From positions 1 to 64,000 of the forward strand of contig JACMPK010000229.1 in NCBI GenBank assembly GCA_014377535.1: DNA of 64,000 bases. Reading direction: 5' to 3'. Numbering within the stretch: the stretch's first letter is position 1; every line of letters begins with the position of its first letter. The translations under genes were made by a program, and so were the position numbers. Source of the DNA: Gemmatimonadaceae bacterium (GTDB taxonomy: Bacteria > Gemmatimonadota > Gemmatimonadetes > Gemmatimonadales > Gemmatimonadaceae). This document shows positions 1-64,000 of the stretch, one piece after another. The notes beneath the pieces were generated by a model. The model worked only from the letters and a program-made list of their open reading frames with translations, was not told the origin of the DNA and ran no database searches.

Positions 1-239
1 CGCGTCGCGCTGAACATCCTTGCCGACTGCTTCCCGGGCCGCTCGATCGTCGGCATTCACGCCGTGGACCTGGTCTGGGGGTTGGGCACCCTGCACTGCC
101 TGACGCAGCAGCAGCCGGCTCCGCGCAACCATCAGCGTTGAACTGACGCTGCCGCGAGCAGCAAACACGAAGCGCCGCGCGTCGATCATCGACACGCGGC
201 GCTTCTGTCGTCTGGTACGTCGACACGCCGCCGCGACGG

Positions 240-764
240 CTATTCGGGTGGCATAAGTCCGCGCGGCACCTTCACCGGCACGGAGTCCGCCGGCGGCACC
301 GTGTCGCGCGTGAGCAACCGATTCTTGTGCGAGATGAAGCCGGCCTCGTACGCGACCTTGATTGTCGCCGCCGACGCGGCAAGCGCCGTGACGACCACCG
401 CACCGCGCAGCCACGCCGGCACTACCGGCAACTCGGTCACTAATCCGCGGGACGCCCGCCAGAACGCATACGCCGCCACGCCACCAGCCAGCAGCACCAC
501 CCAGATCGCCTGCTCCGACGCCTCCTCGTGCTCCTCGATGGCATCGCGCTGCACGTACCAGCGCTTCATGTCGACCTGCTCGGCGTTGCCCCCGGTCCAC
601 TGCACCGGGTAGAACGACACGCCGGCGACGACAAGTGCGGCGGTGCCCAGGCGCCAGAGGCTGCGCCGGCGGATGAATGTCGCAAGAATCACGAGCAGCG
701 TGCCGATGATCACCGACAGCACCGGCACGTGGTTGATCATCAGGTGAATGGAGAGGGCGTCCAT
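240..764 (-). CDS. small multi-TM membrane protein, hypothetical (DUF2231-like)
   Basis: 174-aa ORF with several hydrophobic segments and a conserved-looking N-terminal HLMINHVPVL motif. Confidence 0.6.
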   Translation of the reverse strand: MDALSIHLMINHVPVLSVIIGTLLVILATFIRRRSLWRLGTAALVVAGVSFYPVQWTGGNAEQVDMKRWYVQRDAIEEHEEASEQAIWVVLLAGGVAAYAFWRASRGLVTELPVVPAWLRGAVVVTALAASAATIKVAYEAGFISHKNRLLTRDTVPPADSVPVKVPRGLMPPE

Positions 765-941
765 CGGTTTTCATGAAAGGGGAGCGTGAGCGGTCACTCA
801 CGATGACGAACAGCAGGCTGCAGAGAATATCGCACGGGGCACGCGCCGTGACGTCGGCACGGCCGGGGGCGTCTGATCGAGAAGGCCGTCCGATCACCTG
901 GCCTCATTCACCCGGCATCATTCACTCTGCCCCGCTCCTGC

Positions 942-2036
942 ATGCTCCATTCCAGGTCACGTCGCCTTGGCGCTGCGCTGTGCTGCCTCGCAGTCGCATC
1001 GTGCGCCGCACCAGGCCGAGGCACGAACGACCTCTACCTCGGCGCCGCCGGTGCCTGGCAGACGAGTTATGGCGCGATGGCGCATCGCGGCATCGAGCTG
1101 GCTTCGGAGGAGATCAATCAGCAGGGAGGTGTCGATGGGCGATTGGTGCGCGTATCGTTCCGTGACGACCAGGCCGATGGAGGCATGGCCGCCGATGTCG
1201 CTCGCTCCTTCGTGGATGATCCTCAGATCGTCGGCGTGATCGGACATCTGAGTTCCACGGCCATGGTTGCCGCCGCACGAGTCTACGACGGCAGGATGCC
1301 CGTGCTCTCACCATCCGCCACCAGCCCCGATCTGAGCGGCGTCTCGCGGTGGCTGTTCCGGTTGAGTCCGAGCGATTCCGTCACAGGTCGCCGGCTTGGC
1401 GTATTTGCGCGCACGCAGCTCAGGCGCACACGCGTCGGCGTGATCTACGACAACAGCACGAATGGCCGCGGTCTCGTGGAGCCGTTCCTCGATGGACTGG
1501 GCATTGCGCCAGCGGCGCTGGAACCCATCGATCCAACGGGCGACCGCATCGATGTGAACGTCGCGTCGATCGCGCGGCAGAAGCCTGACCTGATCTTCGC
1601 TGTCGGCACCGTATCGGGGCCACGCGTGCTGACGGCGTTGCGAGCGCATGGCATCGCAGTGCCGGTGATTGCCGGCGATGGCTGGAGCGGCATCGAGAAC
1701 GGCATGACGGTGCATGATGTCATGATCGCGCTGCCTTTCTCGAGCGGCGAGGACCGGCCCGACGCGCGCCGCTTCGTCGCGGCGTTCCGTGCCAGGTATC
1801 ACGTGGATCCAGACGCGTATGCCGCACTGTCGTACGACGCCACGCTCGCGATGGCGCGTGCGGCATCTGCCGGCACGTCGCGCGACGGCACACGCGCGGC
1901 TCTTGCCGCACTCCGTGACACACGCGGCTATGCCACCGGCGCGGTGCGGTTCTCGCGGACCGGCGACCCGCTTGGCCGCAGCATGCACCTGCTGCGCATC
2001 GATGGTGCCACGCGCACGTTCGGGGTCATCCAGTGA
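942..2036 (+). CDS. branched-chain amino acid ABC-type periplasmic binding lipoprotein (Peripla_BP_6-like)
   Basis: Lipobox-like [28 protein letters not shown] and [31 protein letters not shown] typical of Leu/Ile/Val-binding proteins. Confidence 0.85.
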
Positions 2037-3967
2037 TCGCGCGCCTGCTTGCGTCGATCGTGCCGGCCTCGATCGCCGCACGGCTGCAGCAGTCGTTCAT
2101 CGTCCCGAAGACGATCGGGGCGCGCCTCATGCGCTCATTCGTCGTGCTGGCCATCCTGCTCAGCGGCGCAGGGGTGATCGCGTACAACTCGTTGCACTCG
2201 TCCGCGGCGACGGCAACCGCTGCGCTCGAAGTGATTCAGCGTGACGCGCGCCTGTCATCGGAACTGTCGGCAGCTGTTGCGGAAGAGATGCAAGCCGCGG
2301 GACTCTACCTGCGCGATCGCGATCCGACAGCGCTGGAGACTTTTCGGCGCCTGAACTTCCAGACGCATCGCATCACGCGTTCCATGAATCGTCAGACCAC
2401 GCGCGAGTCGGATCACATCTCGCTCGTGGCGACGGTGGATCGCACACTGTCCAGCGTGGAAGTGACGTACGCGCGCGCACACCGCCACCTGGAGATGGGT
2501 GACACGGCCGCGGCGCGCCGCGAGGAAGCGGGCGTGAGTGCCGGTGTACGACAGCTGCTCGGTGCCATTGACCGGCTGGGCTCACTCACGGAACGGCAGG
2601 TGACGATGGTTGCTGCTGACATGCGGCGTGAGGCCGAGGAACGCGCGCTGGCGGTGCTGCTCGTGTTCGGCGGCGTGCTGATCATCGGCACACTGCTTGT
2701 GGGCACCACGCTGCGTTCCATCAACAACCCGCTGCACCAGCTGGTGAAGCACGCCGACGCCCTCAGCCGCGGCGCATTCGACACGCGCACCACGACACGC
2801 ATGCCGGGCGAGTTCGAGAAGATCGCCGCGGCGTTGAACGAGGCCGGCACATCACTTGGCGTGCTCGCGACAGCCACGGCGGCAACGGCTTCCGAGCTGG
2901 CCGCATCGTCGAGCGAACTGTCGCACGTCAGCGACCGCATCGCGCACAAGGCGACGGAGGTCTCGCATGTGATGGAGAACGTCACGCGCGGTGCAGAAAA
3001 TCAGGTCGGGATGCTGAAGAAGATCGACGCCGAGCTGGTGGCGAATGGCGAGCGCGCACTCGAGGTGCGCCTCGAGGCGGGGTCCGTCGCGATGCTCGCG
3101 AACTCCATTGAAAAGGAAGCAATGGAAAAGCGCCGGACGATTGAACGGGCGCTGGCCGTGATGCTGGATATTCGCACCTCGGTGCAGACGGCAAGCCGCA
3201 CCGCGGAGTCGCTGCACGGGGTGACCGACGGCATCGCGCAGTTCGTGACATCGGTGGGCCGCATTGCGGAGCAGACCAACATGCTGGCGTTGAACGCTGC
3301 GATCGAGGCTGCACGCGCAGGCGATGCCGGTCGCGGCTTCGTGGTGGTGGCCGACGAGGTGCGCAAGCTCGCCGAGGCTGCACAGCGTGCCGCCGACGAC
3401 GTGGCGCGACTGACGAGTGCAATCACCGGCCGCGTGAACGAGACCGTGAGCACCATGCAGCGCAGCGCGGGCCTGGTCGGCGAGATCGAGACGGTGGGGC
3501 GTGATGTCGGCGCCGCACTGGAGAGCATCAGCGCGTCGGCGGAGCGTACCGTGGTTGCCGCGGCGAACCTGAGCGAGATCGCGGCGCACAACTCCACGCA
3601 GATGGCCAGCGTGCAGGCATCGCTGAGCGTGGTAGCCGGCGATGCGATCGGCCATGCGACGAGCGCGCAGCAGGCAAATGCATCAGCGCAGGAACAGAGC
3701 GCGGCTTGTCAGCAGATGAGCGCGGCGTCGCAGGTACTGCACGGCCGGAGCAATCGCCTGCGCGCGCTGGTGGAGACGCGCGGTGCCGTGGGTACGACGC
3801 CGGGCAGCACATCGGAGTTCATGGTCGCGCGGAGGTCCGACCCCATGCCGTCCACGCGCGAGGGCGGCACGCCCACGCACGTGAGGAGCGTGACGCCGCT
3901 CAACAGCCGGCGCGTGCTGAACCGTGCTCCGGCACCGCCGACTCGTGCCGGAAAGCGGCCGGCGTAG
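2033..3967 (+). CDS. methyl-accepting chemotaxis protein
   Basis: GTG start overlapping the upstream stop (GTGA); two TM segments, HAMP region, signalling hairpin [37 protein letters not shown]. Confidence 0.95.
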
Positions 3968-3976
3968 GTCCCGCGG

Positions 3977-4705
3977 TCATGACGTCGGCACGTCCTTCTT
4001 CCGCAGCCTGATGTTCAGCATTTCCGTCAGCACCGAGAATGCCATCGCGAAGTACGTGTACCCCTTCGGGATGTGGAATCCGGTGCCCTCTGCCACGAGA
4101 TTCGTGCCGATCAGCACCAGGAACGACAGCGCAAGCATCTTCACCGTCGGGTGATGGTCCACGAAGGCGCTGATGGGCGACGCGGCGACGAGCATGATCG
4201 CCAGCGCGATCACGTTGGCGGCGACCATGATCTCGATGTGCGGAACCATGCCGACCGCCGTGATCACCGAGTCGAGCGAGAACACGATGTCGATCACCAT
4301 GATCTGCAGCACCACGAACACGAGGCCGCGCTGCGCCGCCCTGCTCTTGGTGATCATGTCGGCCTTCTCGTTCTCTTCCAGCTTGTGATGGATTTCGGTG
4401 GTTGCCTTGCCGATCAGGAACAGGCCGCCGACGATCAGGATCAGGTCCTTGCCCGAGACACTGTGCTTCAGGATGGTGAACAGCGGTGTCGTGAGCTTCA
4501 TGATCCAGGTGATGCTGAACAGCAGCATCATGCGCGTGACGAACGCACCCGCCAGGCCCAGCCGCCGCGCCCGCGGCTGCAGCTCCGTCGGTAGCGCACC
4601 GGCAAGGATCGAAATGAAGATGATGTTGTCGATGCCGAGCACGATCTCGAGGACCGAGAGCGTGGCCAGTCCGATCAGGCCATCGGTCGTGAGGAGATGT
4701 GACAT
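3977..4705 (-). CDS. TerC family integral membrane protein
   Basis: LEIVLGIDNIIFISILAGALP...VIDIVFSLDSVITAVGM signature. Confidence 0.92.
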   Translation of the reverse strand: MSHLLTTDGLIGLATLSVLEIVLGIDNIIFISILAGALPTELQPRARRLGLAGAFVTRMMLLFSITWIMKLTTPLFTILKHSVSGKDLILIVGGLFLIGKATTEIHHKLEENEKADMITKSRAAQRGLVFVVLQIMVIDIVFSLDSVITAVGMVPHIEIMVAANVIALAIMLVAASPISAFVDHHPTVKMLALSFLVLIGTNLVAEGTGFHIPKGYTYFAMAFSVLTEMLNIRLRKKDVPTS

Positions 4706-4829
4706 GGGCGCGGCTGGAAGACATGGCATGCGCGGCAGTGCCGATTTCGGCAGTGCCTCGCATGGCAGAAGTTACCTGAGCAGTGGTCGCGACGACGATG
4801 CTGCTGCCGCGTGATTCACCGTCGACGTG

Positions 4830-6515
4830 TCACTGACGGCACTGGCCATTCGGGTCCGGCTTCGGCTTGTCCACCGCCGGCCGCGCGCCATTGCCGACGG
4901 TCACGAGCAGGTCACGCACGTAGTTCGTGATGCGGTTGTAATGCGTGTAGTCGATGTACTGCGGCTCGTCGGTGACCTGGTGATAGTCGCCGTGCAGGCC
5001 GGTGAAGAAGAACGCAACCGGTATGCCGAAGCGCGCGTAACTGTAGTGGTCGCTGCGGCAATAGATGTTTTCCGGATGGCCGTCCGCGTCGAGCCGGTAG
5101 TCGATGTCCAGCGGCGTGCGTGATGCCTTCGCCAGCGAGTCCACCGTGGCGCCAAGCATGGATGACAACCGCCTCGATCCGACGACGCCGACATACGCCG
5201 GCCCGCCGCCCTTCGTGTCGAGCAGGCTGCCGCGCCCGATCATGTCGATGTTGACCTGCGCCACGATCGAGTCGCGCGCGACGGGCATGTGCTCGCTGAA
5301 CCACTGTGAGCCGAGCAGCCCTTTCTCTTCACCCGTGTGCCAGACGAAGAGTATCGAGCGCTTCGGCTTCAGGCGTGACGCCGCAATGTTCTCCGCGATC
5401 TCGAGCACGGCCATGGAACCGGAGCCATCGTCATCGGCGCCGTTGAAGATGCTGTCCTTCCGCGCGGGACGCAGGCGGCGCAGGCTGTCGAGGTTCACGC
5501 GCACCGACGCACCCTGCTCGGCGGTCAGCGGCGGCAAGCCGGCATATGCGCCGGCAAGCGTCCAGGCGTCGCGCTTGTAGGCGTGCAGCGAATCGTGATC
5601 GACCGGTGCCTGGTTGTAACCGTCGTGATCATTATGAGCGCCAACCGCCACGTACTGGTGCTTCAGCACCGGATCGCTGCCGGGAATCATGGCGACCACG
5701 TTGAATGCCGGCGATGGCGTTTCACCGAACGACAGCATGGGCGCGGCGATCGGCGTACCCGCCTGCATCGGTGTCAGTGCAGACGACTCCGCGCCGAACA
5801 CCGCCTGAACTGCACGATCCGAAAGGACCATCACAGCCGGCACGCTGTCGGCAGATGCGCCCTGCGCGGGCACCGACATGCCGGGCACGCGGAAGAAGCC
5901 GATGTACTGCGCCGGCAACGGCGCACCAATCACCAGCGCGATGCCTGCCGCGCGGGCAAGCCCGCTGGTGGGTGGAATGGGAGCCATGCTCAAGCCGTTC
6001 ACGCGAACCACGACGAGCTTCCCCGTCGCCTGCTCAACCGTCAGCGACTTCACGGCATCACTCATCATGCCGCCGTAGATCACCGGTACGCCGCTGATGC
6101 CGCGCGGCACGCCACGACGCACCGGCAGCGGCACGATGTCGGACCATGCTGCGAGCGGCGTGGTGCCGACCGACGCGGTGAATTCCGTCGCCCAGCCGCG
6201 CCGCACCAGCGGCACCTGCTGCAGGTACGTGCCGTTGTCGCCCATCGGCGTCAGGCGCAGTCGCGTGAGCTCGCGCTCCACATACCGCAGTGCGCGGCGA
6301 TTGCCCTCCGTGCTCGTCTCGCGACCCTGCATGGAATCATCGGCGAAGATGTAGAGCCGCGTCATCAGGTCGGCTGCCGTGATTGCCGGCGAGGTTGGTC
6401 GCGGCGCGTGGGTGCGCGGCAGCTCGGTCGTCGCAGCGCGAGCGCGTGCCGGCATCTGCGCAACCGCGGTCAGCGGAAGCGCGAGCGTCAGGAACAACAA
6501 TCGGGTACTGATCAC
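4830..6515 (-). CDS. M28 family zinc metallopeptidase
   Basis: Signal peptide; VAVGAHNDHDG, NGADDDGSGSMAVLEIAE, HTGEEKGLLGS, SDHYSYARFGIP metal-ligand motifs. Confidence 0.88.
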   Translation of the reverse strand: MISTRLLFLTLALPLTAVAQMPARARAATTELPRTHAPRPTSPAITAADLMTRLYIFADDSMQGRETSTEGNRRALRYVERELTRLRLTPMGDNGTYLQQVPLVRRGWATEFTASVGTTPLAAWSDIVPLPVRRGVPRGISGVPVIYGGMMSDAVKSLTVEQATGKLVVVRVNGLSMAPIPPTSGLARAAGIALVIGAPLPAQYIGFFRVPGMSVPAQGASADSVPAVMVLSDRAVQAVFGAESSALTPMQAGTPIAAPMLSFGETPSPAFNVVAMIPGSDPVLKHQYVAVGAHNDHDGYNQAPVDHDSLHAYKRDAWTLAGAYAGLPPLTAEQGASVRVNLDSLRRLRPARKDSIFNGADDDGSGSMAVLEIAENIAASRLKPKRSILFVWHTGEEKGLLGSQWFSEHMPVARDSIVAQVNIDMIGRGSLLDTKGGGPAYVGVVGSRRLSSMLGATVDSLAKASRTPLDIDYRLDADGHPENIYCRSDHYSYARFGIPVAFFFTGLHGDYHQVTDEPQYIDYTHYNRITNYVRDLLVTVGNGARPAVDKPKPDPNGQCRQ

Positions 6516-6611
6516 AAATCTCTGGTCAAGGGGAAAATGTGCGAGGTCATACGATGCACTGCATGGCCGCTGGTGCCGTCACTGCAGGTTGCGAGTGCGG
6601 CGCGCTGAATC

Positions 6612-7427
6612 CTACGGTGTGCGGCCGGCGGCCTTCCACTGGATGGACGAGAACAGGCGCGCATCCATCGGCGTGTTCAGCTGCACCTCGGTGTACTGCT
6701 CACGGAAAAACTGCCTGCCATCGCGCAGGAACATGATCTCGTGCACGACCGGCACGCCGTCGATCATACGGTAGTCGCCCAGGCGGTACTCCGTGGACGG
6801 TCGCGCAGCTGTCAGGCCGGTGCCCTGCGCCGGCCGGTCGATCACGCGCAGCGCGACCCAGCTCTGCGCATCGACCCAGACCTGCGAAGTGGCGAGATCC
6901 TTCGGGCCGGTGCCGCCGACGACCCAGACCGGGCGCCCGGCAAACGTGTCTGCGCGAAACCTGGCCAGATCCACGCCGAGCGTCGTGAGCTGGCGCACCG
7001 TGTTCGCCAGCGGTTGCCCATACACGTCGGCCGTCAGCACCAGCAGGATGTTCAGCTGCGGCGTGGTGCGCGACAGCCGGCCGCCTTCGAACGAGTACAC
7101 GTTGCCGTCGGCATAAATAGCACCATTGTTGCCGGACGCCGGCTGGAACTCGATGCGCAGGCGGCCCGGCAGCAGCATGAACCCCTTCCACTGGCTGCGG
7201 TCTGTGCGCCCGTTGGCCAGGAAGCGTGTGTTCTCCTGCGTGAACTGCATGGTGCGAAACCACGTGCCCTCGTAGCGCGAGAGCATGCGCTGCACCACGT
7301 CGGTGCCACTAACGGGCTTCGGCGGCGCCGCGGGTCCGCGGCTCGCAGACACGCAACCGGACACGGCGAGCGCCAACGCGCATGACGGTGCGAGTGACAG
7401 CGGGCGCAGCCAACGGAGGTGGATCAT
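6612..7427 (-). CDS. outer-membrane lipoprotein-sorting-like lipoprotein
   Basis: Signal peptide with lipobox LAVSGCVS; LolA/LolB-like beta pattern. Confidence 0.6.
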   Translation of the reverse strand: MIHLRWLRPLSLAPSCALALAVSGCVSASRGPAAPPKPVSGTDVVQRMLSRYEGTWFRTMQFTQENTRFLANGRTDRSQWKGFMLLPGRLRIEFQPASGNNGAIYADGNVYSFEGGRLSRTTPQLNILLVLTADVYGQPLANTVRQLTTLGVDLARFRADTFAGRPVWVVGGTGPKDLATSQVWVDAQSWVALRVIDRPAQGTGLTAARPSTEYRLGDYRMIDGVPVVHEIMFLRDGRQFFREQYTEVQLNTPMDARLFSSIQWKAAGRTP

Positions 7428-7728
7428 GACGCAACGAGGTAGAGGAAGTCAGGTGCCGGGCGCGCAGCGACCGCAGCGAGCAGGAAGAACATGAGCGACG
7501 CACGCCAGAGCGCAGGCAGGGCCGGGCCGGGGCGCAGGCGGTGAGGGCCGCCGCGGCAGCGGAACGGTGAATTAGACGACAACATGAAGATGCCGCTCAT
7601 CGCCGCCATTGCACCACCCTCCCTGCCGGCGCTGCAGCCGGCTGGCGGCGGCGATACGAAAAGGCAGGCCCTGAAACGGCAATGCCGCGTTGTGCGTCGC
7701 CGACCGGGGCCGTTACCCTTGGCATACG

Positions 7729-8466
7729 ATGTCATCACTCACGCACACACCAGGTCACCGTCCGGCAGTCGTCCTGCTCAGCGGTGGGCTGGATTCCACC
7801 ACCGTGCTCGCGCATGCTGTTGCCGAGGGCTATGCGGCGCATGCGCTGACCTTCCGCTACGGCCAGCGGCACCAGCACGAAATCGAGGCAGCCCGACGGA
7901 TCGCCATCACGCTCGGCGCCAGCGGCCACGCCATCCTCGACATCGACCTGCGCGGCTTCGGCGGCTCGGCGCTCACGGACGCGTCGATCGCGGTACCGAA
8001 GGACCGCAGCGCCGATGACCTCATGCACGGGATTCCCGTGACCTACGTGCCGGCCCGCAACACGATATTCCTGTCGTTTGCCCTGGCCTACGCCGAGGTC
8101 CTCGGCGCCAGCGACATCTTCATCGGTGTCAACGCGCTGGATTATTCCGGCTATCCAGACTGCCGCCCGGAATTCATCAGCGCCTTCGAGACGCTGGCGA
8201 ACCTGGCTACCGCGTCGGCCGTGGAAGGGCGCACGACGGTCGTGATCCGCGCCCCATTGCAGCAGATGACCAAGCGGCAGATTGTGGAGTTCGGGGTCTC
8301 GCTGGGCGTGGATTACAGCTGTACCATCAGCTGCTACGACCCGAGCGAAGATGGCGGCGCCTGCGGGCACTGCGATGCCTGCCAGCTGCGTCACAGGGGC
8401 TTTCGCGAAGCGGGCGTGCCCGACCCGACGCGCTATGCCGTCGCACCCGCGGAGCCGGGCCGATGA
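7729..8466 (+). CDS. queC: 7-cyano-7-deazaguanine synthase
   Basis: [19 protein letters not shown]-loop; C-terminal [10 protein letters not shown] zinc site; clustered with queE and queD. Confidence 0.95.
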
Positions 8467-9107
8467 CGTATGCGATCAAGGAGTGTTTTTATACCCTGCA
8501 GGGCGAGGGTGCACAGAGTGGTCGCCCGGCGGTGTTCCTGCGCTTCGCCGGTTGCAACCTGTGGACCGGTCGCGAAGCCGATCGCGCAACCGCCGTCTGC
8601 CGGTTCTGCGACACGGACTTCGTGGGCATCGGGCCTGACGGCGGCAAGTTCACGAGTGCCACCGCACTGGCGGCGCATGTGGACGCGCGATGGCCCGCAG
8701 GCAGCGGCCCGCGTGCACGAAAGCTGGTCGTCTGCACCGGCGGTGAGCCGCTGCTGCAGCTGGACGAACCCGCAATCGAGGCGCTGCATGCGTGCGGCTT
8801 CGAGGTGGCGGTCGAGACCAACGGCACACAGTCGGCGCCGCCCGGGCTGGATCACATCTGCGTGAGCCCGAAAGCCAACGCACCGCTCGTGCTGACCAGC
8901 GGCACGGAGCTCAAGCTTGTATATCCGCAAGCCGAGCCCGATGCACAACCCGAGTGCTTCGCCGACCTGGATTTCCGGATGTTTTTCCTGCAGCCGATGG
9001 ATGGCCCCGACGGGGCTGCGAACGTGCGTGCCGCACTGGCGTACTGCCTTGCCCATCCGCAGTGGCGGCTGAGCCTCCAGACTCACAAGTGGCTGGACAT
9101 CCGATGA
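8463..9107 (+). CDS. queE: 7-carboxy-7-deazaguanine synthase (radical SAM)
   Basis: [25 protein letters not shown]...CRFCDTDF (CX14CX2C variant), TGGEPLLQ. Confidence 0.95.
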
Positions 9108-9499
9108 GCACTGCCGGACATATCGTGGAACTGCACCGGGACGTGACGTTCGAGGCCGCGCACCTGCTGCCGCACGTGCCGCCGGGGCACAAGTGCGCGC
9201 GACTGCACGGGCATTCATTCCGCATTCGCCTGGTCGTCAGCGGCCCGGTCGATCCGCATACCGGCTGGCTGATGGACTTTGGCGACATCAAGGCCGCCTG
9301 GGCGCCGCTGGACGCGCAATTGGATCATTTCTACCTGAATGACATCGAGGGTCTCGAGAATCCCACCAGTGAGATGCTCGCGCGGTGGATCTGGGATCGG
9401 CTCGTGGGCACGCTGCCGCAGCTCAGTGCCGTGCATGTGTACGAGACCTGCACGTCCGGCTGCATCTACCGCGGCGAGCAGGCGACGAGCGCCGGATGA
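9104..9499 (+). CDS. queD: 6-carboxytetrahydropterin synthase
   Basis: ATGA overlap with que[28 protein letters not shown] and DFGDIK motifs. Confidence 0.94.
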
Positions 9500-9653
9500 C
9501 CGTCAGGTGACCACTGCGTCACCGCTGCGGCGGTCGACGCGCGACATCCCGGCGCGGCCGCAACGCCTCGTACCGCGAGCACGTTGCTTCAGGCATTATT
9601 CCGCCTGCGCCTCGCCTCCCGAGCCGCCTTTGAACACCAGCCGGAGACTCCCC

Positions 9654-11726
9654 ATGCGCCGCGTCCCGCAGTCCATCGCACTCGCCGGCCTTCTCACGTT
9701 CAGCGGCCACGTGTCGCTCGGCGCGCAGCAGGCCCCGGCACCACCAGCCAACCGCCGGATCACCGTGGCCGACCATCTCGAATGGGAAGACGTCGGCGAT
9801 CCGCAGCTCTCCCCCGATGGCCGGCAGGTCGCGTTCACGCGCCGCAGCGTGGACAAGGTGAACGACAAATGGGACACGGCGATCTGGGTCATGAACGCCG
9901 ATGGATCGCGGCAGCGCAGTGTGATCGCCGGCACGTCGCCGCGCTGGTCGCCCGATGGCAGCAAGCTGCTGTTCATCGCAACGGGCCAGCCCACGGGCAT
10001 GCAGCTCTGGGTGCGCTTCATGGACGGTGATGCGGGCACCACGCAGCTCACGCGACTCACCGAGGCACCGACCGAGCCTGAGTGGTCGCCCGATGGATCG
10101 CAGATCGCGTTCCGCATGAACGTCCCGACACGCGAGACCTGGAACATCGCATTGCCGGCGCAGCCCAAGGGCGCAAAATGGACGGAATCGCCGCGCATCG
10201 TGCAACGATTGAATTATCGCTCCGATCGCATCGGCTTTACGGATGATGGCTACCAGCACCTGTTCGTGATGTCGGCCGAAGGCGGCCAGGCACGTGCCGT
10301 CACCAATGGCAACTGGAATCACAGCGCCGCGCGCTGGACGCCGGACAGCAAGGCACTGCTGTTCAGCAGCCTGCGGACCGCCGATTCCGAAGGGGCATGG
10401 CGTGAAACCGAGATTTATCGCGCGAATGTCAGCACGGGCATCATCGTTGGGCTCACGAGCCGCAAGGGTCCGGACAGCAACCCGATCGCATCGCCAGACG
10501 GCAAGCTGATCGCGTACACCGGCTACGATTCGACCGACGCGACGTGGAAGGATGCAAACATCTACCTGATGAATGCCGACGGCACGAATGCCCGCGCGCT
10601 CAATGCCGCGCTGGATCGTGCACCGCAGGGCATGATGTGGGCGCTGGACGGCAGCGGCGTGTATTACAACGTCGAGAACGAAGGCTATCGCAACCTGTAT
10701 TTCACCTCGCTCGCAGGCCAGACGCGACAGGTGACCACCGGCAAGCAGGTGCTCAGCGTGACCGACGTGGATCGCATGGGCAACATGGTCGGCATCCAGT
10801 CCACCGCGTTGCAGCCCAACGACATCGTGCGCTTCAACGTGCGCACGCCGTCGGCCGTCACGCGCCTCACGCACGTGAACGACGATGTGCTGGCCGGCAA
10901 GCAGCTGGGTCGCACCGAGGAAGTGTGGCTCACCAGCGTGGATGGATTCCGCGTCCAGGGCTGGATCGTGAAGCCGCCCGACTTCGATCCCGCGAAGAAG
11001 TACCCGTTGATGCTGGAGATTCACGGCGGTCCGCACGCCATGTACAACGGCGGGTTCAACCTCGCACGTCAGGATCATGTCGCGAACGGTTACGTGCTGC
11101 TCTACACCAACCCGCGCGGCTCCACGGGCTACGGCAGCGCCTTCGGCAACGCGATCAAGAATGCCTATCCCGGCAAGGACTTCGACGACCTGATGGCATC
11201 GGTGGACACGGTCATCAACCGCGGCTATGTGGACTCGAAGCGCCTGTACGTGTTCGGCTGCTCGGGCGGCGGCGTGCTGACGTCGTGGATCGTGGGCCAC
11301 ACCAATCGCTTTGCCGCGGCCAGTGCAAACTGCCCCGTCATCGACTGGCTCAGCTTCGTCGGCACCACCGACGGTGCCAGCTGGTACCGCAACTTCGCGC
11401 AGCTGCCATGGGTCGATCCGTCGGAGCATCTCCGCCGCTCGCCGCTGATGTACGTCGGCAACGTGAAGACGCCCACGATGCTGATGACGGGCGTGCAGGA
11501 CCTGCGCACGCCAATGCCGCAGACGGAGGAGTTCTACTCCGCGCTGAAGATGATGAAGGTCCCGACCGCCATGATCCGCTTCAACGAGGAGTGGCACGGC
11601 ACTTCGTCGAAGCCGTCGAACTGGATGCGCACGCAGCTCTACATGCGCAGCTGGTTCGACAAATGGCCGTCATCACCCGCCACGTCGTCTGCCGGCACCG
11701 GCATGAAGTCGGGCGTGACGCCGTAA
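9654..11726 (+). CDS. S9 family peptidase (DPP IV/acylaminoacyl-peptidase type)
   Basis: Signal peptide, WD40-like beta-propeller DGS repeats, LEIHGGPHAMY, FGCSGGGVLTSWIVGHT, C-terminal NEEWHG. Confidence 0.93.
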   Translation: MRRVPQSIALAGLLTFSGHVSLGAQQAPAPPANRRITVADHLEWEDVGDPQLSPDGRQVAFTRRSVDKVNDKWDTAIWVMNADGSRQRSVIAGTSPRWSPDGSKLLFIATGQPTGMQLWVRFMDGDAGTTQLTRLTEAPTEPEWSPDGSQIAFRMNVPTRETWNIALPAQPKGAKWTESPRIVQRLNYRSDRIGFTDDGYQHLFVMSAEGGQARAVTNGNWNHSAARWTPDSKALLFSSLRTADSEGAWRETEIYRANVSTGIIVGLTSRKGPDSNPIASPDGKLIAYTGYDSTDATWKDANIYLMNADGTNARALNAALDRAPQGMMWALDGSGVYYNVENEGYRNLYFTSLAGQTRQVTTGKQVLSVTDVDRMGNMVGIQSTALQPNDIVRFNVRTPSAVTRLTHVNDDVLAGKQLGRTEEVWLTSVDGFRVQGWIVKPPDFDPAKKYPLMLEIHGGPHAMYNGGFNLARQDHVANGYVLLYTNPRGSTGYGSAFGNAIKNAYPGKDFDDLMASVDTVINRGYVDSKRLYVFGCSGGGVLTSWIVGHTNRFAAASANCPVIDWLSFVGTTDGASWYRNFAQLPWVDPSEHLRRSPLMYVGNVKTPTMLMTGVQDLRTPMPQTEEFYSALKMMKVPTAMIRFNEEWHGTSSKPSNWMRTQLYMRSWFDKWPSSPATSSAGTGMKSGVTP

Positions 11727-11730
11727 CGGA

Positions 11731-11916
11731 ATGGAAATCCGGTGCGGTGATTGCGGCACCGTGCTGCCCGCTGATGTCACGATCTGTGCATCGTGCGGAC
11801 GCACGCTGGGATCGGCTCCGGCAAAAGGCCGACGACCGGGACTGCTGATCTGGGCCGCGGTTGCCGCGGCAGTGGAAGTGCTCATCACGCTGGCCATCAT
11901 GCGAAGCTGCGGCTGA
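11731..11916 (+). CDS. zinc-ribbon plus single TM small protein
   Basis: CGDCG...CASCG pair followed by one TM helix. Confidence 0.6.
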   Translation: MEIRCGDCGTVLPADVTICASCGRTLGSAPAKGRRPGLLIWAAVAAAVEVLITLAIMRSCG

Positions 11917-12037
11917 TCTTCGGCAGCACGACCAGCGGGAGGTGCCAGCAGGTGGCGCCTCCCGTCTTCGACATGCTGCCAGTGACACAATTTTTCGGTG
12001 TCGGCGTACAACGAGCATCCTCATCACTGGAGTCCGA

Positions 12038-12763
12038 ATGTCCCGTACCGCCATCCGCCGCGCGATCATGACTGCGGCGCTTGTCGTCCCGACCGCACTG
12101 TTCGCACAGAAGCCGACTGCCCAGGCGCTGTTCGACAAGCACGCCGCCGCCGTCGGCGGTATGGCGGCGTTCCGCGCCACCATGGCGCGCACGGAAGTCG
12201 GCACCGCTGAGATCACCTTCGCGAGCATCTCCGCCGGCTACGAGCGCAAGGTCGGTGGAGGGCGCATGCTGATGACGATCGACGTACCCGGCTTCGGCCA
12301 GGTACAACAAGGCTTCGACGGCACCATCGCCTGGGCCATGGACCCGCAATCGGGTGCCAGCAAAATGGACGCCGGCATGACGGCCGACGTGCTGTCGTCC
12401 ACGTCGCCCACGGCAGGACTCTGGGAATCAGGCAGCTACACCAGCGCCGAGGTGCTGGACGCCGCGGACTTCGAGGGTGCGAAGACCTGGCCGGTGAAGA
12501 TCGTGAGCAGAAGCGGTCGCACGCGCACCGTGTACTACGACCAGGCCACCGGCTTGAAGATCGGTGAAGTGATCCAGCAGCCCAGCGGCGAGCAGAAGAA
12601 CCTGTATTCCGCTTACAAGCGATTCGGCGCCATCTCCGTGGCCACGAAGGTCACGCAGGGCACACCGAATGGCGACATCATTCTGAGCACAACCGCCGTG
12701 ACGTTCGACGCCATCGACGCCGCCATTTTCGTGCTGCCTGCCGCCGTGAAGTCGCTGCCGTAG
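12038..12763 (+). CDS. secreted hypothetical protein, LolA-like fold
   Basis: Signal peptide ending ALFAQ; pattern similar to outer-membrane lipoprotein-sorting proteins. Confidence 0.6.
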   Translation: MSRTAIRRAIMTAALVVPTALFAQKPTAQALFDKHAAAVGGMAAFRATMARTEVGTAEITFASISAGYERKVGGGRMLMTIDVPGFGQVQQGFDGTIAWAMDPQSGASKMDAGMTADVLSSTSPTAGLWESGSYTSAEVLDAADFEGAKTWPVKIVSRSGRTRTVYYDQATGLKIGEVIQQPSGEQKNLYSAYKRFGAISVATKVTQGTPNGDIILSTTAVTFDAIDAAIFVLPAAVKSLP

Positions 12764-12785
12764 TTCCGTGGTCGCCCGATGCCTT

Positions 12786-14108
12786 CTACTCTCCGGTGTC
12801 GGGCCCATGCAGCCGCTTCAGGCGGCGCAGCGTTGGCGAGAATGTCGCCATCGACGCCACCACCATCAGCGTGGCCACGCCGCCAAGCAGCACGCTGTTC
12901 ACCGCGCCAAGCAGGCGCGCGGTCAGCCCGCTCTCGAACGCGCCGATCTCGTTTGCGCTGCCGATGAAGATGGAGTTCACGGCCATCACGCGACCCATCA
13001 CGTGTGGCGGCGTGCGTGCCTGCAGCAGCGTGGAGCGGATCACTACGCTCACACTGTCCACGGCACCGCCCATGGCCAGCAGCGCGCAGCTCAGCCACAC
13101 ATTGCGCGACAGCGCGAAACCGATGATGCTCAGCCCCCACGTGGCCACCGCGAACAGCAGCGTGCGACCCGCGTTCTTCATGGGCGGCTGGTGTGCGATC
13201 ACCAGCGCCATGCACACGGCACCCACTGCCGGCGCGGCACGCAGGTAACCCAGCCACTCGGGCGACACATGCAGCACGGTGCTGGTGAACACGGGCAGCA
13301 GCGCCGTGGCGCCGCCGAACAGCACCGCGAACATGTCCAGCGACAGCGCCGCGAGCACCAGCTTGTCGCGCAGCACGAAGCGCACACCTTCCAGAATTCC
13401 GGCACCGTCAGTGGAGTGTGCCGGCCCGATGACGCGCGGCGGCACCTGCACCACCGACATGCCCCAGAACGCGAGCAGCAGCAGCGCGAGCGTCGCGGCA
13501 TACGTGATGAGTGGCCCAGAGAACGCGAACATCAGGCCCCCGACTGCCGGTCCCACCACCGACGCGAACTGCCAGGTCGAGCTGCGCCAGGTTGCAGCAT
13601 TGGCATACAGCGTTGACGGCACGATCATGGTGCCGAGTGCCTGCCGCGCAGGCTGCAGGATCGCGCGTGCCACCCCGGACACCGCGAGCACGGCATAGAT
13701 CACAAGCGGCGACGACCAGGCAGTGGAGCCCACGCCACGCACCGTGCCGGATACGCGCGCATGCAAGCCGGTGGTCATGGCCAGGAACAGCGTCGCGCAG
13801 AGCACCAGCACGCCGATGCCGATCAGCGCCAGCCGCTTCCGGTCATGCCGGTCGGCCCACTGCCCAGCCGGCAGAGACAACGCCAGGAACGGCAGCACCT
13901 CGGCCAGCCCCGCCAAGCCGAGCGCGAGCGGATCGTTCGTTGCCGCATACAGCTGCCATGCGACCGCGATGCCCTGGATCTGCACGCCGACGGTCATCGC
14001 CATCAGGCTGATGATGAACCACCGGAACGCCGGGACGCGCAACGCGCCATAGGGGTCGTGCGGCGTCTCGCCTGCGCTCGGCACCGGTGTGGTGCCGGTG
14101 GTCTTCAC
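12786..14108 (-). CDS. MFS transporter (EntS-like, MFS_3)
   Basis: 12-TM pattern; ALSLPAGQWADRHDRKRL MFS loop motif. Confidence 0.88.
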   Translation of the reverse strand: MKTTGTTPVPSAGETPHDPYGALRVPAFRWFIISLMAMTVGVQIQGIAVAWQLYAATNDPLALGLAGLAEVLPFLALSLPAGQWADRHDRKRLALIGIGVLVLCATLFLAMTTGLHARVSGTVRGVGSTAWSSPLVIYAVLAVSGVARAILQPARQALGTMIVPSTLYANAATWRSSTWQFASVVGPAVGGLMFAFSGPLITYAATLALLLLAFWGMSVVQVPPRVIGPAHSTDGAGILEGVRFVLRDKLVLAALSLDMFAVLFGGATALLPVFTSTVLHVSPEWLGYLRAAPAVGAVCMALVIAHQPPMKNAGRTLLFAVATWGLSIIGFALSRNVWLSCALLAMGGAVDSVSVVIRSTLLQARTPPHVMGRVMAVNSIFIGSANEIGAFESGLTARLLGAVNSVLLGGVATLMVVASMATFSPTLRRLKRLHGPDTGE

Positions 14109-15838
14109 GGAACCGTCGAACCGCGCAGCATCTCGAGTCGTTCCTCGACCAGCTCCACCAGTTCACGCATGCCGTCGGCATCGAAGATCAGGCGCGCACC
14201 AGCCGCCGCATAGAGTTCAGGCAGCGTGCGCGTTCCGCCCAGTCGCAGCGCGGCCTTGTAGCCTGCCAGCGCAGCCTCGGGATCGCGGAGGCTGCGCTTC
14301 CATATCTGCAGTGCACCAAGCTGCGCGATACCGTACTCGATGTAGTAGAACGGCAGCTCGAAGATGTGCAGCTGGCGGTACCACCGCGCCGTGCGCTCGC
14401 GATCCAGCCCCGACCAGTCCACACCGACTTCGAAGCGCGCGCGCAGTGTCAGCCACGCCGCATCACGCGCGTTGCGGTCATGACCGTTGCCACTGGTGTA
14501 GATCCACCGTTGAAACGCATCGACACTTGCGATGTGCGGCAGCGCGAGCAGCACGTCCTCGAGGTGCGCAGCCTGCGCGCGCCGCGCCTGGTCCGGCGTG
14601 TAGTAACCCACCGGCAGCGCAAAATACGGCGCGGCGAGCATCTCCATGGACATGCTCGCGAGTTCTGCCGCCTCCGAACCCGTGCCGCGCTGCCAGATCA
14701 ACTCCTTGTCCGACGCGAGGTAGGCGTGGAAGCAATGCCCCGCCTCGTGCACCAGCGTCGTCACGTCATCGGACACGCCGACGGCGTTCATGAAGACGAA
14801 CGGCTGCTTGCGATGATGCAGCGTCGTGCAGTAGCCGCCGGGTGCCTTGTTCGGGCGGCTCTCGAGGTCCAGCAGGCCGTCGCACGCCATGTCGGCAAAC
14901 CGCTCGCCGAGCTCGGGATCCAGCGTCGAGAAGATCCGGCCACTCGTGGACACGAACTCGCTCGCATCGCGGAACGGCCGCAGCGGCGCCAGTCCATCCG
15001 GATCCACGGCCAGATCCCACGGACGGAGCGCGTCGACACCAAGGCGCTCGCGACGGTTTGCGTGCACGCGCGCGGCGGCAGGCGTGACCACCGCGGCGAC
15101 GGCGTCATGAAAGCGCGCGACATCGTCAGGCGTGTAGTCGTGACGATGCTTCGCCGCGAACGTGAACGACTGGAAGTCGCTGAACCCGGATTCATGCGCG
15201 ACATCCTGCCGTAACTCGTACATGCGCTCGAACAGGTCGGCAAACTCCTCCCGATGCGCAAGGTACGCATCGGCGCCGGCACGGAACGCGCGCTCCCGCG
15301 CCGCGCGATCCTCCGCTTCCAGCAGCGGTTGCAGCTGGGGCACCGTGAGCACCCGGCCGTCGATCTCGACGCTCATGCCGCCGGCGATCTTCTGGTAGGC
15401 GGCGCTGAGCTGCTCGATCTGCGCGAATCGTTGCACGTTCGCCTCGCGGAAGATCGCGACCGTCGTGCGGAATTCACGAAGCAGCACGGCGATGTCCGCG
15501 TCATCGATGCCGGTCGCAATGAGCAGCTGCGCGAGCCCGGTCTGTCGCGCTTCCGCGTTCGGCTGGATCTCCGTCACGAAGCGCAGGTAACGCGCCTCGG
15601 CCGCTTCGTCTGCGGTATTACCGGTGTACTCGATCAGTGCGGTCGAGGACGCTTCGTTGACGAGCTCTTCGAGCTGTGACCACTGGCGCATCCACTCGCG
15701 TGCCGTCTCGCGCGTGGGGCTGGCGGCCGCGAGCGCGTCGTAATGGGCTGCGATGTCCTGCCAGGAAGCGTCAGCGAACTCGGCCGGCGAGTGCGGAAAG
15801 GAAAGCGGCGTCACGGCAGCAGATCGAAAGTGATTCAC
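14105..15838 (-). CDS. M3 family oligoendopeptidase
   Basis: VHEAGHCFHAYLA zinc site; GTG start chosen inside the longer ORF; 4-bp overlap with the MFS gene. Confidence 0.88.
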   Translation of the reverse strand: MNHFRSAAVTPLSFPHSPAEFADASWQDIAAHYDALAAASPTRETAREWMRQWSQLEELVNEASSTALIEYTGNTADEAAEARYLRFVTEIQPNAEARQTGLAQLLIATGIDDADIAVLLREFRTTVAIFREANVQRFAQIEQLSAAYQKIAGGMSVEIDGRVLTVPQLQPLLEAEDRAARERAFRAGADAYLAHREEFADLFERMYELRQDVAHESGFSDFQSFTFAAKHRHDYTPDDVARFHDAVAAVVTPAAARVHANRRERLGVDALRPWDLAVDPDGLAPLRPFRDASEFVSTSGRIFSTLDPELGERFADMACDGLLDLESRPNKAPGGYCTTLHHRKQPFVFMNAVGVSDDVTTLVHEAGHCFHAYLASDKELIWQRGTGSEAAELASMSMEMLAAPYFALPVGYYTPDQARRAQAAHLEDVLLALPHIASVDAFQRWIYTSGNGHDRNARDAAWLTLRARFEVGVDWSGLDRERTARWYRQLHIFELPFYYIEYGIAQLGALQIWKRSLRDPEAALAGYKAALRLGGTRTLPELYAAAGARLIFDADGMRELVELVEERLEMLRGSTVP

Positions 15839-15926
15839 GGTGAGATGGGCGCCTGCACCACAGCTCACGCAGGCGTCGACCGCATCGCCGACCCATGCAC
15901 CGTGCTGCATTCTACCGCCTCAGGCA

Positions 15927-16244
15927 TCACACGCGAACCCCTGCAGTCCCGACTGCCAGCCACGATGGCGTGCGCGCCGCCGCAGCGGCGATTCCCCGCC
16001 GCAAGTCGCTTGGCAGCGAGGCGGCACCGCGTGCCTCGGCCTCCTGCACCAGCCGTAGCGCACCTGCCTGCGCGGCGAATGCGTCGAGCAGCGCCGCGGC
16101 TGCGCCAGGCACTTCCAGCGCATGGCGCATCAACGCATCCAATGGCGTCTCGCCAACGTTTAAAGCGCCAAACACGCCATGCACTACATCCAGCTGTGAA
16201 GCACGATTTGCCGTCTCGGTGGACGAATGACAGAGTGACACCAT
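15927..16244 (-). CDS. hypothetical protein
   Basis: ORF with plausible composition, divergent from the next gene; no family recognised. Confidence 0.3.
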   Translation of the reverse strand: MVSLCHSSTETANRASQLDVVHGVFGALNVGETPLDALMRHALEVPGAAAALLDAFAAQAGALRLVQEAEARGAASLPSDLRRGIAAAAARTPSWLAVGTAGVRV

Positions 16245-17283
16245 GTTCTCCGCTTTGGTGACATGCGTCCGAGTTGCCTGGAAGCACGACACCGGTTATG
16301 TGTTGCTTGACAATCCTTCGTATCCTGCCGTGGTCACGCCCTGCTGCATCGTCGCCGATGTAGTTGATGTCGGGCCCGGACTCTGGAGGAACACCGCCGT
16401 GGCGAACGCATCACACGCGATCTTCCCCGCGCCGCCCGCGAGCGGAGCGGACCTCGTCGATCGGCACTGGGCGGTCGATGCCATGCCGACCGCGCAGCGC
16501 CTCGCGACCCTCGCCGCTGCCGAAGCCGGTGAGATCTCGCTCAGCCTTCCCGCGATCCGCGAGTCCGCGCACACGCTCGCGACGGCCTACGAACTTGCGG
16601 CGCTCCTCGGACGCGACGCGCTCCGTTCCCGGTCTGCCAATGTCCCGGCGGCTCTCGAGCGCGCGGCGCTTCGTGTCGGTGCCGATCGTGCCTGCATGCT
16701 CCATCGTTCGCTCGGGCTGCAGATCGGGAGCGATGAAGAGGGGCTGCTCCGCCATGGCGTGCGGCTGTGCGCACTCGCCGCCGTCGCCGGTCCTGACGTC
16801 GTTTCGCAGACGCGCGCCTGGCTCAGCCAGACGGCCAATGCCGATCGCATGGCACAGGCGGAGCAGCATCGCACGAGCGCGAGCGACGACACGGCACGCC
16901 GCGGCGGCACGCCCATCTGGCTCATCTGGCGCCATCTCCTGCTGCATCCCGACGTGGCACGTCTGGAACAGCTCATTGCCGACCTCGCAGCGCTGCGTGA
17001 GCAACGGGGCGGTGTGACCGACCTCGCGCCGAGCACCAACGAGACGGAGCTGCGACTTCGCTTCCAGCAGTTCGTGCGTGAACGACTCGCCGATGCCGCT
17101 GGACTGCTGGCCATCGGGCTGCGCGGTCGCGGTAATGCGGAGGCCATCGCGTTCGAGATCACGGCGCAATGCACTGCGGCGCGATCCGCGTCGACCGGCG
17201 ATCCGAACCTCGATCTCCTTGCTGCGTGGCTGGAGCTCGCGGCGCTCACCGCGCTCGGCCCGCACCTGACGGCGACCCCCTGA
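16243..17283 (+). CDS. hypothetical alpha-helical protein
   Basis: Long ORF with coding-like composition; true start may be a downstream GTG near 16399. Confidence 0.5.
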   Translation: MFSALVTCVRVAWKHDTGYVLLDNPSYPAVVTPCCIVADVVDVGPGLWRNTAVANASHAIFPAPPASGADLVDRHWAVDAMPTAQRLATLAAAEAGEISLSLPAIRESAHTLATAYELAALLGRDALRSRSANVPAALERAALRVGADRACMLHRSLGLQIGSDEEGLLRHGVRLCALAAVAGPDVVSQTRAWLSQTANADRMAQAEQHRTSASDDTARRGGTPIWLIWRHLLLHPDVARLEQLIADLAALREQRGGVTDLAPSTNETELRLRFQQFVRERLADAAGLLAIGLRGRGNAEAIAFEITAQCTAARSASTGDPNLDLLAAWLELAALTALGPHLTATP

Positions 17284-17489
17284 ACTGGATGCGCCGCCGG
17301 TCGACAGTGTCAGCCGAATGAGCGCGTGATCGTCTGGTGGTTGCGGCGCCGACATGAATGAATACCCCACCTGCGACGAGTGCCGTGTGACCATGCGTGC
17401 GATTTGCGCCGGTCGCGAGAACACAAGGGTACACTTCGCAACGTCACGTCACAATCCCGAACAAAACCCACGTAAGTCGTTGTGTACGT

Positions 17490-17508
17490 TGTGGATACGT
17501 TATCCACA
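17490..17508. promoter_or_regulatory. inverted DnaA-box-like palindrome TGTGGATACGTTATCCACA
   Basis: 17500-17508 is a consensus DnaA box TTATCCACA; 17490-17498 is the inverted copy with one mismatch. Confidence 0.5.
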
Positions 17509-17891
17509 CGATGTCGACAAACGGTACAAGTCGTGATCCCGCAATCAGGTTGCCTCGCTTGCTGCCTGTGGAAATCGCAAAGTTGCGCTCTCGGTGCCAT
17601 ATCGACCTGCGTGAACGGTCGGCACTGACGGCTGAGGCAAACGCACCCATCATCTGCGCCGTCTGCGACACAGTCGCTGGACCGCAGGCGTGCGCGACAA
17701 GTGCTGCGCCCCACGTACTAACCGCGAACCAGTCGCCGCGACTGGCAGGCAATGCGTGCATCGGCGCGCCTGACTGACTTGCAGCAGTTGAAAGCCAATT
17801 TTCGCCAGCAGCTCTCGATACCACAGTGCCGAACGTCGAACGGGGCGCCTCCTCTCGGAAGCGCCCCATTCGACTTCATCCTGCCGAATCC

Positions 17892-19322
17892 TCAGCGAAT
17901 CGGCTTCAACTCAACGCGGCGGTTCAGACCGCGACCAGCGGCCGTCCGGTTGGTAGCCCGCGGTGCGCTCGGGCCATAGCCCCTCACCTCGAGCCGTCCT
18001 GCATCCACACCTGCCGCGGTCAGTGTGCTCTTCACTGTCGTGGCACGAGCCAGCGCCAAGCGTGTGTTCGCACGAGCCGAGCCTCTTGAATCGGTGTGAC
18101 CACCGATCTCGACGCGGACATTCGGCGAAGCCTTCAGCAATTCCACTGCGCGGAGCAGCATGGCACGACCAGCCGGCGTCAGTGCTGCCGAGCCAGTGCG
18201 GAAGTTCACGCCTTCCAACACCAGGGTCTTGGCGGTATCGAGCACGGCCACCACGACTGGGCAACCAGAGGCATCGACACGGGTGCCAGCCGGGGTATTC
18301 GGGCAGCGGTCAGCGTCATCCGTCACGCCGTCGCCATCAGAATCCAGCGGGCAACCTTCTGCATTGACCTTCACGCCACGCGGCGAGTTCGGGCAGCGGT
18401 CGCGAGAATCTTCCACACCGTCGCCGTCGGAATCGACCGGGCAACCCGAAGCATCGACCTTCACGCCAGCCGGAGTATTCGCGCACTTGTCCAGGTAGTC
18501 TGCGACGCCGTCCTTATCGCTGTCCACCGGGCAACCAGTGCTGTCGACCGTCACGCCAGCAGGCGTGTTGGCGCACTTGTCCTGGTAATCCGCAACACCA
18601 TCGCGATCGCTGTCGAGCGGGCAACCCGTCGCATCGACCGCCACGCCAGCAGGCGTGTTGGCGCACTTGTCGTTCTTGTCGGGAACGCCGTCGCCGTCAG
18701 CATCCTTCGGCTTGGTGTTGAACAGGTAGCTGACACCGAACTGGCCGCCGATGTTCGTATTCCGCTTGCCATTGAACAGACGATTGTCGGCGGCTTCGAA
18801 CTGCGAACCGTCAACAGTCACCGCAGCACGGAAGGCAACGTTGTCGGTGAGCCCAAGACGGGCGCCGATCATCGTGGCCCAGCTGTACTCGTTGAACTTC
18901 TTGACGGACTGCGGGGAGTTGGCGCCGACGGGAATGTTCGGCTCCAGCCACCGCTGCTCGTTACGGACAGCGCCGACGCCAAGAAGGAGCTCGACCTGCT
19001 CCTGCACTGGAATCGAGAAAACACCGCGGAGATGAATCGGCGTGTACGATGAAAGTGATCGTACCCCAGCTGGGGTATTCGACACACGGCCGTTTGCCGA
19101 CGAGATTTCCGACTCGATGGCAAAGTTCCGGTGCAGATACAAGCCGAGCAGGCCCGTGGGCGACGTAACGGACGAGAAGTTCCTGATGCCGACATCCGAT
19201 ACGCGGACACCAGCATTGACTTCGACCGTTCCAGCTTGGGGGGTCTGCGCAAACAGCGGCGCTGCGCTGATCGCAATCGCGAACAGCGAGCCCGCCGAGC
19301 GCAGGCGAACAGATAGCGTCAT
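17892..19322 (-). CDS. OmpA family outer membrane protein with thrombospondin type 3 repeats
   Basis: N-terminal beta-barrel, five C-x-N-(T/S)-P repeats, C-terminal OmpA domain VRVEIGGHTDSRGS...LALARA. Confidence 0.93.
   Translation of the reverse strand: MTLSVRLRSAGSLFAIAISAAPLFAQTPQAGTVEVNAGVRVSDVGIRNFSSVTSPTGLLGLYLHRNFAIESEISSANGRVSNTPAGVRSLSSYTPIHLRGVFSIPVQEQVELLLGVGAVRNEQRWLEPNIPVGANSPQSVKKFNEYSWATMIGARLGLTDNVAFRAAVTVDGSQFEAADNRLFNGKRNTNIGGQFGVSYLFNTKPKDADGDGVPDKNDKCANTPAGVAVDATGCPLDSDRDGVADYQDKCANTPAGVTVDSTGCPVDSDKDGVADYLDKCANTPAGVKVDASGCPVDSDGDGVEDSRDRCPNSPRGVKVNAEGCPLDSDGDGVTDDADRCPNTPAGTRVDASGCPVVVAVLDTAKTLVLEGVNFRTGSAALTPAGRAMLLRAVELLKASPNVRVEIGGHTDSRGSARANTRLALARATTVKSTLTAAGVDAGRLEVRGYGPSAPRATNRTAAGRGLNRRVELKPIR
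18285..18690 (-). repeat. tandem TSP3 repeats (~78 bp unit)
   Basis: Repeated D-DGV-D--D-C-NTPAGV-VD--GCP in translation. Confidence 0.85.
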
Positions 19323-19626
19323 GCCACCTCCGAAGGGGTGTTAAAAGCGAGGATAAAGCAACGATTCCGGAATAGTCACCCGCCAGCGCCGAATGCGCTG
19401 ATGGACCGGAACTTTTCACTACCGCAAGGGCTGCGCCTCAGGGCTCACAAGAGCTTGCCGCGACTGACCCTCCCGCCGAACACGCGTAATAGTGCCGACT
19501 CCGGCTGCATTCTGCCAGTGACGCTAACCAAATGGTTACCGCCGGGAGCGAGTGCGACGGGCGTCAACCGGCACGACGTCGTTTTCAGAAAGCGGACCGA
19601 GGCTCAGTGTCGGCAGGTCACGCCGA

Positions 19627-21222
19627 TTATAGATGGATCGAAACGATCGAATGCTGGAGCAGCCTGCGACGTGAGTGCGCGTCGCTCCATGCGAACCGGA
19701 TCAGCAGCAGAGCCGATGCCGTCAGCGCTGGCATGACCCACCACGCGAGGGCGGGACCACCTGCCGGTCGCGCGGCTCCGAGCCACAGCACCGCCAGCAC
19801 CCAGGCGCCAATGCAGCAGAGGTGCGCCGCTACCTTGTGCCCAACCAGCACGTGCACCAGCAGCGAAAAAATCAGCCAGGATGCAAACGGCCAGAGCACT
19901 TGGCTGAGCACGGCGATCGAGAATGCCTGAAGCGCCATGTGCTGCCCCGAGGCAACGGTTGCCGCAAGAGCCGCGGCGCTGGCCAATGCTGCAACCAGCG
20001 CACACTGTGCTGCGAACGCCCCCCCGATGCGACCCGCAAGCCGGGCCGTTCGGCCAGGCGACTGCACCTCGAAGAAGGCGTCTGAACGCTCCTCGGCCTC
20101 ACGCCAGACCAGTTCACCGGCATAAATGGTCGCCAGCAGCACGAGGAACAGCCGCGCATGCAGCTGCAATGCGGTCAAGGCGACGCGCGCGGCGCCAGCG
20201 CCATCGGTCGCACTGCGCGCATCGACATATGCATGGATCGCCACATTCACGATTCCCAGCACGGTCAGCACACGCCAGCCGGTGTCGCGCAGCATCCAGC
20301 GGACCACGTAGTGCGCGGTGGCCAGCGCGCCACGCCAGCTGCTCGCATGTGCGGCCCGCACCATGGATGCGGGCAACGCCTGCGGCAGTGGTTCGTCGGA
20401 CCTGAAAGTCCCTTCGTCCTGCCCCGCGCGCCACGCGGGCGCCGGTGCGAACACCGCAACGGCAGCCACGAGCATGCCGATGCCGAGCCAAAGCAGGCGG
20501 TTCACCAGCAGTTGTGCCGTGACAGGCACGACCGCCGTCATGCGCTGCGCATCGGTCCACCGCGCCGTCGCCTGCACCAGCGGGGCAGTGCCGAACGGAT
20601 CCAGCAGCGCAGCACCTGCGTGCAAGGGTGCTTGAGCGATAGCCTCGGTCCACAGCCAGATCAGCAGCAACCCCAGACCCACGATCGGCCACAGCCGTCC
20701 GCTCAACACACCGACGCCGAACTGCAGCGCGCCGACGGCCAGCATGGTCGGGACTGCGACGAGCGCGAACGGCGCGATGCTCGCCTGCACCGCATGTGAC
20801 AGGCTCCCGCCGCCGATCACTGCACCGGCCACGAGACCCACGGGAATGGCGCCGTAAATGACGAGCAGCACACAGAGGGCGGCCGCGAGCTTCGCCGCGA
20901 GATACTCGCGTCGTGTCAGCCGGCTGACCGCCAGCAGCGCGTCGACACGGTCGGCGCGATCGCGCAGCACGACCGTGGCAGCCACCATCGTCGTGATCAC
21001 CTGGCCAAACGCAGTCAGCGCGGTCGTCGCCAGCATCAGCGACCAGGCGGCATCGGTCGGCACGGCACCCCGGTCACGCACCAGGTCCACCGGTCCCGCC
21101 GCCGCGAACGCCATGGCGAGGAGACCAAGTACCAGCAGATAGAGCGCGGTCAGCGGTTCGCGGCGCTGGATGGCGAGCTCGAGTCGAGCGACGGCGGCGA
21201 TCCGCGTCCACCGCGCGCTCAC
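19627..21222 (-). CDS. ABC-2 type transporter permease
   Basis: Many TM segments; adjacent ABC ATPase; GTG start likely inside the longer ORF (to 21306). Confidence 0.78.
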   Translation of the reverse strand: MSARWTRIAAVARLELAIQRREPLTALYLLVLGLLAMAFAAAGPVDLVRDRGAVPTDAAWSLMLATTALTAFGQVITTMVAATVVLRDRADRVDALLAVSRLTRREYLAAKLAAALCVLLVIYGAIPVGLVAGAVIGGGSLSHAVQASIAPFALVAVPTMLAVGALQFGVGVLSGRLWPIVGLGLLLIWLWTEAIAQAPLHAGAALLDPFGTAPLVQATARWTDAQRMTAVVPVTAQLLVNRLLWLGIGMLVAAVAVFAPAPAWRAGQDEGTFRSDEPLPQALPASMVRAAHASSWRGALATAHYVVRWMLRDTGWRVLTVLGIVNVAIHAYVDARSATDGAGAARVALTALQLHARLFLVLLATIYAGELVWREAEERSDAFFEVQSPGRTARLAGRIGGAFAAQCALVAALASAAALAATVASGQHMALQAFSIAVLSQVLWPFASWLIFSLLVHVLVGHKVAAHLCCIGAWVLAVLWLGAARPAGGPALAWWVMPALTASALLLIRFAWSDAHSRRRLLQHSIVSIHL

Positions 21223-21259
21223 CGCGATGCCCGCCCGACATGACCCGCAGGCTCCGCCC

Positions 21260-22138
21260 TCACGGTGCGCCCGCGCCCTGCTGCGTCGCCTCGGCGAACA
21301 CGTCATCGAGCGTCGGCTGGGCGGCCACGAACCGTGCGTCCGGCGCCTGCGGGGCGATGACCGTGACGGCGACCGCCCCGCTGACCAGGAACTCGCGGAT
21401 CACGCGCACCGAGGCGCGAACGCTCTGCGCCTCGACACGCGAGAGGCGCGCCCTGAACACACGCCCGCGCAGCGCCTCCGCAAGTTCCGCCGGCGGTCCC
21501 GCACGCACGATGCGCCCGTGATGCAGGACCACCGCGCGATGGCAGAGCGCATCGACGTCAGCCACGAGATGCGTGGAGAGGAGCACGGCACGTTCCTCAG
21601 CCAACTCCATGATCAGATCATGCACGCGATGCCGTTCCGCTGGATCGAGGGCGACCGTCGGCTCGTCCACGATGAGCACATCGGGTGCGCCGATGAGCGC
21701 GATCGCGATGCCGAGTCGCTGCCTCATGCCGCCAGAGAGCGAGCGGACCGGCTTGTGGCGGTCGCGCCAGAGATTCACGCGTTCCAGCATCTGCGCGACG
21801 CCCGCACGCCGTTGGACCGCCACCTCCAATCCCTTCAGCAGCGCGAAATGCTCCAGGAGCTCGGCGGGAGTGAGCGAGGGAGGAAAGCCGAACTCCTGCG
21901 GCAGGTAACCAAGATGTCGTCGCGCGCGCTGCGGGTCGGCGAGCGCATCACCGCCGGCGACATGCACCGTGCCGGCATCGGGACGCTGGAGCGTGGCAAG
22001 CACGCGCAGCAGCGTCGACTTGCCCGCACCGTTGGGTCCGAGCAAGCCGAGCACCTCTCCCCGCGACACCACGAGCGACACGTCGCGCAGCGCGTGCACG
22101 CCGCCGTATGCAACCGACACACCAGCGACGGCAAGCAT
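21260..22138 (-). CDS. ABC transporter ATP-binding protein
   Basis: GLLGPNGAGKST Walker A, LSGGMRQRL signature, VLIVDEPTVALDP Walker B. Confidence 0.95.
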   Translation of the reverse strand: MLAVAGVSVAYGGVHALRDVSLVVSRGEVLGLLGPNGAGKSTLLRVLATLQRPDAGTVHVAGGDALADPQRARRHLGYLPQEFGFPPSLTPAELLEHFALLKGLEVAVQRRAGVAQMLERVNLWRDRHKPVRSLSGGMRQRLGIAIALIGAPDVLIVDEPTVALDPAERHRVHDLIMELAEERAVLLSTHLVADVDALCHRAVVLHHGRIVRAGPPAELAEALRGRVFRARLSRVEAQSVRASVRVIREFLVSGAVAVTVIAPQAPDARFVAAQPTLDDVFAEATQQGAGAP

Positions 22139-22175
22139 TGCCTGCGGTTGCGCGGGTATCAACTGATGCGCCGGA

Positions 22176-22547
22176 TCAGTCGTCGTCGCGGCTCGTGCCG
22201 AGCGCAAAGTTCAGCAGGGCCGCCGTGATGCTGACCACGAGTGAACCGATGATTGCCGGCACGATTCCGTCAACGTGAAAACCGAGCGACATGCGTGACG
22301 CAAGGAACGACGTGAGCAGAAGCATCAAGCCGTTGATCACGAACAGAAACAGCCCGAGCGTAATCAGCACCACCGGAAGCGAGAAGAGCTTGAGGATCGG
22401 CTTCACGATGGTGTTCACGACGGCGAACAGCACGGCGACCAACAGCAGTGCGCCGTAGTTGTCGCCGGTAAAGGAAATGCCGGGAACGAACCTCGTCGCG
22501 ACGAACAGGGACGCGGCGATGACCAGGAGGCGCAGCAGAAGTTTCAC
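22176..22547 (-). CDS. phage holin family 4-like membrane protein (PF04020 type)
   Basis: VKLLLRLLVIAASLFVATRFVPGISFTGDNYGALLLVAVLFAVVNTIVKPILKLFSLP pattern. Confidence 0.85.
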   Translation of the reverse strand: MKLLLRLLVIAASLFVATRFVPGISFTGDNYGALLLVAVLFAVVNTIVKPILKLFSLPVVLITLGLFLFVINGLMLLLTSFLASRMSLGFHVDGIVPAIIGSLVVSITAALLNFALGTSRDDD

Positions 22548-22682
22548 GGGAGAACCTCGATCATGGTGGCGCGCGGGCCCGGTCGACATCTGCGGCGTGC
22601 CTGCGCGTGAATACTGTGGATGCGAGCCCCCGATGCACATCGCACCAGGGGCTGGCATCGATTACATACGTGCCTCAGGCGC

Positions 22683-23774
22683 TCAGGGTGTCGCGAGCGT
22701 GCCCAGGAATTCGCGCAACGTCTCGCCCCAGATGGCAGGCAGCGAGTGCGTGCCGTGGCCGCGCGTCTGCTGGGAAATCGGCAGCAGGATGAAGCGCGCG
22801 TGCGGCATGCGCGAATTCAGCCGCTCCACGAGACCGAGCTCCGGGGGGTTCACCTCGTCGTCGGCCGAGTTGATGTGCAGCACCGGCACGCGAATTTCCT
22901 GCAAGCGCGACGACGGGTCGTAATCGCTGCTGGCGTCGAACTGGTAGAGAAAGTCGTTGGCGTCGGTGACGGCCATGCGCGCATCCATGAACGCGCGGAT
23001 CACGCTGTCCGCGGCATCACGCGTGGGTGCCTGACGCTGCTGCAGCAACGGTGCCGTGCCCATCATGTACAGGATCTGCATCGCGCTTCGCAGGCCCGCG
23101 CGCGGCGGTGCCGTGTACTCACCACCGCGCCATTCCGGATCGAGGCGGATGGCATCCATGGCCATCGTGCGCATCATGCGGTTGCGGCCGGCGATCTGCG
23201 TCGCCGCACAGGCCATCGGCGCGAGCGCGTCGGCAAAGCCGGGATACATCCAGCCCCAGGTGAACGCATGCATGCAACCCATTGACGTGCCGACGATCAC
23301 GCGGAGATGAGTCACGTGCAGCGCTTCGGTCAGCATGCGCTGCTGCGCCGTGACCATGTCCTGATATCCGTACTTCGGGAATCGTGCATGCAGCCCGTCG
23401 CTGGGCTTGGATGATTCGCCATGGCCGATGCCATCGGGCAGCACGATGTAGTATTTCGCGCTGTCCAGCGGCTGCCCGGGTCCGAACAGGCCGCCGGCGT
23501 AGGTCGGATTGAGGAAGCCGCGCCCGGTGCCGCCAGTGCCATGCAGCACGAGCACCGCATTGCGCACCGTGCCGTCACGGCCGCGTCGCGGTGTGCCGAG
23601 CGTGGTGTAATGCAGCTTCAGCGTGTCGAGGCGGCCCCCTGCCTTGAACTCGAAGTTGCGCAGCAGTGCGGTGCCCTGCGCGCCGCGGGTCGCCCACGGG
23701 TTGCCGGCGCCCTGCGCACCTGCGGTAGTAAAAGCAGCCAGCAACACAATGGAGCAGCACAGGGTTCGGAACAC
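22683..23774 (-). CDS. alpha/beta hydrolase, homoserine O-acetyltransferase-like
   Basis: Signal peptide; VLHGTGGTGRGF, VIVGTSMGCMHAFTWG nucleophile elbow, HINSADDEVNPPE. Confidence 0.83.
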   Translation of the reverse strand: MFRTLCCSIVLLAAFTTAGAQGAGNPWATRGAQGTALLRNFEFKAGGRLDTLKLHYTTLGTPRRGRDGTVRNAVLVLHGTGGTGRGFLNPTYAGGLFGPGQPLDSAKYYIVLPDGIGHGESSKPSDGLHARFPKYGYQDMVTAQQRMLTEALHVTHLRVIVGTSMGCMHAFTWGWMYPGFADALAPMACAATQIAGRNRMMRTMAMDAIRLDPEWRGGEYTAPPRAGLRSAMQILYMMGTAPLLQQRQAPTRDAADSVIRAFMDARMAVTDANDFLYQFDASSDYDPSSRLQEIRVPVLHINSADDEVNPPELGLVERLNSRMPHARFILLPISQQTRGHGTHSLPAIWGETLREFLGTLATP

Positions 23775-23820
23775 GTGACATCTTGGGAAGAGGGAGTCTT
23801 CGTGCGATTGGCGGAGGTGT

Positions 23821-26148
23821 TCAGGACGTCGCGCTGACAGCGCGAGCCTCGAGCACGACGGCATGTCGATCGAGCACCTGGCGCACCATGTCGAGCAGCT
23901 CCTGCGGTGTGAACGGCTTCTGCAGGAACATGCTGGCGGACGGGTCGTCACTTGGCAGCGGAAAACTGCCAGCGGTGAAGCCCGAAACGAAGAGTACGGC
24001 AACGGATGGCAGGAACTGGCGTGCCAGCTCCACCATCTCCTTGCCTCCCATCTCCGGCATCACGACGTCGGACAGGATCAGGTCGATCGCCTCGCGCTCG
24101 CGCCGTGCGACCTGCACGCCATCGCGACCGTTGGTTGCTTCGAACACGCGGTAGCCTGCGCCGCGCAACGCGCGGGCGGCGACGGCCCGCACCTGCGGCT
24201 CGTCCTCCACCAGCAGCACCGTCTCGGTTCCGCTGCGCGTCGGCATGGGCGTGGTGACGGGCGCAGGTCCCTGCTGCACGGGCAGCGGACCGCTGTAGCG
24301 GGGCAGCAGGATGTTCACCGTGGTGCCGCGACCAGGTGACGAGTCGATCCAGATCGCGCCATGATGCTGCCGGATGATGCCGTAACACATTGCGAGCCCG
24401 AGGCCTGTGCCCTGCCCGACCGGCTTCGTGGTGTAGAACGGCTCGAAGACATGCGCGAGTGTCTCCTCGTCCATGCCTGTCCCGTTGTCGCTGATGACGA
24501 TCTCGACGTACTCGCCGGCGGGCATGGGTCGCGGCAGGACGATGGCGCCGTCGATCAGCACGCGATTCCCGGTCCGCACCGTGAGCCGGCCGCCATTGGG
24601 CATCGCGTCGCGCGCATTCACCACGACGTTCACGAGCACCTGCTCGAGCTGCGGACCATCGGCACGGACATGCCAGAGTGCATCGCCGAGGGTCACGCGC
24701 AGCGTGACATCGGGACCGACGAGGCGTGACAGCATGCGCTCCATCGTCGCGACACGATCGTTCAACTCGATGGGCTGCTGCGACACCGGCTGGCGACGCG
24801 CGAAGGCAAGCAGCTGCTTGGTGAGTTGCGTCGCGCGCTCGCCGGCGAGCTGCACGTCGGCAAGATCGGCCTGCACCTCGTGGTCGGGTGGCAGGCATTC
24901 GCGCGCTACCGACGCGCTGCTGAGGATTGCGGTGAGCAGGTTGTTGAAGTCGTGCGCGATGCCGCCCGCGAGCCGCCCCACGGTGTCGAGGCGCTGCGAC
25001 TGCTGCAGCTGCTGCTCCAGCTTCCGGCGCTCGGTGACATCGCGGGCCACGATCACGCCACCCACGATTTCCAGCGCGTCGCGCATAGGGCGCGCGCTGA
25101 CGTCGAAGTACTCGGCCGCGCCGTCCGTCGTCTCGAAGGCCGCCTCGAAGACCTGGTCGCGGCCCTGCAGCAACGCGTCGATCCGACCCGGCCATTCGCC
25201 GTCAGCGGCGTCGGGCATGGCATCGATCACCAGCATGCCCGGCGCCGGTGGCACACCACCATGCTTGCTCACGAACGACTCGAAGGCAGGATTCCAAGCT
25301 ACGAGCCGCGCGTCGGCGTTGAACACGGACACGAGGTCCGGAACCGCGGCGAGCGCGGACACCAGGCTCGCCCCCGACGCACGCGCGCGCCGTTCCGCCT
25401 CGACCTGTCCCTCGGCTGCGCGGCGCGTGTTGACCTGTTCGTCCTCCACCAGTGCGATGGCCGTGCCGATGCCAAGTGCCGCCATGAGCACGATGTCCAC
25501 CAGCATCAGCAACTGCAGCACGTCGGCCGTGATGGCGCGGTTGCCACCGAGCTGCGACGTGGCGACGAGCATCATGCTGAAACGCTGCACGCCGATGGCG
25601 ACCATGATGCGCCACATCCAGCGCGCACCGAGAGCGGGTGCATCGAGATGGGCGCGGCGAATCAGGACGGCGGCGACAACGGCGGCGATGCTCCCCAACG
25701 CCGACATGACACCGACACGGACGAGCAATCGTGTGGCCACCGCAGTCGTCGACAGGTCGGTCGGCACGGCGAACGCCGGCAGCAGTGCCAGAATTGCTGC
25801 GCCACCGATGATCCAGATCGATGCCTTGCGGCCGGCACCAGTGTGACCGCCGAACAACGACCACGCACCCAGCAGCAGCAGCGCGCAATGCGTCAGTCCC
25901 GCCGTCTGTGACAACCAGGTGGCGAGCGTCGAGGCCATGCCGAGGGTGGGCTCGTCGGGCGCACGCAGCAGCAGCGCCAGGATTCCCATCGAAGTGTGCA
26001 GGGACGCCGCGAGCCACGCTCCCGCCCAGAGGCGCAGGTAATAGCGCGGATAGTATTGGCCAAGCGCGTACAGGGCCGACGCAAGCAGGAGCGCGGTGGC
26101 GGCCTGTGTCGCGACGGCGGAATAGAGCGCGAAGTAGGACAGGCGCAT
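23821..26148 (-). CDS. hybrid histidine kinase (TM sensor, PAS, HisKA/HATPase, receiver)
   Basis: GGIAHDFNNLLTAIL H-box, GTGLGLAMCYGI G-box, C-terminal receiver LILSDVVMPEMGG. Confidence 0.94.
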   Translation of the reverse strand: MRLSYFALYSAVATQAATALLLASALYALGQYYPRYYLRLWAGAWLAASLHTSMGILALLLRAPDEPTLGMASTLATWLSQTAGLTHCALLLLGAWSLFGGHTGAGRKASIWIIGGAAILALLPAFAVPTDLSTTAVATRLLVRVGVMSALGSIAAVVAAVLIRRAHLDAPALGARWMWRIMVAIGVQRFSMMLVATSQLGGNRAITADVLQLLMLVDIVLMAALGIGTAIALVEDEQVNTRRAAEGQVEAERRARASGASLVSALAAVPDLVSVFNADARLVAWNPAFESFVSKHGGVPPAPGMLVIDAMPDAADGEWPGRIDALLQGRDQVFEAAFETTDGAAEYFDVSARPMRDALEIVGGVIVARDVTERRKLEQQLQQSQRLDTVGRLAGGIAHDFNNLLTAILSSASVARECLPPDHEVQADLADVQLAGERATQLTKQLLAFARRQPVSQQPIELNDRVATMERMLSRLVGPDVTLRVTLGDALWHVRADGPQLEQVLVNVVVNARDAMPNGGRLTVRTGNRVLIDGAIVLPRPMPAGEYVEIVISDNGTGMDEETLAHVFEPFYTTKPVGQGTGLGLAMCYGIIRQHHGAIWIDSSPGRGTTVNILLPRYSGPLPVQQGPAPVTTPMPTRSGTETVLLVEDEPQVRAVAARALRGAGYRVFEATNGRDGVQVARREREAIDLILSDVVMPEMGGKEMVELARQFLPSVAVLFVSGFTAGSFPLPSDDPSASMFLQKPFTPQELLDMVRQVLDRHAVVLEARAVSATS

Positions 26149-26502
26149 ACCGGTGAGCCGGATCGAGCCACTCGTTCAGATGGCGACGGACGTCGCGATC
26201 AGTGACTCGGCCTTAACGTAACTCAGCAGCACCCAACAATCTTTAGCGCAGCCTCATCCATGTTCATGACGTTCGATGTCACGTGAGTGGCCACGCGCGA
26301 TGTCGGGCAGCAGCTTCCGCCGATGATCACACACGACGTGACGATGACGGTCGCGACCAGCGCCATACCCGATGACGTCTGGTCGAGCTGCAGACGTGAC
26401 ATCGGGAGCCGGGCAGCGCGGTGACCTGACTTCCAGGGCGCCTCCGGTAAGATTACGCTCGTGCATCCTGTCGGCGCATCATTCCACATCGTTCAGTTCC
26501 CC

Positions 26503-26946
26503 ATGCGAATCCTGTCACTTCCCGCCGCGGCACTGGCCGCGATCGTCGCCGTCTCGAGCCTGCACGCGCAGGCCGCCACGCCTGCGGCTGCACCCGCTAA
26601 CGCCCCGGCGCCGATCATCGGCATCTTGCTGCCTGCGAACGGGCAGCGTGTGCGCAGTCCCGTCACGGTGCGCTTCCGTCTCGCGAATTACGGCGTCGCG
26701 CCGGCCGGCACGAACATGGAGCGCACTGGGCATTTTCACCTGCTGATCGACAGCGGAGCGGGCGCGCCCGGCACGGTCATTCCGGCAGACAGCCTGCACG
26801 TGCATTACGGCAAAGGCCAGATCGAGGTCAGCGTGCCGATGACGCCCGGCCGTCACGTGCTGCGTGCGGTGCTGGGTGACTACACACACAAAATGATTTC
26901 CATGCAATTGGTATCGAAGCCGGTCACGATCACGGTCACGCGGTAG
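26503..26946 (+). CDS. DUF4399 domain protein
   Basis: Signal peptide; GHFHLLID, LHVHYGKGQIEVSVPMTPGRH motifs. Confidence 0.8.
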   Translation: MRILSLPAAALAAIVAVSSLHAQAATPAAAPANAPAPIIGILLPANGQRVRSPVTVRFRLANYGVAPAGTNMERTGHFHLLIDSGAGAPGTVIPADSLHVHYGKGQIEVSVPMTPGRHVLRAVLGDYTHKMISMQLVSKPVTITVTR

Positions 26947-26990
26947 TTCGTCACTCGATGGCGTAACCCTGCGCGACGGACACGACCTGC

Positions 26991-27770
26991 TCACACCAGG
27001 TGCGCACCGGGTCCACAGATCGCTCCTTCAAGTCGCGTGACCGGATCATCGCTCGCGTGGAGAGCGCGCGCGAAATCGAGACCTGTCATGCGCAGCGCAG
27101 ACACCCCGGCATCGAACGCGTCCTCTGACGCACACATCAGTTGCCGGAACTCCGCCGTGATCGCCGGCTCGTACCGTTCGAGCCACGTGGCGCGCGCATT
27201 GGCGCTGCGCTTCACCACCGCACCGGTGAAGAAGCGCGGATAGATCTCGACGAGCGTGTGCCGGCCTGCATCGTCGAAGGGCCACACCGCCCATCCGGCA
27301 GCGCGCAGTTCCAGCAGCATCGGCATGCCGCGAATGGAGCCGGTGCCGACCGATCCCGCCCCACCGATCTGGAAGACCGACTTCGGCTGCGTTCCAGCCG
27401 CCGCAATGCGCTCGGTGGTGCGAAGTCCTCTTGCGGCGTCATGTGGGCGAGTGGTGCCCGGACGCCCCCAGAACGGCGGCGCGCAGTCGCGCAGCCACGT
27501 CTCACCCTCATCACGTGCGGCGGTCCACACATCGCGTATCGTCGTCCAGCCTCGCGACGACGCGTACCAGGCAGGCACGCCGAACGAGAAGTCGAGGCCA
27601 GCAAGCGCCGGTGCCGCGTCGCGCTGCCGAGCCAGCAGCGCGTTACGCACGGCGCCGCGGCTGCCGGGTGCGTGCAGCGCCGTCAGCACGCCGCTGGTGG
27701 CGCACGCGATCCAGATCCGCGATGCGGCACCAGTGAGCGCACCCGACCAATCCACCGCGATGCAATCCAT
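26991..27770 (-). CDS. DUF429-like protein (predicted RNase H-like fold)
   Basis: IAVDWSGALTGAASRIWIA N-terminus and FDAGVSALRM. Confidence 0.6.
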   Translation of the reverse strand: MDCIAVDWSGALTGAASRIWIACATSGVLTALHAPGSRGAVRNALLARQRDAAPALAGLDFSFGVPAWYASSRGWTTIRDVWTAARDEGETWLRDCAPPFWGRPGTTRPHDAARGLRTTERIAAAGTQPKSVFQIGGAGSVGTGSIRGMPMLLELRAAGWAVWPFDDAGRHTLVEIYPRFFTGAVVKRSANARATWLERYEPAITAEFRQLMCASEDAFDAGVSALRMTGLDFARALHASDDPVTRLEGAICGPGAHLV

Positions 27771-27811
27771 GCCGGTCGACGTCAGCGCGCGAGCGCGTGC
27801 ACGATCCGGAT

Positions 27812-29353
27812 TCAGCGGCGACGCGTGCCCGTCAGCGCACCAAGCAGCGTGCGCGTGAGCGTGCCGGCGATCGTGACGGCGATCGTCCGTGCAACGGGTG
27901 AACGGAGAAACGCGCCGAGTGCGCTCTCCTCCCCGCGTGCGCCGGCTTTCGGCGCAGCCGCGGTCGTCGCGCTGGCGCTGGCGGACGCTCCCAGCTGCGC
28001 CGCCTGCGCGGCGACGGCGTGCTTGCGCTCGAGCATCTCGCGTGCGGAGTCGCGATCCACCGCCGTCGCGTACTTCCGCGCCTGCGGTGTGGTGAGTCGC
28101 GGCGCAATCTCCTCAGCCGTCAACGGTCCCATGCGCGACGATGGCGGCACGAGGTGACAGGCGAACGGCATCGTCGGCGTGCCCTTCGCCGTCAGCGTAG
28201 ACACCAGCGCCTCGCCCGTGCCGAGCGTCGTGAGAAGCGCCTCGATATCGTAGAAGCCGGTTTTCGGGATCGTGCGCGCCGTGGAGCGAAGCTGCTTCTC
28301 ATCGTCGGGCGTGAAGGCGCGCAACGCATGCTGCACGCGATTCCCCAGCTGGCCAAGCACGGTCTCTGGAATGTCGCGCGGATGCTGTGTGATGAAAAAG
28401 ACGCCCACGCCCTTTGACCGGATCAGGCGCACGACCTTCTCGATCTCGTCGCGCATCGATTCGCTCGCGTCGTCGAACAGCAGGTGAGCCTCATCGAAGA
28501 AGAACACCAGCTTCGGCTTGGCGAGGTCACCGACTTCGGGCAGCATCGCATACATCTCGGCCAGCATCCAGAGCATGAAGGTCGAAAACAGCGCGGGTTT
28601 GTCCTGGACGTCGGCGAGCGAGAGCACCGAGATCAGGCCGCGCCCATCGCGCTCGACGGAGAACAGGTCGTTCAGGTCGAAGGCCGGCTCACCGAAGAAC
28701 CGGTCGGCACCCTGCGATTCCAGGCCGATGATGTTGCGCAGCAGCACACCGACCGTGGCCTTCGACATGCCGCCGTACTCCTTCAACTCCGCCGCGCCCT
28801 CGTCGCCAAGGTACTGCAGCACCTCGCGCAGGTCGCTCAGGTCCAGCAGCAGCAGGCCCTTGTCGTCGCAATACTTGAAGACGAGTGCGAGCACGCTGGA
28901 CTGCGTCTCGTTCAATCCCAGCACCTTCGACATCAGCAGCGGGCCGAAATCGGAGACGGTGGCGCGAAGCTGACCACCGGTCTTGCCGGTGAGCGACAGC
29001 AGTTCGACCGGGAAGCCGGTGGGCTGCCAGACGTGACCGGTCGCCCTGGCGCGCTCGTCGATCTTCGGATGCGCGGTGCCCGCCAGCGCGATGCCGCCCA
29101 CATCGCCCTTCACGTCGGCCAGGAAGACCGGCACACCCTGCGCCGAGAGCTGCTCGGCCATCAGCTGCAGGGTCTTCGTCTTGCCGGTACCCGTCGCGCC
29201 GGCAATCAGGCCATGGCGCGTCATCATCGCGAGCGGCAGCCGCACGAGCGGCCGCGGATCGATCGCGCCCTCGTGCATCACCGCACCCAGAGTGTTGCCG
29301 GGCAGGTCAGTCGGAAAGGCGGAGATGGCAGCGGCCAGCAGGGCGTCGTTCAT
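27812..29353 (-). CDS. HerA-like ATPase (DUF853 family)
   Basis: AGATGTGKTKTLQ Walker A, LVFFFDEAHLLFDDA Walker B, GVFFITQHPRDIPETVLGQLGNRVQHALRAFTP. Confidence 0.92.
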   Translation of the reverse strand: MNDALLAAAISAFPTDLPGNTLGAVMHEGAIDPRPLVRLPLAMMTRHGLIAGATGTGKTKTLQLMAEQLSAQGVPVFLADVKGDVGGIALAGTAHPKIDERARATGHVWQPTGFPVELLSLTGKTGGQLRATVSDFGPLLMSKVLGLNETQSSVLALVFKYCDDKGLLLLDLSDLREVLQYLGDEGAAELKEYGGMSKATVGVLLRNIIGLESQGADRFFGEPAFDLNDLFSVERDGRGLISVLSLADVQDKPALFSTFMLWMLAEMYAMLPEVGDLAKPKLVFFFDEAHLLFDDASESMRDEIEKVVRLIRSKGVGVFFITQHPRDIPETVLGQLGNRVQHALRAFTPDDEKQLRSTARTIPKTGFYDIEALLTTLGTGEALVSTLTAKGTPTMPFACHLVPPSSRMGPLTAEEIAPRLTTPQARKYATAVDRDSAREMLERKHAVAAQAAQLGASASASATTAAAPKAGARGEESALGAFLRSPVARTIAVTIAGTLTRTLLGALTGTRRR

Positions 29354-29423
29354 GGCGCGGGCGAGGACGGGGAAGCAACGGATGCAGACTCTGGCGGCGG
29401 ACGGAATGATATAGAATTGCGGC

Positions 29424-30590
29424 ATGACACGCTCTGTCTCGACCCTGGTGATCGGTGGTGGTGTGATCGGCGCATCCGTTGCGTGGCACCTGCAGCAGCG
29501 CGGTGTGCGCGACGTGCTGGTGGTGGATGCGTCGCCGGGGCCCGGGTGTGGCAGCACCGGCAAGGCGACCGGCGGCTATCGCGGCCAGTTCGCAAACCGC
29601 ATCAACGTGGAGCTGTCGTTGCTCTCACGCGCAAAGCTGCTGCGATTCGTGGACGACGTCGGCGTCGATCCCGAGTACCGTCCCGTAGGCTACCTCTTCC
29701 TGGCCGATGACCAGGCGACGCTGAACAGTTTCCGCGCGGCTCGTGACATCCAGCATGCCGCCGGCCTGACCGAGGCCTGCGAGCTCACGCTGGACGAGGC
29801 GCAGCGCATCAATCCGCACGTGGTGCTGGATGGCGTTGTCGGTGCCGCATGGTGTCCCAGCGATGCGACCATCCGACCCTTGAACATCCTGCGTGGCTAC
29901 CTCGATGCCGCGCGGCGCGGCGGGGTGCAGGTGCAGTGGAATGCGCCCGTAGAGGGCATGGAGCGTGAGGCCAATGGATGCATCACGCACGTTACGGTGG
30001 CGGGTGAGCGGATTGCCGTGGGGCAGGTCGTGAATGCAGCCGGTGCCTGGTCGGCCCGGATTGCGGCGATGGCTGGCGTGGACCTGCCCGTGACGCCTGC
30101 GCGCCGGCAGATCGCGTGCACCGAACCGCTGACGGCACTGGACGACAGCTTTCCGATGACCATCTGGACGCGGGATGCGTTTCACCTGCGCATCCGTGAC
30201 CGCCGCGCGCTGCTGAACTGGCCCGTCGACACGCTGCGTGACGATCCGTATGCGCTGGATGTGGACGAGCCCATGGTGGAGCGGGTCATGGCGATTGCAC
30301 GTGAGCGCGTGCCGCTGATGCGCACGACCGCGCTGGATGCGTCGGCGCATTGGGTGGGCCTGTACGAAATGAGCCCCGACAAGACGGTGATCTTCGGTCG
30401 CGCACGGTCCTGCGACAACCTGCTGCTGGTGAATGGCTCGTCGGGGCATGGCGTGATGCACTCGCCGATCCTGGGCCAGCTGGCGGCGGAGCTGCTCTGC
30501 GATGGTGTTACGCGTACGCTCGATGTGCATGCGCTGCGGCTGGAACGCTTTGCGGAGGGCGACGCCCAGCCGATCAGCGGACTGCTGTGA
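29424..30590 (+). CDS. FAD-dependent oxidoreductase (DAO/sarcosine oxidase beta-like)
   Basis: TLVIGGGVIGASVAWHLQQRG dinucleotide-binding motif; C-terminal VNGSSGHGVMHSPILGQLAAELL. Confidence 0.92.
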   Translation: MTRSVSTLVIGGGVIGASVAWHLQQRGVRDVLVVDASPGPGCGSTGKATGGYRGQFANRINVELSLLSRAKLLRFVDDVGVDPEYRPVGYLFLADDQATLNSFRAARDIQHAAGLTEACELTLDEAQRINPHVVLDGVVGAAWCPSDATIRPLNILRGYLDAARRGGVQVQWNAPVEGMEREANGCITHVTVAGERIAVGQVVNAAGAWSARIAAMAGVDLPVTPARRQIACTEPLTALDDSFPMTIWTRDAFHLRIRDRRALLNWPVDTLRDDPYALDVDEPMVERVMAIARERVPLMRTTALDASAHWVGLYEMSPDKTVIFGRARSCDNLLLVNGSSGHGVMHSPILGQLAAELLCDGVTRTLDVHALRLERFAEGDAQPISGLL

Positions 30591-30717
30591 ACGCGTGACG
30601 CGTGTCGCGGGCGCAGCGCACGTCGAGCGTCCGAGGCCATGAAGCCGTTAGAATGAGCAAGCTGCGCCACGATATCAGGGTCGTGCGAGGCGCTGTCCGC
30701 CCTCCCGTTCCCGGTGC

Positions 30718-33117
30718 ATGCTGGTTTCACTGTTCGCGCTACTGCAGCTTGCCGCGCCCTCAAGTCCCATCCCGCCAGCGCCGCGTGCGGCGACTCCGGT
30801 CGCCGATACTCAGCTGGTCTACAGCGGCCGCGCGGGTGCGCTGAACGTGCGCGCGGTGCGCATCGACACGTCGGTCACGGTGGACGGTCATCTCGACGAA
30901 GGCGTGTGGTCGCGGGCCGCGGTGCTGACGGCGTTCACCAGCTTCAACCCCGTGGACGGTCGCCGCGCACAGGACTCCACCGAGGTGCGCATCTGGCATG
31001 CAGCCGACGCCATCTACGTCGGTGTCCGCGCGTGGGCAGCACCCGGCACCGTGCGTGCGACGCTGGCCGAGCGTGACAAGATCAGCAACGACGACTGGGT
31101 GGCAATCTCGTTCGACACCTTCAACGACCGTCGCCGCGCGTTCACCTTCGGCGTGAATCCGCTGGGCGTGCAGGCCGATGGCATGCGCAACGAACAGCAG
31201 GCGCCGCCGGGCGCATCGAAGGCGTCGCTGGCGACCGTGGACCTCACGCAGGACTACGTGTGGCAGTCGAAGGGGCGCCTGCTCGACGACGGCTACGAAG
31301 TGGAGCTGCGCATTCCGTTCAAGTCCATCCGCTTCCAGCGTGGCGAGGGACAGGATTGGGGCCTGCAGGTGGTGCGGCAGACGCAGCGCACCGGCTTCCA
31401 GGACACCTGGGCCCCGACATCACGCGCGAAGCAGGCGTACCAGGCGCAGGCGGGCTACCTGCGCGGGCTGCGCGGCATGCGGCGCGGACTCGTGCTGGAC
31501 GTCACACCCAACTCCATCGCGTTCGCCGACGGTGCGCGCGACTCGACGACCACGGCATGGAAGTACGGCACACGCGTGACGGCCGGCACCGATGTGCGCT
31601 GGGGCGTGACGAGCAACTTCACGCTCAACGGCACCATCAATCCCGATTTCAGCCAGGTCGAGACCGACGTGGGGCAGATTCCCGGCGACGTGCGCTTTGC
31701 GTTGTTCTTTCCCGAGTTGCGCCCGTTCTTCGTGGAAGGCAGCGAACAGTTCGACGCGCCGAATCGCCTCGTGAACACGCGCCAGATCGCCGAGCCGCTG
31801 GGCGCGATCAAGCTCACGGGCAAGATCCCGAAGACCGACGTGGGCCTGCTCACCGCGATCGACGATGCAGCCGGCAGCGCCGATGGGTCCACCCATCCGA
31901 TCTTCACGATCCTGCGCCTGCGTCGCGACCTCGGCGACCAGAGCAACGTCGGCATGGTGTACACCGATCGCACGGAAGGCGCGTCGTTCAACCGCGTGGC
32001 GGGGCTCGATTCGCGCCTGCAGTATCGCGGCGTGTACAGCAGCGAGCTGCGGCTCGCGGGCAGCATGACGCGTGACGCCACGAGGCGCCGCGATGGCGCG
32101 ATCTGGGAAGCCAACAGCGGCCGCACCGGACGCTCGTACGGCTTCCGCTACACCGTGCAGGCCATCACGCCCGATTTCGAGACGCGCTCCGGCTTCGTGA
32201 ACCGCAACGACTTCGTGCGTACCTCCGTGAACCAGCGGTGGACACGCTTCGGCCGGCGCGGCGGCTGGTGGGACCAGCAGCAGCAGTTCAGCACCACCAA
32301 CATCACCTGGACCTACGACGGATTCCTGAAGCGCGCACGTCCGCTCGAGATCCGCTCCACGCTGGACAACCTGTTCGTGTTGCGCGGCGGCTGGCGATTG
32401 AACGTGATTCCCGAACTGCAGTCCACGCGCTTCGATCCACGCCGGTACGCGCGTGTCGTGACGCGTGGTGACGGCGCTGACACGACAGCCTTCACGCCCG
32501 GCAGCCCGCGCACGCAGGCCAACGTCGTGCTCTCGGCCAGCACGCCGCAGTGGCGCCGGCTCGGCGCAACGATGTCCACGACCCTGGGGCGTGAGGCGGA
32601 GTTCTTCGAGACCGCGGCCGTGCACCGGCGCGACATCGATGGAAGCGTGGACCTGCGCCCCACGTCGAAGCTGCGCGTCGGCGCGCTGCTGCGCTATCAA
32701 CAGTTCGATCGGGTCCGCGACGGATCACCATTCAGTACGCAATTCGTGCCGCGCCTGCGCGTGGAGTACCAGTTCTCGCGGGCGCTCTTCCTGCGGGCGA
32801 TCGGGCAGGGTGAGCTGCGGCGGCGCAGTGCGCTGCGCGACCCGCGCACGGAGCGGCCGCTCTACATCCGCGCGGGCGATGGCAGCCTGCGCGCACTCAC
32901 CGCATCGCGCGCGCTCATCGGGCGTGCTGACCTGCTGCTGTCGTACCTGCCAAGTCCCGGTACGGTGGTGTTCATCGGGTACGGCAGCGCCGCCGACGCC
33001 ACCGAGACGCAGCGCCCGTACGACGCGCGTCGCACGACCGACGGGCTGTTCGTGAAGGTCAGCTACCTCTTTCGTGTGAAGGGTCAGGCGCCTGCCACCG
33101 CCGTCGCGCGACCGTAG
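30718..33117 (+). CDS. DUF5916 domain protein (CBM9-like N-terminus plus outer-membrane barrel)
   Basis: VDGHLDEGVWSRA...FNPVDGRRAQDSTEVRIWHAADAIYVGVRA; NPDFSQVETDVGQI, FPELRPFFVEGSEQF. Confidence 0.9.
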   Translation: MLVSLFALLQLAAPSSPIPPAPRAATPVADTQLVYSGRAGALNVRAVRIDTSVTVDGHLDEGVWSRAAVLTAFTSFNPVDGRRAQDSTEVRIWHAADAIYVGVRAWAAPGTVRATLAERDKISNDDWVAISFDTFNDRRRAFTFGVNPLGVQADGMRNEQQAPPGASKASLATVDLTQDYVWQSKGRLLDDGYEVELRIPFKSIRFQRGEGQDWGLQVVRQTQRTGFQDTWAPTSRAKQAYQAQAGYLRGLRGMRRGLVLDVTPNSIAFADGARDSTTTAWKYGTRVTAGTDVRWGVTSNFTLNGTINPDFSQVETDVGQIPGDVRFALFFPELRPFFVEGSEQFDAPNRLVNTRQIAEPLGAIKLTGKIPKTDVGLLTAIDDAAGSADGSTHPIFTILRLRRDLGDQSNVGMVYTDRTEGASFNRVAGLDSRLQYRGVYSSELRLAGSMTRDATRRRDGAIWEANSGRTGRSYGFRYTVQAITPDFETRSGFVNRNDFVRTSVNQRWTRFGRRGGWWDQQQQFSTTNITWTYDGFLKRARPLEIRSTLDNLFVLRGGWRLNVIPELQSTRFDPRRYARVVTRGDGADTTAFTPGSPRTQANVVLSASTPQWRRLGATMSTTLGREAEFFETAAVHRRDIDGSVDLRPTSKLRVGALLRYQQFDRVRDGSPFSTQFVPRLRVEYQFSRALFLRAIGQGELRRRSALRDPRTERPLYIRAGDGSLRALTASRALIGRADLLLSYLPSPGTVVFIGYGSAADATETQRPYDARRTTDGLFVKVSYLFRVKGQAPATAVARP

Positions 33118-33244
33118 CAGGCCGCGTCTGCGGCGTGGGCAAGCCGCGCACAGCAATTGCTTTTTATCACGGGGCGTGACCGGCCGACGCGGCCGATCAT
33201 GCGCGACCATGCGGTGTGGCGCCCACCTGTGCCCTGTGAAGTCC

Positions 33245-35590
33245 ATGATGCCCTCTCGATTCCGACGCGCACGCGGCGTTGCGACCCGGCAGTTCCTGTC
33301 GGCAGTTGCTGCCGTCACTGCATTTTCTGCCTGCTCCGGCGGCGGTGGCCGGAAGACGACGATCACGCGCCTCACCGAACCGGTCATCGCGTCAGTGGCG
33401 CTGACCGTGGCCGGTAGTGGTTCCGGCAGCGGGCGCGTGACGTCCACACCGGCGGGCATCGAGTGCGCCGTGTCGAGCGGCGCGGCGAGTGGCATCTGCT
33501 CCGCGCGCTTCACACCCGGCACGCTCGTGACCCTCGAGACGCTGCCCGGTGCCACATCGGTGTTCCTCGCGTTCGGCGGTGACTGCGCGCTGTCATCATG
33601 CCAGACCACGATGGAAGCGCCGCGCACCGTGACGGCGACGTTCGTCCCGAACGTTCTCGCCGTGCTCGCGAATGCTGCGTCGATCGGTACTGGGCGGATC
33701 GTCAGCACACCAGCGGGCATCGACTGCATGCTGAACGGCACGGCACCCGGCACGGGATCATGCAGCGCAAGCTTTCCCGGGGGCACCGCAGTCTCGCTGG
33801 CGCAGGACGCGGCGGCCGGTGCGGTGTTTCAAGCGTGGGGCACCAACTGCATCGGCGATCCGTGCACGGTGACGATGAATGGGCAGCGTACCGTGGACGC
33901 CACATTCCGCCTGCCGTTGGTGCCGTCACCGGCGCCGACGCCGCCTCCCGCCCCGACACCGCCACCGCCACCGCCGGCCGATGTCCCCGCGATGCTGACC
34001 GTCAGTCCGTCGCCGACGTCGCGCGGCAGTGGCACCATCACGAGCCTCCCGGCCGGCATCAACTGCCTGGTCGCTGACGGCTCCACCTCCGGTGTGTGCA
34101 GCCTGGCGTTCCCGATGAATACTGCCGTCACACTCTCGCAGGTCGCGCGCGGCATCAGCATCCTGCATGGCTGGGGCGGTGACTGCATCGGCAATCCGTG
34201 CCAGATGTCACTCGCACGGCCGCGCGTCGCGGAAATCACATATCGTCTGCCGCCGCCGGGTATCGTGACGGTCAGCGGGGTCGGGACGGGCACGGGCGCC
34301 GTGACGAGTTCCCCATCAGGTATTTCATGCACAGTTACCGCTGGTGTGACGAGCGGCATCTGCAGTGCCTCGTTCGAGGTGGGCGGCACGGTCACCTTGG
34401 TCGCAGGCGGCACCGCGAACGCCAGCTTTGATGGCTTCAGTGGTGCCTGCACTGGCGGCAGCTGTGCCGTTGCGGGCGCAAGCAGCATGACCAGCGTGGT
34501 GACGGCGGCATTCACGGCCGCGCCGCAGCGCCTCACGGTCACCGCAGGTGCGGGATCGGCTGGCGGTGGCGTGATCACGAGCACGCCCATCGGCATCAGC
34601 TGCGTGCTCGTGGGATCAGCCACGAGTGGCACCTGCACGGCACTCTTCGCGGCAAACACGGTCGTCACGATGCAGCCAGTCAGCAGCGGCAACGCGCGCT
34701 TCGCCAGCTGGACCGGCGACTGCGTGGCCGACCCGTGTCAGGTGGTGATGTCGCAGCCACGAACCGCACTCGCCAGCTTCCACACGCAGGGGCTCACGAT
34801 CAGCGCGGGCGGCAGCGGACATGGTGTCGTCACCAGCGTGCCCACGGGCATCAGTTGCACCGTCACCGCTGGACTCGTCGGCGGCATCTGCGCGGCGACG
34901 TTCCCGCCGAACACCGTCGTCGTGCTCACGGCGACACCGTCAGGCCTTTCGTCATTCTCCGGCTATTCAGGCGCATGCGCCGGCAGTACGTGCACGACGA
35001 GCGTCCTGCCCGGCATCACCGGCGCGGTGACCGCACAGTTCACCGCTCCACCCACACTGACGCTCGGCGCCAGTGCGGGCTCGGAAGGCGGCGGCACGTT
35101 GACCAGCAGCCCGTCTGGCCTGAGCTGCACCCTGAGCTGGACGTCGGCCACGGGCAGCTGCTCCACGGCCTATGCGCTCGGCACGAACATCACGGTCACG
35201 CAGACGCCCGCCGGCGGCAGTGTGTTCCTGAACTGGGCCGGTGCATGCACAGGCGGCGGCACTTGCCAGGTCACGATGTCGCAAGTGCGTGCGGTGCAGG
35301 CCCTCTACCGGCGGGCCGTGCCCGGCGCGGTGACCGTGGCGACGGGCAGCGGCACCGGGAACGGGTCCGTCTCCAGCTCACCGGGCGGCGTCGCCTGCTC
35401 CATCACCGGTGGCGTGCGGAGCGGGATCTGTCGCGCGATCTTTCCCGTCGGATCGACCGTGACGCTGCTCGCGATTCCAGCGAGCGGTCACACCTTCACC
35501 GGCTTCACGGGTTCATGCACCGGCATGACGTGCACGCTGACCGTGCCGGAGAATGGGGACATCACGGTCGCGGCGAACTTCACCCGGTAA
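33245..35590 (+). CDS. secreted repeat protein with divergent InlB B-repeat-like modules
   Basis: Lipobox-like FSACSGG; ~9 repeats of G-G-GTVTS-P-GI-C-----SG-C---F--GT-VTL---P; Pro-rich linker. Confidence 0.8.
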   Translation: MMPSRFRRARGVATRQFLSAVAAVTAFSACSGGGGRKTTITRLTEPVIASVALTVAGSGSGSGRVTSTPAGIECAVSSGAASGICSARFTPGTLVTLETLPGATSVFLAFGGDCALSSCQTTMEAPRTVTATFVPNVLAVLANAASIGTGRIVSTPAGIDCMLNGTAPGTGSCSASFPGGTAVSLAQDAAAGAVFQAWGTNCIGDPCTVTMNGQRTVDATFRLPLVPSPAPTPPPAPTPPPPPPADVPAMLTVSPSPTSRGSGTITSLPAGINCLVADGSTSGVCSLAFPMNTAVTLSQVARGISILHGWGGDCIGNPCQMSLARPRVAEITYRLPPPGIVTVSGVGTGTGAVTSSPSGISCTVTAGVTSGICSASFEVGGTVTLVAGGTANASFDGFSGACTGGSCAVAGASSMTSVVTAAFTAAPQRLTVTAGAGSAGGGVITSTPIGISCVLVGSATSGTCTALFAANTVVTMQPVSSGNARFASWTGDCVADPCQVVMSQPRTALASFHTQGLTISAGGSGHGVVTSVPTGISCTVTAGLVGGICAATFPPNTVVVLTATPSGLSSFSGYSGACAGSTCTTSVLPGITGAVTAQFTAPPTLTLGASAGSEGGGTLTSSPSGLSCTLSWTSATGSCSTAYALGTNITVTQTPAGGSVFLNWAGACTGGGTCQVTMSQVRAVQALYRRAVPGAVTVATGSGTGNGSVSSSPGGVACSITGGVRSGICRAIFPVGSTVTLLAIPASGHTFTGFTGSCTGMTCTLTVPENGDITVAANFTR
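33400..35585 (+). repeat. divergent protein-coding repeats (~75-85 aa units)
   Basis: Repeated SGxGTVTSxPxGIxCxVxxGxxSGxCxAxFxxGTxVTL. Confidence 0.75.
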
Positions 35591-35798
35591 TACAGTGACG
35601 ATTTCTGCCGATGTGCCGGGCCGCGTGAACCAGCACCTCCACGTTCCGAAATCATGACGGCCGGGCAGGGCAGCCTGTGTAGCTTCATGCATCGGTGAGC
35701 CGGCCACAGGTTCAACGTCCGCGCCCTGCCCTTCACGAGATGCTCGCGCCTGAGTCACCAGCAATCGACCGTCACACTGTTCTGCACCGGAGCCTGCA

Positions 35799-37763
35799 AT
35801 GAAGCCGAGCTGGCTGCGTGCCGGTCGTCGCGCGGCCCAGCTGCTTGCAATGCTCGTCGTGACGACGCTCGTGCTGCCGTACGCATTCGTGCCGGCCTAC
35901 GTCGCACACGGTGCCACGCCGTTCAGCGGATCCACGCTGTTCAATCCATATGCGCACATCGGCACCCGGTGGCAGCGCGCGAACTTCCATGCGCATTCGC
36001 GGGCGTGGGGTGGACTCACCTCAGGGCATCAGTCGGTCGATGCCGTGCGTGCCGCATACACGGCGCGCGGCTACGACGTCGCGGGCGTCTCGAACTATCA
36101 CCTGATCTCGCGCGCGATCGGCGACACGAATATTCTGCCCATCTACGAGCATGGGTTCAGCATCCGAAAGACCCACCAGCTGGTGATCGGTGCACGCGAG
36201 GTGACGGCCATCGATTTTCCGCTCTGGCAGACCACCCGGGCCAAGCAGTTCCTGCTGGCGCAGCTGCATGACACTGCCGCACTGACGACGGTCGTGCATC
36301 CGTACCTGCGCACCGGATACGGCATCGGGGAGCTGGCCTCACTATCCGGATACGACCTGCTGGAGGTGCGCAGCCACTGGAACGATGCGTCACGCTGGTG
36401 GGATGCCGTGCTCACGGCCGGCAACCCTGTGTGGGCCATCGGCAACGACGACTCGCACGACGTGCGCAACCCGCGCGCGATTGGTGTCGTCTGGACGATG
36501 GTGAATGCCGCCACGTCGCGGGCACCGCAGGTGATCGATGCGCTGCGCCAGGGCGCGATGTATGTCGTCGCCGGATCCGACAGCGGATCGGCCGCCCGCC
36601 TGACCAGCGTGGCGCTGAGCGGTGACACGATCGTGACCACCTTTGATCGTCCCATGCGCAGCATCGAGGTGATCACCGATGGCGGCATCGTGCGGACGCA
36701 AGTCAGCGACCGCAGCACCGTGCGCTATGCGCTCACTCCCGACGACCACTACGCCCGCGTCGTGGCGACCGATGCCGGAGGCACACTGTACCTGAATCCC
36801 GTGATCCGGTCCTCGGGCCGGCCCGCGCCGTGGGCCGTTCCCGTGCTGCGTCCGCTCGCAAGCCTGCTGTTCCGGCTGGGCGCCTTCGTGCTCTGGCTTG
36901 CCGCGATCACGATGCTGATGCGTGGCAGCGTCGCACGTCGTCGCTCGCAGCGACGCGCGCGCCTGCTGCAGCGGCGCACCACCCGCGCAGCCGCGCTGCT
37001 CTCGATGCTGTCGCTGTCACCGGGCAGCGCGACGGCACAGTCAAATCCACAGTCACAGTCACAGGCACAAGCACCGGCACCGGCACCGGCCTTGGCCCCG
37101 CACGCAGCGCTACCGTTCCGCATCGGCGACTACCACGAGTACGACCTGAAGTTCGGCGCGATCACCGTCGGCAGCGGCTCGCTGTCCGTCTCCGGGCCCG
37201 ACACGTTGCGCGGCCGCGAAGTGTTGCGGCTGCGGTACGAAATCACCGGCGGCATTCCGTTCTTTCGCGTGCACGACGTGATGGAGAGCTGGTTCGACAC
37301 CGCGGCCATGCACAGCCTCCGCTTCACGCAGGAGCTCAACGAAGGCCCGAAGCACTACCACCGGCACTTCGACTTCTACCCCGACGAGAAGATCGTGCTG
37401 GAGCGCGGCAAGCCGCGTGCTGCGACCGTCGCATCACCGCTCGACGAGGCGTCGTTCATCTTCTACGTGCGCACACTGCGCATGGCCGTGGGCGAGACGC
37501 TGAGCTTCTCGCGCTATTTTCGCGTGGACGCGAATCCGGTGACGATCCAGGTGCTGCGACGCGAGACGATCACGGTGCCGGCCGGGACGTTCAACGCCGT
37601 CGTGGTGCAGCCCATCATCCGTACGTCAGGCATCTTTTCCAAAGGTGGACAGGCAGAGCTCTGGTTCACCGATGATGCAGTGCACACGCTCATCCAGATG
37701 AAGGCAAAGCTGTCGTTCGGGTCGTTGAGTCTCTACCTGCGTCCGTCGCGCAACCGCCACTGA
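35799..37763 (+). CDS. fusion of PHP-type phosphoesterase-like domain and DUF3108-like domain
   Basis: RANFHAHSRAWGG...HPYLRTGYGIGE...GNDDSHDVRNP (PHP-like); C-terminal DYHEYDLKFGAITVGSGSLSV...IPFFRVHDVMESWFD (DUF3108-like). Confidence 0.82.
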   Translation: MKPSWLRAGRRAAQLLAMLVVTTLVLPYAFVPAYVAHGATPFSGSTLFNPYAHIGTRWQRANFHAHSRAWGGLTSGHQSVDAVRAAYTARGYDVAGVSNYHLISRAIGDTNILPIYEHGFSIRKTHQLVIGAREVTAIDFPLWQTTRAKQFLLAQLHDTAALTTVVHPYLRTGYGIGELASLSGYDLLEVRSHWNDASRWWDAVLTAGNPVWAIGNDDSHDVRNPRAIGVVWTMVNAATSRAPQVIDALRQGAMYVVAGSDSGSAARLTSVALSGDTIVTTFDRPMRSIEVITDGGIVRTQVSDRSTVRYALTPDDHYARVVATDAGGTLYLNPVIRSSGRPAPWAVPVLRPLASLLFRLGAFVLWLAAITMLMRGSVARRRSQRRARLLQRRTTRAAALLSMLSLSPGSATAQSNPQSQSQAQAPAPAPALAPHAALPFRIGDYHEYDLKFGAITVGSGSLSVSGPDTLRGREVLRLRYEITGGIPFFRVHDVMESWFDTAAMHSLRFTQELNEGPKHYHRHFDFYPDEKIVLERGKPRAATVASPLDEASFIFYVRTLRMAVGETLSFSRYFRVDANPVTIQVLRRETITVPAGTFNAVVVQPIIRTSGIFSKGGQAELWFTDDAVHTLIQMKAKLSFGSLSLYLRPSRNRH

Positions 37764-37887
37764 TCGCGCAGTGCGGCGTGTGGGCGTCGCCGCGCACCGC
37801 GAACACAGTCGCCAAAGGCAGCGCGCGACGACTTCTGCCGGCGCTGCAGCACTCGCGGCGCGTCCGGTTGGCGAACCGATGCGCGAA

Positions 37888-39462
37888 TCACCGCACAGCT
37901 GACGGCAGCGACCAGCCTCGTCGCAGCTGCCACGCCGTGAACACGGCAAGCGTCAACGCCGTATCGGCGCCACGCAGCACCGGCATCACGCCCACGTACT
38001 CCAGTCGCTCGAAGCGGCTGCGCTGCGGTGCCGCCAGCACCGTCGCGCTGTCGCCCGTCACGTTCGACGGGACCTTCAGCAGCAGCAGCCCGTCCCGCGC
38101 AACGACAGTGTCAGCATCGAACGCGAAGCGAAAGTGCCGCGCATCGTCATTCAGCACGAGCACCGGGCGCGCAGGGCCGAGCGCATAGCCGATCTTGGCG
38201 GCGCGCATCCAGTCGGCGGTCGCGATGAAGCGCGCTGGCGCGAGCAGTCCGCGCGCGGTCAGCGAATCACGCAGCGAGCGGTACTCGAGCAGCTCAAAGG
38301 CGGGATCGCGCGTGTGCAATGACGGCACCACGTTTGCCACCCAGCCCGTCGCGGCGTGGCTCACCACGATGCCGAGCAGTGCGACGAACATGACGACCGC
38401 ACCCGTCATGCTCCGCCGTGCGGTCTGCGGCGTGCGCAGCTCCCATCGCGCAGTCGCGTCGCCGAGCAAGGGGAGCAGCAGGAAGAATCCTGGCGCCGGC
38501 CAGTGTGGCAATCCGGCTCGCCCACCAAGTGATGCGAGCGTGAACACGAGCACCGGCGCCGCGCCGAGGCAACAGCAGAACCAGGTCATCCGGCGTGTGG
38601 GGCCGGCGCGCAGTCCGCGCACCATCACGAACACGAGCGGAACCCAGAACCAGGGCAGCACGTAACCCGCCTGCCCTGCGAGGTTCTGCAGCAATGCCGT
38701 GACCGGCGATCCCGAACCAGCAGCACGACCCGCCTGAAACCGGAACGACACCCACTCATGCTGTGCGTTCCAGACGAACACCGGCACCACGCAGAGCAGT
38801 GCGATCAACACCGCCACATACGGCGGCACAGTGCCGAGTGACCGGCGCGAACCCCTGTCCGTCAGCACGAACACGGCAACGCCAAGACCAAGGAGCGCGG
38901 CGTGGTACTTGGAAAGTCCCGCCAGGCCGAGTGCGAGACCCAGAAGCAGCCAGGGGGTCCAAGTGGTGCGGTGCGTGGCCGCGGTGTGCACGCCGTCAGC
39001 GTCAGTGCGCGACACGGACGCCGCATGCGAGAGCGCGAGCGCCGCGGCAACGCTTCCGCAGAGCAAGGGACCATCCGGCAGCACCCAGCTCCCGCTACTG
39101 AGGCTGAACACCGGGATCACCTGCGCCGCGAGCGTCGCCCAGAAACCTGCGCGCGCGCCGAAAAGTCGCGCCGTGAGCAGGTACAGCAACCCGGAGGTGA
39201 GCGCGAACAGCAACACGAAGGGCCAGCGGAGCGAAAACGGCGATTCGCCGCCCAGCCATGCAGCCGCATGCGCCATCCAGAAAACCGCGGGTGGATGGTC
39301 GAAATAGCTCAGCGAGAGCGTACGGGACACCACCGCGGCGTACGACTCGTCGATGCCGAGTGGCAGTGCGGCGGCGACCAGGAGTCGAAGCATGGTCGCC
39401 GACGTGATGAGTCCGATGACGGGCTTCGGAATGATTGCGGGCATGAGGATCAACAATACCAT
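37888..39462 (-). CDS. glycosyltransferase family 39 (ArnT/PMT-like) membrane protein
   Basis: PLGIDESYAAVVSRTLSLSYFDHPPAVFWMAHAAAWLGG typical of GT-C family. Confidence 0.87.
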   Translation of the reverse strand: MVLLILMPAIIPKPVIGLITSATMLRLLVAAALPLGIDESYAAVVSRTLSLSYFDHPPAVFWMAHAAAWLGGESPFSLRWPFVLLFALTSGLLYLLTARLFGARAGFWATLAAQVIPVFSLSSGSWVLPDGPLLCGSVAAALALSHAASVSRTDADGVHTAATHRTTWTPWLLLGLALGLAGLSKYHAALLGLGVAVFVLTDRGSRRSLGTVPPYVAVLIALLCVVPVFVWNAQHEWVSFRFQAGRAAGSGSPVTALLQNLAGQAGYVLPWFWVPLVFVMVRGLRAGPTRRMTWFCCCLGAAPVLVFTLASLGGRAGLPHWPAPGFFLLLPLLGDATARWELRTPQTARRSMTGAVVMFVALLGIVVSHAATGWVANVVPSLHTRDPAFELLEYRSLRDSLTARGLLAPARFIATADWMRAAKIGYALGPARPVLVLNDDARHFRFAFDADTVVARDGLLLLKVPSNVTGDSATVLAAPQRSRFERLEYVGVMPVLRGADTALTLAVFTAWQLRRGWSLPSAVR

Positions 39463-39738
39463 CGATGCACGACGGGTCGGTTGGCTGTAGCGCCAGCCGC
39501 AGTGCGCCGGATGCGCGGCACCACGTGTGTCGTCGGGATGGCGCATCACTTGCCTGTCGTGAACGGCATGGCCACGGCCCTCGACGTTGTGCAGCTCCCC
39601 TGTCATCGAGCGCAGGAGGAATCATTGGCCGCAGGACGATGCGATCCGCTGCTGATCATGCGACACCGACGCGCTCAGTGGCGTGCCTGATCTACGTACC
39701 AGCCGAACTAACCCGTCACATTCATCCAGACAGGCCGC

Positions 39739-40716
39739 ATGACCAGAGAGACAGTCCCTGACAGCATCGCCATCATTGGCTGCGGACACGTGGGATCGAC
39801 CAGCGCGTATGCGTTGATGCTGCGCGGCGTGGCGCGGGACCTCGTGCTGCTCGACGCCAATCATGCGGTAGCGGAGGCGGAGGCGATGGATCTGCAGCAT
39901 GCCGTGCCGATGGGCCGACCCGTCCGCATCCGCGCCGGCGACTACGGAGACGCCGCCAGGGCCGGCATCGTGATCATCGCTGCAGGAGTGGGTGGCAAGC
40001 CGGGTGAGTCGCGGCTCGAGTTGCTGGAGCGCAACATCGACGTCGTGCGCGAGTGCATGACGGCGCTCTCTGCCGAGGGCTTCATGGGGATAGTGCTGAT
40101 GGCGACGAATCCGGTGGATGCGCTCGCACAGGTGGCGTACGAGCAGTCCGGCTTTCCCGCCTCGCGTGTGATCGGGTCCGGCACGGTGCTCGATTCGGCC
40201 CGACTTCGTGCAATGCTCGGAGAAGACCTGGGCGTCGAGGCGCGGTCGATCCATGCCTATGTCATTGGCGAACATGGCGATTCGGAGATCATTGCGTGGA
40301 GCTCGGCGTCCGTCGCGGGAGTCCCCCTGCTTCAGTACGCTCGCGACGGTCAGCTCGCCGATCCCGGCGCAGTGCTGCACCGTGTGCGACAAGCTGCGCC
40401 CGACATCATCCGGAGCAAGGGCTTCACGTCGTTCGCCATCGCGTCATGCGTGACGCGCATCTGCGAGGCAATCATCCGCGATGAGCACTCCGTGCTTCCG
40501 GTCTCCACGCTGCTGACAGGTCAGTACGGCATCAGCGGTGTGTATCTGAGCTTGCCGTGTGTGGTCGGGCGCGCCGGTGTCGAGCGCGTCATCGACATTC
40601 CGCTGGACGTCGCAGAGCACGCGGGGCTGCACCAGTCCGCCGGCGTGCTGCAACGAGCGCTCCAGTCGGTTCGGCACAGCTCAACGGTTGTTCGTCCGCA
40701 GCAGAAAATGACATGA
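39739..40716 (+). CDS. ldh: L-lactate dehydrogenase (LDH/MDH family)
   Basis: IAIIGCGHVGSTSAYALMLRG, DLVLLDAN, NPVDALAQVAYEQSGFPASRVIGSGTVLDSARLR, VIGEHGDSE. Confidence 0.93.
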   Translation: MTRETVPDSIAIIGCGHVGSTSAYALMLRGVARDLVLLDANHAVAEAEAMDLQHAVPMGRPVRIRAGDYGDAARAGIVIIAAGVGGKPGESRLELLERNIDVVRECMTALSAEGFMGIVLMATNPVDALAQVAYEQSGFPASRVIGSGTVLDSARLRAMLGEDLGVEARSIHAYVIGEHGDSEIIAWSSASVAGVPLLQYARDGQLADPGAVLHRVRQAAPDIIRSKGFTSFAIASCVTRICEAIIRDEHSVLPVSTLLTGQYGISGVYLSLPCVVGRAGVERVIDIPLDVAEHAGLHQSAGVLQRALQSVRHSSTVVRPQQKMT

Positions 40717-40726
40717 GAGCCAGCCG

Positions 40727-43600
40727 GTGCAGGATCCAGCACGACGGGTCTCGCAGGAGAAGCTTGTGAGTGCAGAGCGCGCGGTAGCACCAGCTGCGCA
40801 AGCGCCGTCCGCGACCGGTTCGACTGCGCCATACCAGCAGACATCTGAAGCGGTCATCGCATCGCTTGGCACCAACGCCGAACGTGGCCTTGCCGCACAA
40901 GAGGCGGGCGAGCGACTCACGCGCGATGGCGCAAATGAACTGCAGGCGGAAGCACCTGTACCGGCGTGGCGACGCTTCGCGCAGCAGTTCAGCGGAGTGC
41001 TCGTCATCCTGCTGCTGCTGGCCGCGGCGATCTCGGCAGGGTTATGGCTCGTGGAGCGCGAGTCTGCGTTACCGTACGAGGCGCTGGCGATCATGTCGGT
41101 CGTGCTGCTCAACGCAATCATCGGGTATGTGCAGGAGTCACGAGCGGCGAGTGCCGTCGCGGCGCTGCGCAAGATGTCCGCAGCGCAGGCGAGCGTCATT
41201 CGCGATGGCGAGCGTCGTGGTATCCCCGCCTCCGAGCTCGTCTGCGGCGACATCGTCGTGCTCGAGGAAGGGGACACGATTCCGGCCGACGCCCGGCTCA
41301 TTCAGTCGAGCTCACTGCAGACGGCGGAAGCAGCGTTGACCGGCGAAAGCTTCCCCGTCGTCAAGGACATTGGGCCCATTTCCGGCGACGCGGACCTCGG
41401 TGACCGCCTGAACATGGTGTACAGCGGTACGACGGTCACCTCCGGCCGCGGCAGCGCCGTGGTCACACAGACCGCCATGGCCACGGAGATGGGGCGCATT
41501 GCCGGTCTGCTGAAGAACACGTCCGAGGATCCGACCCCGCTGCAGCGGGAGCTCGATCGCGTCGGACGACTGCTCGGCATCGTCGTGGTCGTGATAGCGG
41601 TAATCATGATTGGCACCATCATTCTGCTGAGCGGTGTGCGCACGCTGTCGGGTATGTTCGACGTGCTCATCCTCGGCGTGGCAATGGCCGTCGCCGCTGT
41701 TCCCGAAGGGCTGCCTGCCGTCGTCACCGCCGTTCTCGCGCTCGGTGTGCAGCGCATGGCCACGCGCCGCGCCATCGTGCGGCACCTTGCCGCCGTCGAG
41801 ACACTCGGATCAGCCACGGTCATCGCGTCCGACAAGACGGGGACACTCACGCGCAACGAAATGACCGTGCGACGCATCGTCACGGCGAGCGGCCGCGTGC
41901 ATGTCGGCGGCACCGGGTACGAACCCGTTGGAACGCTTGAAACCGACGGTGGCGGACCAGTCGAGGGTGATGTGCAACGCGAGCTCCTGCGTGCCCTCAC
42001 AGCGGCGGATCGCGTCAACAATGCAACCATCCGGGAGCAGGATGGGCGATGGCTGGTGCAGGGAGACCCGACTGAAGGGGCCCTCATCGTGGCAGCGCGC
42101 AAGGCGGGCCTCCAACCCGCGGATCTCGAGGCGCACTTTCCCCGAGTCGCCGAGATCCCGTTCTCTGCCGAGCGGAAGTTGATGACGACCGTGCATCGTG
42201 GCGATGGCGCTGCCAGCGAATTTTCCGCCTTCATCAAGGGCGCTCCGGACGTGCTGCTCGCGCTCTGCTCGCATGAACTCACCGGAGAATCGGTGGTCGC
42301 GCTGAGCGACGCACGTCGCACGGAAATCGGGCAGGCGAACGACGCACTCGCCGGCGAGGCATTGCGTACGATCGGCGTCGCCGCGCGCATGATTCCAGCC
42401 AGTCCGTCTCCCGGCGAGTACCGCAGCGAGGATCTCGAGCACGACCTGACGTTCCTCGGCCTCATCGGCATGATCGATCCACCCCGCGATGAGGCCAAGG
42501 ACGCCGTGGCGCGCGCGCGGGCTGCCGGTATCCGGCCGATCATGATCACTGGCGATCACCCGCGGACGGCAGCCGTCATCGCTCGCGAACTCGGTATCTC
42601 GCTCGACGGGCGCGTGCTGGCCGGTGCTGATCTCGCCGCGTTGTCCGATGAGACGCTGACCGAATCCGTCCGCGACATCTCCGTGTTTGCGCGCGTCAGC
42701 CCCGAGCACAAGCTCCGGATCGTCAAGGCGCTTCAGCGTCGAGGCGAGATCGTCGCAATGACTGGTGACGGTGTCAACGACGCACCGGCACTCAAGGCAG
42801 CCGACATCGGAATCGCGATGGGCATTACCGGAACGGACGTCGTGAAGGAGGTCGCCGATGTCGTCCTGATGGATGACAACTTTGCCACCATCGTGACGGC
42901 CGTCGAGGAAGGCCGCGCCATCTTTTCCAACATCCGCAAGTTTCTGCGTTTCCTGCTGTCATCGAATATCGGTGAAGTGATGACGATGTTCGTGGGCGTG
43001 CTGTTTGCCGATTTTCTGGGGCTGCGCACGGACGGCGACACCCTGGTACTTCCGCTGTTGGCAACACAACTCCTGTGGATCAACATCGTGACCGACGGAT
43101 TGCCGGCACTCGCGCTTGGTATCGACCCCGCTGAATCCGGCTTGATGTCTCGACCACCGCGCCCACGCGCCGAGGGCGTACTCACACGCCGGATGTGGGG
43201 TGGTATCGCGTTTGTGGGAGGCATCATGGCGGTCGGGACCCTGCTCGTGCTCGACGCCGGGCTGCCCGGCGGGTTCATCGACGGCTCGGGAACGATGCGA
43301 CATGCGCAGACGATGGCATTCACGACGTTGGTGCTGTTTCAGCTGTTCAACGTCTTCAATGCCCGCTCCGATGAGACGAGTGCGTTCCACCAACTGTTCC
43401 GCAACAAGTGGCTCTGGAGCGCCCTGACCGTATCAGTGTCGCTGCAGATCGCAGTGATCAATGTCCCATTTCTGCAGGTCGCCTTCTCGACGCAGGCGCT
43501 GACCTTCGGAGACTGGATGCAGTGCACCGTTGTCGCGAGCTGTGTCTTGTGGTTTCGCGACGCGAGCAAGTACGTCGGTCGCCTGTTCAATTCCAATTGA
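40727..43600 (+). CDS. cation-transporting P-type ATPase (P2, Ca2+ type)
   Basis: SDKTGTLTRNEMTV phosphorylation motif, TGES, MTGDGVNDAPALKAADIGIAMG, ten-TM layout; start may be a downstream codon. Confidence 0.95.
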   Translation: MQDPARRVSQEKLVSAERAVAPAAQAPSATGSTAPYQQTSEAVIASLGTNAERGLAAQEAGERLTRDGANELQAEAPVPAWRRFAQQFSGVLVILLLLAAAISAGLWLVERESALPYEALAIMSVVLLNAIIGYVQESRAASAVAALRKMSAAQASVIRDGERRGIPASELVCGDIVVLEEGDTIPADARLIQSSSLQTAEAALTGESFPVVKDIGPISGDADLGDRLNMVYSGTTVTSGRGSAVVTQTAMATEMGRIAGLLKNTSEDPTPLQRELDRVGRLLGIVVVVIAVIMIGTIILLSGVRTLSGMFDVLILGVAMAVAAVPEGLPAVVTAVLALGVQRMATRRAIVRHLAAVETLGSATVIASDKTGTLTRNEMTVRRIVTASGRVHVGGTGYEPVGTLETDGGGPVEGDVQRELLRALTAADRVNNATIREQDGRWLVQGDPTEGALIVAARKAGLQPADLEAHFPRVAEIPFSAERKLMTTVHRGDGAASEFSAFIKGAPDVLLALCSHELTGESVVALSDARRTEIGQANDALAGEALRTIGVAARMIPASPSPGEYRSEDLEHDLTFLGLIGMIDPPRDEAKDAVARARAAGIRPIMITGDHPRTAAVIARELGISLDGRVLAGADLAALSDETLTESVRDISVFARVSPEHKLRIVKALQRRGEIVAMTGDGVNDAPALKAADIGIAMGITGTDVVKEVADVVLMDDNFATIVTAVEEGRAIFSNIRKFLRFLLSSNIGEVMTMFVGVLFADFLGLRTDGDTLVLPLLATQLLWINIVTDGLPALALGIDPAESGLMSRPPRPRAEGVLTRRMWGGIAFVGGIMAVGTLLVLDAGLPGGFIDGSGTMRHAQTMAFTTLVLFQLFNVFNARSDETSAFHQLFRNKWLWSALTVSVSLQIAVINVPFLQVAFSTQALTFGDWMQCTVVASCVLWFRDASKYVGRLFNSN

Positions 43601-44109
43601 TTACAGCGAGTTACGGAGACAGCTCACTTGTGCACGTGCGTGTCTCTTTCCGGTGACGGTGCACGTATCCAAGTGCGTATTCGTATGTACTTTGCAACAT
43701 GCGGCTCCACGCAAGCCGCGCCTGCACGCCAGTGACAAGGTTCATGCACCTGGCGGCCAACGTTCGCCAACCCGATCAAAGCCGTGTCGAGTGCGCTGAA
43801 CATCCGGCTGCTCCGCTGATCGGGATGGCGGTCCAGCTTCACAGCCGTCGACGTGTGTCCGGTTTCTCAGCGTGTGGATCGAGGGGATGTGCATTGAACG
43901 ACATCGAAGATCCAGAATCGACCTTCGCGATTCCCGGCCCCGCACCGTTTCGTTGCGGTGACCGTGCGATGGTGTGATTGTGTTGAGTGTGCCCCGGTGT
44001 GAAGCCCGGTGTGTATCAGCCAAGTCTTGCATTGTTCGGAATTGAGTGCACTGTCACCGTAATCTGTCCACCGCAATCTGCTGTGGCTGATGATCATCAC
44101 AGGACTCCC

Positions 44110-45741
44110 ATGCACGAAGCCGATCTGGAAAGGGTGCGCACCGCTCTTGGCAGCCGCTACGCGATCGAGCGCGAGCTCGGGCGCGGCGGCATGGGTGCGG
44201 TATACCTCGCACGCGACCTGCGCCTCGATCGCCCCGTCGCCCTGAAAGTGTTGCCGGCGGAATTCGCGGTCGACAGTGCACTTCGCGAGCGTTTTCTGCG
44301 TGAAACGCGCACCACGGCGTCCTTCTCGCACCCCAACATCGTGCCTGTACACGCCGTCGAGGAGAGCGACGAGCTTGTGGCGTTCGCGATGGGCTACGTC
44401 GAGGGCGAGAGCCTCGCCGAGCGCGTACGGCGGCTGGGTCCCTTGTCGGTGCGCGACCTTGTGCGGCTGCTGCAGGACGTGGGTTACGCACTGGCCTACG
44501 CGCACGGCCGCGGCGTGGTGCACCGCGACATCAAGCCTGACAACGTCATGATCGAGCGAGCGACCGGTCGTGCACAGCTGATGGATTTCGGGATCGCGCG
44601 CGCGATCACGTCGGCTGCGGCCGCGGACGCCCGTGCAGGACTCACGCGCGTGGGCGAGGTGATCGGCACGCCGGAGTACATGAGTCCCGAGCAGGCGTCA
44701 GGCGATACGATCGACGGACGCAGCGACCTGTACTCACTCGGTCTCGTGGCCTTTTTTGCGGCGACGGGCCAGATCGCAATGGGAGGCCCGACACCGCAAC
44801 GCATCCTGATCCGGCAGCTGACGGAGCGGGTGCCATCACTGATCGACGTACGTCCCGATCTGCCTGACGCGCTCTGCGCGGCAGTGGACCGGTGCGTGAT
44901 GAAGGAAGCCGACGACCGTTTCGCGTCGGCAGAAGCGCTGGTGGAAGCGATTGACGAGGCGCAGCTCGCGGCACCTGAGGTGCCGATCGTGATCCGCGGT
45001 TATGCGCAGGAGCTGAACACGCTGCTGATGGTGCTCGCCTTCGTGACGCTGCTCGGCTGGTACGTCTTCAGCTCTGCACCGAAGGGAATGTCTGTGATCG
45101 ACAGGGCATTGCCACTGATCGTATTTTTCGGCATCGGTCTGGCGCGCATGCTGCAGGCGTTGACGGCGGTGCGTCGCCTCGCCGAACTGGGGTTCGTGCC
45201 CGACGAGACGATGCGTGGACTGCACCTGATCGTGAATGAGCAGCAGTCGCTGCGTGATCAGCTTCGGCTCGATCCGACGATTCATCGCCGCCGTCGCAAG
45301 ACGCTCGCCAGCACACTCGCAACGATTGGCGGTGCAACTGGCTTGCTCTGGTTTGCAGCATCACGTCGGGTACTGATCGCGCCGGGACGATACGACATCC
45401 CGCTGTACGCCACGGTGCTGTTGGTCTGCGCGTTGATGATGCTCGGCGTCGGCGCGGTGCTGTTGGTGCGATCACCGTTCCGTATGCCACCCGGCGAGCG
45501 CATGTTCCGACTGCTCTGGCTGGGGCCAGTGGGCCGGTTCTTCATCAACATGGGCACGCGAGGGGTCGCACCGGTGTCGGCGGCAGCACGGGCGCGTGAC
45601 CCTGTGACGCTCGCGCCACGATTCGTCGCCGCCGACGCACAAACGCCGCGGCCGTTCCCGGCATCAATCGCGGCGTCGGTGCCATCGCTCGAGCAGCGTG
45701 TCACGGCACTCGAGCAGTGGCGCGACCGCGGCGCTCGCTGA
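44110..45741 (+). CDS. serine/threonine protein kinase with C-terminal TM region
   Basis: LGRGGMGAVYLARD, VVHRDIKPDNVMI, DFGIARA, GTPEYMSPEQ; TM helices after the kinase domain. Confidence 0.95.
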   Translation: MHEADLERVRTALGSRYAIERELGRGGMGAVYLARDLRLDRPVALKVLPAEFAVDSALRERFLRETRTTASFSHPNIVPVHAVEESDELVAFAMGYVEGESLAERVRRLGPLSVRDLVRLLQDVGYALAYAHGRGVVHRDIKPDNVMIERATGRAQLMDFGIARAITSAAAADARAGLTRVGEVIGTPEYMSPEQASGDTIDGRSDLYSLGLVAFFAATGQIAMGGPTPQRILIRQLTERVPSLIDVRPDLPDALCAAVDRCVMKEADDRFASAEALVEAIDEAQLAAPEVPIVIRGYAQELNTLLMVLAFVTLLGWYVFSSAPKGMSVIDRALPLIVFFGIGLARMLQALTAVRRLAELGFVPDETMRGLHLIVNEQQSLRDQLRLDPTIHRRRRKTLASTLATIGGATGLLWFAASRRVLIAPGRYDIPLYATVLLVCALMMLGVGAVLLVRSPFRMPPGERMFRLLWLGPVGRFFINMGTRGVAPVSAAARARDPVTLAPRFVAADAQTPRPFPASIAASVPSLEQRVTALEQWRDRGAR

Positions 45742-46190
45742 GCCGATGCGATGGCAATTCGAGGTCGGTAACAGGTGGTGACAAGCAAGAATCGGTGACG
45801 TAAAACGGGTGACGGTACACTGTATCATCGTGTCAAAGAAGTTCGCGCTCGAGAATTGGTGACAGTGCATGTAATCCCTACCAATTTCTCCTCTGAAGAA
45901 GTTCGCGGAGTCACTCATGCGGCGTGACGAAGCCTGCGTGGCGTTGTGACCAAGCTGTCAATGTCGAATGCGTGCACTGTCACCGCGTGTCCAAATGCGA
46001 GCGTTGCAGCTGGGGCGCATTCGCGACGTGCATCATGCGATGTGACAGGGGAGACGCACAGGGCGGCGCACGCCGAACGGTGAGATACGGGTACGCGCTG
46101 CGGTAAACGGATGACGTACCGTGACGCGAATTGGGTTGACTCGTTATCCGTGCATCGCGACCACTCCCCGCCTCAGCATTCCACATCCGC

Positions 46191-47027
46191 ATGGATTCCT
46201 CACCAGCCCTGCTCAAGGAGCGGGCCGCCGCTCTGGAGCTGCGCAAGCATCCAGAGCAGGCGCTTCGCCTCTACCACCAGTTACTCGACAAGTACGGCGG
46301 GACAGAACACGTCGACGTCACCGTGCGTAATCGGGTCGGAGATCTCCACCTGCGACTCAAGCAGATCGACGAAGCCGTCGCCCTGTTCGAGGTGAGTGCG
46401 GACGAGTATGCGAGTGGTGGGTTTCTCAGCAATGCGATCGCACTGTGCAACAAGATCCTCCGCTATCGTCCCGATCATGTGCCGACGTTTCGTCGCCTGG
46501 CACGGTTTTCCGCGGAGAAAGGCATGGTCGTCGATGCGCAGCGACATTATCTGCTGGTAGCCGACGCGCTGGAAGCGCGAGGCCAGCACACCGAGGCACT
46601 CCAGGCACTCGAGGAGTTCGCCCGTCTGTCTCCCGACGATCCGCACGTGCGCTCCGTGGTGGTGGCACACTTGCTTCGCATCGGCTGTCCGTTGGAGGTC
46701 CTGCCGCACCTGACGGCCCTGCATCGGCTGCATCTCGCTGCCGGGCGACATCTCGACGCCGCGGCCGTAGCGGAGGCTGCGCTGGACATCGACGAGCGTT
46801 GGACACCTGAGTCCGACGCACTCCCCGATCGCAAACTCGCCGATCTCCCGTTCCTCGTCCTCGATGGCGATTTCGAGAGTGAACTGCTCGAGCTGCCGGC
46901 TGGGATTTCACGAGGATCGTTTACCAACGATCGTCGGGGGCAGCCGGACCGTCGGCAAGGCGATCGTCGCAAGGCGCCTCGACGCGACACGATGCGAGCC
47001 TCCGGGGCAGACGGCGTCATTCCCTAA
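46191..47027 (+). CDS. tetratricopeptide-repeat protein
   Basis: Repeated helix pairs (EQALRLYHQLLDKYGG, EAVALFEVSADEYASGGFLSNAIALCNKILRYRPDHVPTFRRLARF). Confidence 0.75.
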   Translation: MDSSPALLKERAAALELRKHPEQALRLYHQLLDKYGGTEHVDVTVRNRVGDLHLRLKQIDEAVALFEVSADEYASGGFLSNAIALCNKILRYRPDHVPTFRRLARFSAEKGMVVDAQRHYLLVADALEARGQHTEALQALEEFARLSPDDPHVRSVVVAHLLRIGCPLEVLPHLTALHRLHLAAGRHLDAAAVAEAALDIDERWTPESDALPDRKLADLPFLVLDGDFESELLELPAGISRGSFTNDRRGQPDRRQGDRRKAPRRDTMRASGADGVIP

Positions 47028-47510
47028 ACGCAGCCCGACTCGACGGCCGCGAGGCAGCTGGGTGGAACTGGCGTCGTGCCGCTTCGTTCAAGCCGACGAG
47101 GCATTGCGCACAGCGAGTCCAAACACCTGGGCCGCTGGTGATGTGACCGGTGGGCCGGGTTGCGTGTGCGTGGCCGCGAGTGCGGGCCATGTTGCGGCGC
47201 AGAACGCACTGCAGACGCTGCACGCACGTGGCATGATGTACGACACCGGTGGCACGCTCGACCTGACAGCCGTGCCACGCGTCACGTTCACGTCCCCGCA
47301 GATAATTTCCTCCGGCATGCACGCGGCTGGGAGGCCCAGCAACTGCAGCATGTGCCGGGGCGGCATTGTGACGAAGATCACGCGTGCTGACGCTACGTGA
47401 CTGCGGCAAGCTGAAGCTCGAATTGCCCTCGTGCACGATGCCGTGCCGTCGCACTGGTTCTCGTCCGGGTAACGCAACGATCCAACTGAACGAGACCTCG
47501 GCGACAGAGA
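47028..47510 (+). pseudogene. merA: mercuric reductase (MerA) remnant, frameshifted
   Basis: NAARLDGREAAG / (frame change) / VELASCRFVQADEALRTASPNTWAAGDVTGGPGCVCVAASAGHVAAQNAL...LDLTAVPRVTFTSPQIISSG matches the MerA VDEHLRTS-P-IYAAGDVTG---YVAA--G--AAENAL...PRVTFTSPQVASVG region. Confidence 0.72.
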
Positions 47511-47667
47511 CGTCGATTTCGAGACCGCCGTGCACCACGCGCGCCCGGTGGCGCGTGGCCGACGTTACTCCTCCTCTGGGACGCTCGTCGATGCCTTGAA
47601 GAACACCGTTGCGCCGTTGGCTTGTACTCTGCAGGTCTGTGCCGCACGCTTCCCCCCCCAACGTCAA

Positions 47668-48486
47668 ATGCACCCAAAGTTTACGCTCGCTTCCGGCTTG
47701 GCCGCCTTGCCGCTTTTGCTCGCAGGTTGCAGTGACGCCGCTGGGCCCGCCGACGGCTCGAGAGTCGCCGTGCGCTTCGGCCGCTCCGCCTCGAGCGCGT
47801 CGCTGTCCGTGTCGACATCTCGATCTGCGCAGGTCGGGACCGGCAACAGCGGGAGCATGGTCGTGCAGGGCACGAACGGCACGCTGACGATCACCAACGT
47901 GAGCTTCATCGTCGCCGAGCTGGAACTTGAGTGTGTGGGTGAGGATGACGGCCCCCCGGGCTCTGCTTCATGCGCAGAATTCAAGGCGCCGCCCTCGTTC
48001 GTCCGGCTTCCCCTCGGTACGGGTGCAGTCGATGTTGCCAGCGCCGGCGTGCCGACCGGTTTGTACGACGAACTCGAGTTCGAAGTCGAGAACCTCGAGT
48101 CGGATAGTGATGACGACGCCTCGGAGCGGGCCCAGATCGCCGCCTTGCGCTCTGTGATCCGTGCCGCGCACCCCGACTTTCCAGATCGGGCAAGCATGGT
48201 CGTCGAAGGCACGTTTACGCCAAGCGGAACCACTCAGCCAATTTCGTTCCGTACCTACTTCAATGCCGAGATCGAGGTGGAAATGGATTTGACTCCACCG
48301 CTCAGCATCTCGAAGGTCGGCACCAGTCGCGCGCTCGCCGTTGACGTCCAGCCGGCGCTGTGGTTCCGTCGCGCCGACGGCACCGTGATGGATCTCTCCC
48401 GCCTCGACTACACTCGCACAGGCGAACTGGTCGGTTTCGAGCTCGAAATGCAGCGCGGTTTCCGTAAGGTCGAGTTCAACAACTGA
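47668..48486 (+). CDS. lipoprotein of unknown function (DUF4382-like pattern)
   Basis: LPLLLAGCSD lipobox; coherent ORF. Confidence 0.65.
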   Translation: MHPKFTLASGLAALPLLLAGCSDAAGPADGSRVAVRFGRSASSASLSVSTSRSAQVGTGNSGSMVVQGTNGTLTITNVSFIVAELELECVGEDDGPPGSASCAEFKAPPSFVRLPLGTGAVDVASAGVPTGLYDELEFEVENLESDSDDDASERAQIAALRSVIRAAHPDFPDRASMVVEGTFTPSGTTQPISFRTYFNAEIEVEMDLTPPLSISKVGTSRALAVDVQPALWFRRADGTVMDLSRLDYTRTGELVGFELEMQRGFRKVEFNN

Positions 48487-48660
48487 TCACGGACAGACTC
48501 GGCGCGGTTACACCTGCGTCGGATGGCACGGTACTGAGGAGGGCGTTTATTTCAGCGTTCTCCTCATTGCCGTTTCAACTTGCATTCTGTTCCGCGATGT
48601 AGGCTGGTGAGCGATCAGTGGTTTGCTGGCCTGACTTGCGCGAGAGTTGCGCCCGCTGAT

Positions 48661-48930
48661 TCAACCGGTGAAGAGGTCGAAGTACAACAGCGCGTCGACA
48701 GGCGTGAGAAAACCACGCGTCTTTCGTGAGCGCTGATTGAGTTCACGCGCGGTTCGATCACGCGCTGACTGTGACATCGTACGCAGGTCAGATCCGTATG
48801 AGACATGTTGGCGAAGTAGTCCATTGGAATACTCGTTGGCACCGCGCTGCCATGAGCTTTGCGGATCGCAGAAGGACACAGCCATCTTCGTCGCCAGCGG
48901 CAGTTGCTGACAGCGTGCGAGCTCCATGGC
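48661..48930 (-). pseudogene. IS30-family transposase, C-terminal remnant
   Basis: VSFCDPQSSWQRGANEYSNGLLRQHVSYGSDLRTMSQ...RELNQRSRKTRGFLTPVDAL matches IS30 [28 protein letters not shown]...LNNRPRKTLGF-TP. Confidence 0.82.
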
Positions 48931-49260
48931 TCCTGAATCAAGATCATATCGACGCCGGAAAGGCTTGACAGCAGGTCGATGCGGATTGGCGGCGCATCCA
49001 TCTGTGTCACCGCATCTGTGTCACCGCATCTGCGGCGGCGAGATGCTGCACATTGATCAGCGAAGCTGGCGCTCCGAACATCGTCATCGCGCGCATCAGT
49101 CGCTCGGTGTTCTCTGACGTGCTGTGATGGTGGAAATCGATAGCCGTGGTGGCGCGCACGTAGCCGTACATGCCGACGGCACACCCGCCAGCGGGCATGT
49201 ATTCCACGCCTGCATTTTCAGGACAGGACGAAGCCGAGAAATTTTGTCCACGGCCACGGA
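48930..49260 (-). pseudogene. nucleotidyltransferase-fold pseudogene (AbiEii/DUF6036-like), frameshifted
   Basis: ENAGVEYMPAGGCAVGMYGYVRATTAIDFHHHSTSENTERLMRAMTMFGAP...AADAVTQM then, in another frame, DAPPIRIDLLSSLSGVD. Confidence 0.65.
48994..49021. repeat. 14-bp tandem duplication TCTGTGTCACCGCA x2
   Basis: Read directly: ...catccaTCTGTGTCACCGCATCTGTGTCACCGCAtctgcgg... Confidence 0.9.
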
Positions 49261-49421
49261 GGTGCAGGTGAATCGCATCACGACGCAGGTGGCAGCCAGC
49301 GCCGTGAAATTGCCTGGAGCAACGGAAGAGCTGTATGCGCAGGCCGGGACGTTCGGCGACACGGTGGCGGAATTGCAGCCCGAGGATCCGGGTGTGTTGC
49401 GCGGTAATCAGTGTGGCGCGC

Positions 49422-51080
49422 TTACGGCAACACGTTCCTCGTCACGCGTCCACCAACCAGCGTCAGCAAGCTGGTGGTGCCAGGCAGCATCGGCGGTGGG
49501 ACGGTGAAGATGTTTTGCGAGAGCACCGCCAAATCAGCCAGCATGCCGGGCGCCAGCGTGCCCTTGTCCTTTTCGGCGTGCTGCGCATAAGCAGACGTCC
49601 GCGTGTACGCGATGACTGCCTGTTCCCGCGTCAGGGCGTGCGCGGGATTGGCTGGGTTGAGTATGGCGAACATCAGGTTCAGTCCCGTCTCCATGGGACC
49701 GTCGCTGCCGATGGCCAGCGGAATCCCAGCCTCCACGATACCGCGTAAAACCTCGGACCTCGAGGCGCGCGACTCGTCCCAGCGATTTCCGCGGAAGACG
49801 ATAGAGAGATGCGTGGGATTTTGTACGACGACAATACCGAGCGCTTTCGCATCAGCAAATTGGTCGGCCATCAGGTTGTCGCCATGCTCGATGCGTGGTC
49901 GGATTTTGCGCCAGACTGAATCCGGAGCCACGCTGCGGAGCGCAGTGAACAGCAGTGCAATGGTGCTGTCACCGCCGGCGTGCAGAATCGGCTGCTGACC
50001 GCGGTTGAGGGCATCGCGCAGCATCGCCTTCAGGGTGTCGAGCGGAAAGTTCGCGCGGCCGTACCAGCCGGCCTTGTCGGCATACGGCTCGCGCATCAGC
50101 GCCAGCCGCTCAACCGGCGTGCCGTCCAGCACCCACTTGATTCCAGCGACGCGCGAGAATGGGGAGTCGCGGTGTGCCGCGTTCCAGAGCGTGTCGCGGC
50201 GCCCAGCGCGCGTCTGCTCAAACGGGATCAGGTGATGCCGCAGTTGCAGGATGTCGGCCTGCTCGATCGCCGCGAGCTGCGTCGGCGTCGTATTCGTGCC
50301 CATGTTCTGCGCGCTTGTGATCCCGTTGCGTGCTGCACTGGCCGCGAAGGCCGTGTACGTACGGATGGCAGGCGCCGTTCCGCGTGCGGCGCTCATTCGG
50401 GCGTCGGCGCCGAAGAGCGCATACTCGTCGATGCGCCCTGTGGCGCGGCCCGATGCATCGCGCTCAATCCAACCACCCACTGGATCATTGATCGTGTCGA
50501 CACCCGCCGCGATGAGCGCTGACGTGTTGAGCACGGCACCATGTCCCGTGAAACCGTGGAGGGAGACCGGATGCTTTGGCGCGACGCGATCCAGCATCGC
50601 CCGGCGTGCATCAGGATCGGCGAGGACCCGCTCGCCGACGTCCGTCATGATCCACGTGCCGGATGGCGTCCGGCTCGCGATCGCCCGCACCGAGTCGACG
50701 ACGACGGCGAAGGACGGATCAGGCATCGTCGAGTCACCAGTCGCGAAGGAAGTCCCCCGCGTGCCCGGGCCCACGTGCATGTGCGCGTCGTTGAACCCAG
50801 GTACCACTACGCGTCCGCCAAGTGCGACACGCTTCGTCGCAGTCGTCGCGAGCGCAGTGATCTGGGCATCGCTGCCCACGGCGAGGATGCGTTCGCCGCT
50901 GATGGCAATCGCGGTGGCCCAGGGGCGTGTCGAATCCGCGGTGAAGATGCGACCGCCGGTGAGGATCATCGTCGGCGCCCCACCCGTGGCCTGGGCGCTG
51001 AGAGCCGGTCCTGCCGCCACCGTCAGGCCGACCAGCAGAGCAGCGAGACTGCGTGTCCGGGCGCGTGATTCTGGTCGCAT
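49422..51080 (-). CDS. amidohydrolase family protein (YtcJ-like)
   Basis: Signal peptide; VVVPGFNDAHMHVGPG, HAGGDSTIALLFTAL, AIGSDGPMETGLNLMFAI, HAEKDKGTLAPGMLADLAVL. Confidence 0.9.
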   Translation of the reverse strand: MRPESRARTRSLAALLVGLTVAAGPALSAQATGGAPTMILTGGRIFTADSTRPWATAIAISGERILAVGSDAQITALATTATKRVALGGRVVVPGFNDAHMHVGPGTRGTSFATGDSTMPDPSFAVVVDSVRAIASRTPSGTWIMTDVGERVLADPDARRAMLDRVAPKHPVSLHGFTGHGAVLNTSALIAAGVDTINDPVGGWIERDASGRATGRIDEYALFGADARMSAARGTAPAIRTYTAFAASAARNGITSAQNMGTNTTPTQLAAIEQADILQLRHHLIPFEQTRAGRRDTLWNAAHRDSPFSRVAGIKWVLDGTPVERLALMREPYADKAGWYGRANFPLDTLKAMLRDALNRGQQPILHAGGDSTIALLFTALRSVAPDSVWRKIRPRIEHGDNLMADQFADAKALGIVVVQNPTHLSIVFRGNRWDESRASRSEVLRGIVEAGIPLAIGSDGPMETGLNLMFAILNPANPAHALTREQAVIAYTRTSAYAQHAEKDKGTLAPGMLADLAVLSQNIFTVPPPMLPGTTSLLTLVGGRVTRNVLP

Positions 51081-51459
51081 CGTGTGAGTCAGGTCATGAG
51101 AATCGATGGCGTGCCGGTCGCTGATCCGGTAGTGTAGCGTCGAACACCGTCGTCGTCACGTAACGAGCCAAATTCCACATCGCTCTCTGCGCCGGGTACA
51201 GGCCCGCATATGCAGTCGGCCACGTGCGCCGCAGGGCATCATGCTGACAGGGTGAATGCTCTCTCGTAAGTCGACCGCATATTCTCTCGTAATTCACGCG
51301 ACGATGGTCGTGAGTGAACACGTCGCCGGAGCACGACACAAAGGGCCCCACCATGCAGTGGAGCACTTGGTGCAAAAGGCTTATGTTACATAAAGATTAC
51401 ATACGTAAGACTCGACCATCGAGTCGATCCTCGCCATAGCAACTCTCAGTATTGGCACC

Positions 51460-51778
51460 CTCCCGCTGCCGCCCGACGCGGGCGCAACCCCAGGGGTCGT
51501 GTCTGGACAAGGGTTACGACCGCCGTGAAGTCTACGCGCTGCTCGCGGGCCTGCGGTTCACGCCGCATGTGCGCGCCCGCGGCGAGGAGGCGGTGGCCAA
51601 ACGCAGGCGAGAGCAGCGCGCGCGGCGCGGAGTGGTGGAGCGCACGCGTCACTGGACGAATCGCTTCCTGGCGTTGCTGGTGCGCTGGGAGAAGCGCGCG
51701 GCAAACTACCGTGCATCCTTGTGCTTCGCCTGCGACTGCGTCTCCACCTGCTTCCAGCGCGCTGACCTGTTGGTATAA
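51460..51778 (+). pseudogene. IS5-family transposase C-terminal fragment
   Basis: CLDKGYDRREVYALLAGLRFTPHVRARGEEA...ARRGVVERTRHWTNRFLALLVRWEKRAANYRASLCFAC; N-terminal transposase absent. Confidence 0.82.
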
Positions 51779-51816
51779 ACCATCAGCCGCTGACGTGGCA
51801 TCCTCGCCGCGCCGCC

Positions 51817-52320
51817 TCATCCGATCGTTCCAGCGCCGTAGATCAGTACGACAAGGCCCGGGCCGTGAAGAAGGAGAGCCAGCAAGCCGAAGTAAAACTG
51901 GACGTCGGGCGTGATCCACTTGTCCCGCATTGCCCGGCGCAGCAGCCATATCGAAAAGGGGACGTTCAGGCACAAAGCTGTCAGCAGGCCTGGCGTATAA
52001 TCCCACAGCGCCAACGCGGCTCCCACGTGGAAGACCACATTCAGGAGCATGGTGGTTTGGACGAGGACAAGCAGCTCGACGGCGAGCTTGGATACGCAGC
52101 GCAGGGCGCCGAGCGCGACGAAGAGGTAGGGAATCACAGTGACCACGCCGAGCGCGATCAGGAACTGGGGGTAGTTGACCGGAGCGAGGAACCCGACGGG
52201 GGAAGCTGTCAAGACCGCGTTCACCGCAGGCAGCGCCGCCCGCATGAACAGCGCCTCTTCCAGGTTGTGAGCCGTCATACAAAGCGGGACCAGCCAAAGA
52301 ACGCGAGGGTTGGGGGTCAT
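51817..52320 (-). CDS. HXXEE-motif membrane protein
   Basis: HNLEEAL motif in a multi-TM ORF. Confidence 0.75.
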   Translation of the reverse strand: MTPNPRVLWLVPLCMTAHNLEEALFMRAALPAVNAVLTASPVGFLAPVNYPQFLIALGVVTVIPYLFVALGALRCVSKLAVELLVLVQTTMLLNVVFHVGAALALWDYTPGLLTALCLNVPFSIWLLRRAMRDKWITPDVQFYFGLLALLLHGPGLVVLIYGAGTIG

Positions 52321-52631
52321 GACGGCCAGTCACCTGCGCAGGAGAAGCAGCGCGCGAAGCGACGACTGAAGGAAGCCTGGCGCTTCGGCCAGTTCGCGGC
52401 GGCGGCGGAGCCAAGCTCCATCCGATTGCCGTGCGCGTGGAGCATCGCATGCAGATGACCGAGGTAGCGCGCGACATGGAGGAGAACCGTCTTGCCGACC
52501 CTGCACTCAAGGAAGTTCTCCCCATCCTTTACGTAGCGATGTTTTGTGAATTCGGAGGCAGGCGGCGGCGTTTTCAACACCCATGGATCGTCAGGCGTGC
52601 CTTTGGCTTGGGCGGGTTTTGTTGCGGCCAT
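52317..52631 (-). CDS. conserved hypothetical protein (DUF6855-like, possibly C-terminally truncated)
   Basis: DDPWVLKTPPPASEFTKHRY...CRVGKTVLLHVARYLGHLHAMLHAHGNRMELGSA; last ~30 aa look unrelated. Confidence 0.5.
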   Translation of the reverse strand: MAATKPAQAKGTPDDPWVLKTPPPASEFTKHRYVKDGENFLECRVGKTVLLHVARYLGHLHAMLHAHGNRMELGSAAAANWPKRQASFSRRFARCFSCAGDWPS

Positions 52632-52663
52632 TGCAGGGCTCCTCGGTCACCAAAGTATCAGTC

Positions 52664-52704
52664 AATGACCGGGTGTCAGTCGGATGGACTGACACCCGGT
52701 CATT
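52664..52704. repeat. perfect 18-bp inverted repeat, 5-nt loop
   Basis: AATGACCGGGTGTCAGTC-ggatg-GACTGACACCCGGTCATT. Confidence 0.9.
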
Positions 52705-52828
52705 AAAGCGTCATCCGTATCCTGCTCGAATCCGCCGGTGGCAGACACTAGTACGCACCCCTTTCACGGTGTTGGGCGAGGGGGACTTTCTTAAGGGAAA
52801 AGGGCTCGATACGGGGTTCGCCGTGTCG

Positions 52829-54415
52829 CTAATACTGGTCGGAATCGGCCTCGCAGAAGCACTTCGAGCGGTCGCTCGTGCGCGGCGGTCGCTCGGTGAC
52901 CCTTGTTCTCGCCCTATCCAGCTTGCGGTTGCCGCTTCTCAGGCAGAACATCTGAACATCCTGAAAGGGGCGACACCAAGACCGGCGCGCCTTGAGTAGC
53001 ACGTCGGGATATTGCGATGCCGACGCCTCAAGCAGCGGCTGCGCCGTCGCGCCCTTCAAATAGCGGTCAAAGAAGGCGCGCGAATAAGCATTGATGATGT
53101 TATGAGCGCGCCGCGCGCCGATGGGGCCGTCGAGACCGAGCCACATGTCGAGTGGTGGCGACACGAAATAGGGAAAGTCAGAGAGGTTCTGATGAAACAT
53201 TCCGTGGACAAGCACGAGATAACCGTCCCCTGGAAGCCGATCGAAGACGTGTCGCATCGTGGACTGTGTTTCGTCGATATCCGTCTGCGTCCAACCCTCA
53301 AGGTGCATGGTCTCCGCGTCGCGACTAATCCACATGGTCGGCTGCCGCAGCCCGTCGCGAACGACATCGGTTGGCATATAGACATCCATCGGAAGGCAGG
53401 CTTGAAGCCGCCGATCGCCAAGACACGCTTGCGCAGCGACGGCGCCGCCCAGCGATACGCCAAATACGCCGGCGCGATCGAGGTCCAGCCGGCCGGTCAG
53501 GACGCCGCTGGGATCCGACCGGTTGATCCCCGCGAGCTGGTTCAACGTGAAGCTGACGTCCTGCGCAAGGAAAGGCAGGACGCGGTCCTGGAACCGGCGA
53601 TCTGACATACGTGGGTCGTAGCTCGCCCGGCGTCTATCCGGGAAATCCACGCCAGCCGCCGCGTACGGATGGTCGATTGCTGCGACGACGTAGCCGTGTG
53701 ACACGAGCTCCTCGACCTGGAACGTGTTGTGCTGGCGGACGCCGCCGCGCCCGTGCGAAAAGATCAGTACGGGGAACGCACCGGCGCCATCCGCCATCGG
53801 TGCAGATGGCATGGCATTGGTCATGTCATACTTCAGATGCGCGAAGACCCAGCCCGGCATTCGCAGCAGCCGAGCCACCGGCGCCAATGCTGAGCCGTCC
53901 TGCAAGTAGGGGGCGCGGGTCGCGGACGCATTGGCCTTGGCCGGGTACCAAATCTGCACCATCAGCTGGCGCCGATCATTCGGGTCTGCGGTGAATATCT
54001 CTGCACGGTCGGCATCGATCCAATGATAGGTCAGCGTGCCGATCGCGTATGGCCCGGTCGGAGCCGGAAAGCGGAACACCGGAAATGCGAAGGGCAAGAG
54101 GCAAGTGAGTACGAGCGCAACGGCGCCGAGCGTGATGCCTGCTTGGCGTTCAAGACGTCGCAGGGGGCGGTGCGCACTGTCGTCCGCCGCTCCCTTGACG
54201 TTGGGTAAGAGTGATATCAGCAGAAACGATACTGTCACTGCGTAGGCCGGCGCCATCTGCCAGCGTGCGCCTTCCAACAGCACCTGTGCGCCTGTCGCGA
54301 GCAATGCAGTGAAGGACAGGAAGCGTGTGATGCGCTTGGCGCGCAGCCGAGGAAAAGCGAGCGCAATAAAAGTTGCTGAATTGACAAGCAACAACAAAGA
54401 TTCAAGCGTCCTCAT
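52829..54415 (-). CDS. alpha/beta hydrolase (PAF-acetylhydrolase II/dienelactone hydrolase-like) with N-terminal TM segment
   Basis: LMVQIWYPAKANA, FPVLIFSHGRGG, GVFGVSLGGAVAAQ, VLVHGMFHQNLSDFP. Confidence 0.8.
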   Translation of the reverse strand: MRTLESLLLLVNSATFIALAFPRLRAKRITRFLSFTALLATGAQVLLEGARWQMAPAYAVTVSFLLISLLPNVKGAADDSAHRPLRRLERQAGITLGAVALVLTCLLPFAFPVFRFPAPTGPYAIGTLTYHWIDADRAEIFTADPNDRRQLMVQIWYPAKANASATRAPYLQDGSALAPVARLLRMPGWVFAHLKYDMTNAMPSAPMADGAGAFPVLIFSHGRGGVRQHNTFQVEELVSHGYVVAAIDHPYAAAGVDFPDRRRASYDPRMSDRRFQDRVLPFLAQDVSFTLNQLAGINRSDPSGVLTGRLDLDRAGVFGVSLGGAVAAQACLGDRRLQACLPMDVYMPTDVVRDGLRQPTMWISRDAETMHLEGWTQTDIDETQSTMRHVFDRLPGDGYLVLVHGMFHQNLSDFPYFVSPPLDMWLGLDGPIGARRAHNIINAYSRAFFDRYLKGATAQPLLEASASQYPDVLLKARRSWCRPFQDVQMFCLRSGNRKLDRARTRVTERPPRTSDRSKCFCEADSDQY

Positions 54416-54625
54416 GGGCGACTTGGGTCATCTGCGAAGCGTGCAAGGGCTGACCCCCATAACGCCACAACGATCCCCGTCACGAGCGCCAAGATCACAA
54501 ACATCACGAATGCGTCATGGAATGATTCATAATTCTGAATGAGGCCTCAAGGCATATCGATCATCGTGTGAAACTGCACGGCGACCAAGACGCTTTGGCT
54601 AGCCCGGATTTCTCACCGGGGTATT

Positions 54626-54701
54626 GCATAACAGCCGCCCTATGTGGCATAAGGCGTTTGTCGAGAACGCCTTACACACACATCGGAGACGGCTGTTATG
54701 T
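54626..54701. repeat. 76-bp imperfect palindrome (attC-like?)
   Basis: GCATAACAGCCG...ATGTG..TAAGGCGTT-tgtcgag-AACGCCTTA..CACAT...CGGCTGTTATGT. Confidence 0.7.
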
Positions 54702-54857
54702 CCACAGAGTGTGACCGAGGCCACGGTTGCCGCCGGTACGCCGAAACGGGAAAGACGCATTGGCTCGATACCTCGAAAAAAGAATGCGAGCGAACTGCGG
54801 CAAAGGGATCGTTTCTCGCCTCATCAACATCAGTCGGCGCGCGCTCAGGCGTTCTTG

Positions 54858-55196
54858 TCACCCAAGGACGTTGAGTGCCGCACGAACCGCCATCAATGTC
54901 GCCGGCACACTCCGTTGCACCGCACCCCACACGATCCGGTCATCCAATGCATCGTATGCATGCGCGAGCCGATCCCGGAATCCGGCCAGGTCGCGCCACG
55001 GCACATTCGAAAACCGCTCGCGAAGATCGTCGGTCACGTGTTTCGCCGCTTCACCCATGATCTCGAGATTCCGCAGCGTGGCGTCATATCGCAATCCATC
55101 GGCAACGAACTCTTCGAACGTCAACGCGCCAGTGTAATCAAGCATCCGTTCGGCGCAGCTGACGATCCGCTCGAAGTCGACCCGAGGATCACGCAA
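54858..55196 (-). CDS. hepT: HEPN-domain toxin HepT (copy 1)
   Basis: YDATLRNLEIMGEAAKHVTDDLRERFSNVPWRDLAGFRDRLAHAYDALDDRIVWGAV; RxxxAH-type active site (RLAHAY). Confidence 0.9.
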   Translation of the reverse strand: MRDPRVDFERIVSCAERMLDYTGALTFEEFVADGLRYDATLRNLEIMGEAAKHVTDDLRERFSNVPWRDLAGFRDRLAHAYDALDDRIVWGAVQRSVPATLMAVRAALNVLG

Positions 55197-55476
55197 TGCG
55201 AACCGCGTCCGCTTCGACCTGCGCCCGCAGTCTCGGGGTGAGCTTCTTCAGCGAGACGACGTCGACGCGGCGTCCCAGCAGCGACTCGAGGTCGTCCGTG
55301 AAGTCGAGGAACGTGGGCAGGGTGATCCGGTCAGGGTCGAACTCCACGATCAGATCGACGTCGCTGGTCTCTGTCGCTTCACCACGCGCCATCGAGCCGA
55401 ACAGCAGCAGGTCTCGGACACCATACCATCGCCGCCAGTCGCCCCCGGTTCGAACGGAGAACGGCGAGAACCGCAT
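55189..55476 (-). CDS. mntA: MntA-type nucleotidyltransferase antitoxin (copy 1)
   Basis: YGVRDLLLFGSMARGEATETSDVDLIVEF MNT signature; overlaps hepT. Confidence 0.88.
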   Translation of the reverse strand: MRFSPFSVRTGGDWRRWYGVRDLLLFGSMARGEATETSDVDLIVEFDPDRITLPTFLDFTDDLESLLGRRVDVVSLKKLTPRLRAQVEADAVRIA

Positions 55477-55570
55477 CGCGGACCGGGACGGTCGCGGAGA
55501 GGACTGTGGCCGGCGGCATCATCCGAGAAATCTGGCGCCTGCGCCCCGCTGGTGACAGCAAACCAACCGG

Positions 55571-55608
55571 AAAAACGAAAACCCGGCCGCCAATTTCGCC
55601 AGCCGGGC
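55571..55608 (-). terminator. intrinsic terminator-like hairpin T1
   Basis: Minus strand CCCGGCtggcgaaattggcgGCCGGGTTTTCGTTTTT, directly 3' of repeat R1. Confidence 0.75.
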
Positions 55609-55617
55609 CCTCATCTA

Positions 55618-55686
55618 TTGCCCCTCCTGGGCTCGAACCAGGACTCTTCTGATCCAGAATGTGGCTGACCGGAAGAAGTGTGTGAC
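55618..55686 (-). repeat. R1: tRNA-Gln(CUG) 3'-half repeat (core 55618-55659)
   Basis: Minus strand TTCTGGA-TCAGA-AGAGT-CCTGGTTCGAGCCCAGG-AGGGGCA-A: anticodon loop, stem 3' strand, T-arm, acceptor 3' strand. Confidence 0.85.
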
Positions 55687-55814
55687 CAGCCATCCAACCT
55701 GCTTACGCACCGACGCATGCGAGCGACGAGCCATCCTGCGGCCGTGGTCGAGGCTTCGGTCGCAGCCTACCTCAGCGCTGTTACGTCGATTACGCCCGCA
55801 GACCACACGCGCAA

Positions 55815-55935
55815 CGTATAAACTGCCGATAGTATTATTTTATGCAGCTTATAGACTGCTTGTTTTATCATATGCAGTCTTCAACATGCTATTGATTGTC
55901 ATTTAGGCAGTGTTTACTATGCCTTTAGGTAGAAT
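55815..55935. promoter_or_regulatory. AT-rich promoter/operator region of the mobile-mystery operon
   Basis: AT-rich island with repeated CTGC/GCAG motifs (AAACTGCC...GGCAGTGTTT; TATGCAG..CTGC) upstream of 55992. Confidence 0.4.
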
Positions 55936-55991
55936 TCCCTGAGCTCGTCCACTCCGCCTACGCCGCGCTTTCCGCTCCACCAATCGCCGCC

Positions 55992-56513
55992 ATGCCCGTC
56001 CGCGCCGACACACAATGGCTCCGACTTCGTCAGGCCATCGCCCTGCTTGAGCCATGGCAGACACTGCGCTCGGCGCGCGCACCCAGCCAAGGCTGGGTGT
56101 CCACGATCCGTCGGGGGCTCGGCATGAGCAGCGCGCAACTCGCTGTGCGGATGCAATTCAGTCGGCAGTCGCTCGAGGCGCTCGAGGCACGCGAAGTCGC
56201 CGGCACAGCGACCATCGAGGCCCTCCGTCGCGCCGCTGACGCGCTCGATTGCGATCTTGTCTACGCCCTCGTTCCGCGGCAGGGGTCACTCGACGACGTC
56301 GTCACGGCACAAGCGCGCCGGGTCGCCACGCGGCTCGTCGGTCGCGCCGGACACACGATGGCGCTCGAGCAACAGACCGTCGCGGGGAGCGAGACGGAGC
56401 AGCAGATCGCAGTCCTCACCCGCCGCCTCCTGGCCGAATGGCCGCGGGGTCTCTGGGATGAGATCGCCCATCTGTCGCCCCGCGACGAACGCCCGGCTGG
56501 CGACGTGGCATGA
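55992..56513 (+). CDS. mobile mystery protein A (Xre-type HTH)
   Basis: GWVSTIRRGLGMSSAQLAVRMQFSRQSLEALEAREVAGTATIEALRRAADALDCDLVYALVPR. Confidence 0.88.
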   Translation: MPVRADTQWLRLRQAIALLEPWQTLRSARAPSQGWVSTIRRGLGMSSAQLAVRMQFSRQSLEALEAREVAGTATIEALRRAADALDCDLVYALVPRQGSLDDVVTAQARRVATRLVGRAGHTMALEQQTVAGSETEQQIAVLTRRLLAEWPRGLWDEIAHLSPRDERPAGDVA

Positions 56514-57154
56514 CGTCGCCAGCCGGGAATGGTGTCTCGCCGGTGCGGTGGGGCACTTTCGCTGTCGGCGTTCACGTCGCCGGTGCCACGCCGGTCGATC
56601 CCGACGAGGCGGCGGACCTCATCCCCAGCGGCGTCGAGACGGTCGACCAGCTCAATGCCTTCGAACAGACGAACATCCTGTCCGCGACGGAGTGGGCCCT
56701 TCGCCATCGGCGGCGTCACACACCGGCGACGGTGCTCAGCGAAGCGTTCCTGTTCGGCCTGCATCGTCGCATGTTCGACGAAACGTGGCGATGGGCGGGC
56801 GAACCTCGCCGCACCGACAAGAACATCGGCGTCCATTGGCCGACCATTCGCATCGCGCTGCGCGAGCGCGTGAAGGACGCGCAGTTGTGGCTGGCCGAAT
56901 CGGTCTTCACGACTGACGAGGTGGCACTGCGTCTGCACCACGGCGTCGTGCTGGTCCATCCCTTCTCGAACGGGAACGGTCGGTGGAGCCGCCTGGTGGC
57001 AGACACCCTGATGCATGCACACCAGCAGTCACCATTCGACTGGGGCGCGGCGCACCTGACGAGCACCGGGGAAGCTCGAACGGCGTACCTCACGGCTCTC
57101 CGGGCGGCAGATCGCGGAGACTTTGCCCCGCTAATGCGATTCGCACGCTCGTAA
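56510..57154 (+). CDS. mobile mystery protein B (Fic domain)
   Basis: ATGA overlap; LHHGVVLVHPFSNGNGRWSRLVADTLM Fic motif (HPFxNGNGR). Confidence 0.92.
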   Translation: MTSPAGNGVSPVRWGTFAVGVHVAGATPVDPDEAADLIPSGVETVDQLNAFEQTNILSATEWALRHRRRHTPATVLSEAFLFGLHRRMFDETWRWAGEPRRTDKNIGVHWPTIRIALRERVKDAQLWLAESVFTTDEVALRLHHGVVLVHPFSNGNGRWSRLVADTLMHAHQQSPFDWGAAHLTSTGEARTAYLTALRAADRGDFAPLMRFARS

Positions 57155-57311
57155 CTACTGTGAACCACGAGCGCTGTTGGATCTCCGATCCGCGGCCAGC
57201 CCCGCACGGCAGCAACGCTGACACAAACGCCGGGGTTGCCCGCTCGTGGTGCGGGGCTGAACGGTCGCATGCATCAATCTCGCGCGCGTTGCCGATTCTT
57301 AAGCGCACCAC

Positions 57312-57353
57312 AAGACCAAACGACCGCCGGCGCCTCTTCGGAACCGACGGTCG
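57312..57353 (-). terminator. terminator-like hairpin T2
   Basis: CGACCG...CGGTCG stem followed on the minus strand by TTTGGTCTT; 3' of R2. Confidence 0.6.
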
Positions 57354-57361
57354 CTCAGCTA

Positions 57362-57430
57362 TTGCCCCTCCTGGGCTCGAACCAGGACTCTTCTGATCCA
57401 GAATGTGGCTGACCAGAAGAAATGTGTGAC
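57362..57430 (-). repeat. R2: tRNA-Gln 3'-half repeat (core 57362-57403)
   Basis: Core identical to R1, extension TGTGGCTGACCAGAAGAAATGTGTGAC. Confidence 0.85.
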
Positions 57431-57655
57431 TGGGGCGTCGGCACGACGCTGGCATCGGACCGAGCGTGGCTCGGCAAGGAAGACCGCCGCAGGCGGACGC
57501 CGACACAGCGACTCATTTCAGCCCTGCGGGGCACTCAGCCCCTGCGGCGGAGAGGACCGACAAACGGGCGCCTTGCGAACGCGCCAGCGCATCAGCATCT
57601 CGCTGCACGTGTCGGGTAGCGCACGGCCAGACTGCGCGCTGGCAAAGACCGACAA

Positions 57656-58525
57656 TCAGACAACAGACGGCCGCGCATCCATTCCGGGGTCGGCCTGCAC
57701 GCGTGCGTACCAAGCGTCGTCGTCCAGCGCACCCCACTCGACCCAGGCCTCGTCGCTGAGCGACGCGCGCCACTGCAGGAAGGGCGCAGCGTCGGGCCCC
57801 ACCGGGTGCCTGAATTGCCAGCTGCCGCCGTCGGCAATCTCGACCAGCTTGTCGGCCACCACGTCAGGCGGTGTCGGCTGCTGCAGCGCGGCGACGAACA
57901 TCGCGGCCATGCGCCGCTGGTTGGGGTAGGCCGACGCATCGCCCGCCACGCTGATGTGGCGTGCCATGTCAGTATCGATAATGCCGGGCTCGACCACGCA
58001 GACGCGGATGCCGAAGGGCTTGACCTCCTGCGCCAGACACTCAGAGACGGCCTCGAGTGCAAACTTCGACGCCGCGTACGCACCCATCGGTGACGTCGCG
58101 AGCTTGCCGGAAATCGACGTCACGTTGACGATGCAGCCGCTGCGCCGCGCGCGCATGCCCGGCAGCACAGCCTGGATGCAGCGGATGGCGCCGAAGCAGT
58201 TGGTTTCCATCACGTCGCGGAAGGCCGAGACAGGCATCTCTTCTACCGACCCCGTGCGCTCGATGCCGGCATTATTAACCAGCACGTCGACCGGCCCCAA
58301 CTCGGCCTCGATGCGGCGCACCGCCTGCTGCACCGAGGCATCGTCATCGACGTCCATGGTGAAGACCGACACGGCCAGACGCTCGGAGGCCGCCGCGCGC
58401 GCGAGTTCGGGCGCTGCCGCCGGGTTGCGCATGGTGGCAGCCACCGTGTGGCCGGCACGCGCGAAGGCCAGTGCGGTGGCAAGGCCGATACCTCGGCTGG
58501 TGCCTGTGACGAGAACGGTGCTCAT
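57656..58525 (-). CDS. short-chain dehydrogenase/reductase
   Basis: VLVTGTSRGIGLATALAFA, NNAGIERTG, YAASKFALEA. Confidence 0.93.
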   Translation of the reverse strand: MSTVLVTGTSRGIGLATALAFARAGHTVAATMRNPAAAPELARAAASERLAVSVFTMDVDDDASVQQAVRRIEAELGPVDVLVNNAGIERTGSVEEMPVSAFRDVMETNCFGAIRCIQAVLPGMRARRSGCIVNVTSISGKLATSPMGAYAASKFALEAVSECLAQEVKPFGIRVCVVEPGIIDTDMARHISVAGDASAYPNQRRMAAMFVAALQQPTPPDVVADKLVEIADGGSWQFRHPVGPDAAPFLQWRASLSDEAWVEWGALDDDAWYARVQADPGMDARPSVV

Positions 58526-59006
58526 GGCGGACTCCTCGGCTGTGGAGGCTCGTGGGGGTTGAACGTCATAGACATGCAGAGTTTAGTCCGCGTGTGTGCG
58601 GCAGGCCATGCCGCCAGGCCGCGGCCACAGCATCCTGTTGGCGATGGACTCGACTCGCGGCGGCCACGACTCACTGCCGCGATTGGAAGCACTTGGCGCC
58701 AGTGGCGCATTTCGCCGTCGAGCCCATCGTCCTGGTGATGGGATCGGCGAGGGCATCACTGTACTCGCGGCGCACGACTTGGTGAAACCGAGCTTGGTTC
58801 AGCCTGGCTGTCGGCGTAATGTGGCAATGCGCGCTCTCACCGCGCGAAACGCTGCAGCCGCATCTGGCGGGTTGCCGATTCAGTGTCTCGACAACCCCAG
58901 CTCGTAATGGCTAGGCACTGTGAACAACCTGTCCGTCAACTACAGCGAGTTCAGCGGCGAAAGCGCCCCGAACGAAACCGAGGGTAACCCAAGCAACACC
59001 CAAGCG

Positions 59007-59034
59007 AAAAACGGCACCCCGCAAGGAGTGCCGT
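59007..59034 (-). terminator. intrinsic terminator-like hairpin T3
   Basis: Minus strand ACGGCACTCCTTGCGGGGTGCCGTTTTTCGC; 3' of R3. Confidence 0.75.
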
Positions 59035-59055
59035 AAATCGCTGTACCACTTTCTA

Positions 59056-59124
59056 TTGCCCCTCCTGGGCTCGAACCAGGACTCTTCTGATAAAGAATGT
59101 GGCTGAACAGAGCAGCCGTGTGAC
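59056..59124 (-). repeat. R3: tRNA-Gln 3'-half repeat (core 59056-59097)
   Basis: Same T-arm/acceptor; loop altered (TTCTTTA instead of TTCTGGA); extension partly conserved. Confidence 0.82.
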
Positions 59125-59201
59125 CAACGCCGCACGGTGGTTGCCGATGACGAGAAAGACGTGCACCAGATCGCTCGACGTCGGTCGCGACGCCAGCACG
59201 C

Positions 59202-59525
59202 TCAATCGAGTATCGTCACTCCGTGCTTTCGAATGACGGTCAGCATCTTCAGCGCGAGACCGCTCGGCCGCTTCGCACCGATCTCCCACTTTTCGACAGT
59301 GCTGGCACTGGTGTTGAGTCTACGCGCGAACAGGGCCTGACTCAGTCGCGCACTCTCACGAATCTTTTTGATCTGCGCCGGCGTCAGTGGTTCAGGATCG
59401 ACGAACGCGGCTTCATCGAAGTCTCGCATCGTCGCCTTGCTGATCGCCCCGACCCTGTGCACGGCCGCAGCGGCGGTATGGATCGCCTCGAACGCGTCGC
59501 TCGTGTATCTAGTTCTTGTCGCCAT
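59202..59525 (-). CDS. HigA-like Xre antitoxin (copy 1)
   Basis: PLTPAQIKKIRESARLSQALFARRLNTSASTVEKWEIGAKRPSGLALKML. Confidence 0.88.
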   Translation of the reverse strand: MATRTRYTSDAFEAIHTAAAAVHRVGAISKATMRDFDEAAFVDPEPLTPAQIKKIRESARLSQALFARRLNTSASTVEKWEIGAKRPSGLALKMLTVIRKHGVTILD

Positions 59526-59889
59526 GGCAAATCTCCACGAGATCCTTGTCATTGAGCAAAGCGCCGACGCGGACCGCTGTCAGCTGCTCATACGCCTTCG
59601 CGAGATCACGGAAACCCTTTAGCTCGGCATCGGTGATGTTGGCCCGGTCTTTCTTCGCGAACAGGTACGTGAGTACCCAATACCGCCGTCCCTTCGCCAA
59701 GATGATGCTGCGGTAGAGGTTCCCGCCGACACGTTTCTTGTACACGCCACTTCCGAGATCGTCGCACTTGCCGTCGCGTGCCTGCCGGACGGCCAGACAC
59801 AATTCGGCGCCACCAATCCCAGCCTTGCCGGCCGCCTTGGAGAACCACGCTGTCTTGAAGACCCGCTCATGTGGATGCGGATTGGGCAT
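59509..59889 (-). CDS. HigB/RelE-family toxin (copy 1; PF06296-like)
   Basis: VFKTAWFSKAAGKAGIGGAELCLAVRQARDGKCDDLGSGVYKKRVGGNLYRSIILAKGRRYWVLTYLFAKKDRANI; start chosen so the operator lies upstream. Confidence 0.88.
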   Translation of the reverse strand: MPNPHPHERVFKTAWFSKAAGKAGIGGAELCLAVRQARDGKCDDLGSGVYKKRVGGNLYRSIILAKGRRYWVLTYLFAKKDRANITDAELKGFRDLAKAYEQLTAVRVGALLNDKDLVEICHGDKN

Positions 59890-59898
59890 CTGTGGATA

Positions 59899-59917
59899 TG
59901 TAGCACTCAGTGCTACA
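59899..59917. promoter_or_regulatory. 19-bp operator palindrome TGTAGCACTCAGTGCTACA (copy 1)
   Basis: Palindrome with one central base just upstream of HigB copy 1; identical copy at 63942-63960. Confidence 0.8.
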
Positions 59918-59964
59918 CAAAACAAGACGCCGGTGAAGACTCTGCGGAACATGGCAATGCTCTA

Positions 59965-60005
59965 AAGACAAACGACCGTCAGCGCCCTCTCAGCGCCGAC
60001 GGTCG
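59965..60005 (-). terminator. terminator-like hairpin T4
   Basis: CGACCGTC...GACGGTCG stem, minus-strand TTTGTCTTT tail; 3' of R4. Confidence 0.65.
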
Positions 60006-60013
60006 CTTACCTG

Positions 60014-60081
60014 TTACCCTCCTGGGCTCGAACCAGGACTCTTCTGATCCAGAATGTGGCTGAACAGAAGAAACGTGTGAC
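60014..60081 (-). repeat. R4: tRNA-Gln 3'-half repeat (core 60014-60054)
   Basis: Core as R1 with slightly degraded acceptor (TTACCCTCCTGGG). Confidence 0.83.
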
Positions 60082-60115
60082 TGAGCCGCACGGCACGAGG
60101 CAGGTTCGTTCTGAC

Positions 60116-60898
60116 TTACGGCTGGAGTATCACGCCCGCCAGCACGCTTCCGGCATCGGTGACGGCGAACTCACTGACTGCAATGAGGACCACTGCCATG
60201 ACCGCGTAGCCTGCCGTGAGCGCGCGGTCGGTAGCACCACTCAAGACGGAGCGAACCAATACCAGCACGGCACCGAACGTCAGGATGGGACCGTAGATCC
60301 CTTGCGATCCTGCCTCGCCAAACACGGGAAACAACACCGGCATGCGAACGGTCGCACCGGCGAGGATACTCAAGCTTGCGAGCAACATCGCGGACTTGTG
60401 AAGCTTCGGTCGTTTCCGCAGGAGCACGCCGGCGAAGACGAAGAGCGAGAAGAGCGCCACTTCGGAGAGCATGACGAGCAGAAACTGTTGATACGTCATG
60501 CCCCAGAAGGGTGCGGTCGGCATTTCCCGAACCGATTCGACGGCGAGCATCATTCCGCTGGTGGCAGCCACAGCCGCGACCAGAATCCCATACCAGCCGA
60601 GTCGCATGTGCACACGCAGCCGTCGGGCGGGCACGAGCAGCGACTGCACGAGAAAGAGCAGCAACCACGCCGACAACGCCGTACCGTGGACGAATACGAG
60701 CGCCGCTAATTGCGGCGATATCGTCCGCCCTGCCATGCCCTTTCCCCGCAGATAGTACGGGTGAAAGCCCGCGACCATGAGCGCCAGCATGATGATCGCC
60801 GCGACAGCAAAGAAATAGCGCCCGCGCTGCGGTCGGCGCGTCCGAGCGCCCATCGCTGCGTGCGCGACGCCTTCGTGCTCGGTGGCCGTGGCACTCAT
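60116..60898 (-). CDS. multi-TM membrane protein of unknown function
   Basis: Seven or so hydrophobic segments (RYFFAVAAIIMLALMVAGFHPYYL...LGWYGILVAAVAATSGMMLAV...). Confidence 0.75.
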   Translation of the reverse strand: MSATATEHEGVAHAAMGARTRRPQRGRYFFAVAAIIMLALMVAGFHPYYLRGKGMAGRTISPQLAALVFVHGTALSAWLLLFLVQSLLVPARRLRVHMRLGWYGILVAAVAATSGMMLAVESVREMPTAPFWGMTYQQFLLVMLSEVALFSLFVFAGVLLRKRPKLHKSAMLLASLSILAGATVRMPVLFPVFGEAGSQGIYGPILTFGAVLVLVRSVLSGATDRALTAGYAVMAVVLIAVSEFAVTDAGSVLAGVILQP

Positions 60899-60965
60899 TT
60901 GTGGTCCGCTCCGATCATTGGGTCGATCATGGGTCAAAGTCCTTGAACGCTGGCTACGTGGAATG

Positions 60966-61331
60966 TCACCGACCGTGATCAACTCGCACGACATCGACGT
61001 CAGTCGGCAGGTCGAGCGCCGCACGAACCGCCATCACCGTCTCCGGCACGCTGCGTTGCACCGCATCCCACACAACCCGGTCGTCGAGCGCATCACAGGC
61101 ATGCGTGAGCCGATCCCGGAATCCGGCCAAGTCGCGCCACGGTACGTCCGCGAACCGCTCGCGGACTGCGTCGGTCACGCGTTTCGCGGCCTCAGCCATG
61201 ATCTCGAGATTCCGCAGCGTGGCGTCGTAACGCAGTCCGTCGGCAACGAACTCCTCGAACGTCAGCGCGTCGGTGTATTCGAGCACCCGCGGCGCAGAGG
61301 ACGATCCGCTCGAAGTCGATTCGTGGATCAC
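60966..61331 (-). CDS. hepT: HEPN-domain toxin HepT (copy 2)
   Basis: Paralogue of 54858-55196; RLTHACDALDDR in place of RLAHAYDALDDR. Confidence 0.87.
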   Translation of the reverse strand: MIHESTSSGSSSAPRVLEYTDALTFEEFVADGLRYDATLRNLEIMAEAAKRVTDAVRERFADVPWRDLAGFRDRLTHACDALDDRVVWDAVQRSVPETVMAVRAALDLPTDVDVVRVDHGR

Positions 61332-61567
61332 GCAACGCGAACCGCCTCGGCTTCGACCTGCGCGCGCAGTCTCGGGGTGAGCTTCTTCAGCGAGACGACG
61401 TCGACGCGGCGCCCCAGCAGTGCCTCGAGGTCGTCCGTGAAGTCAAGGAAGGTGGGTAGCGTGATCCGGTCCGGGTCGAGCTCCACGACCAGATCGACGT
61501 CACTGGCCGCTGTCGCTTCACCACGCGCCACCGAGCCGAACAGCAGCAGGTCGCGGACACCATACAT
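61328..61567 (-). CDS. mntA: MntA-type nucleotidyltransferase antitoxin (copy 2)
   Basis: MYGVRDLLLFGSVARGEATAASDVDLVVELDPDRITLP; paralogue of copy 1. Confidence 0.87.
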   Translation of the reverse strand: MYGVRDLLLFGSVARGEATAASDVDLVVELDPDRITLPTFLDFTDDLEALLGRRVDVVSLKKLTPRLRAQVEAEAVRVA

Positions 61568-61707
61568 CGCGACCAGTCGCCCCGGTTCGAACGGAGCACG
61601 GCAAGAACCGCATCGCGGACTGGGTCGGTCGCGGAGAGGACTGTGGCCGGCGGCTTCATCCGAGAAAACTGGCGCCTGCGCGCCGCTGGTGACAGCAGGC
61701 CACCCGG

Positions 61708-61744
61708 GAAAAGGAAAACCCGGCCGCCAATTTCGGCGGCCGGG
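61708..61744 (-). terminator. intrinsic terminator T5
   Basis: Perfect 10-bp stem CCCGGCCGCC-aatttc-GGCGGCCGGG with minus-strand TTTTCCTTTT tail; 3' of R5. Confidence 0.85.
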
Positions 61745-61754
61745 CCCTCTTCAA

Positions 61755-61830
61755 TTGCCCCTCCTGGGCTCGAACCAGGACTCTTCTGATCCAGAATGTG
61801 GCTGACCAGAAGAAATGTGTGACTGGGGCA
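61755..61830 (-). repeat. R5: tRNA-Gln 3'-half repeat (core 61755-61796)
   Basis: Core identical to R1/R2; extension near-identical to R2 (CCAGAAGAAATGTGTGACTGGGGC). Confidence 0.85.
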
Positions 61831-62073
61831 TTGCGCCTGTGCGGCAGCGCTCCGCACTCCACTATCTGTCGCCGGACGCCTTCGAGGCCGAGCACGCCCG
61901 CACCCATTCCGCCGCTTAAATCGCGACCCCTAATTGTCCGCCCAATATGGGTCACTCCAAGTCCAGGTATCGGCCATCAATGACAGTGTTGCTGATCGTC
62001 AGTACGTGCGAGCCGGTCGTTGCCAAGCCTCGAACCGAGCAGCAGTGTCTTCGATAAACGTAGGCCGGACGAA

Positions 62074-62772
62074 TTAGGCTGAGCGACGCCGGCGCGCGAT
62101 CACGGCCAGTAACATGAAACCCGTCGCCATGAGAACGTAGGTCTGCGGCTCCGGCACGATGCCAACACGAGCCGTGATCGTCTGTGGCCTCGTATCGAAC
62201 GCGATGTTCACGCCGCGGAACGTATTGTACACTACGGCACCATAGGTCAGTGGAGCAGGAGGTGGGTCCAGCTGCAACACTGTGTAATCCGATTGGTCAC
62301 AGCAATCGAACGGGAGTGAAGTCTCGGTCAGCCCTGTGTAGGAGAAGAGCATCCGCCCAGACGTGACACGCGGCGCGGACGACGACAGCAGCAGTTCAAA
62401 GGAGAACAACGGGCCAGCGGGCGCCGCAGATCTCGGCAGCGTGAACGGTGCCCCCGTAAACGTCTTCGTCAACGTGCCCATGACGTAATCGGTATCGCGC
62501 GCATTCGTCGCGACGATTGACTGAGTGGACGCAGTGAAGCTGATCGTCATCGAACTCGTGGCGCCGAACAAGGTCAACGAGTTACCGGTGACTGAGCACC
62601 CGTTCCCGGGAAGGAAAAATGCTGCGCCGACGCAGCGGAACATTGCACTCGTCGTGAGGTTGTGCGTGTAACCCCATTCCCCGTTCGGGAGTCGCCCCCA
62701 TCCTTGTGCTGCCGACGGAGACGCGAAGCCCATGAGCGCGGTCGTTAACAACGTGAGTGATCGGAGCGACAT
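62074..62772 (-). CDS. PEP-CTERM sorting-domain protein
   Basis: Signal peptide; C-terminus VPEPQTYVLMATGFMLLAVIARRRRSA. Confidence 0.88.
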   Translation of the reverse strand: MSLRSLTLLTTALMGFASPSAAQGWGRLPNGEWGYTHNLTTSAMFRCVGAAFFLPGNGCSVTGNSLTLFGATSSMTISFTASTQSIVATNARDTDYVMGTLTKTFTGAPFTLPRSAAPAGPLFSFELLLSSSAPRVTSGRMLFSYTGLTETSLPFDCCDQSDYTVLQLDPPPAPLTYGAVVYNTFRGVNIAFDTRPQTITARVGIVPEPQTYVLMATGFMLLAVIARRRRSA

Positions 62773-63104
62773 TTTTGGCCGATGCATAAGGAGGTGTTGT
62801 TTGTAGCAACGCGACAAGTAATAGTCGACGGGATAGAGAAGCAAGGGTCGGTGTACGTTTGCGGCACTGCCCGTGCATCGCGCTGGGCGGGCGGATTAAA
62901 GCGCGCGCTCGCAAACCTTTCCTGATCACGGCGTCTCGCGAGTCCCGCTCCGGTGCTCGACTGCCGTGCGCCTGGAGCAATCCGAGTCCAAGCCTCACGA
63001 TGTACTCGAGATCGGCGAAGTTGCTTGCCTCGCCGCGTGCAATCATTGCGCCCAACGGGCCTGTGATCACGATGGGCCGCGCCGAAACGAGTGACAAGCT
63101 ACTA

Positions 63105-63146
63105 GTGACCCTCCTGGGCTCGAACCAGGACTCTTCTGATCCAGAA
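63105..63146 (-). repeat. R6: tRNA-Gln 3'-half repeat (core only)
   Basis: Same T-arm, anticodon-stem 3' strand and loop; extension diverges after GTGGCTGA; no adjacent terminator seen. Confidence 0.8.
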
Positions 63147-63245
63147 TGTGGCTGAGGGGTGGTCAGGTATGACCGTCTAGCAACCCTAGGGGCGATGGTT
63201 TCGGCGCCACGTCGTCCGAAGCAACGAGGCTGCGCTCCGATCAGT

Positions 63246-63569
63246 TCAATCGAGGACCGACAGCCCATGCTTCTTCACCACCGCCAGCATTTTGAGCGCC
63301 AGCCCACTTGGCCGCTTGGCGCCGATTTCCCACTTCTCCACCGTGCTTGAGCTGGTGTTGAGCCGGCGCGCAAAGGCCGCCTGACTGAGTCGCGTCTTTT
63401 CGCGAATCTTCTTGATCTGCGATGGCGTCAGCGGCTCTGGCTCAACAAGGGCGGCGGCATCAAAGTGGCGCATCGTTTGCTTGCTGATTGCGCCGACCTG
63501 GTGCACCGCGGCCGCCGCGGTATGGATCGCCTCAAACGCCTCGCTCTTGTACTTCGCCTTAGTCGCCAT
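63246..63569 (-). CDS. HigA-like Xre antitoxin (copy 2)
   Basis: PLTPSQIKKIREKTRLSQAAFARRLNTSSSTVEKWEIGAKRPSGLALKML; paralogue of copy 1. Confidence 0.88.
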   Translation of the reverse strand: MATKAKYKSEAFEAIHTAAAAVHQVGAISKQTMRHFDAAALVEPEPLTPSQIKKIREKTRLSQAAFARRLNTSSSTVEKWEIGAKRPSGLALKMLAVVKKHGLSVLD

Positions 63570-63933
63570 GACAGATCTCCACGAATGCCTTGTCTTCGAG
63601 CAGGTCGGCGAGGTTGTCCGCCGTGAGCCGCTGATAAGATTTCGCGAGGTCACGAAATCCCTGTAATTCCGCCGCATCGATATTGGCGCGGTCCTTCTTT
63701 GCGAATAGATACGTAAGGATCCAGTATCGACCGCCCTTCGACAGAATTATGCTGCGATAGAGGTTCCGACTCACGCGCTTCTTGTACACACCATTCCCGA
63801 GATCATCACACTGGCCGGCTCGTGCCTGAGCAACCGCCGCACACAGCTCGTCGTCACCGATCTGCGCCTTCCGGGCCGCATTCGCGAACCATGCCGTTTT
63901 GAAGACCCGCTCCCGGCGCGGTGAACTTGCCAT
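63559..63933 (-). CDS. HigB/RelE-family toxin (copy 2)
   Basis: VFKTAWFANAARKAQIGDDELCAAVAQARAGQCDDLGNGVYKKRVSRNLYRSIILSKGGRYWILTYLFAKKDRANI. Confidence 0.88.
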   Translation of the reverse strand: MASSPRRERVFKTAWFANAARKAQIGDDELCAAVAQARAGQCDDLGNGVYKKRVSRNLYRSIILSKGGRYWILTYLFAKKDRANIDAAELQGFRDLAKSYQRLTADNLADLLEDKAFVEICHGD

Positions 63934-63941
63934 GCGAAAAG

Positions 63942-63960
63942 TGTAGCACTCAGTGCTACA
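63942..63960. promoter_or_regulatory. 19-bp operator palindrome TGTAGCACTCAGTGCTACA (copy 2)
   Basis: Identical to 59899-59917, ~9 bp upstream of the HigB copy 2 start. Confidence 0.8.
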
Positions 63961-64000
63961 GCCGACAAGGCGTAGAGCGCCAGACTGCAGCGGCCCGAAC

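Follow-up and report, generated by a model that had tools for sequence, protein, structure and literature searches.

Here, we provide evidence that the right-hand end of a 64,000-nucleotide stretch of Gemmatimonadaceae DNA (the window) very probably holds a tandem accretion array, in which integrase-less mini-integrative elements ('tRNA cassettes') are stacked 3' of a single tRNA-Gln(CUG) gene. The array lies on contig C150 of genome G000, whose assembly is 90.6% complete. Six tRNA-Gln(CUG) 3'-half repeats (R1-R6), spaced 1744, 1694, 957, 1742 and 1350 bp apart and all co-oriented with the tRNA sense on the minus strand, are present where an initial annotation of the window had placed them (Table 1). 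A scan of the window with a 44-nt pattern, allowing two mismatches or fewer, matched only these six repeats, and the number of matches expected by chance was 0 (100 dinucleotide shuffles). The tRNA part of each copy starts at about position 32 of the tRNA. The tRNA 5' half is missing from all six copies, as already annotated, and ARAGORN returned zero tRNAs in the window. The earlier description of the repeat as a tRNA 3' half holds, but the real repeat is longer than was then given: all six also contain conserved sequence from outside the tRNA (GTGGCTGA..GT.TGAC on the plus strand) that forms the end of the adjoining unit, and 53 of the 68 columns in the alignment of R1-R6 are invariant. A stem (TCTTCTG/CAGAAGA) present in some ends was discarded, as R6 and the same-genus genome G001 do not conserve it. 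The Rfam scan of the array gave only a sub-threshold match to isrK, which was taken as chance.

Table 1. Repeats and cassettes of the array (contig positions; the signs behind gene positions give gene strands)
Feature	Position	Strand	Content
U0	54858..55618	-	Distal unit: MntA (55189-55476), HepT (54858-55196)
R1	55619..55686	-	tRNA-Gln 3' half (55619-55660) and conserved end of C1
C1	55660..57403		1744 bp: mobile mystery protein A (55992-56513 +) and B, Fic family (56510-57154 +)
R2	57363..57430	-	tRNA-Gln 3' half and conserved end of C2
C2	57404..59097		1694 bp: short-chain dehydrogenase, SDR (57656-58525 -)
R3	59057..59124	-	3' half with mutated anticodon loop and conserved end of C3
C3	59098..60054		957 bp: RelE-family toxin (59509-59952 -), HTH antitoxin (59202-59552 -)
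R4	60014..60081	-	3' half with changed acceptor strand and conserved end of C4
C4	60055..61796		1742 bp: MntA (61328-61567 -), HepT (60966-61331 -), unassigned protein, putatively a membrane protein (60116-60940 -)
R5	61756..61823	-	tRNA-Gln 3' half and conserved end of C5
C5	61797..63146		1350 bp: PEP-CTERM protein (62074-62844 -)
R6	63106..63173	-	3' half with changed acceptor strand and conserved end of C6
C6	63147..64000		991 bp, to contig position 64138: RelE-family toxin (63559-63933 -), HTH antitoxin (63246-63569 -)

Each unit consists of a tRNA 3' half, usually with a terminator-like hairpin, one to three cargo genes, and a conserved non-tRNA end of about 30 nt (GTCA..TCAGCCACA). Relaxase genes, conjugation genes and an integrase of their own are absent from the units. 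Their gene content is as initially annotated, with HepT/MntA and a RelE-type toxin with an HTH antitoxin each occurring twice. The intact tRNA-Gln that had been predicted to the right of the window is indeed present at contig 64096-64168 (-), starts 96 bp past the window and closes C6 as the seventh copy. It is the sole intact tRNA-Gln(CTG), and no tRNA-Gln 3' halves beyond these were found in the G000 assembly. The displaced 3' halves are all co-oriented and lie on its 3' side, and the right flank of the array is syntenic in G001, G100, G030 and G054. Repeat decay in the G000 array follows no clear age gradient from the tRNA to the distal end.

The conserved non-tRNA end is common to eight junctions in three genomes, and the breakpoints are all at one place in the anticodon loop, where crossover had been proposed. 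Segmental duplication of a tRNA fragment and its neighbourhood by homologous recombination, with no site-specific recombinase involved, could explain why MntA/HepT occurs twice (in blocks of 85-93% identity) and why the RelE/HTH cassettes C3 and C6 are 74% identical. It is nevertheless highly improbable given this single breakpoint joined to a common end, the unrelated cargo of most units and the occurrence of the same ends on an integrase-bearing island. This island, in G001, is 70.8 kb long and inserted in the same tRNA-Gln gene, with a tyrosine integrase adjoining the tRNA. G001 has a single displaced 3' half, 70.8 kb from the intact tRNA; this copy bears the same end as the window units (TCAGCCACATTCTGG) and is also adjoined by the first ~215 bp of U0. 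The C6 end, within R6, is a variant form similar to the end of the G001 island. The end of the window units recurs in G100, a member of another genus. In relatives of G000, full-size tyrosine-integrase islands occupy this site and carry these ends.

The repeats are widespread in the family: at least two tRNA-Gln 3' halves occur in about 25 of the 180 genomes of Gemmatimonadaceae, and small units in family genomes measure 0.7-5.5 kb. Relatives carry the same repeats, their unit boundaries fall inside the repeats and unit order varies between species, in line with the initial annotation; none of the findings that it had named as refuting was made, namely a missing tRNA-Gln, repeats absent from relatives or junctions outside the repeat. 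The arrays of G000 and G001 differ. In another genus, with type B ends (the window's own end is type A), two cassettes are swapped, with the order beta-alpha in G068 and alpha-beta in G108; the breakpoints are at the repeats and homologous flanks follow. In G223, an integrase-bearing element lies directly behind the intact tRNA, with a 3' half and a terminator head similar to those found in the array units. Integrase-bearing elements with matching ends are present in both G223 and G231, which belong to the genus with the other end type. An empty-site comparison with G023 did not recover a conserved 3' flank. A search for the type A junction (CTGATNCARAATGTGGCTGA) beyond the family matched 14 GTDB contigs and 0 viral contigs; by taxonomy, only the Gemmatimonadaceae match was accepted as genuine, and all others were put down to chance.

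The searches support the earlier proposal that the units lack an integrase: none of the G000 units encodes one or a remnant of one, with an E=0.013 match in one unit treated as chance, and PF00589 had zero matches on C150. Two points of the initial annotation fared less well: no integrase lies next to the intact tRNA-Gln in G000, where it had suggested that one might, and mobilisation in trans stays a proposal for this genome, as searches of the 90.6%-complete assembly recovered no relative of the tRNA-Gln-island integrases. Of the three genes of G000 that match PF00589, one was read as XerD-like, one (by eye) as XerC-like and the third as a partial integron integrase. A homologue of the G223 integrase was likewise not found in the array-bearing genome G048 (99% complete, single contig), and thus no resident enzyme is demonstrated for the arrays of G000 and G048. 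Presumably, G000 either lost such an integrase or never had a resident one, or the assembly does not contain it.

The partial integron integrase, cut by the contig end, is on G000:C224, and an integron integrase elsewhere in the genus (G001:C9) matches TIGR02249 with 387 bits, above the cut-off. Together with the layout and the toxin-antitoxin cargo, which recall sedentary integrons, these genes invite the proposal of a true integron or CALIN, with the repeats as attC sites and cassettes moved by an integron integrase. We consider this very unlikely. The motifs GTTRRRY and RYYYAAC are absent from all six repeats on both strands, so that the initial wording 'integron-like' stands as an analogy and fails as a literal description. 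Moreover, each repeat holds a tRNA 3' half and an intact tRNA closes the series, the integron integrase of G000 maps to a contig other than that of the array, which has no adjoining intI, and the G001 island with the same ends has a different tyrosine integrase beside its tRNA.

A more plausible, though still rather improbable, alternative is a frozen remnant, i.e., that six or more successive full-size islands inserted at tRNA-Gln and decayed by internal deletion to 1-2 kb scars near their ends. Decayed integrase C-termini, which small units of G223, G079 and G060 retain beside the 3' half, fit both this and the favoured reading. Also consistent with a remnant are the lack of such an integrase in G000, the mutations in R3 (anticodon loop, 59057) and in R4 and R6 (acceptor strand), and the full-size island with the same ends in G001. 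However, no integrase remnant occurs in the G000 units, whose gene pairs are complete and fit between the two ends, and a full-length unit was kept between species in different order, which decay alone cannot give. In addition, the RelE/HTH pair forms a tight unit not at tRNA-Gln alone but also at tRNA-Pro(CGG), in G108, where the tRNA-Pro 3' halves that frame it are 1021 bp apart.

Under the favoured reading of accreted tRNA cassettes, a new unit would insert at the anticodon loop of the intact tRNA-Gln. As each unit brings its own tRNA 3' half and usually a hairpin, insertion would re-form a complete tRNA, in most cases with a terminator, and the old 3' half would be pushed outward, joined to the end of the incoming unit. 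An island resident in the same host, or a visiting one, might supply a tyrosine integrase that excises any unit as a circle via adjacent repeats and re-inserts it at the intact tRNA. Toxin-antitoxin pairs, the bulk of the cargo, would favour retention. Weighing against this reading are the negative integrase searches of G000 and G048, the missing age gradient and the origin of the swap evidence in another genus with type B ends. As G000 yielded no integrase of the tRNA-Gln-island kind, its array could be stranded, a relic comparable to a CALIN.

It is tempting to propose that Gemmatimonadaceae run a tRNA-based gene capture functionally equivalent to the integron, with tRNA-Gln and tRNA-Pro anticodon loops as attI and minimal, one-operon, standard-ended cassettes whose excision, shuffling and exchange between genera are routine, by an integrase supplied in trans from visiting islands. 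We regard this broader proposal as speculative and, on balance, unlikely. The stacking of cassettes at a tRNA is not new in kind, having been described under the names of additive genomic islands and CIMEs. What appears undescribed is the form seen in Gemmatimonadaceae, which is compact and shuffled and has defined ends and integrases, and the literature searched yielded no report of additive tRNA islands in Gemmatimonadota. To our knowledge, the way in which 'additive' cassettes move has stayed open. Now that the unit ends, the point of crossover, integrase candidates and one swap of cassettes are defined, trans-mobilisation becomes directly testable; should it hold, tRNA genes would be integron-like platforms and could explain much of the gene turnover in a bacterial phylum that is widespread.

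Among known systems, integron arrays and CALINs resemble the array in having small, integrase-free, reordered cassettes with toxin-antitoxin cargo and a single conserved point of insertion. In contrast to integrons, the array has no attC core, a tRNA-type att site, a tRNA gene replacing attI and related integrases of the island type. The tRNA-targeted islands catalogued by Islander (PMC4383910) resemble it in their anticodon-centred crossover class, the displaced 3' fragment and known tandem arrays, among which tandems of three or more number only 4. Island finders requiring an integrase and at least 2 kb miss integrase-less cassettes behind tRNA genes, and arrays like that of G000 are invisible to Islander because it discards candidates without integrase or <2 kb (PMC4383910). 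In Dehalococcoides, tandem islands have accreted behind one RNA gene, ssrA, with displaced 3' repeats, and 15 islands without integration module were interpreted as possible cis-mobilizable elements (PMC3146451). The array resembles these CIMEs in tandem accretion and displaced repeats, but they involve serine recombinases, tmRNA and rdhA-rich islands (PMC3146451) instead of tyrosine integrases, tRNA-Gln and 1-2 kb units.

'Additive' flexible genomic islands with a tRNA as cassette target are described in Alteromonas (PMC4119200), Ca. Actinomarinales, where several genera have cassettes in common (PMC7771536), and Methylophilaceae (fGI-2), where cassettes are as small as 330 bp (PMC10872708). 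As in the array, cassettes are stacked behind a conserved tRNA target and partial tRNA repeats mark their ends. The array differs in its anticodon-loop crossover (leaving a 3' half of about 44 nt), the identified non-tRNA cassette end and matching integrases, and two cassettes in swapped order. With additive islands and CIMEs it has in common an intact tRNA at one end, integrase-less units keeping both ends, an integrase-bearing element with the same ends and reordering in relatives.

The six repeats of the window are genuine, as the initial annotation had proposed, and their frequency lies far above chance expectation. Read in tRNA sense, each has the layout GTCA..(about 15)..TCAGCCACA, then TTCTGGATCAGAAGAGTCCTGGTTCGAGCCCAGGAGGGGCA. 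The latter part is the 3' half of tRNA-Gln starting at the anticodon loop, and the preceding part is non-tRNA sequence, the conserved end of the adjoining unit, i.e., of the DNA between successive repeats. An intact tRNA-Gln with the same 3' half was predicted to the right of the window and is present there, on a 91,691-bp contig of which the window covers positions 1-64000. No further copy with up to three mismatches was found in the source assembly (G000; a MAG of 3.79 Mb in 254 contigs, 90.6% complete). Immediately before the 3' half, the intact gene reads ...TGTCTGA and the displaced copies read ...TCAGCCACA, and the break therefore falls at the anticodon loop. The same junction is carried by a relative, Gemmatimonadaceae bacterium ES-bin-29.

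All G000 units run, from the tRNA outward, from the tRNA 3' half through one to three genes to the conserved end, and most have their own terminator-like hairpin after the 3' half. They measure 957-1744 bp, and an additional MntA/HepT unit lies past the distal repeat. As claimed from the outset, the units are integrase-free: no integrase or recognizable remnant was found in any. The ~90-bp dispersed repeat in cassette C2 has 75-84% copies in G001, G002, G100, G034, G069, G080, and G109. The ~120-bp stretch adjoining repeat R5 has copies in G223 and G097; read on the plus strand, we take it to resemble the C-terminus of an IS3-type transposase.

Location of features and cargo of the G000 units
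Feature	Location	Strand	Remark
Intact tRNA-Gln(CTG)	contig 64096-64168	-	outside window
Mobile mystery A/B			G000 cargo; TIGR02612, TIGR02613
SDR			G000 cargo
RelE-family toxin + HTH antitoxin			G000 cargo; in two units
MntA/HepT + unassigned protein			G000 cargo
PEP-CTERM protein			G000 cargo
~90-bp dispersed repeat	window 58860-58950		cassette C2
~120-bp stretch	window 61841-61960		adjoins R5
G223 integrase gene	L125:5082-6575		
Integron integrase gene, G000:C224	L033:1138-1890		
Mobile mystery A/B homologue, G231	L168, G231:C218:1-5896		

G000 and the same-genus genome G001 share synteny across the right flank, with tRNA-Gln, a lipoprotein-like gene, and tRNA-Ala, at about 75% identity. Behind the G001 tRNA-Gln lies a 70.8-kb island that terminates in a 3' half joined to the G000-type end TCAGCCACATTCTGG; past this displaced 3' half, a stretch of about 215 bp is homologous to the start of the G000 MntA/HepT unit. 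A tyrosine recombinase gene directly follows the G001 tRNA-Gln; its product scores above the PF00589 cut-off, R and HxxR align with XerD, and a tyrosine is close by. The G000 units thus share attachment ends with an integrase-bearing island, and no homologue of its integrase was found in the 90.6%-complete G000 assembly. One unit with a G000-type end also occurs in another genus (G100).

Unit ends in genus g22 are of a second type, unlike those of G000. Comparing one genome per species, we found the order tRNA-beta-alpha-flank in G068 versus tRNA-alpha-beta-flank in G108. Homology spans the whole of unit alpha (1-1569/1571 versus 1-1520/1522, 80.7% identity); in unit beta it starts at the first base and gives way to divergence after about 620 bp (83.6%), and it is found again in the flank past the last repeat. 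Both units recur, arranged otherwise, in G223, G048, and G226. The breakpoints of these rearrangements coincide with the repeats; the expectation that junctions in relatives fall in the repeats is thus borne out for G068 and G108, though in a different genus and with a different end type than in the window. An integrase gene lies directly behind the intact tRNA-Gln of G223. Its 81% homologue in G231 adjoins a 3' half, with the nearest other 3' half 36 kb away, and no integrase of this type was found in the array-bearing G048 (99% complete, single contig).

A 3'-half pattern search detected two or more tRNA-Gln 3' halves in about 25 of the 180 Gemmatimonadaceae genomes; this is a lower bound, since G108, with three copies, appeared only once among the matches. 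Unit sizes across the family extend from 0.7 kb up to islands of 11-70 kb. Of 29 units delimited by successive 3' halves, six of them from G000, 25 (including these six) measure 0.9-5.5 kb. With the integrase profile, integrases turned up solely in large units, those of G042, G032, and G017; small units in G223, G079, and G060 yielded decayed integrase C-termini. Family cargo also includes DUF2442, SLFN/AlbA_2, multicopper oxidase with cytochrome c, glycosyltransferase, and sulfatase. Homologues (73-74%) of the RelE/HTH pair of cassettes C3 and C6 occur in G108, G217, G222, and G068. The pair is flanked in G108 by two tRNA-Pro(CGG) 3' halves 1021 bp apart, in opposite orientation relative to the tRNA as compared with G000, and immediately follows the intact tRNA-Pro in G068. 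Closely spaced tRNA-Pro(CGG) 3' halves form series in G108, G095, G075, and G031, which suggests a second cassette hotspot; the phenomenon is thus wider than tRNA-Gln.

We propose that a circular unit would insert at the anticodon loop of the intact tRNA-Gln and that excision would run between neighbouring repeats, with the recombinase supplied by a co-resident or visiting island. Each incoming unit would bring a 3' half and mostly a terminator, by which tRNA-Gln would stay functional after every insertion, and toxin-antitoxin pairs would penalize unit loss. G000 also encodes XerC/D-like proteins and a partial integron integrase; nothing connects either to the array.

Functionally, the array resembles an integron without being one. 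G000 may harbour a true integron at another site: it has a genuine integron integrase gene, truncated where the contig stops and lying 0.2 kb from tRNA-Gly(TCC), with 64% identity to that of G001:C9. The G231 homologue of mobile mystery A/B is bracketed by blocks of about 200 bp, made of 14-bp tandem repeats and set at intervals of about 1-1.6 kb; this may be a further type of array bounded by repeats. Additive islands are cassettes anchored at a tRNA, with partial tRNA repeats (PMC4119200, PMC7771536, PMC10872708). Integrase-less tandem units are known as CIMEs (PMC3146451) and are thrown out by Islander (PMC4383910); CALINs are their counterpart among integrons (PMC11389934). No report of such arrays in Gemmatimonadota was found in the literature searched. 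They are of the same kind as additive islands and CIMEs, and tRNA-anchored cassette stacking is already known; what sets them apart is the very small size of the units, their defined ends, a crossover in the anticodon loop, and documented reordering.
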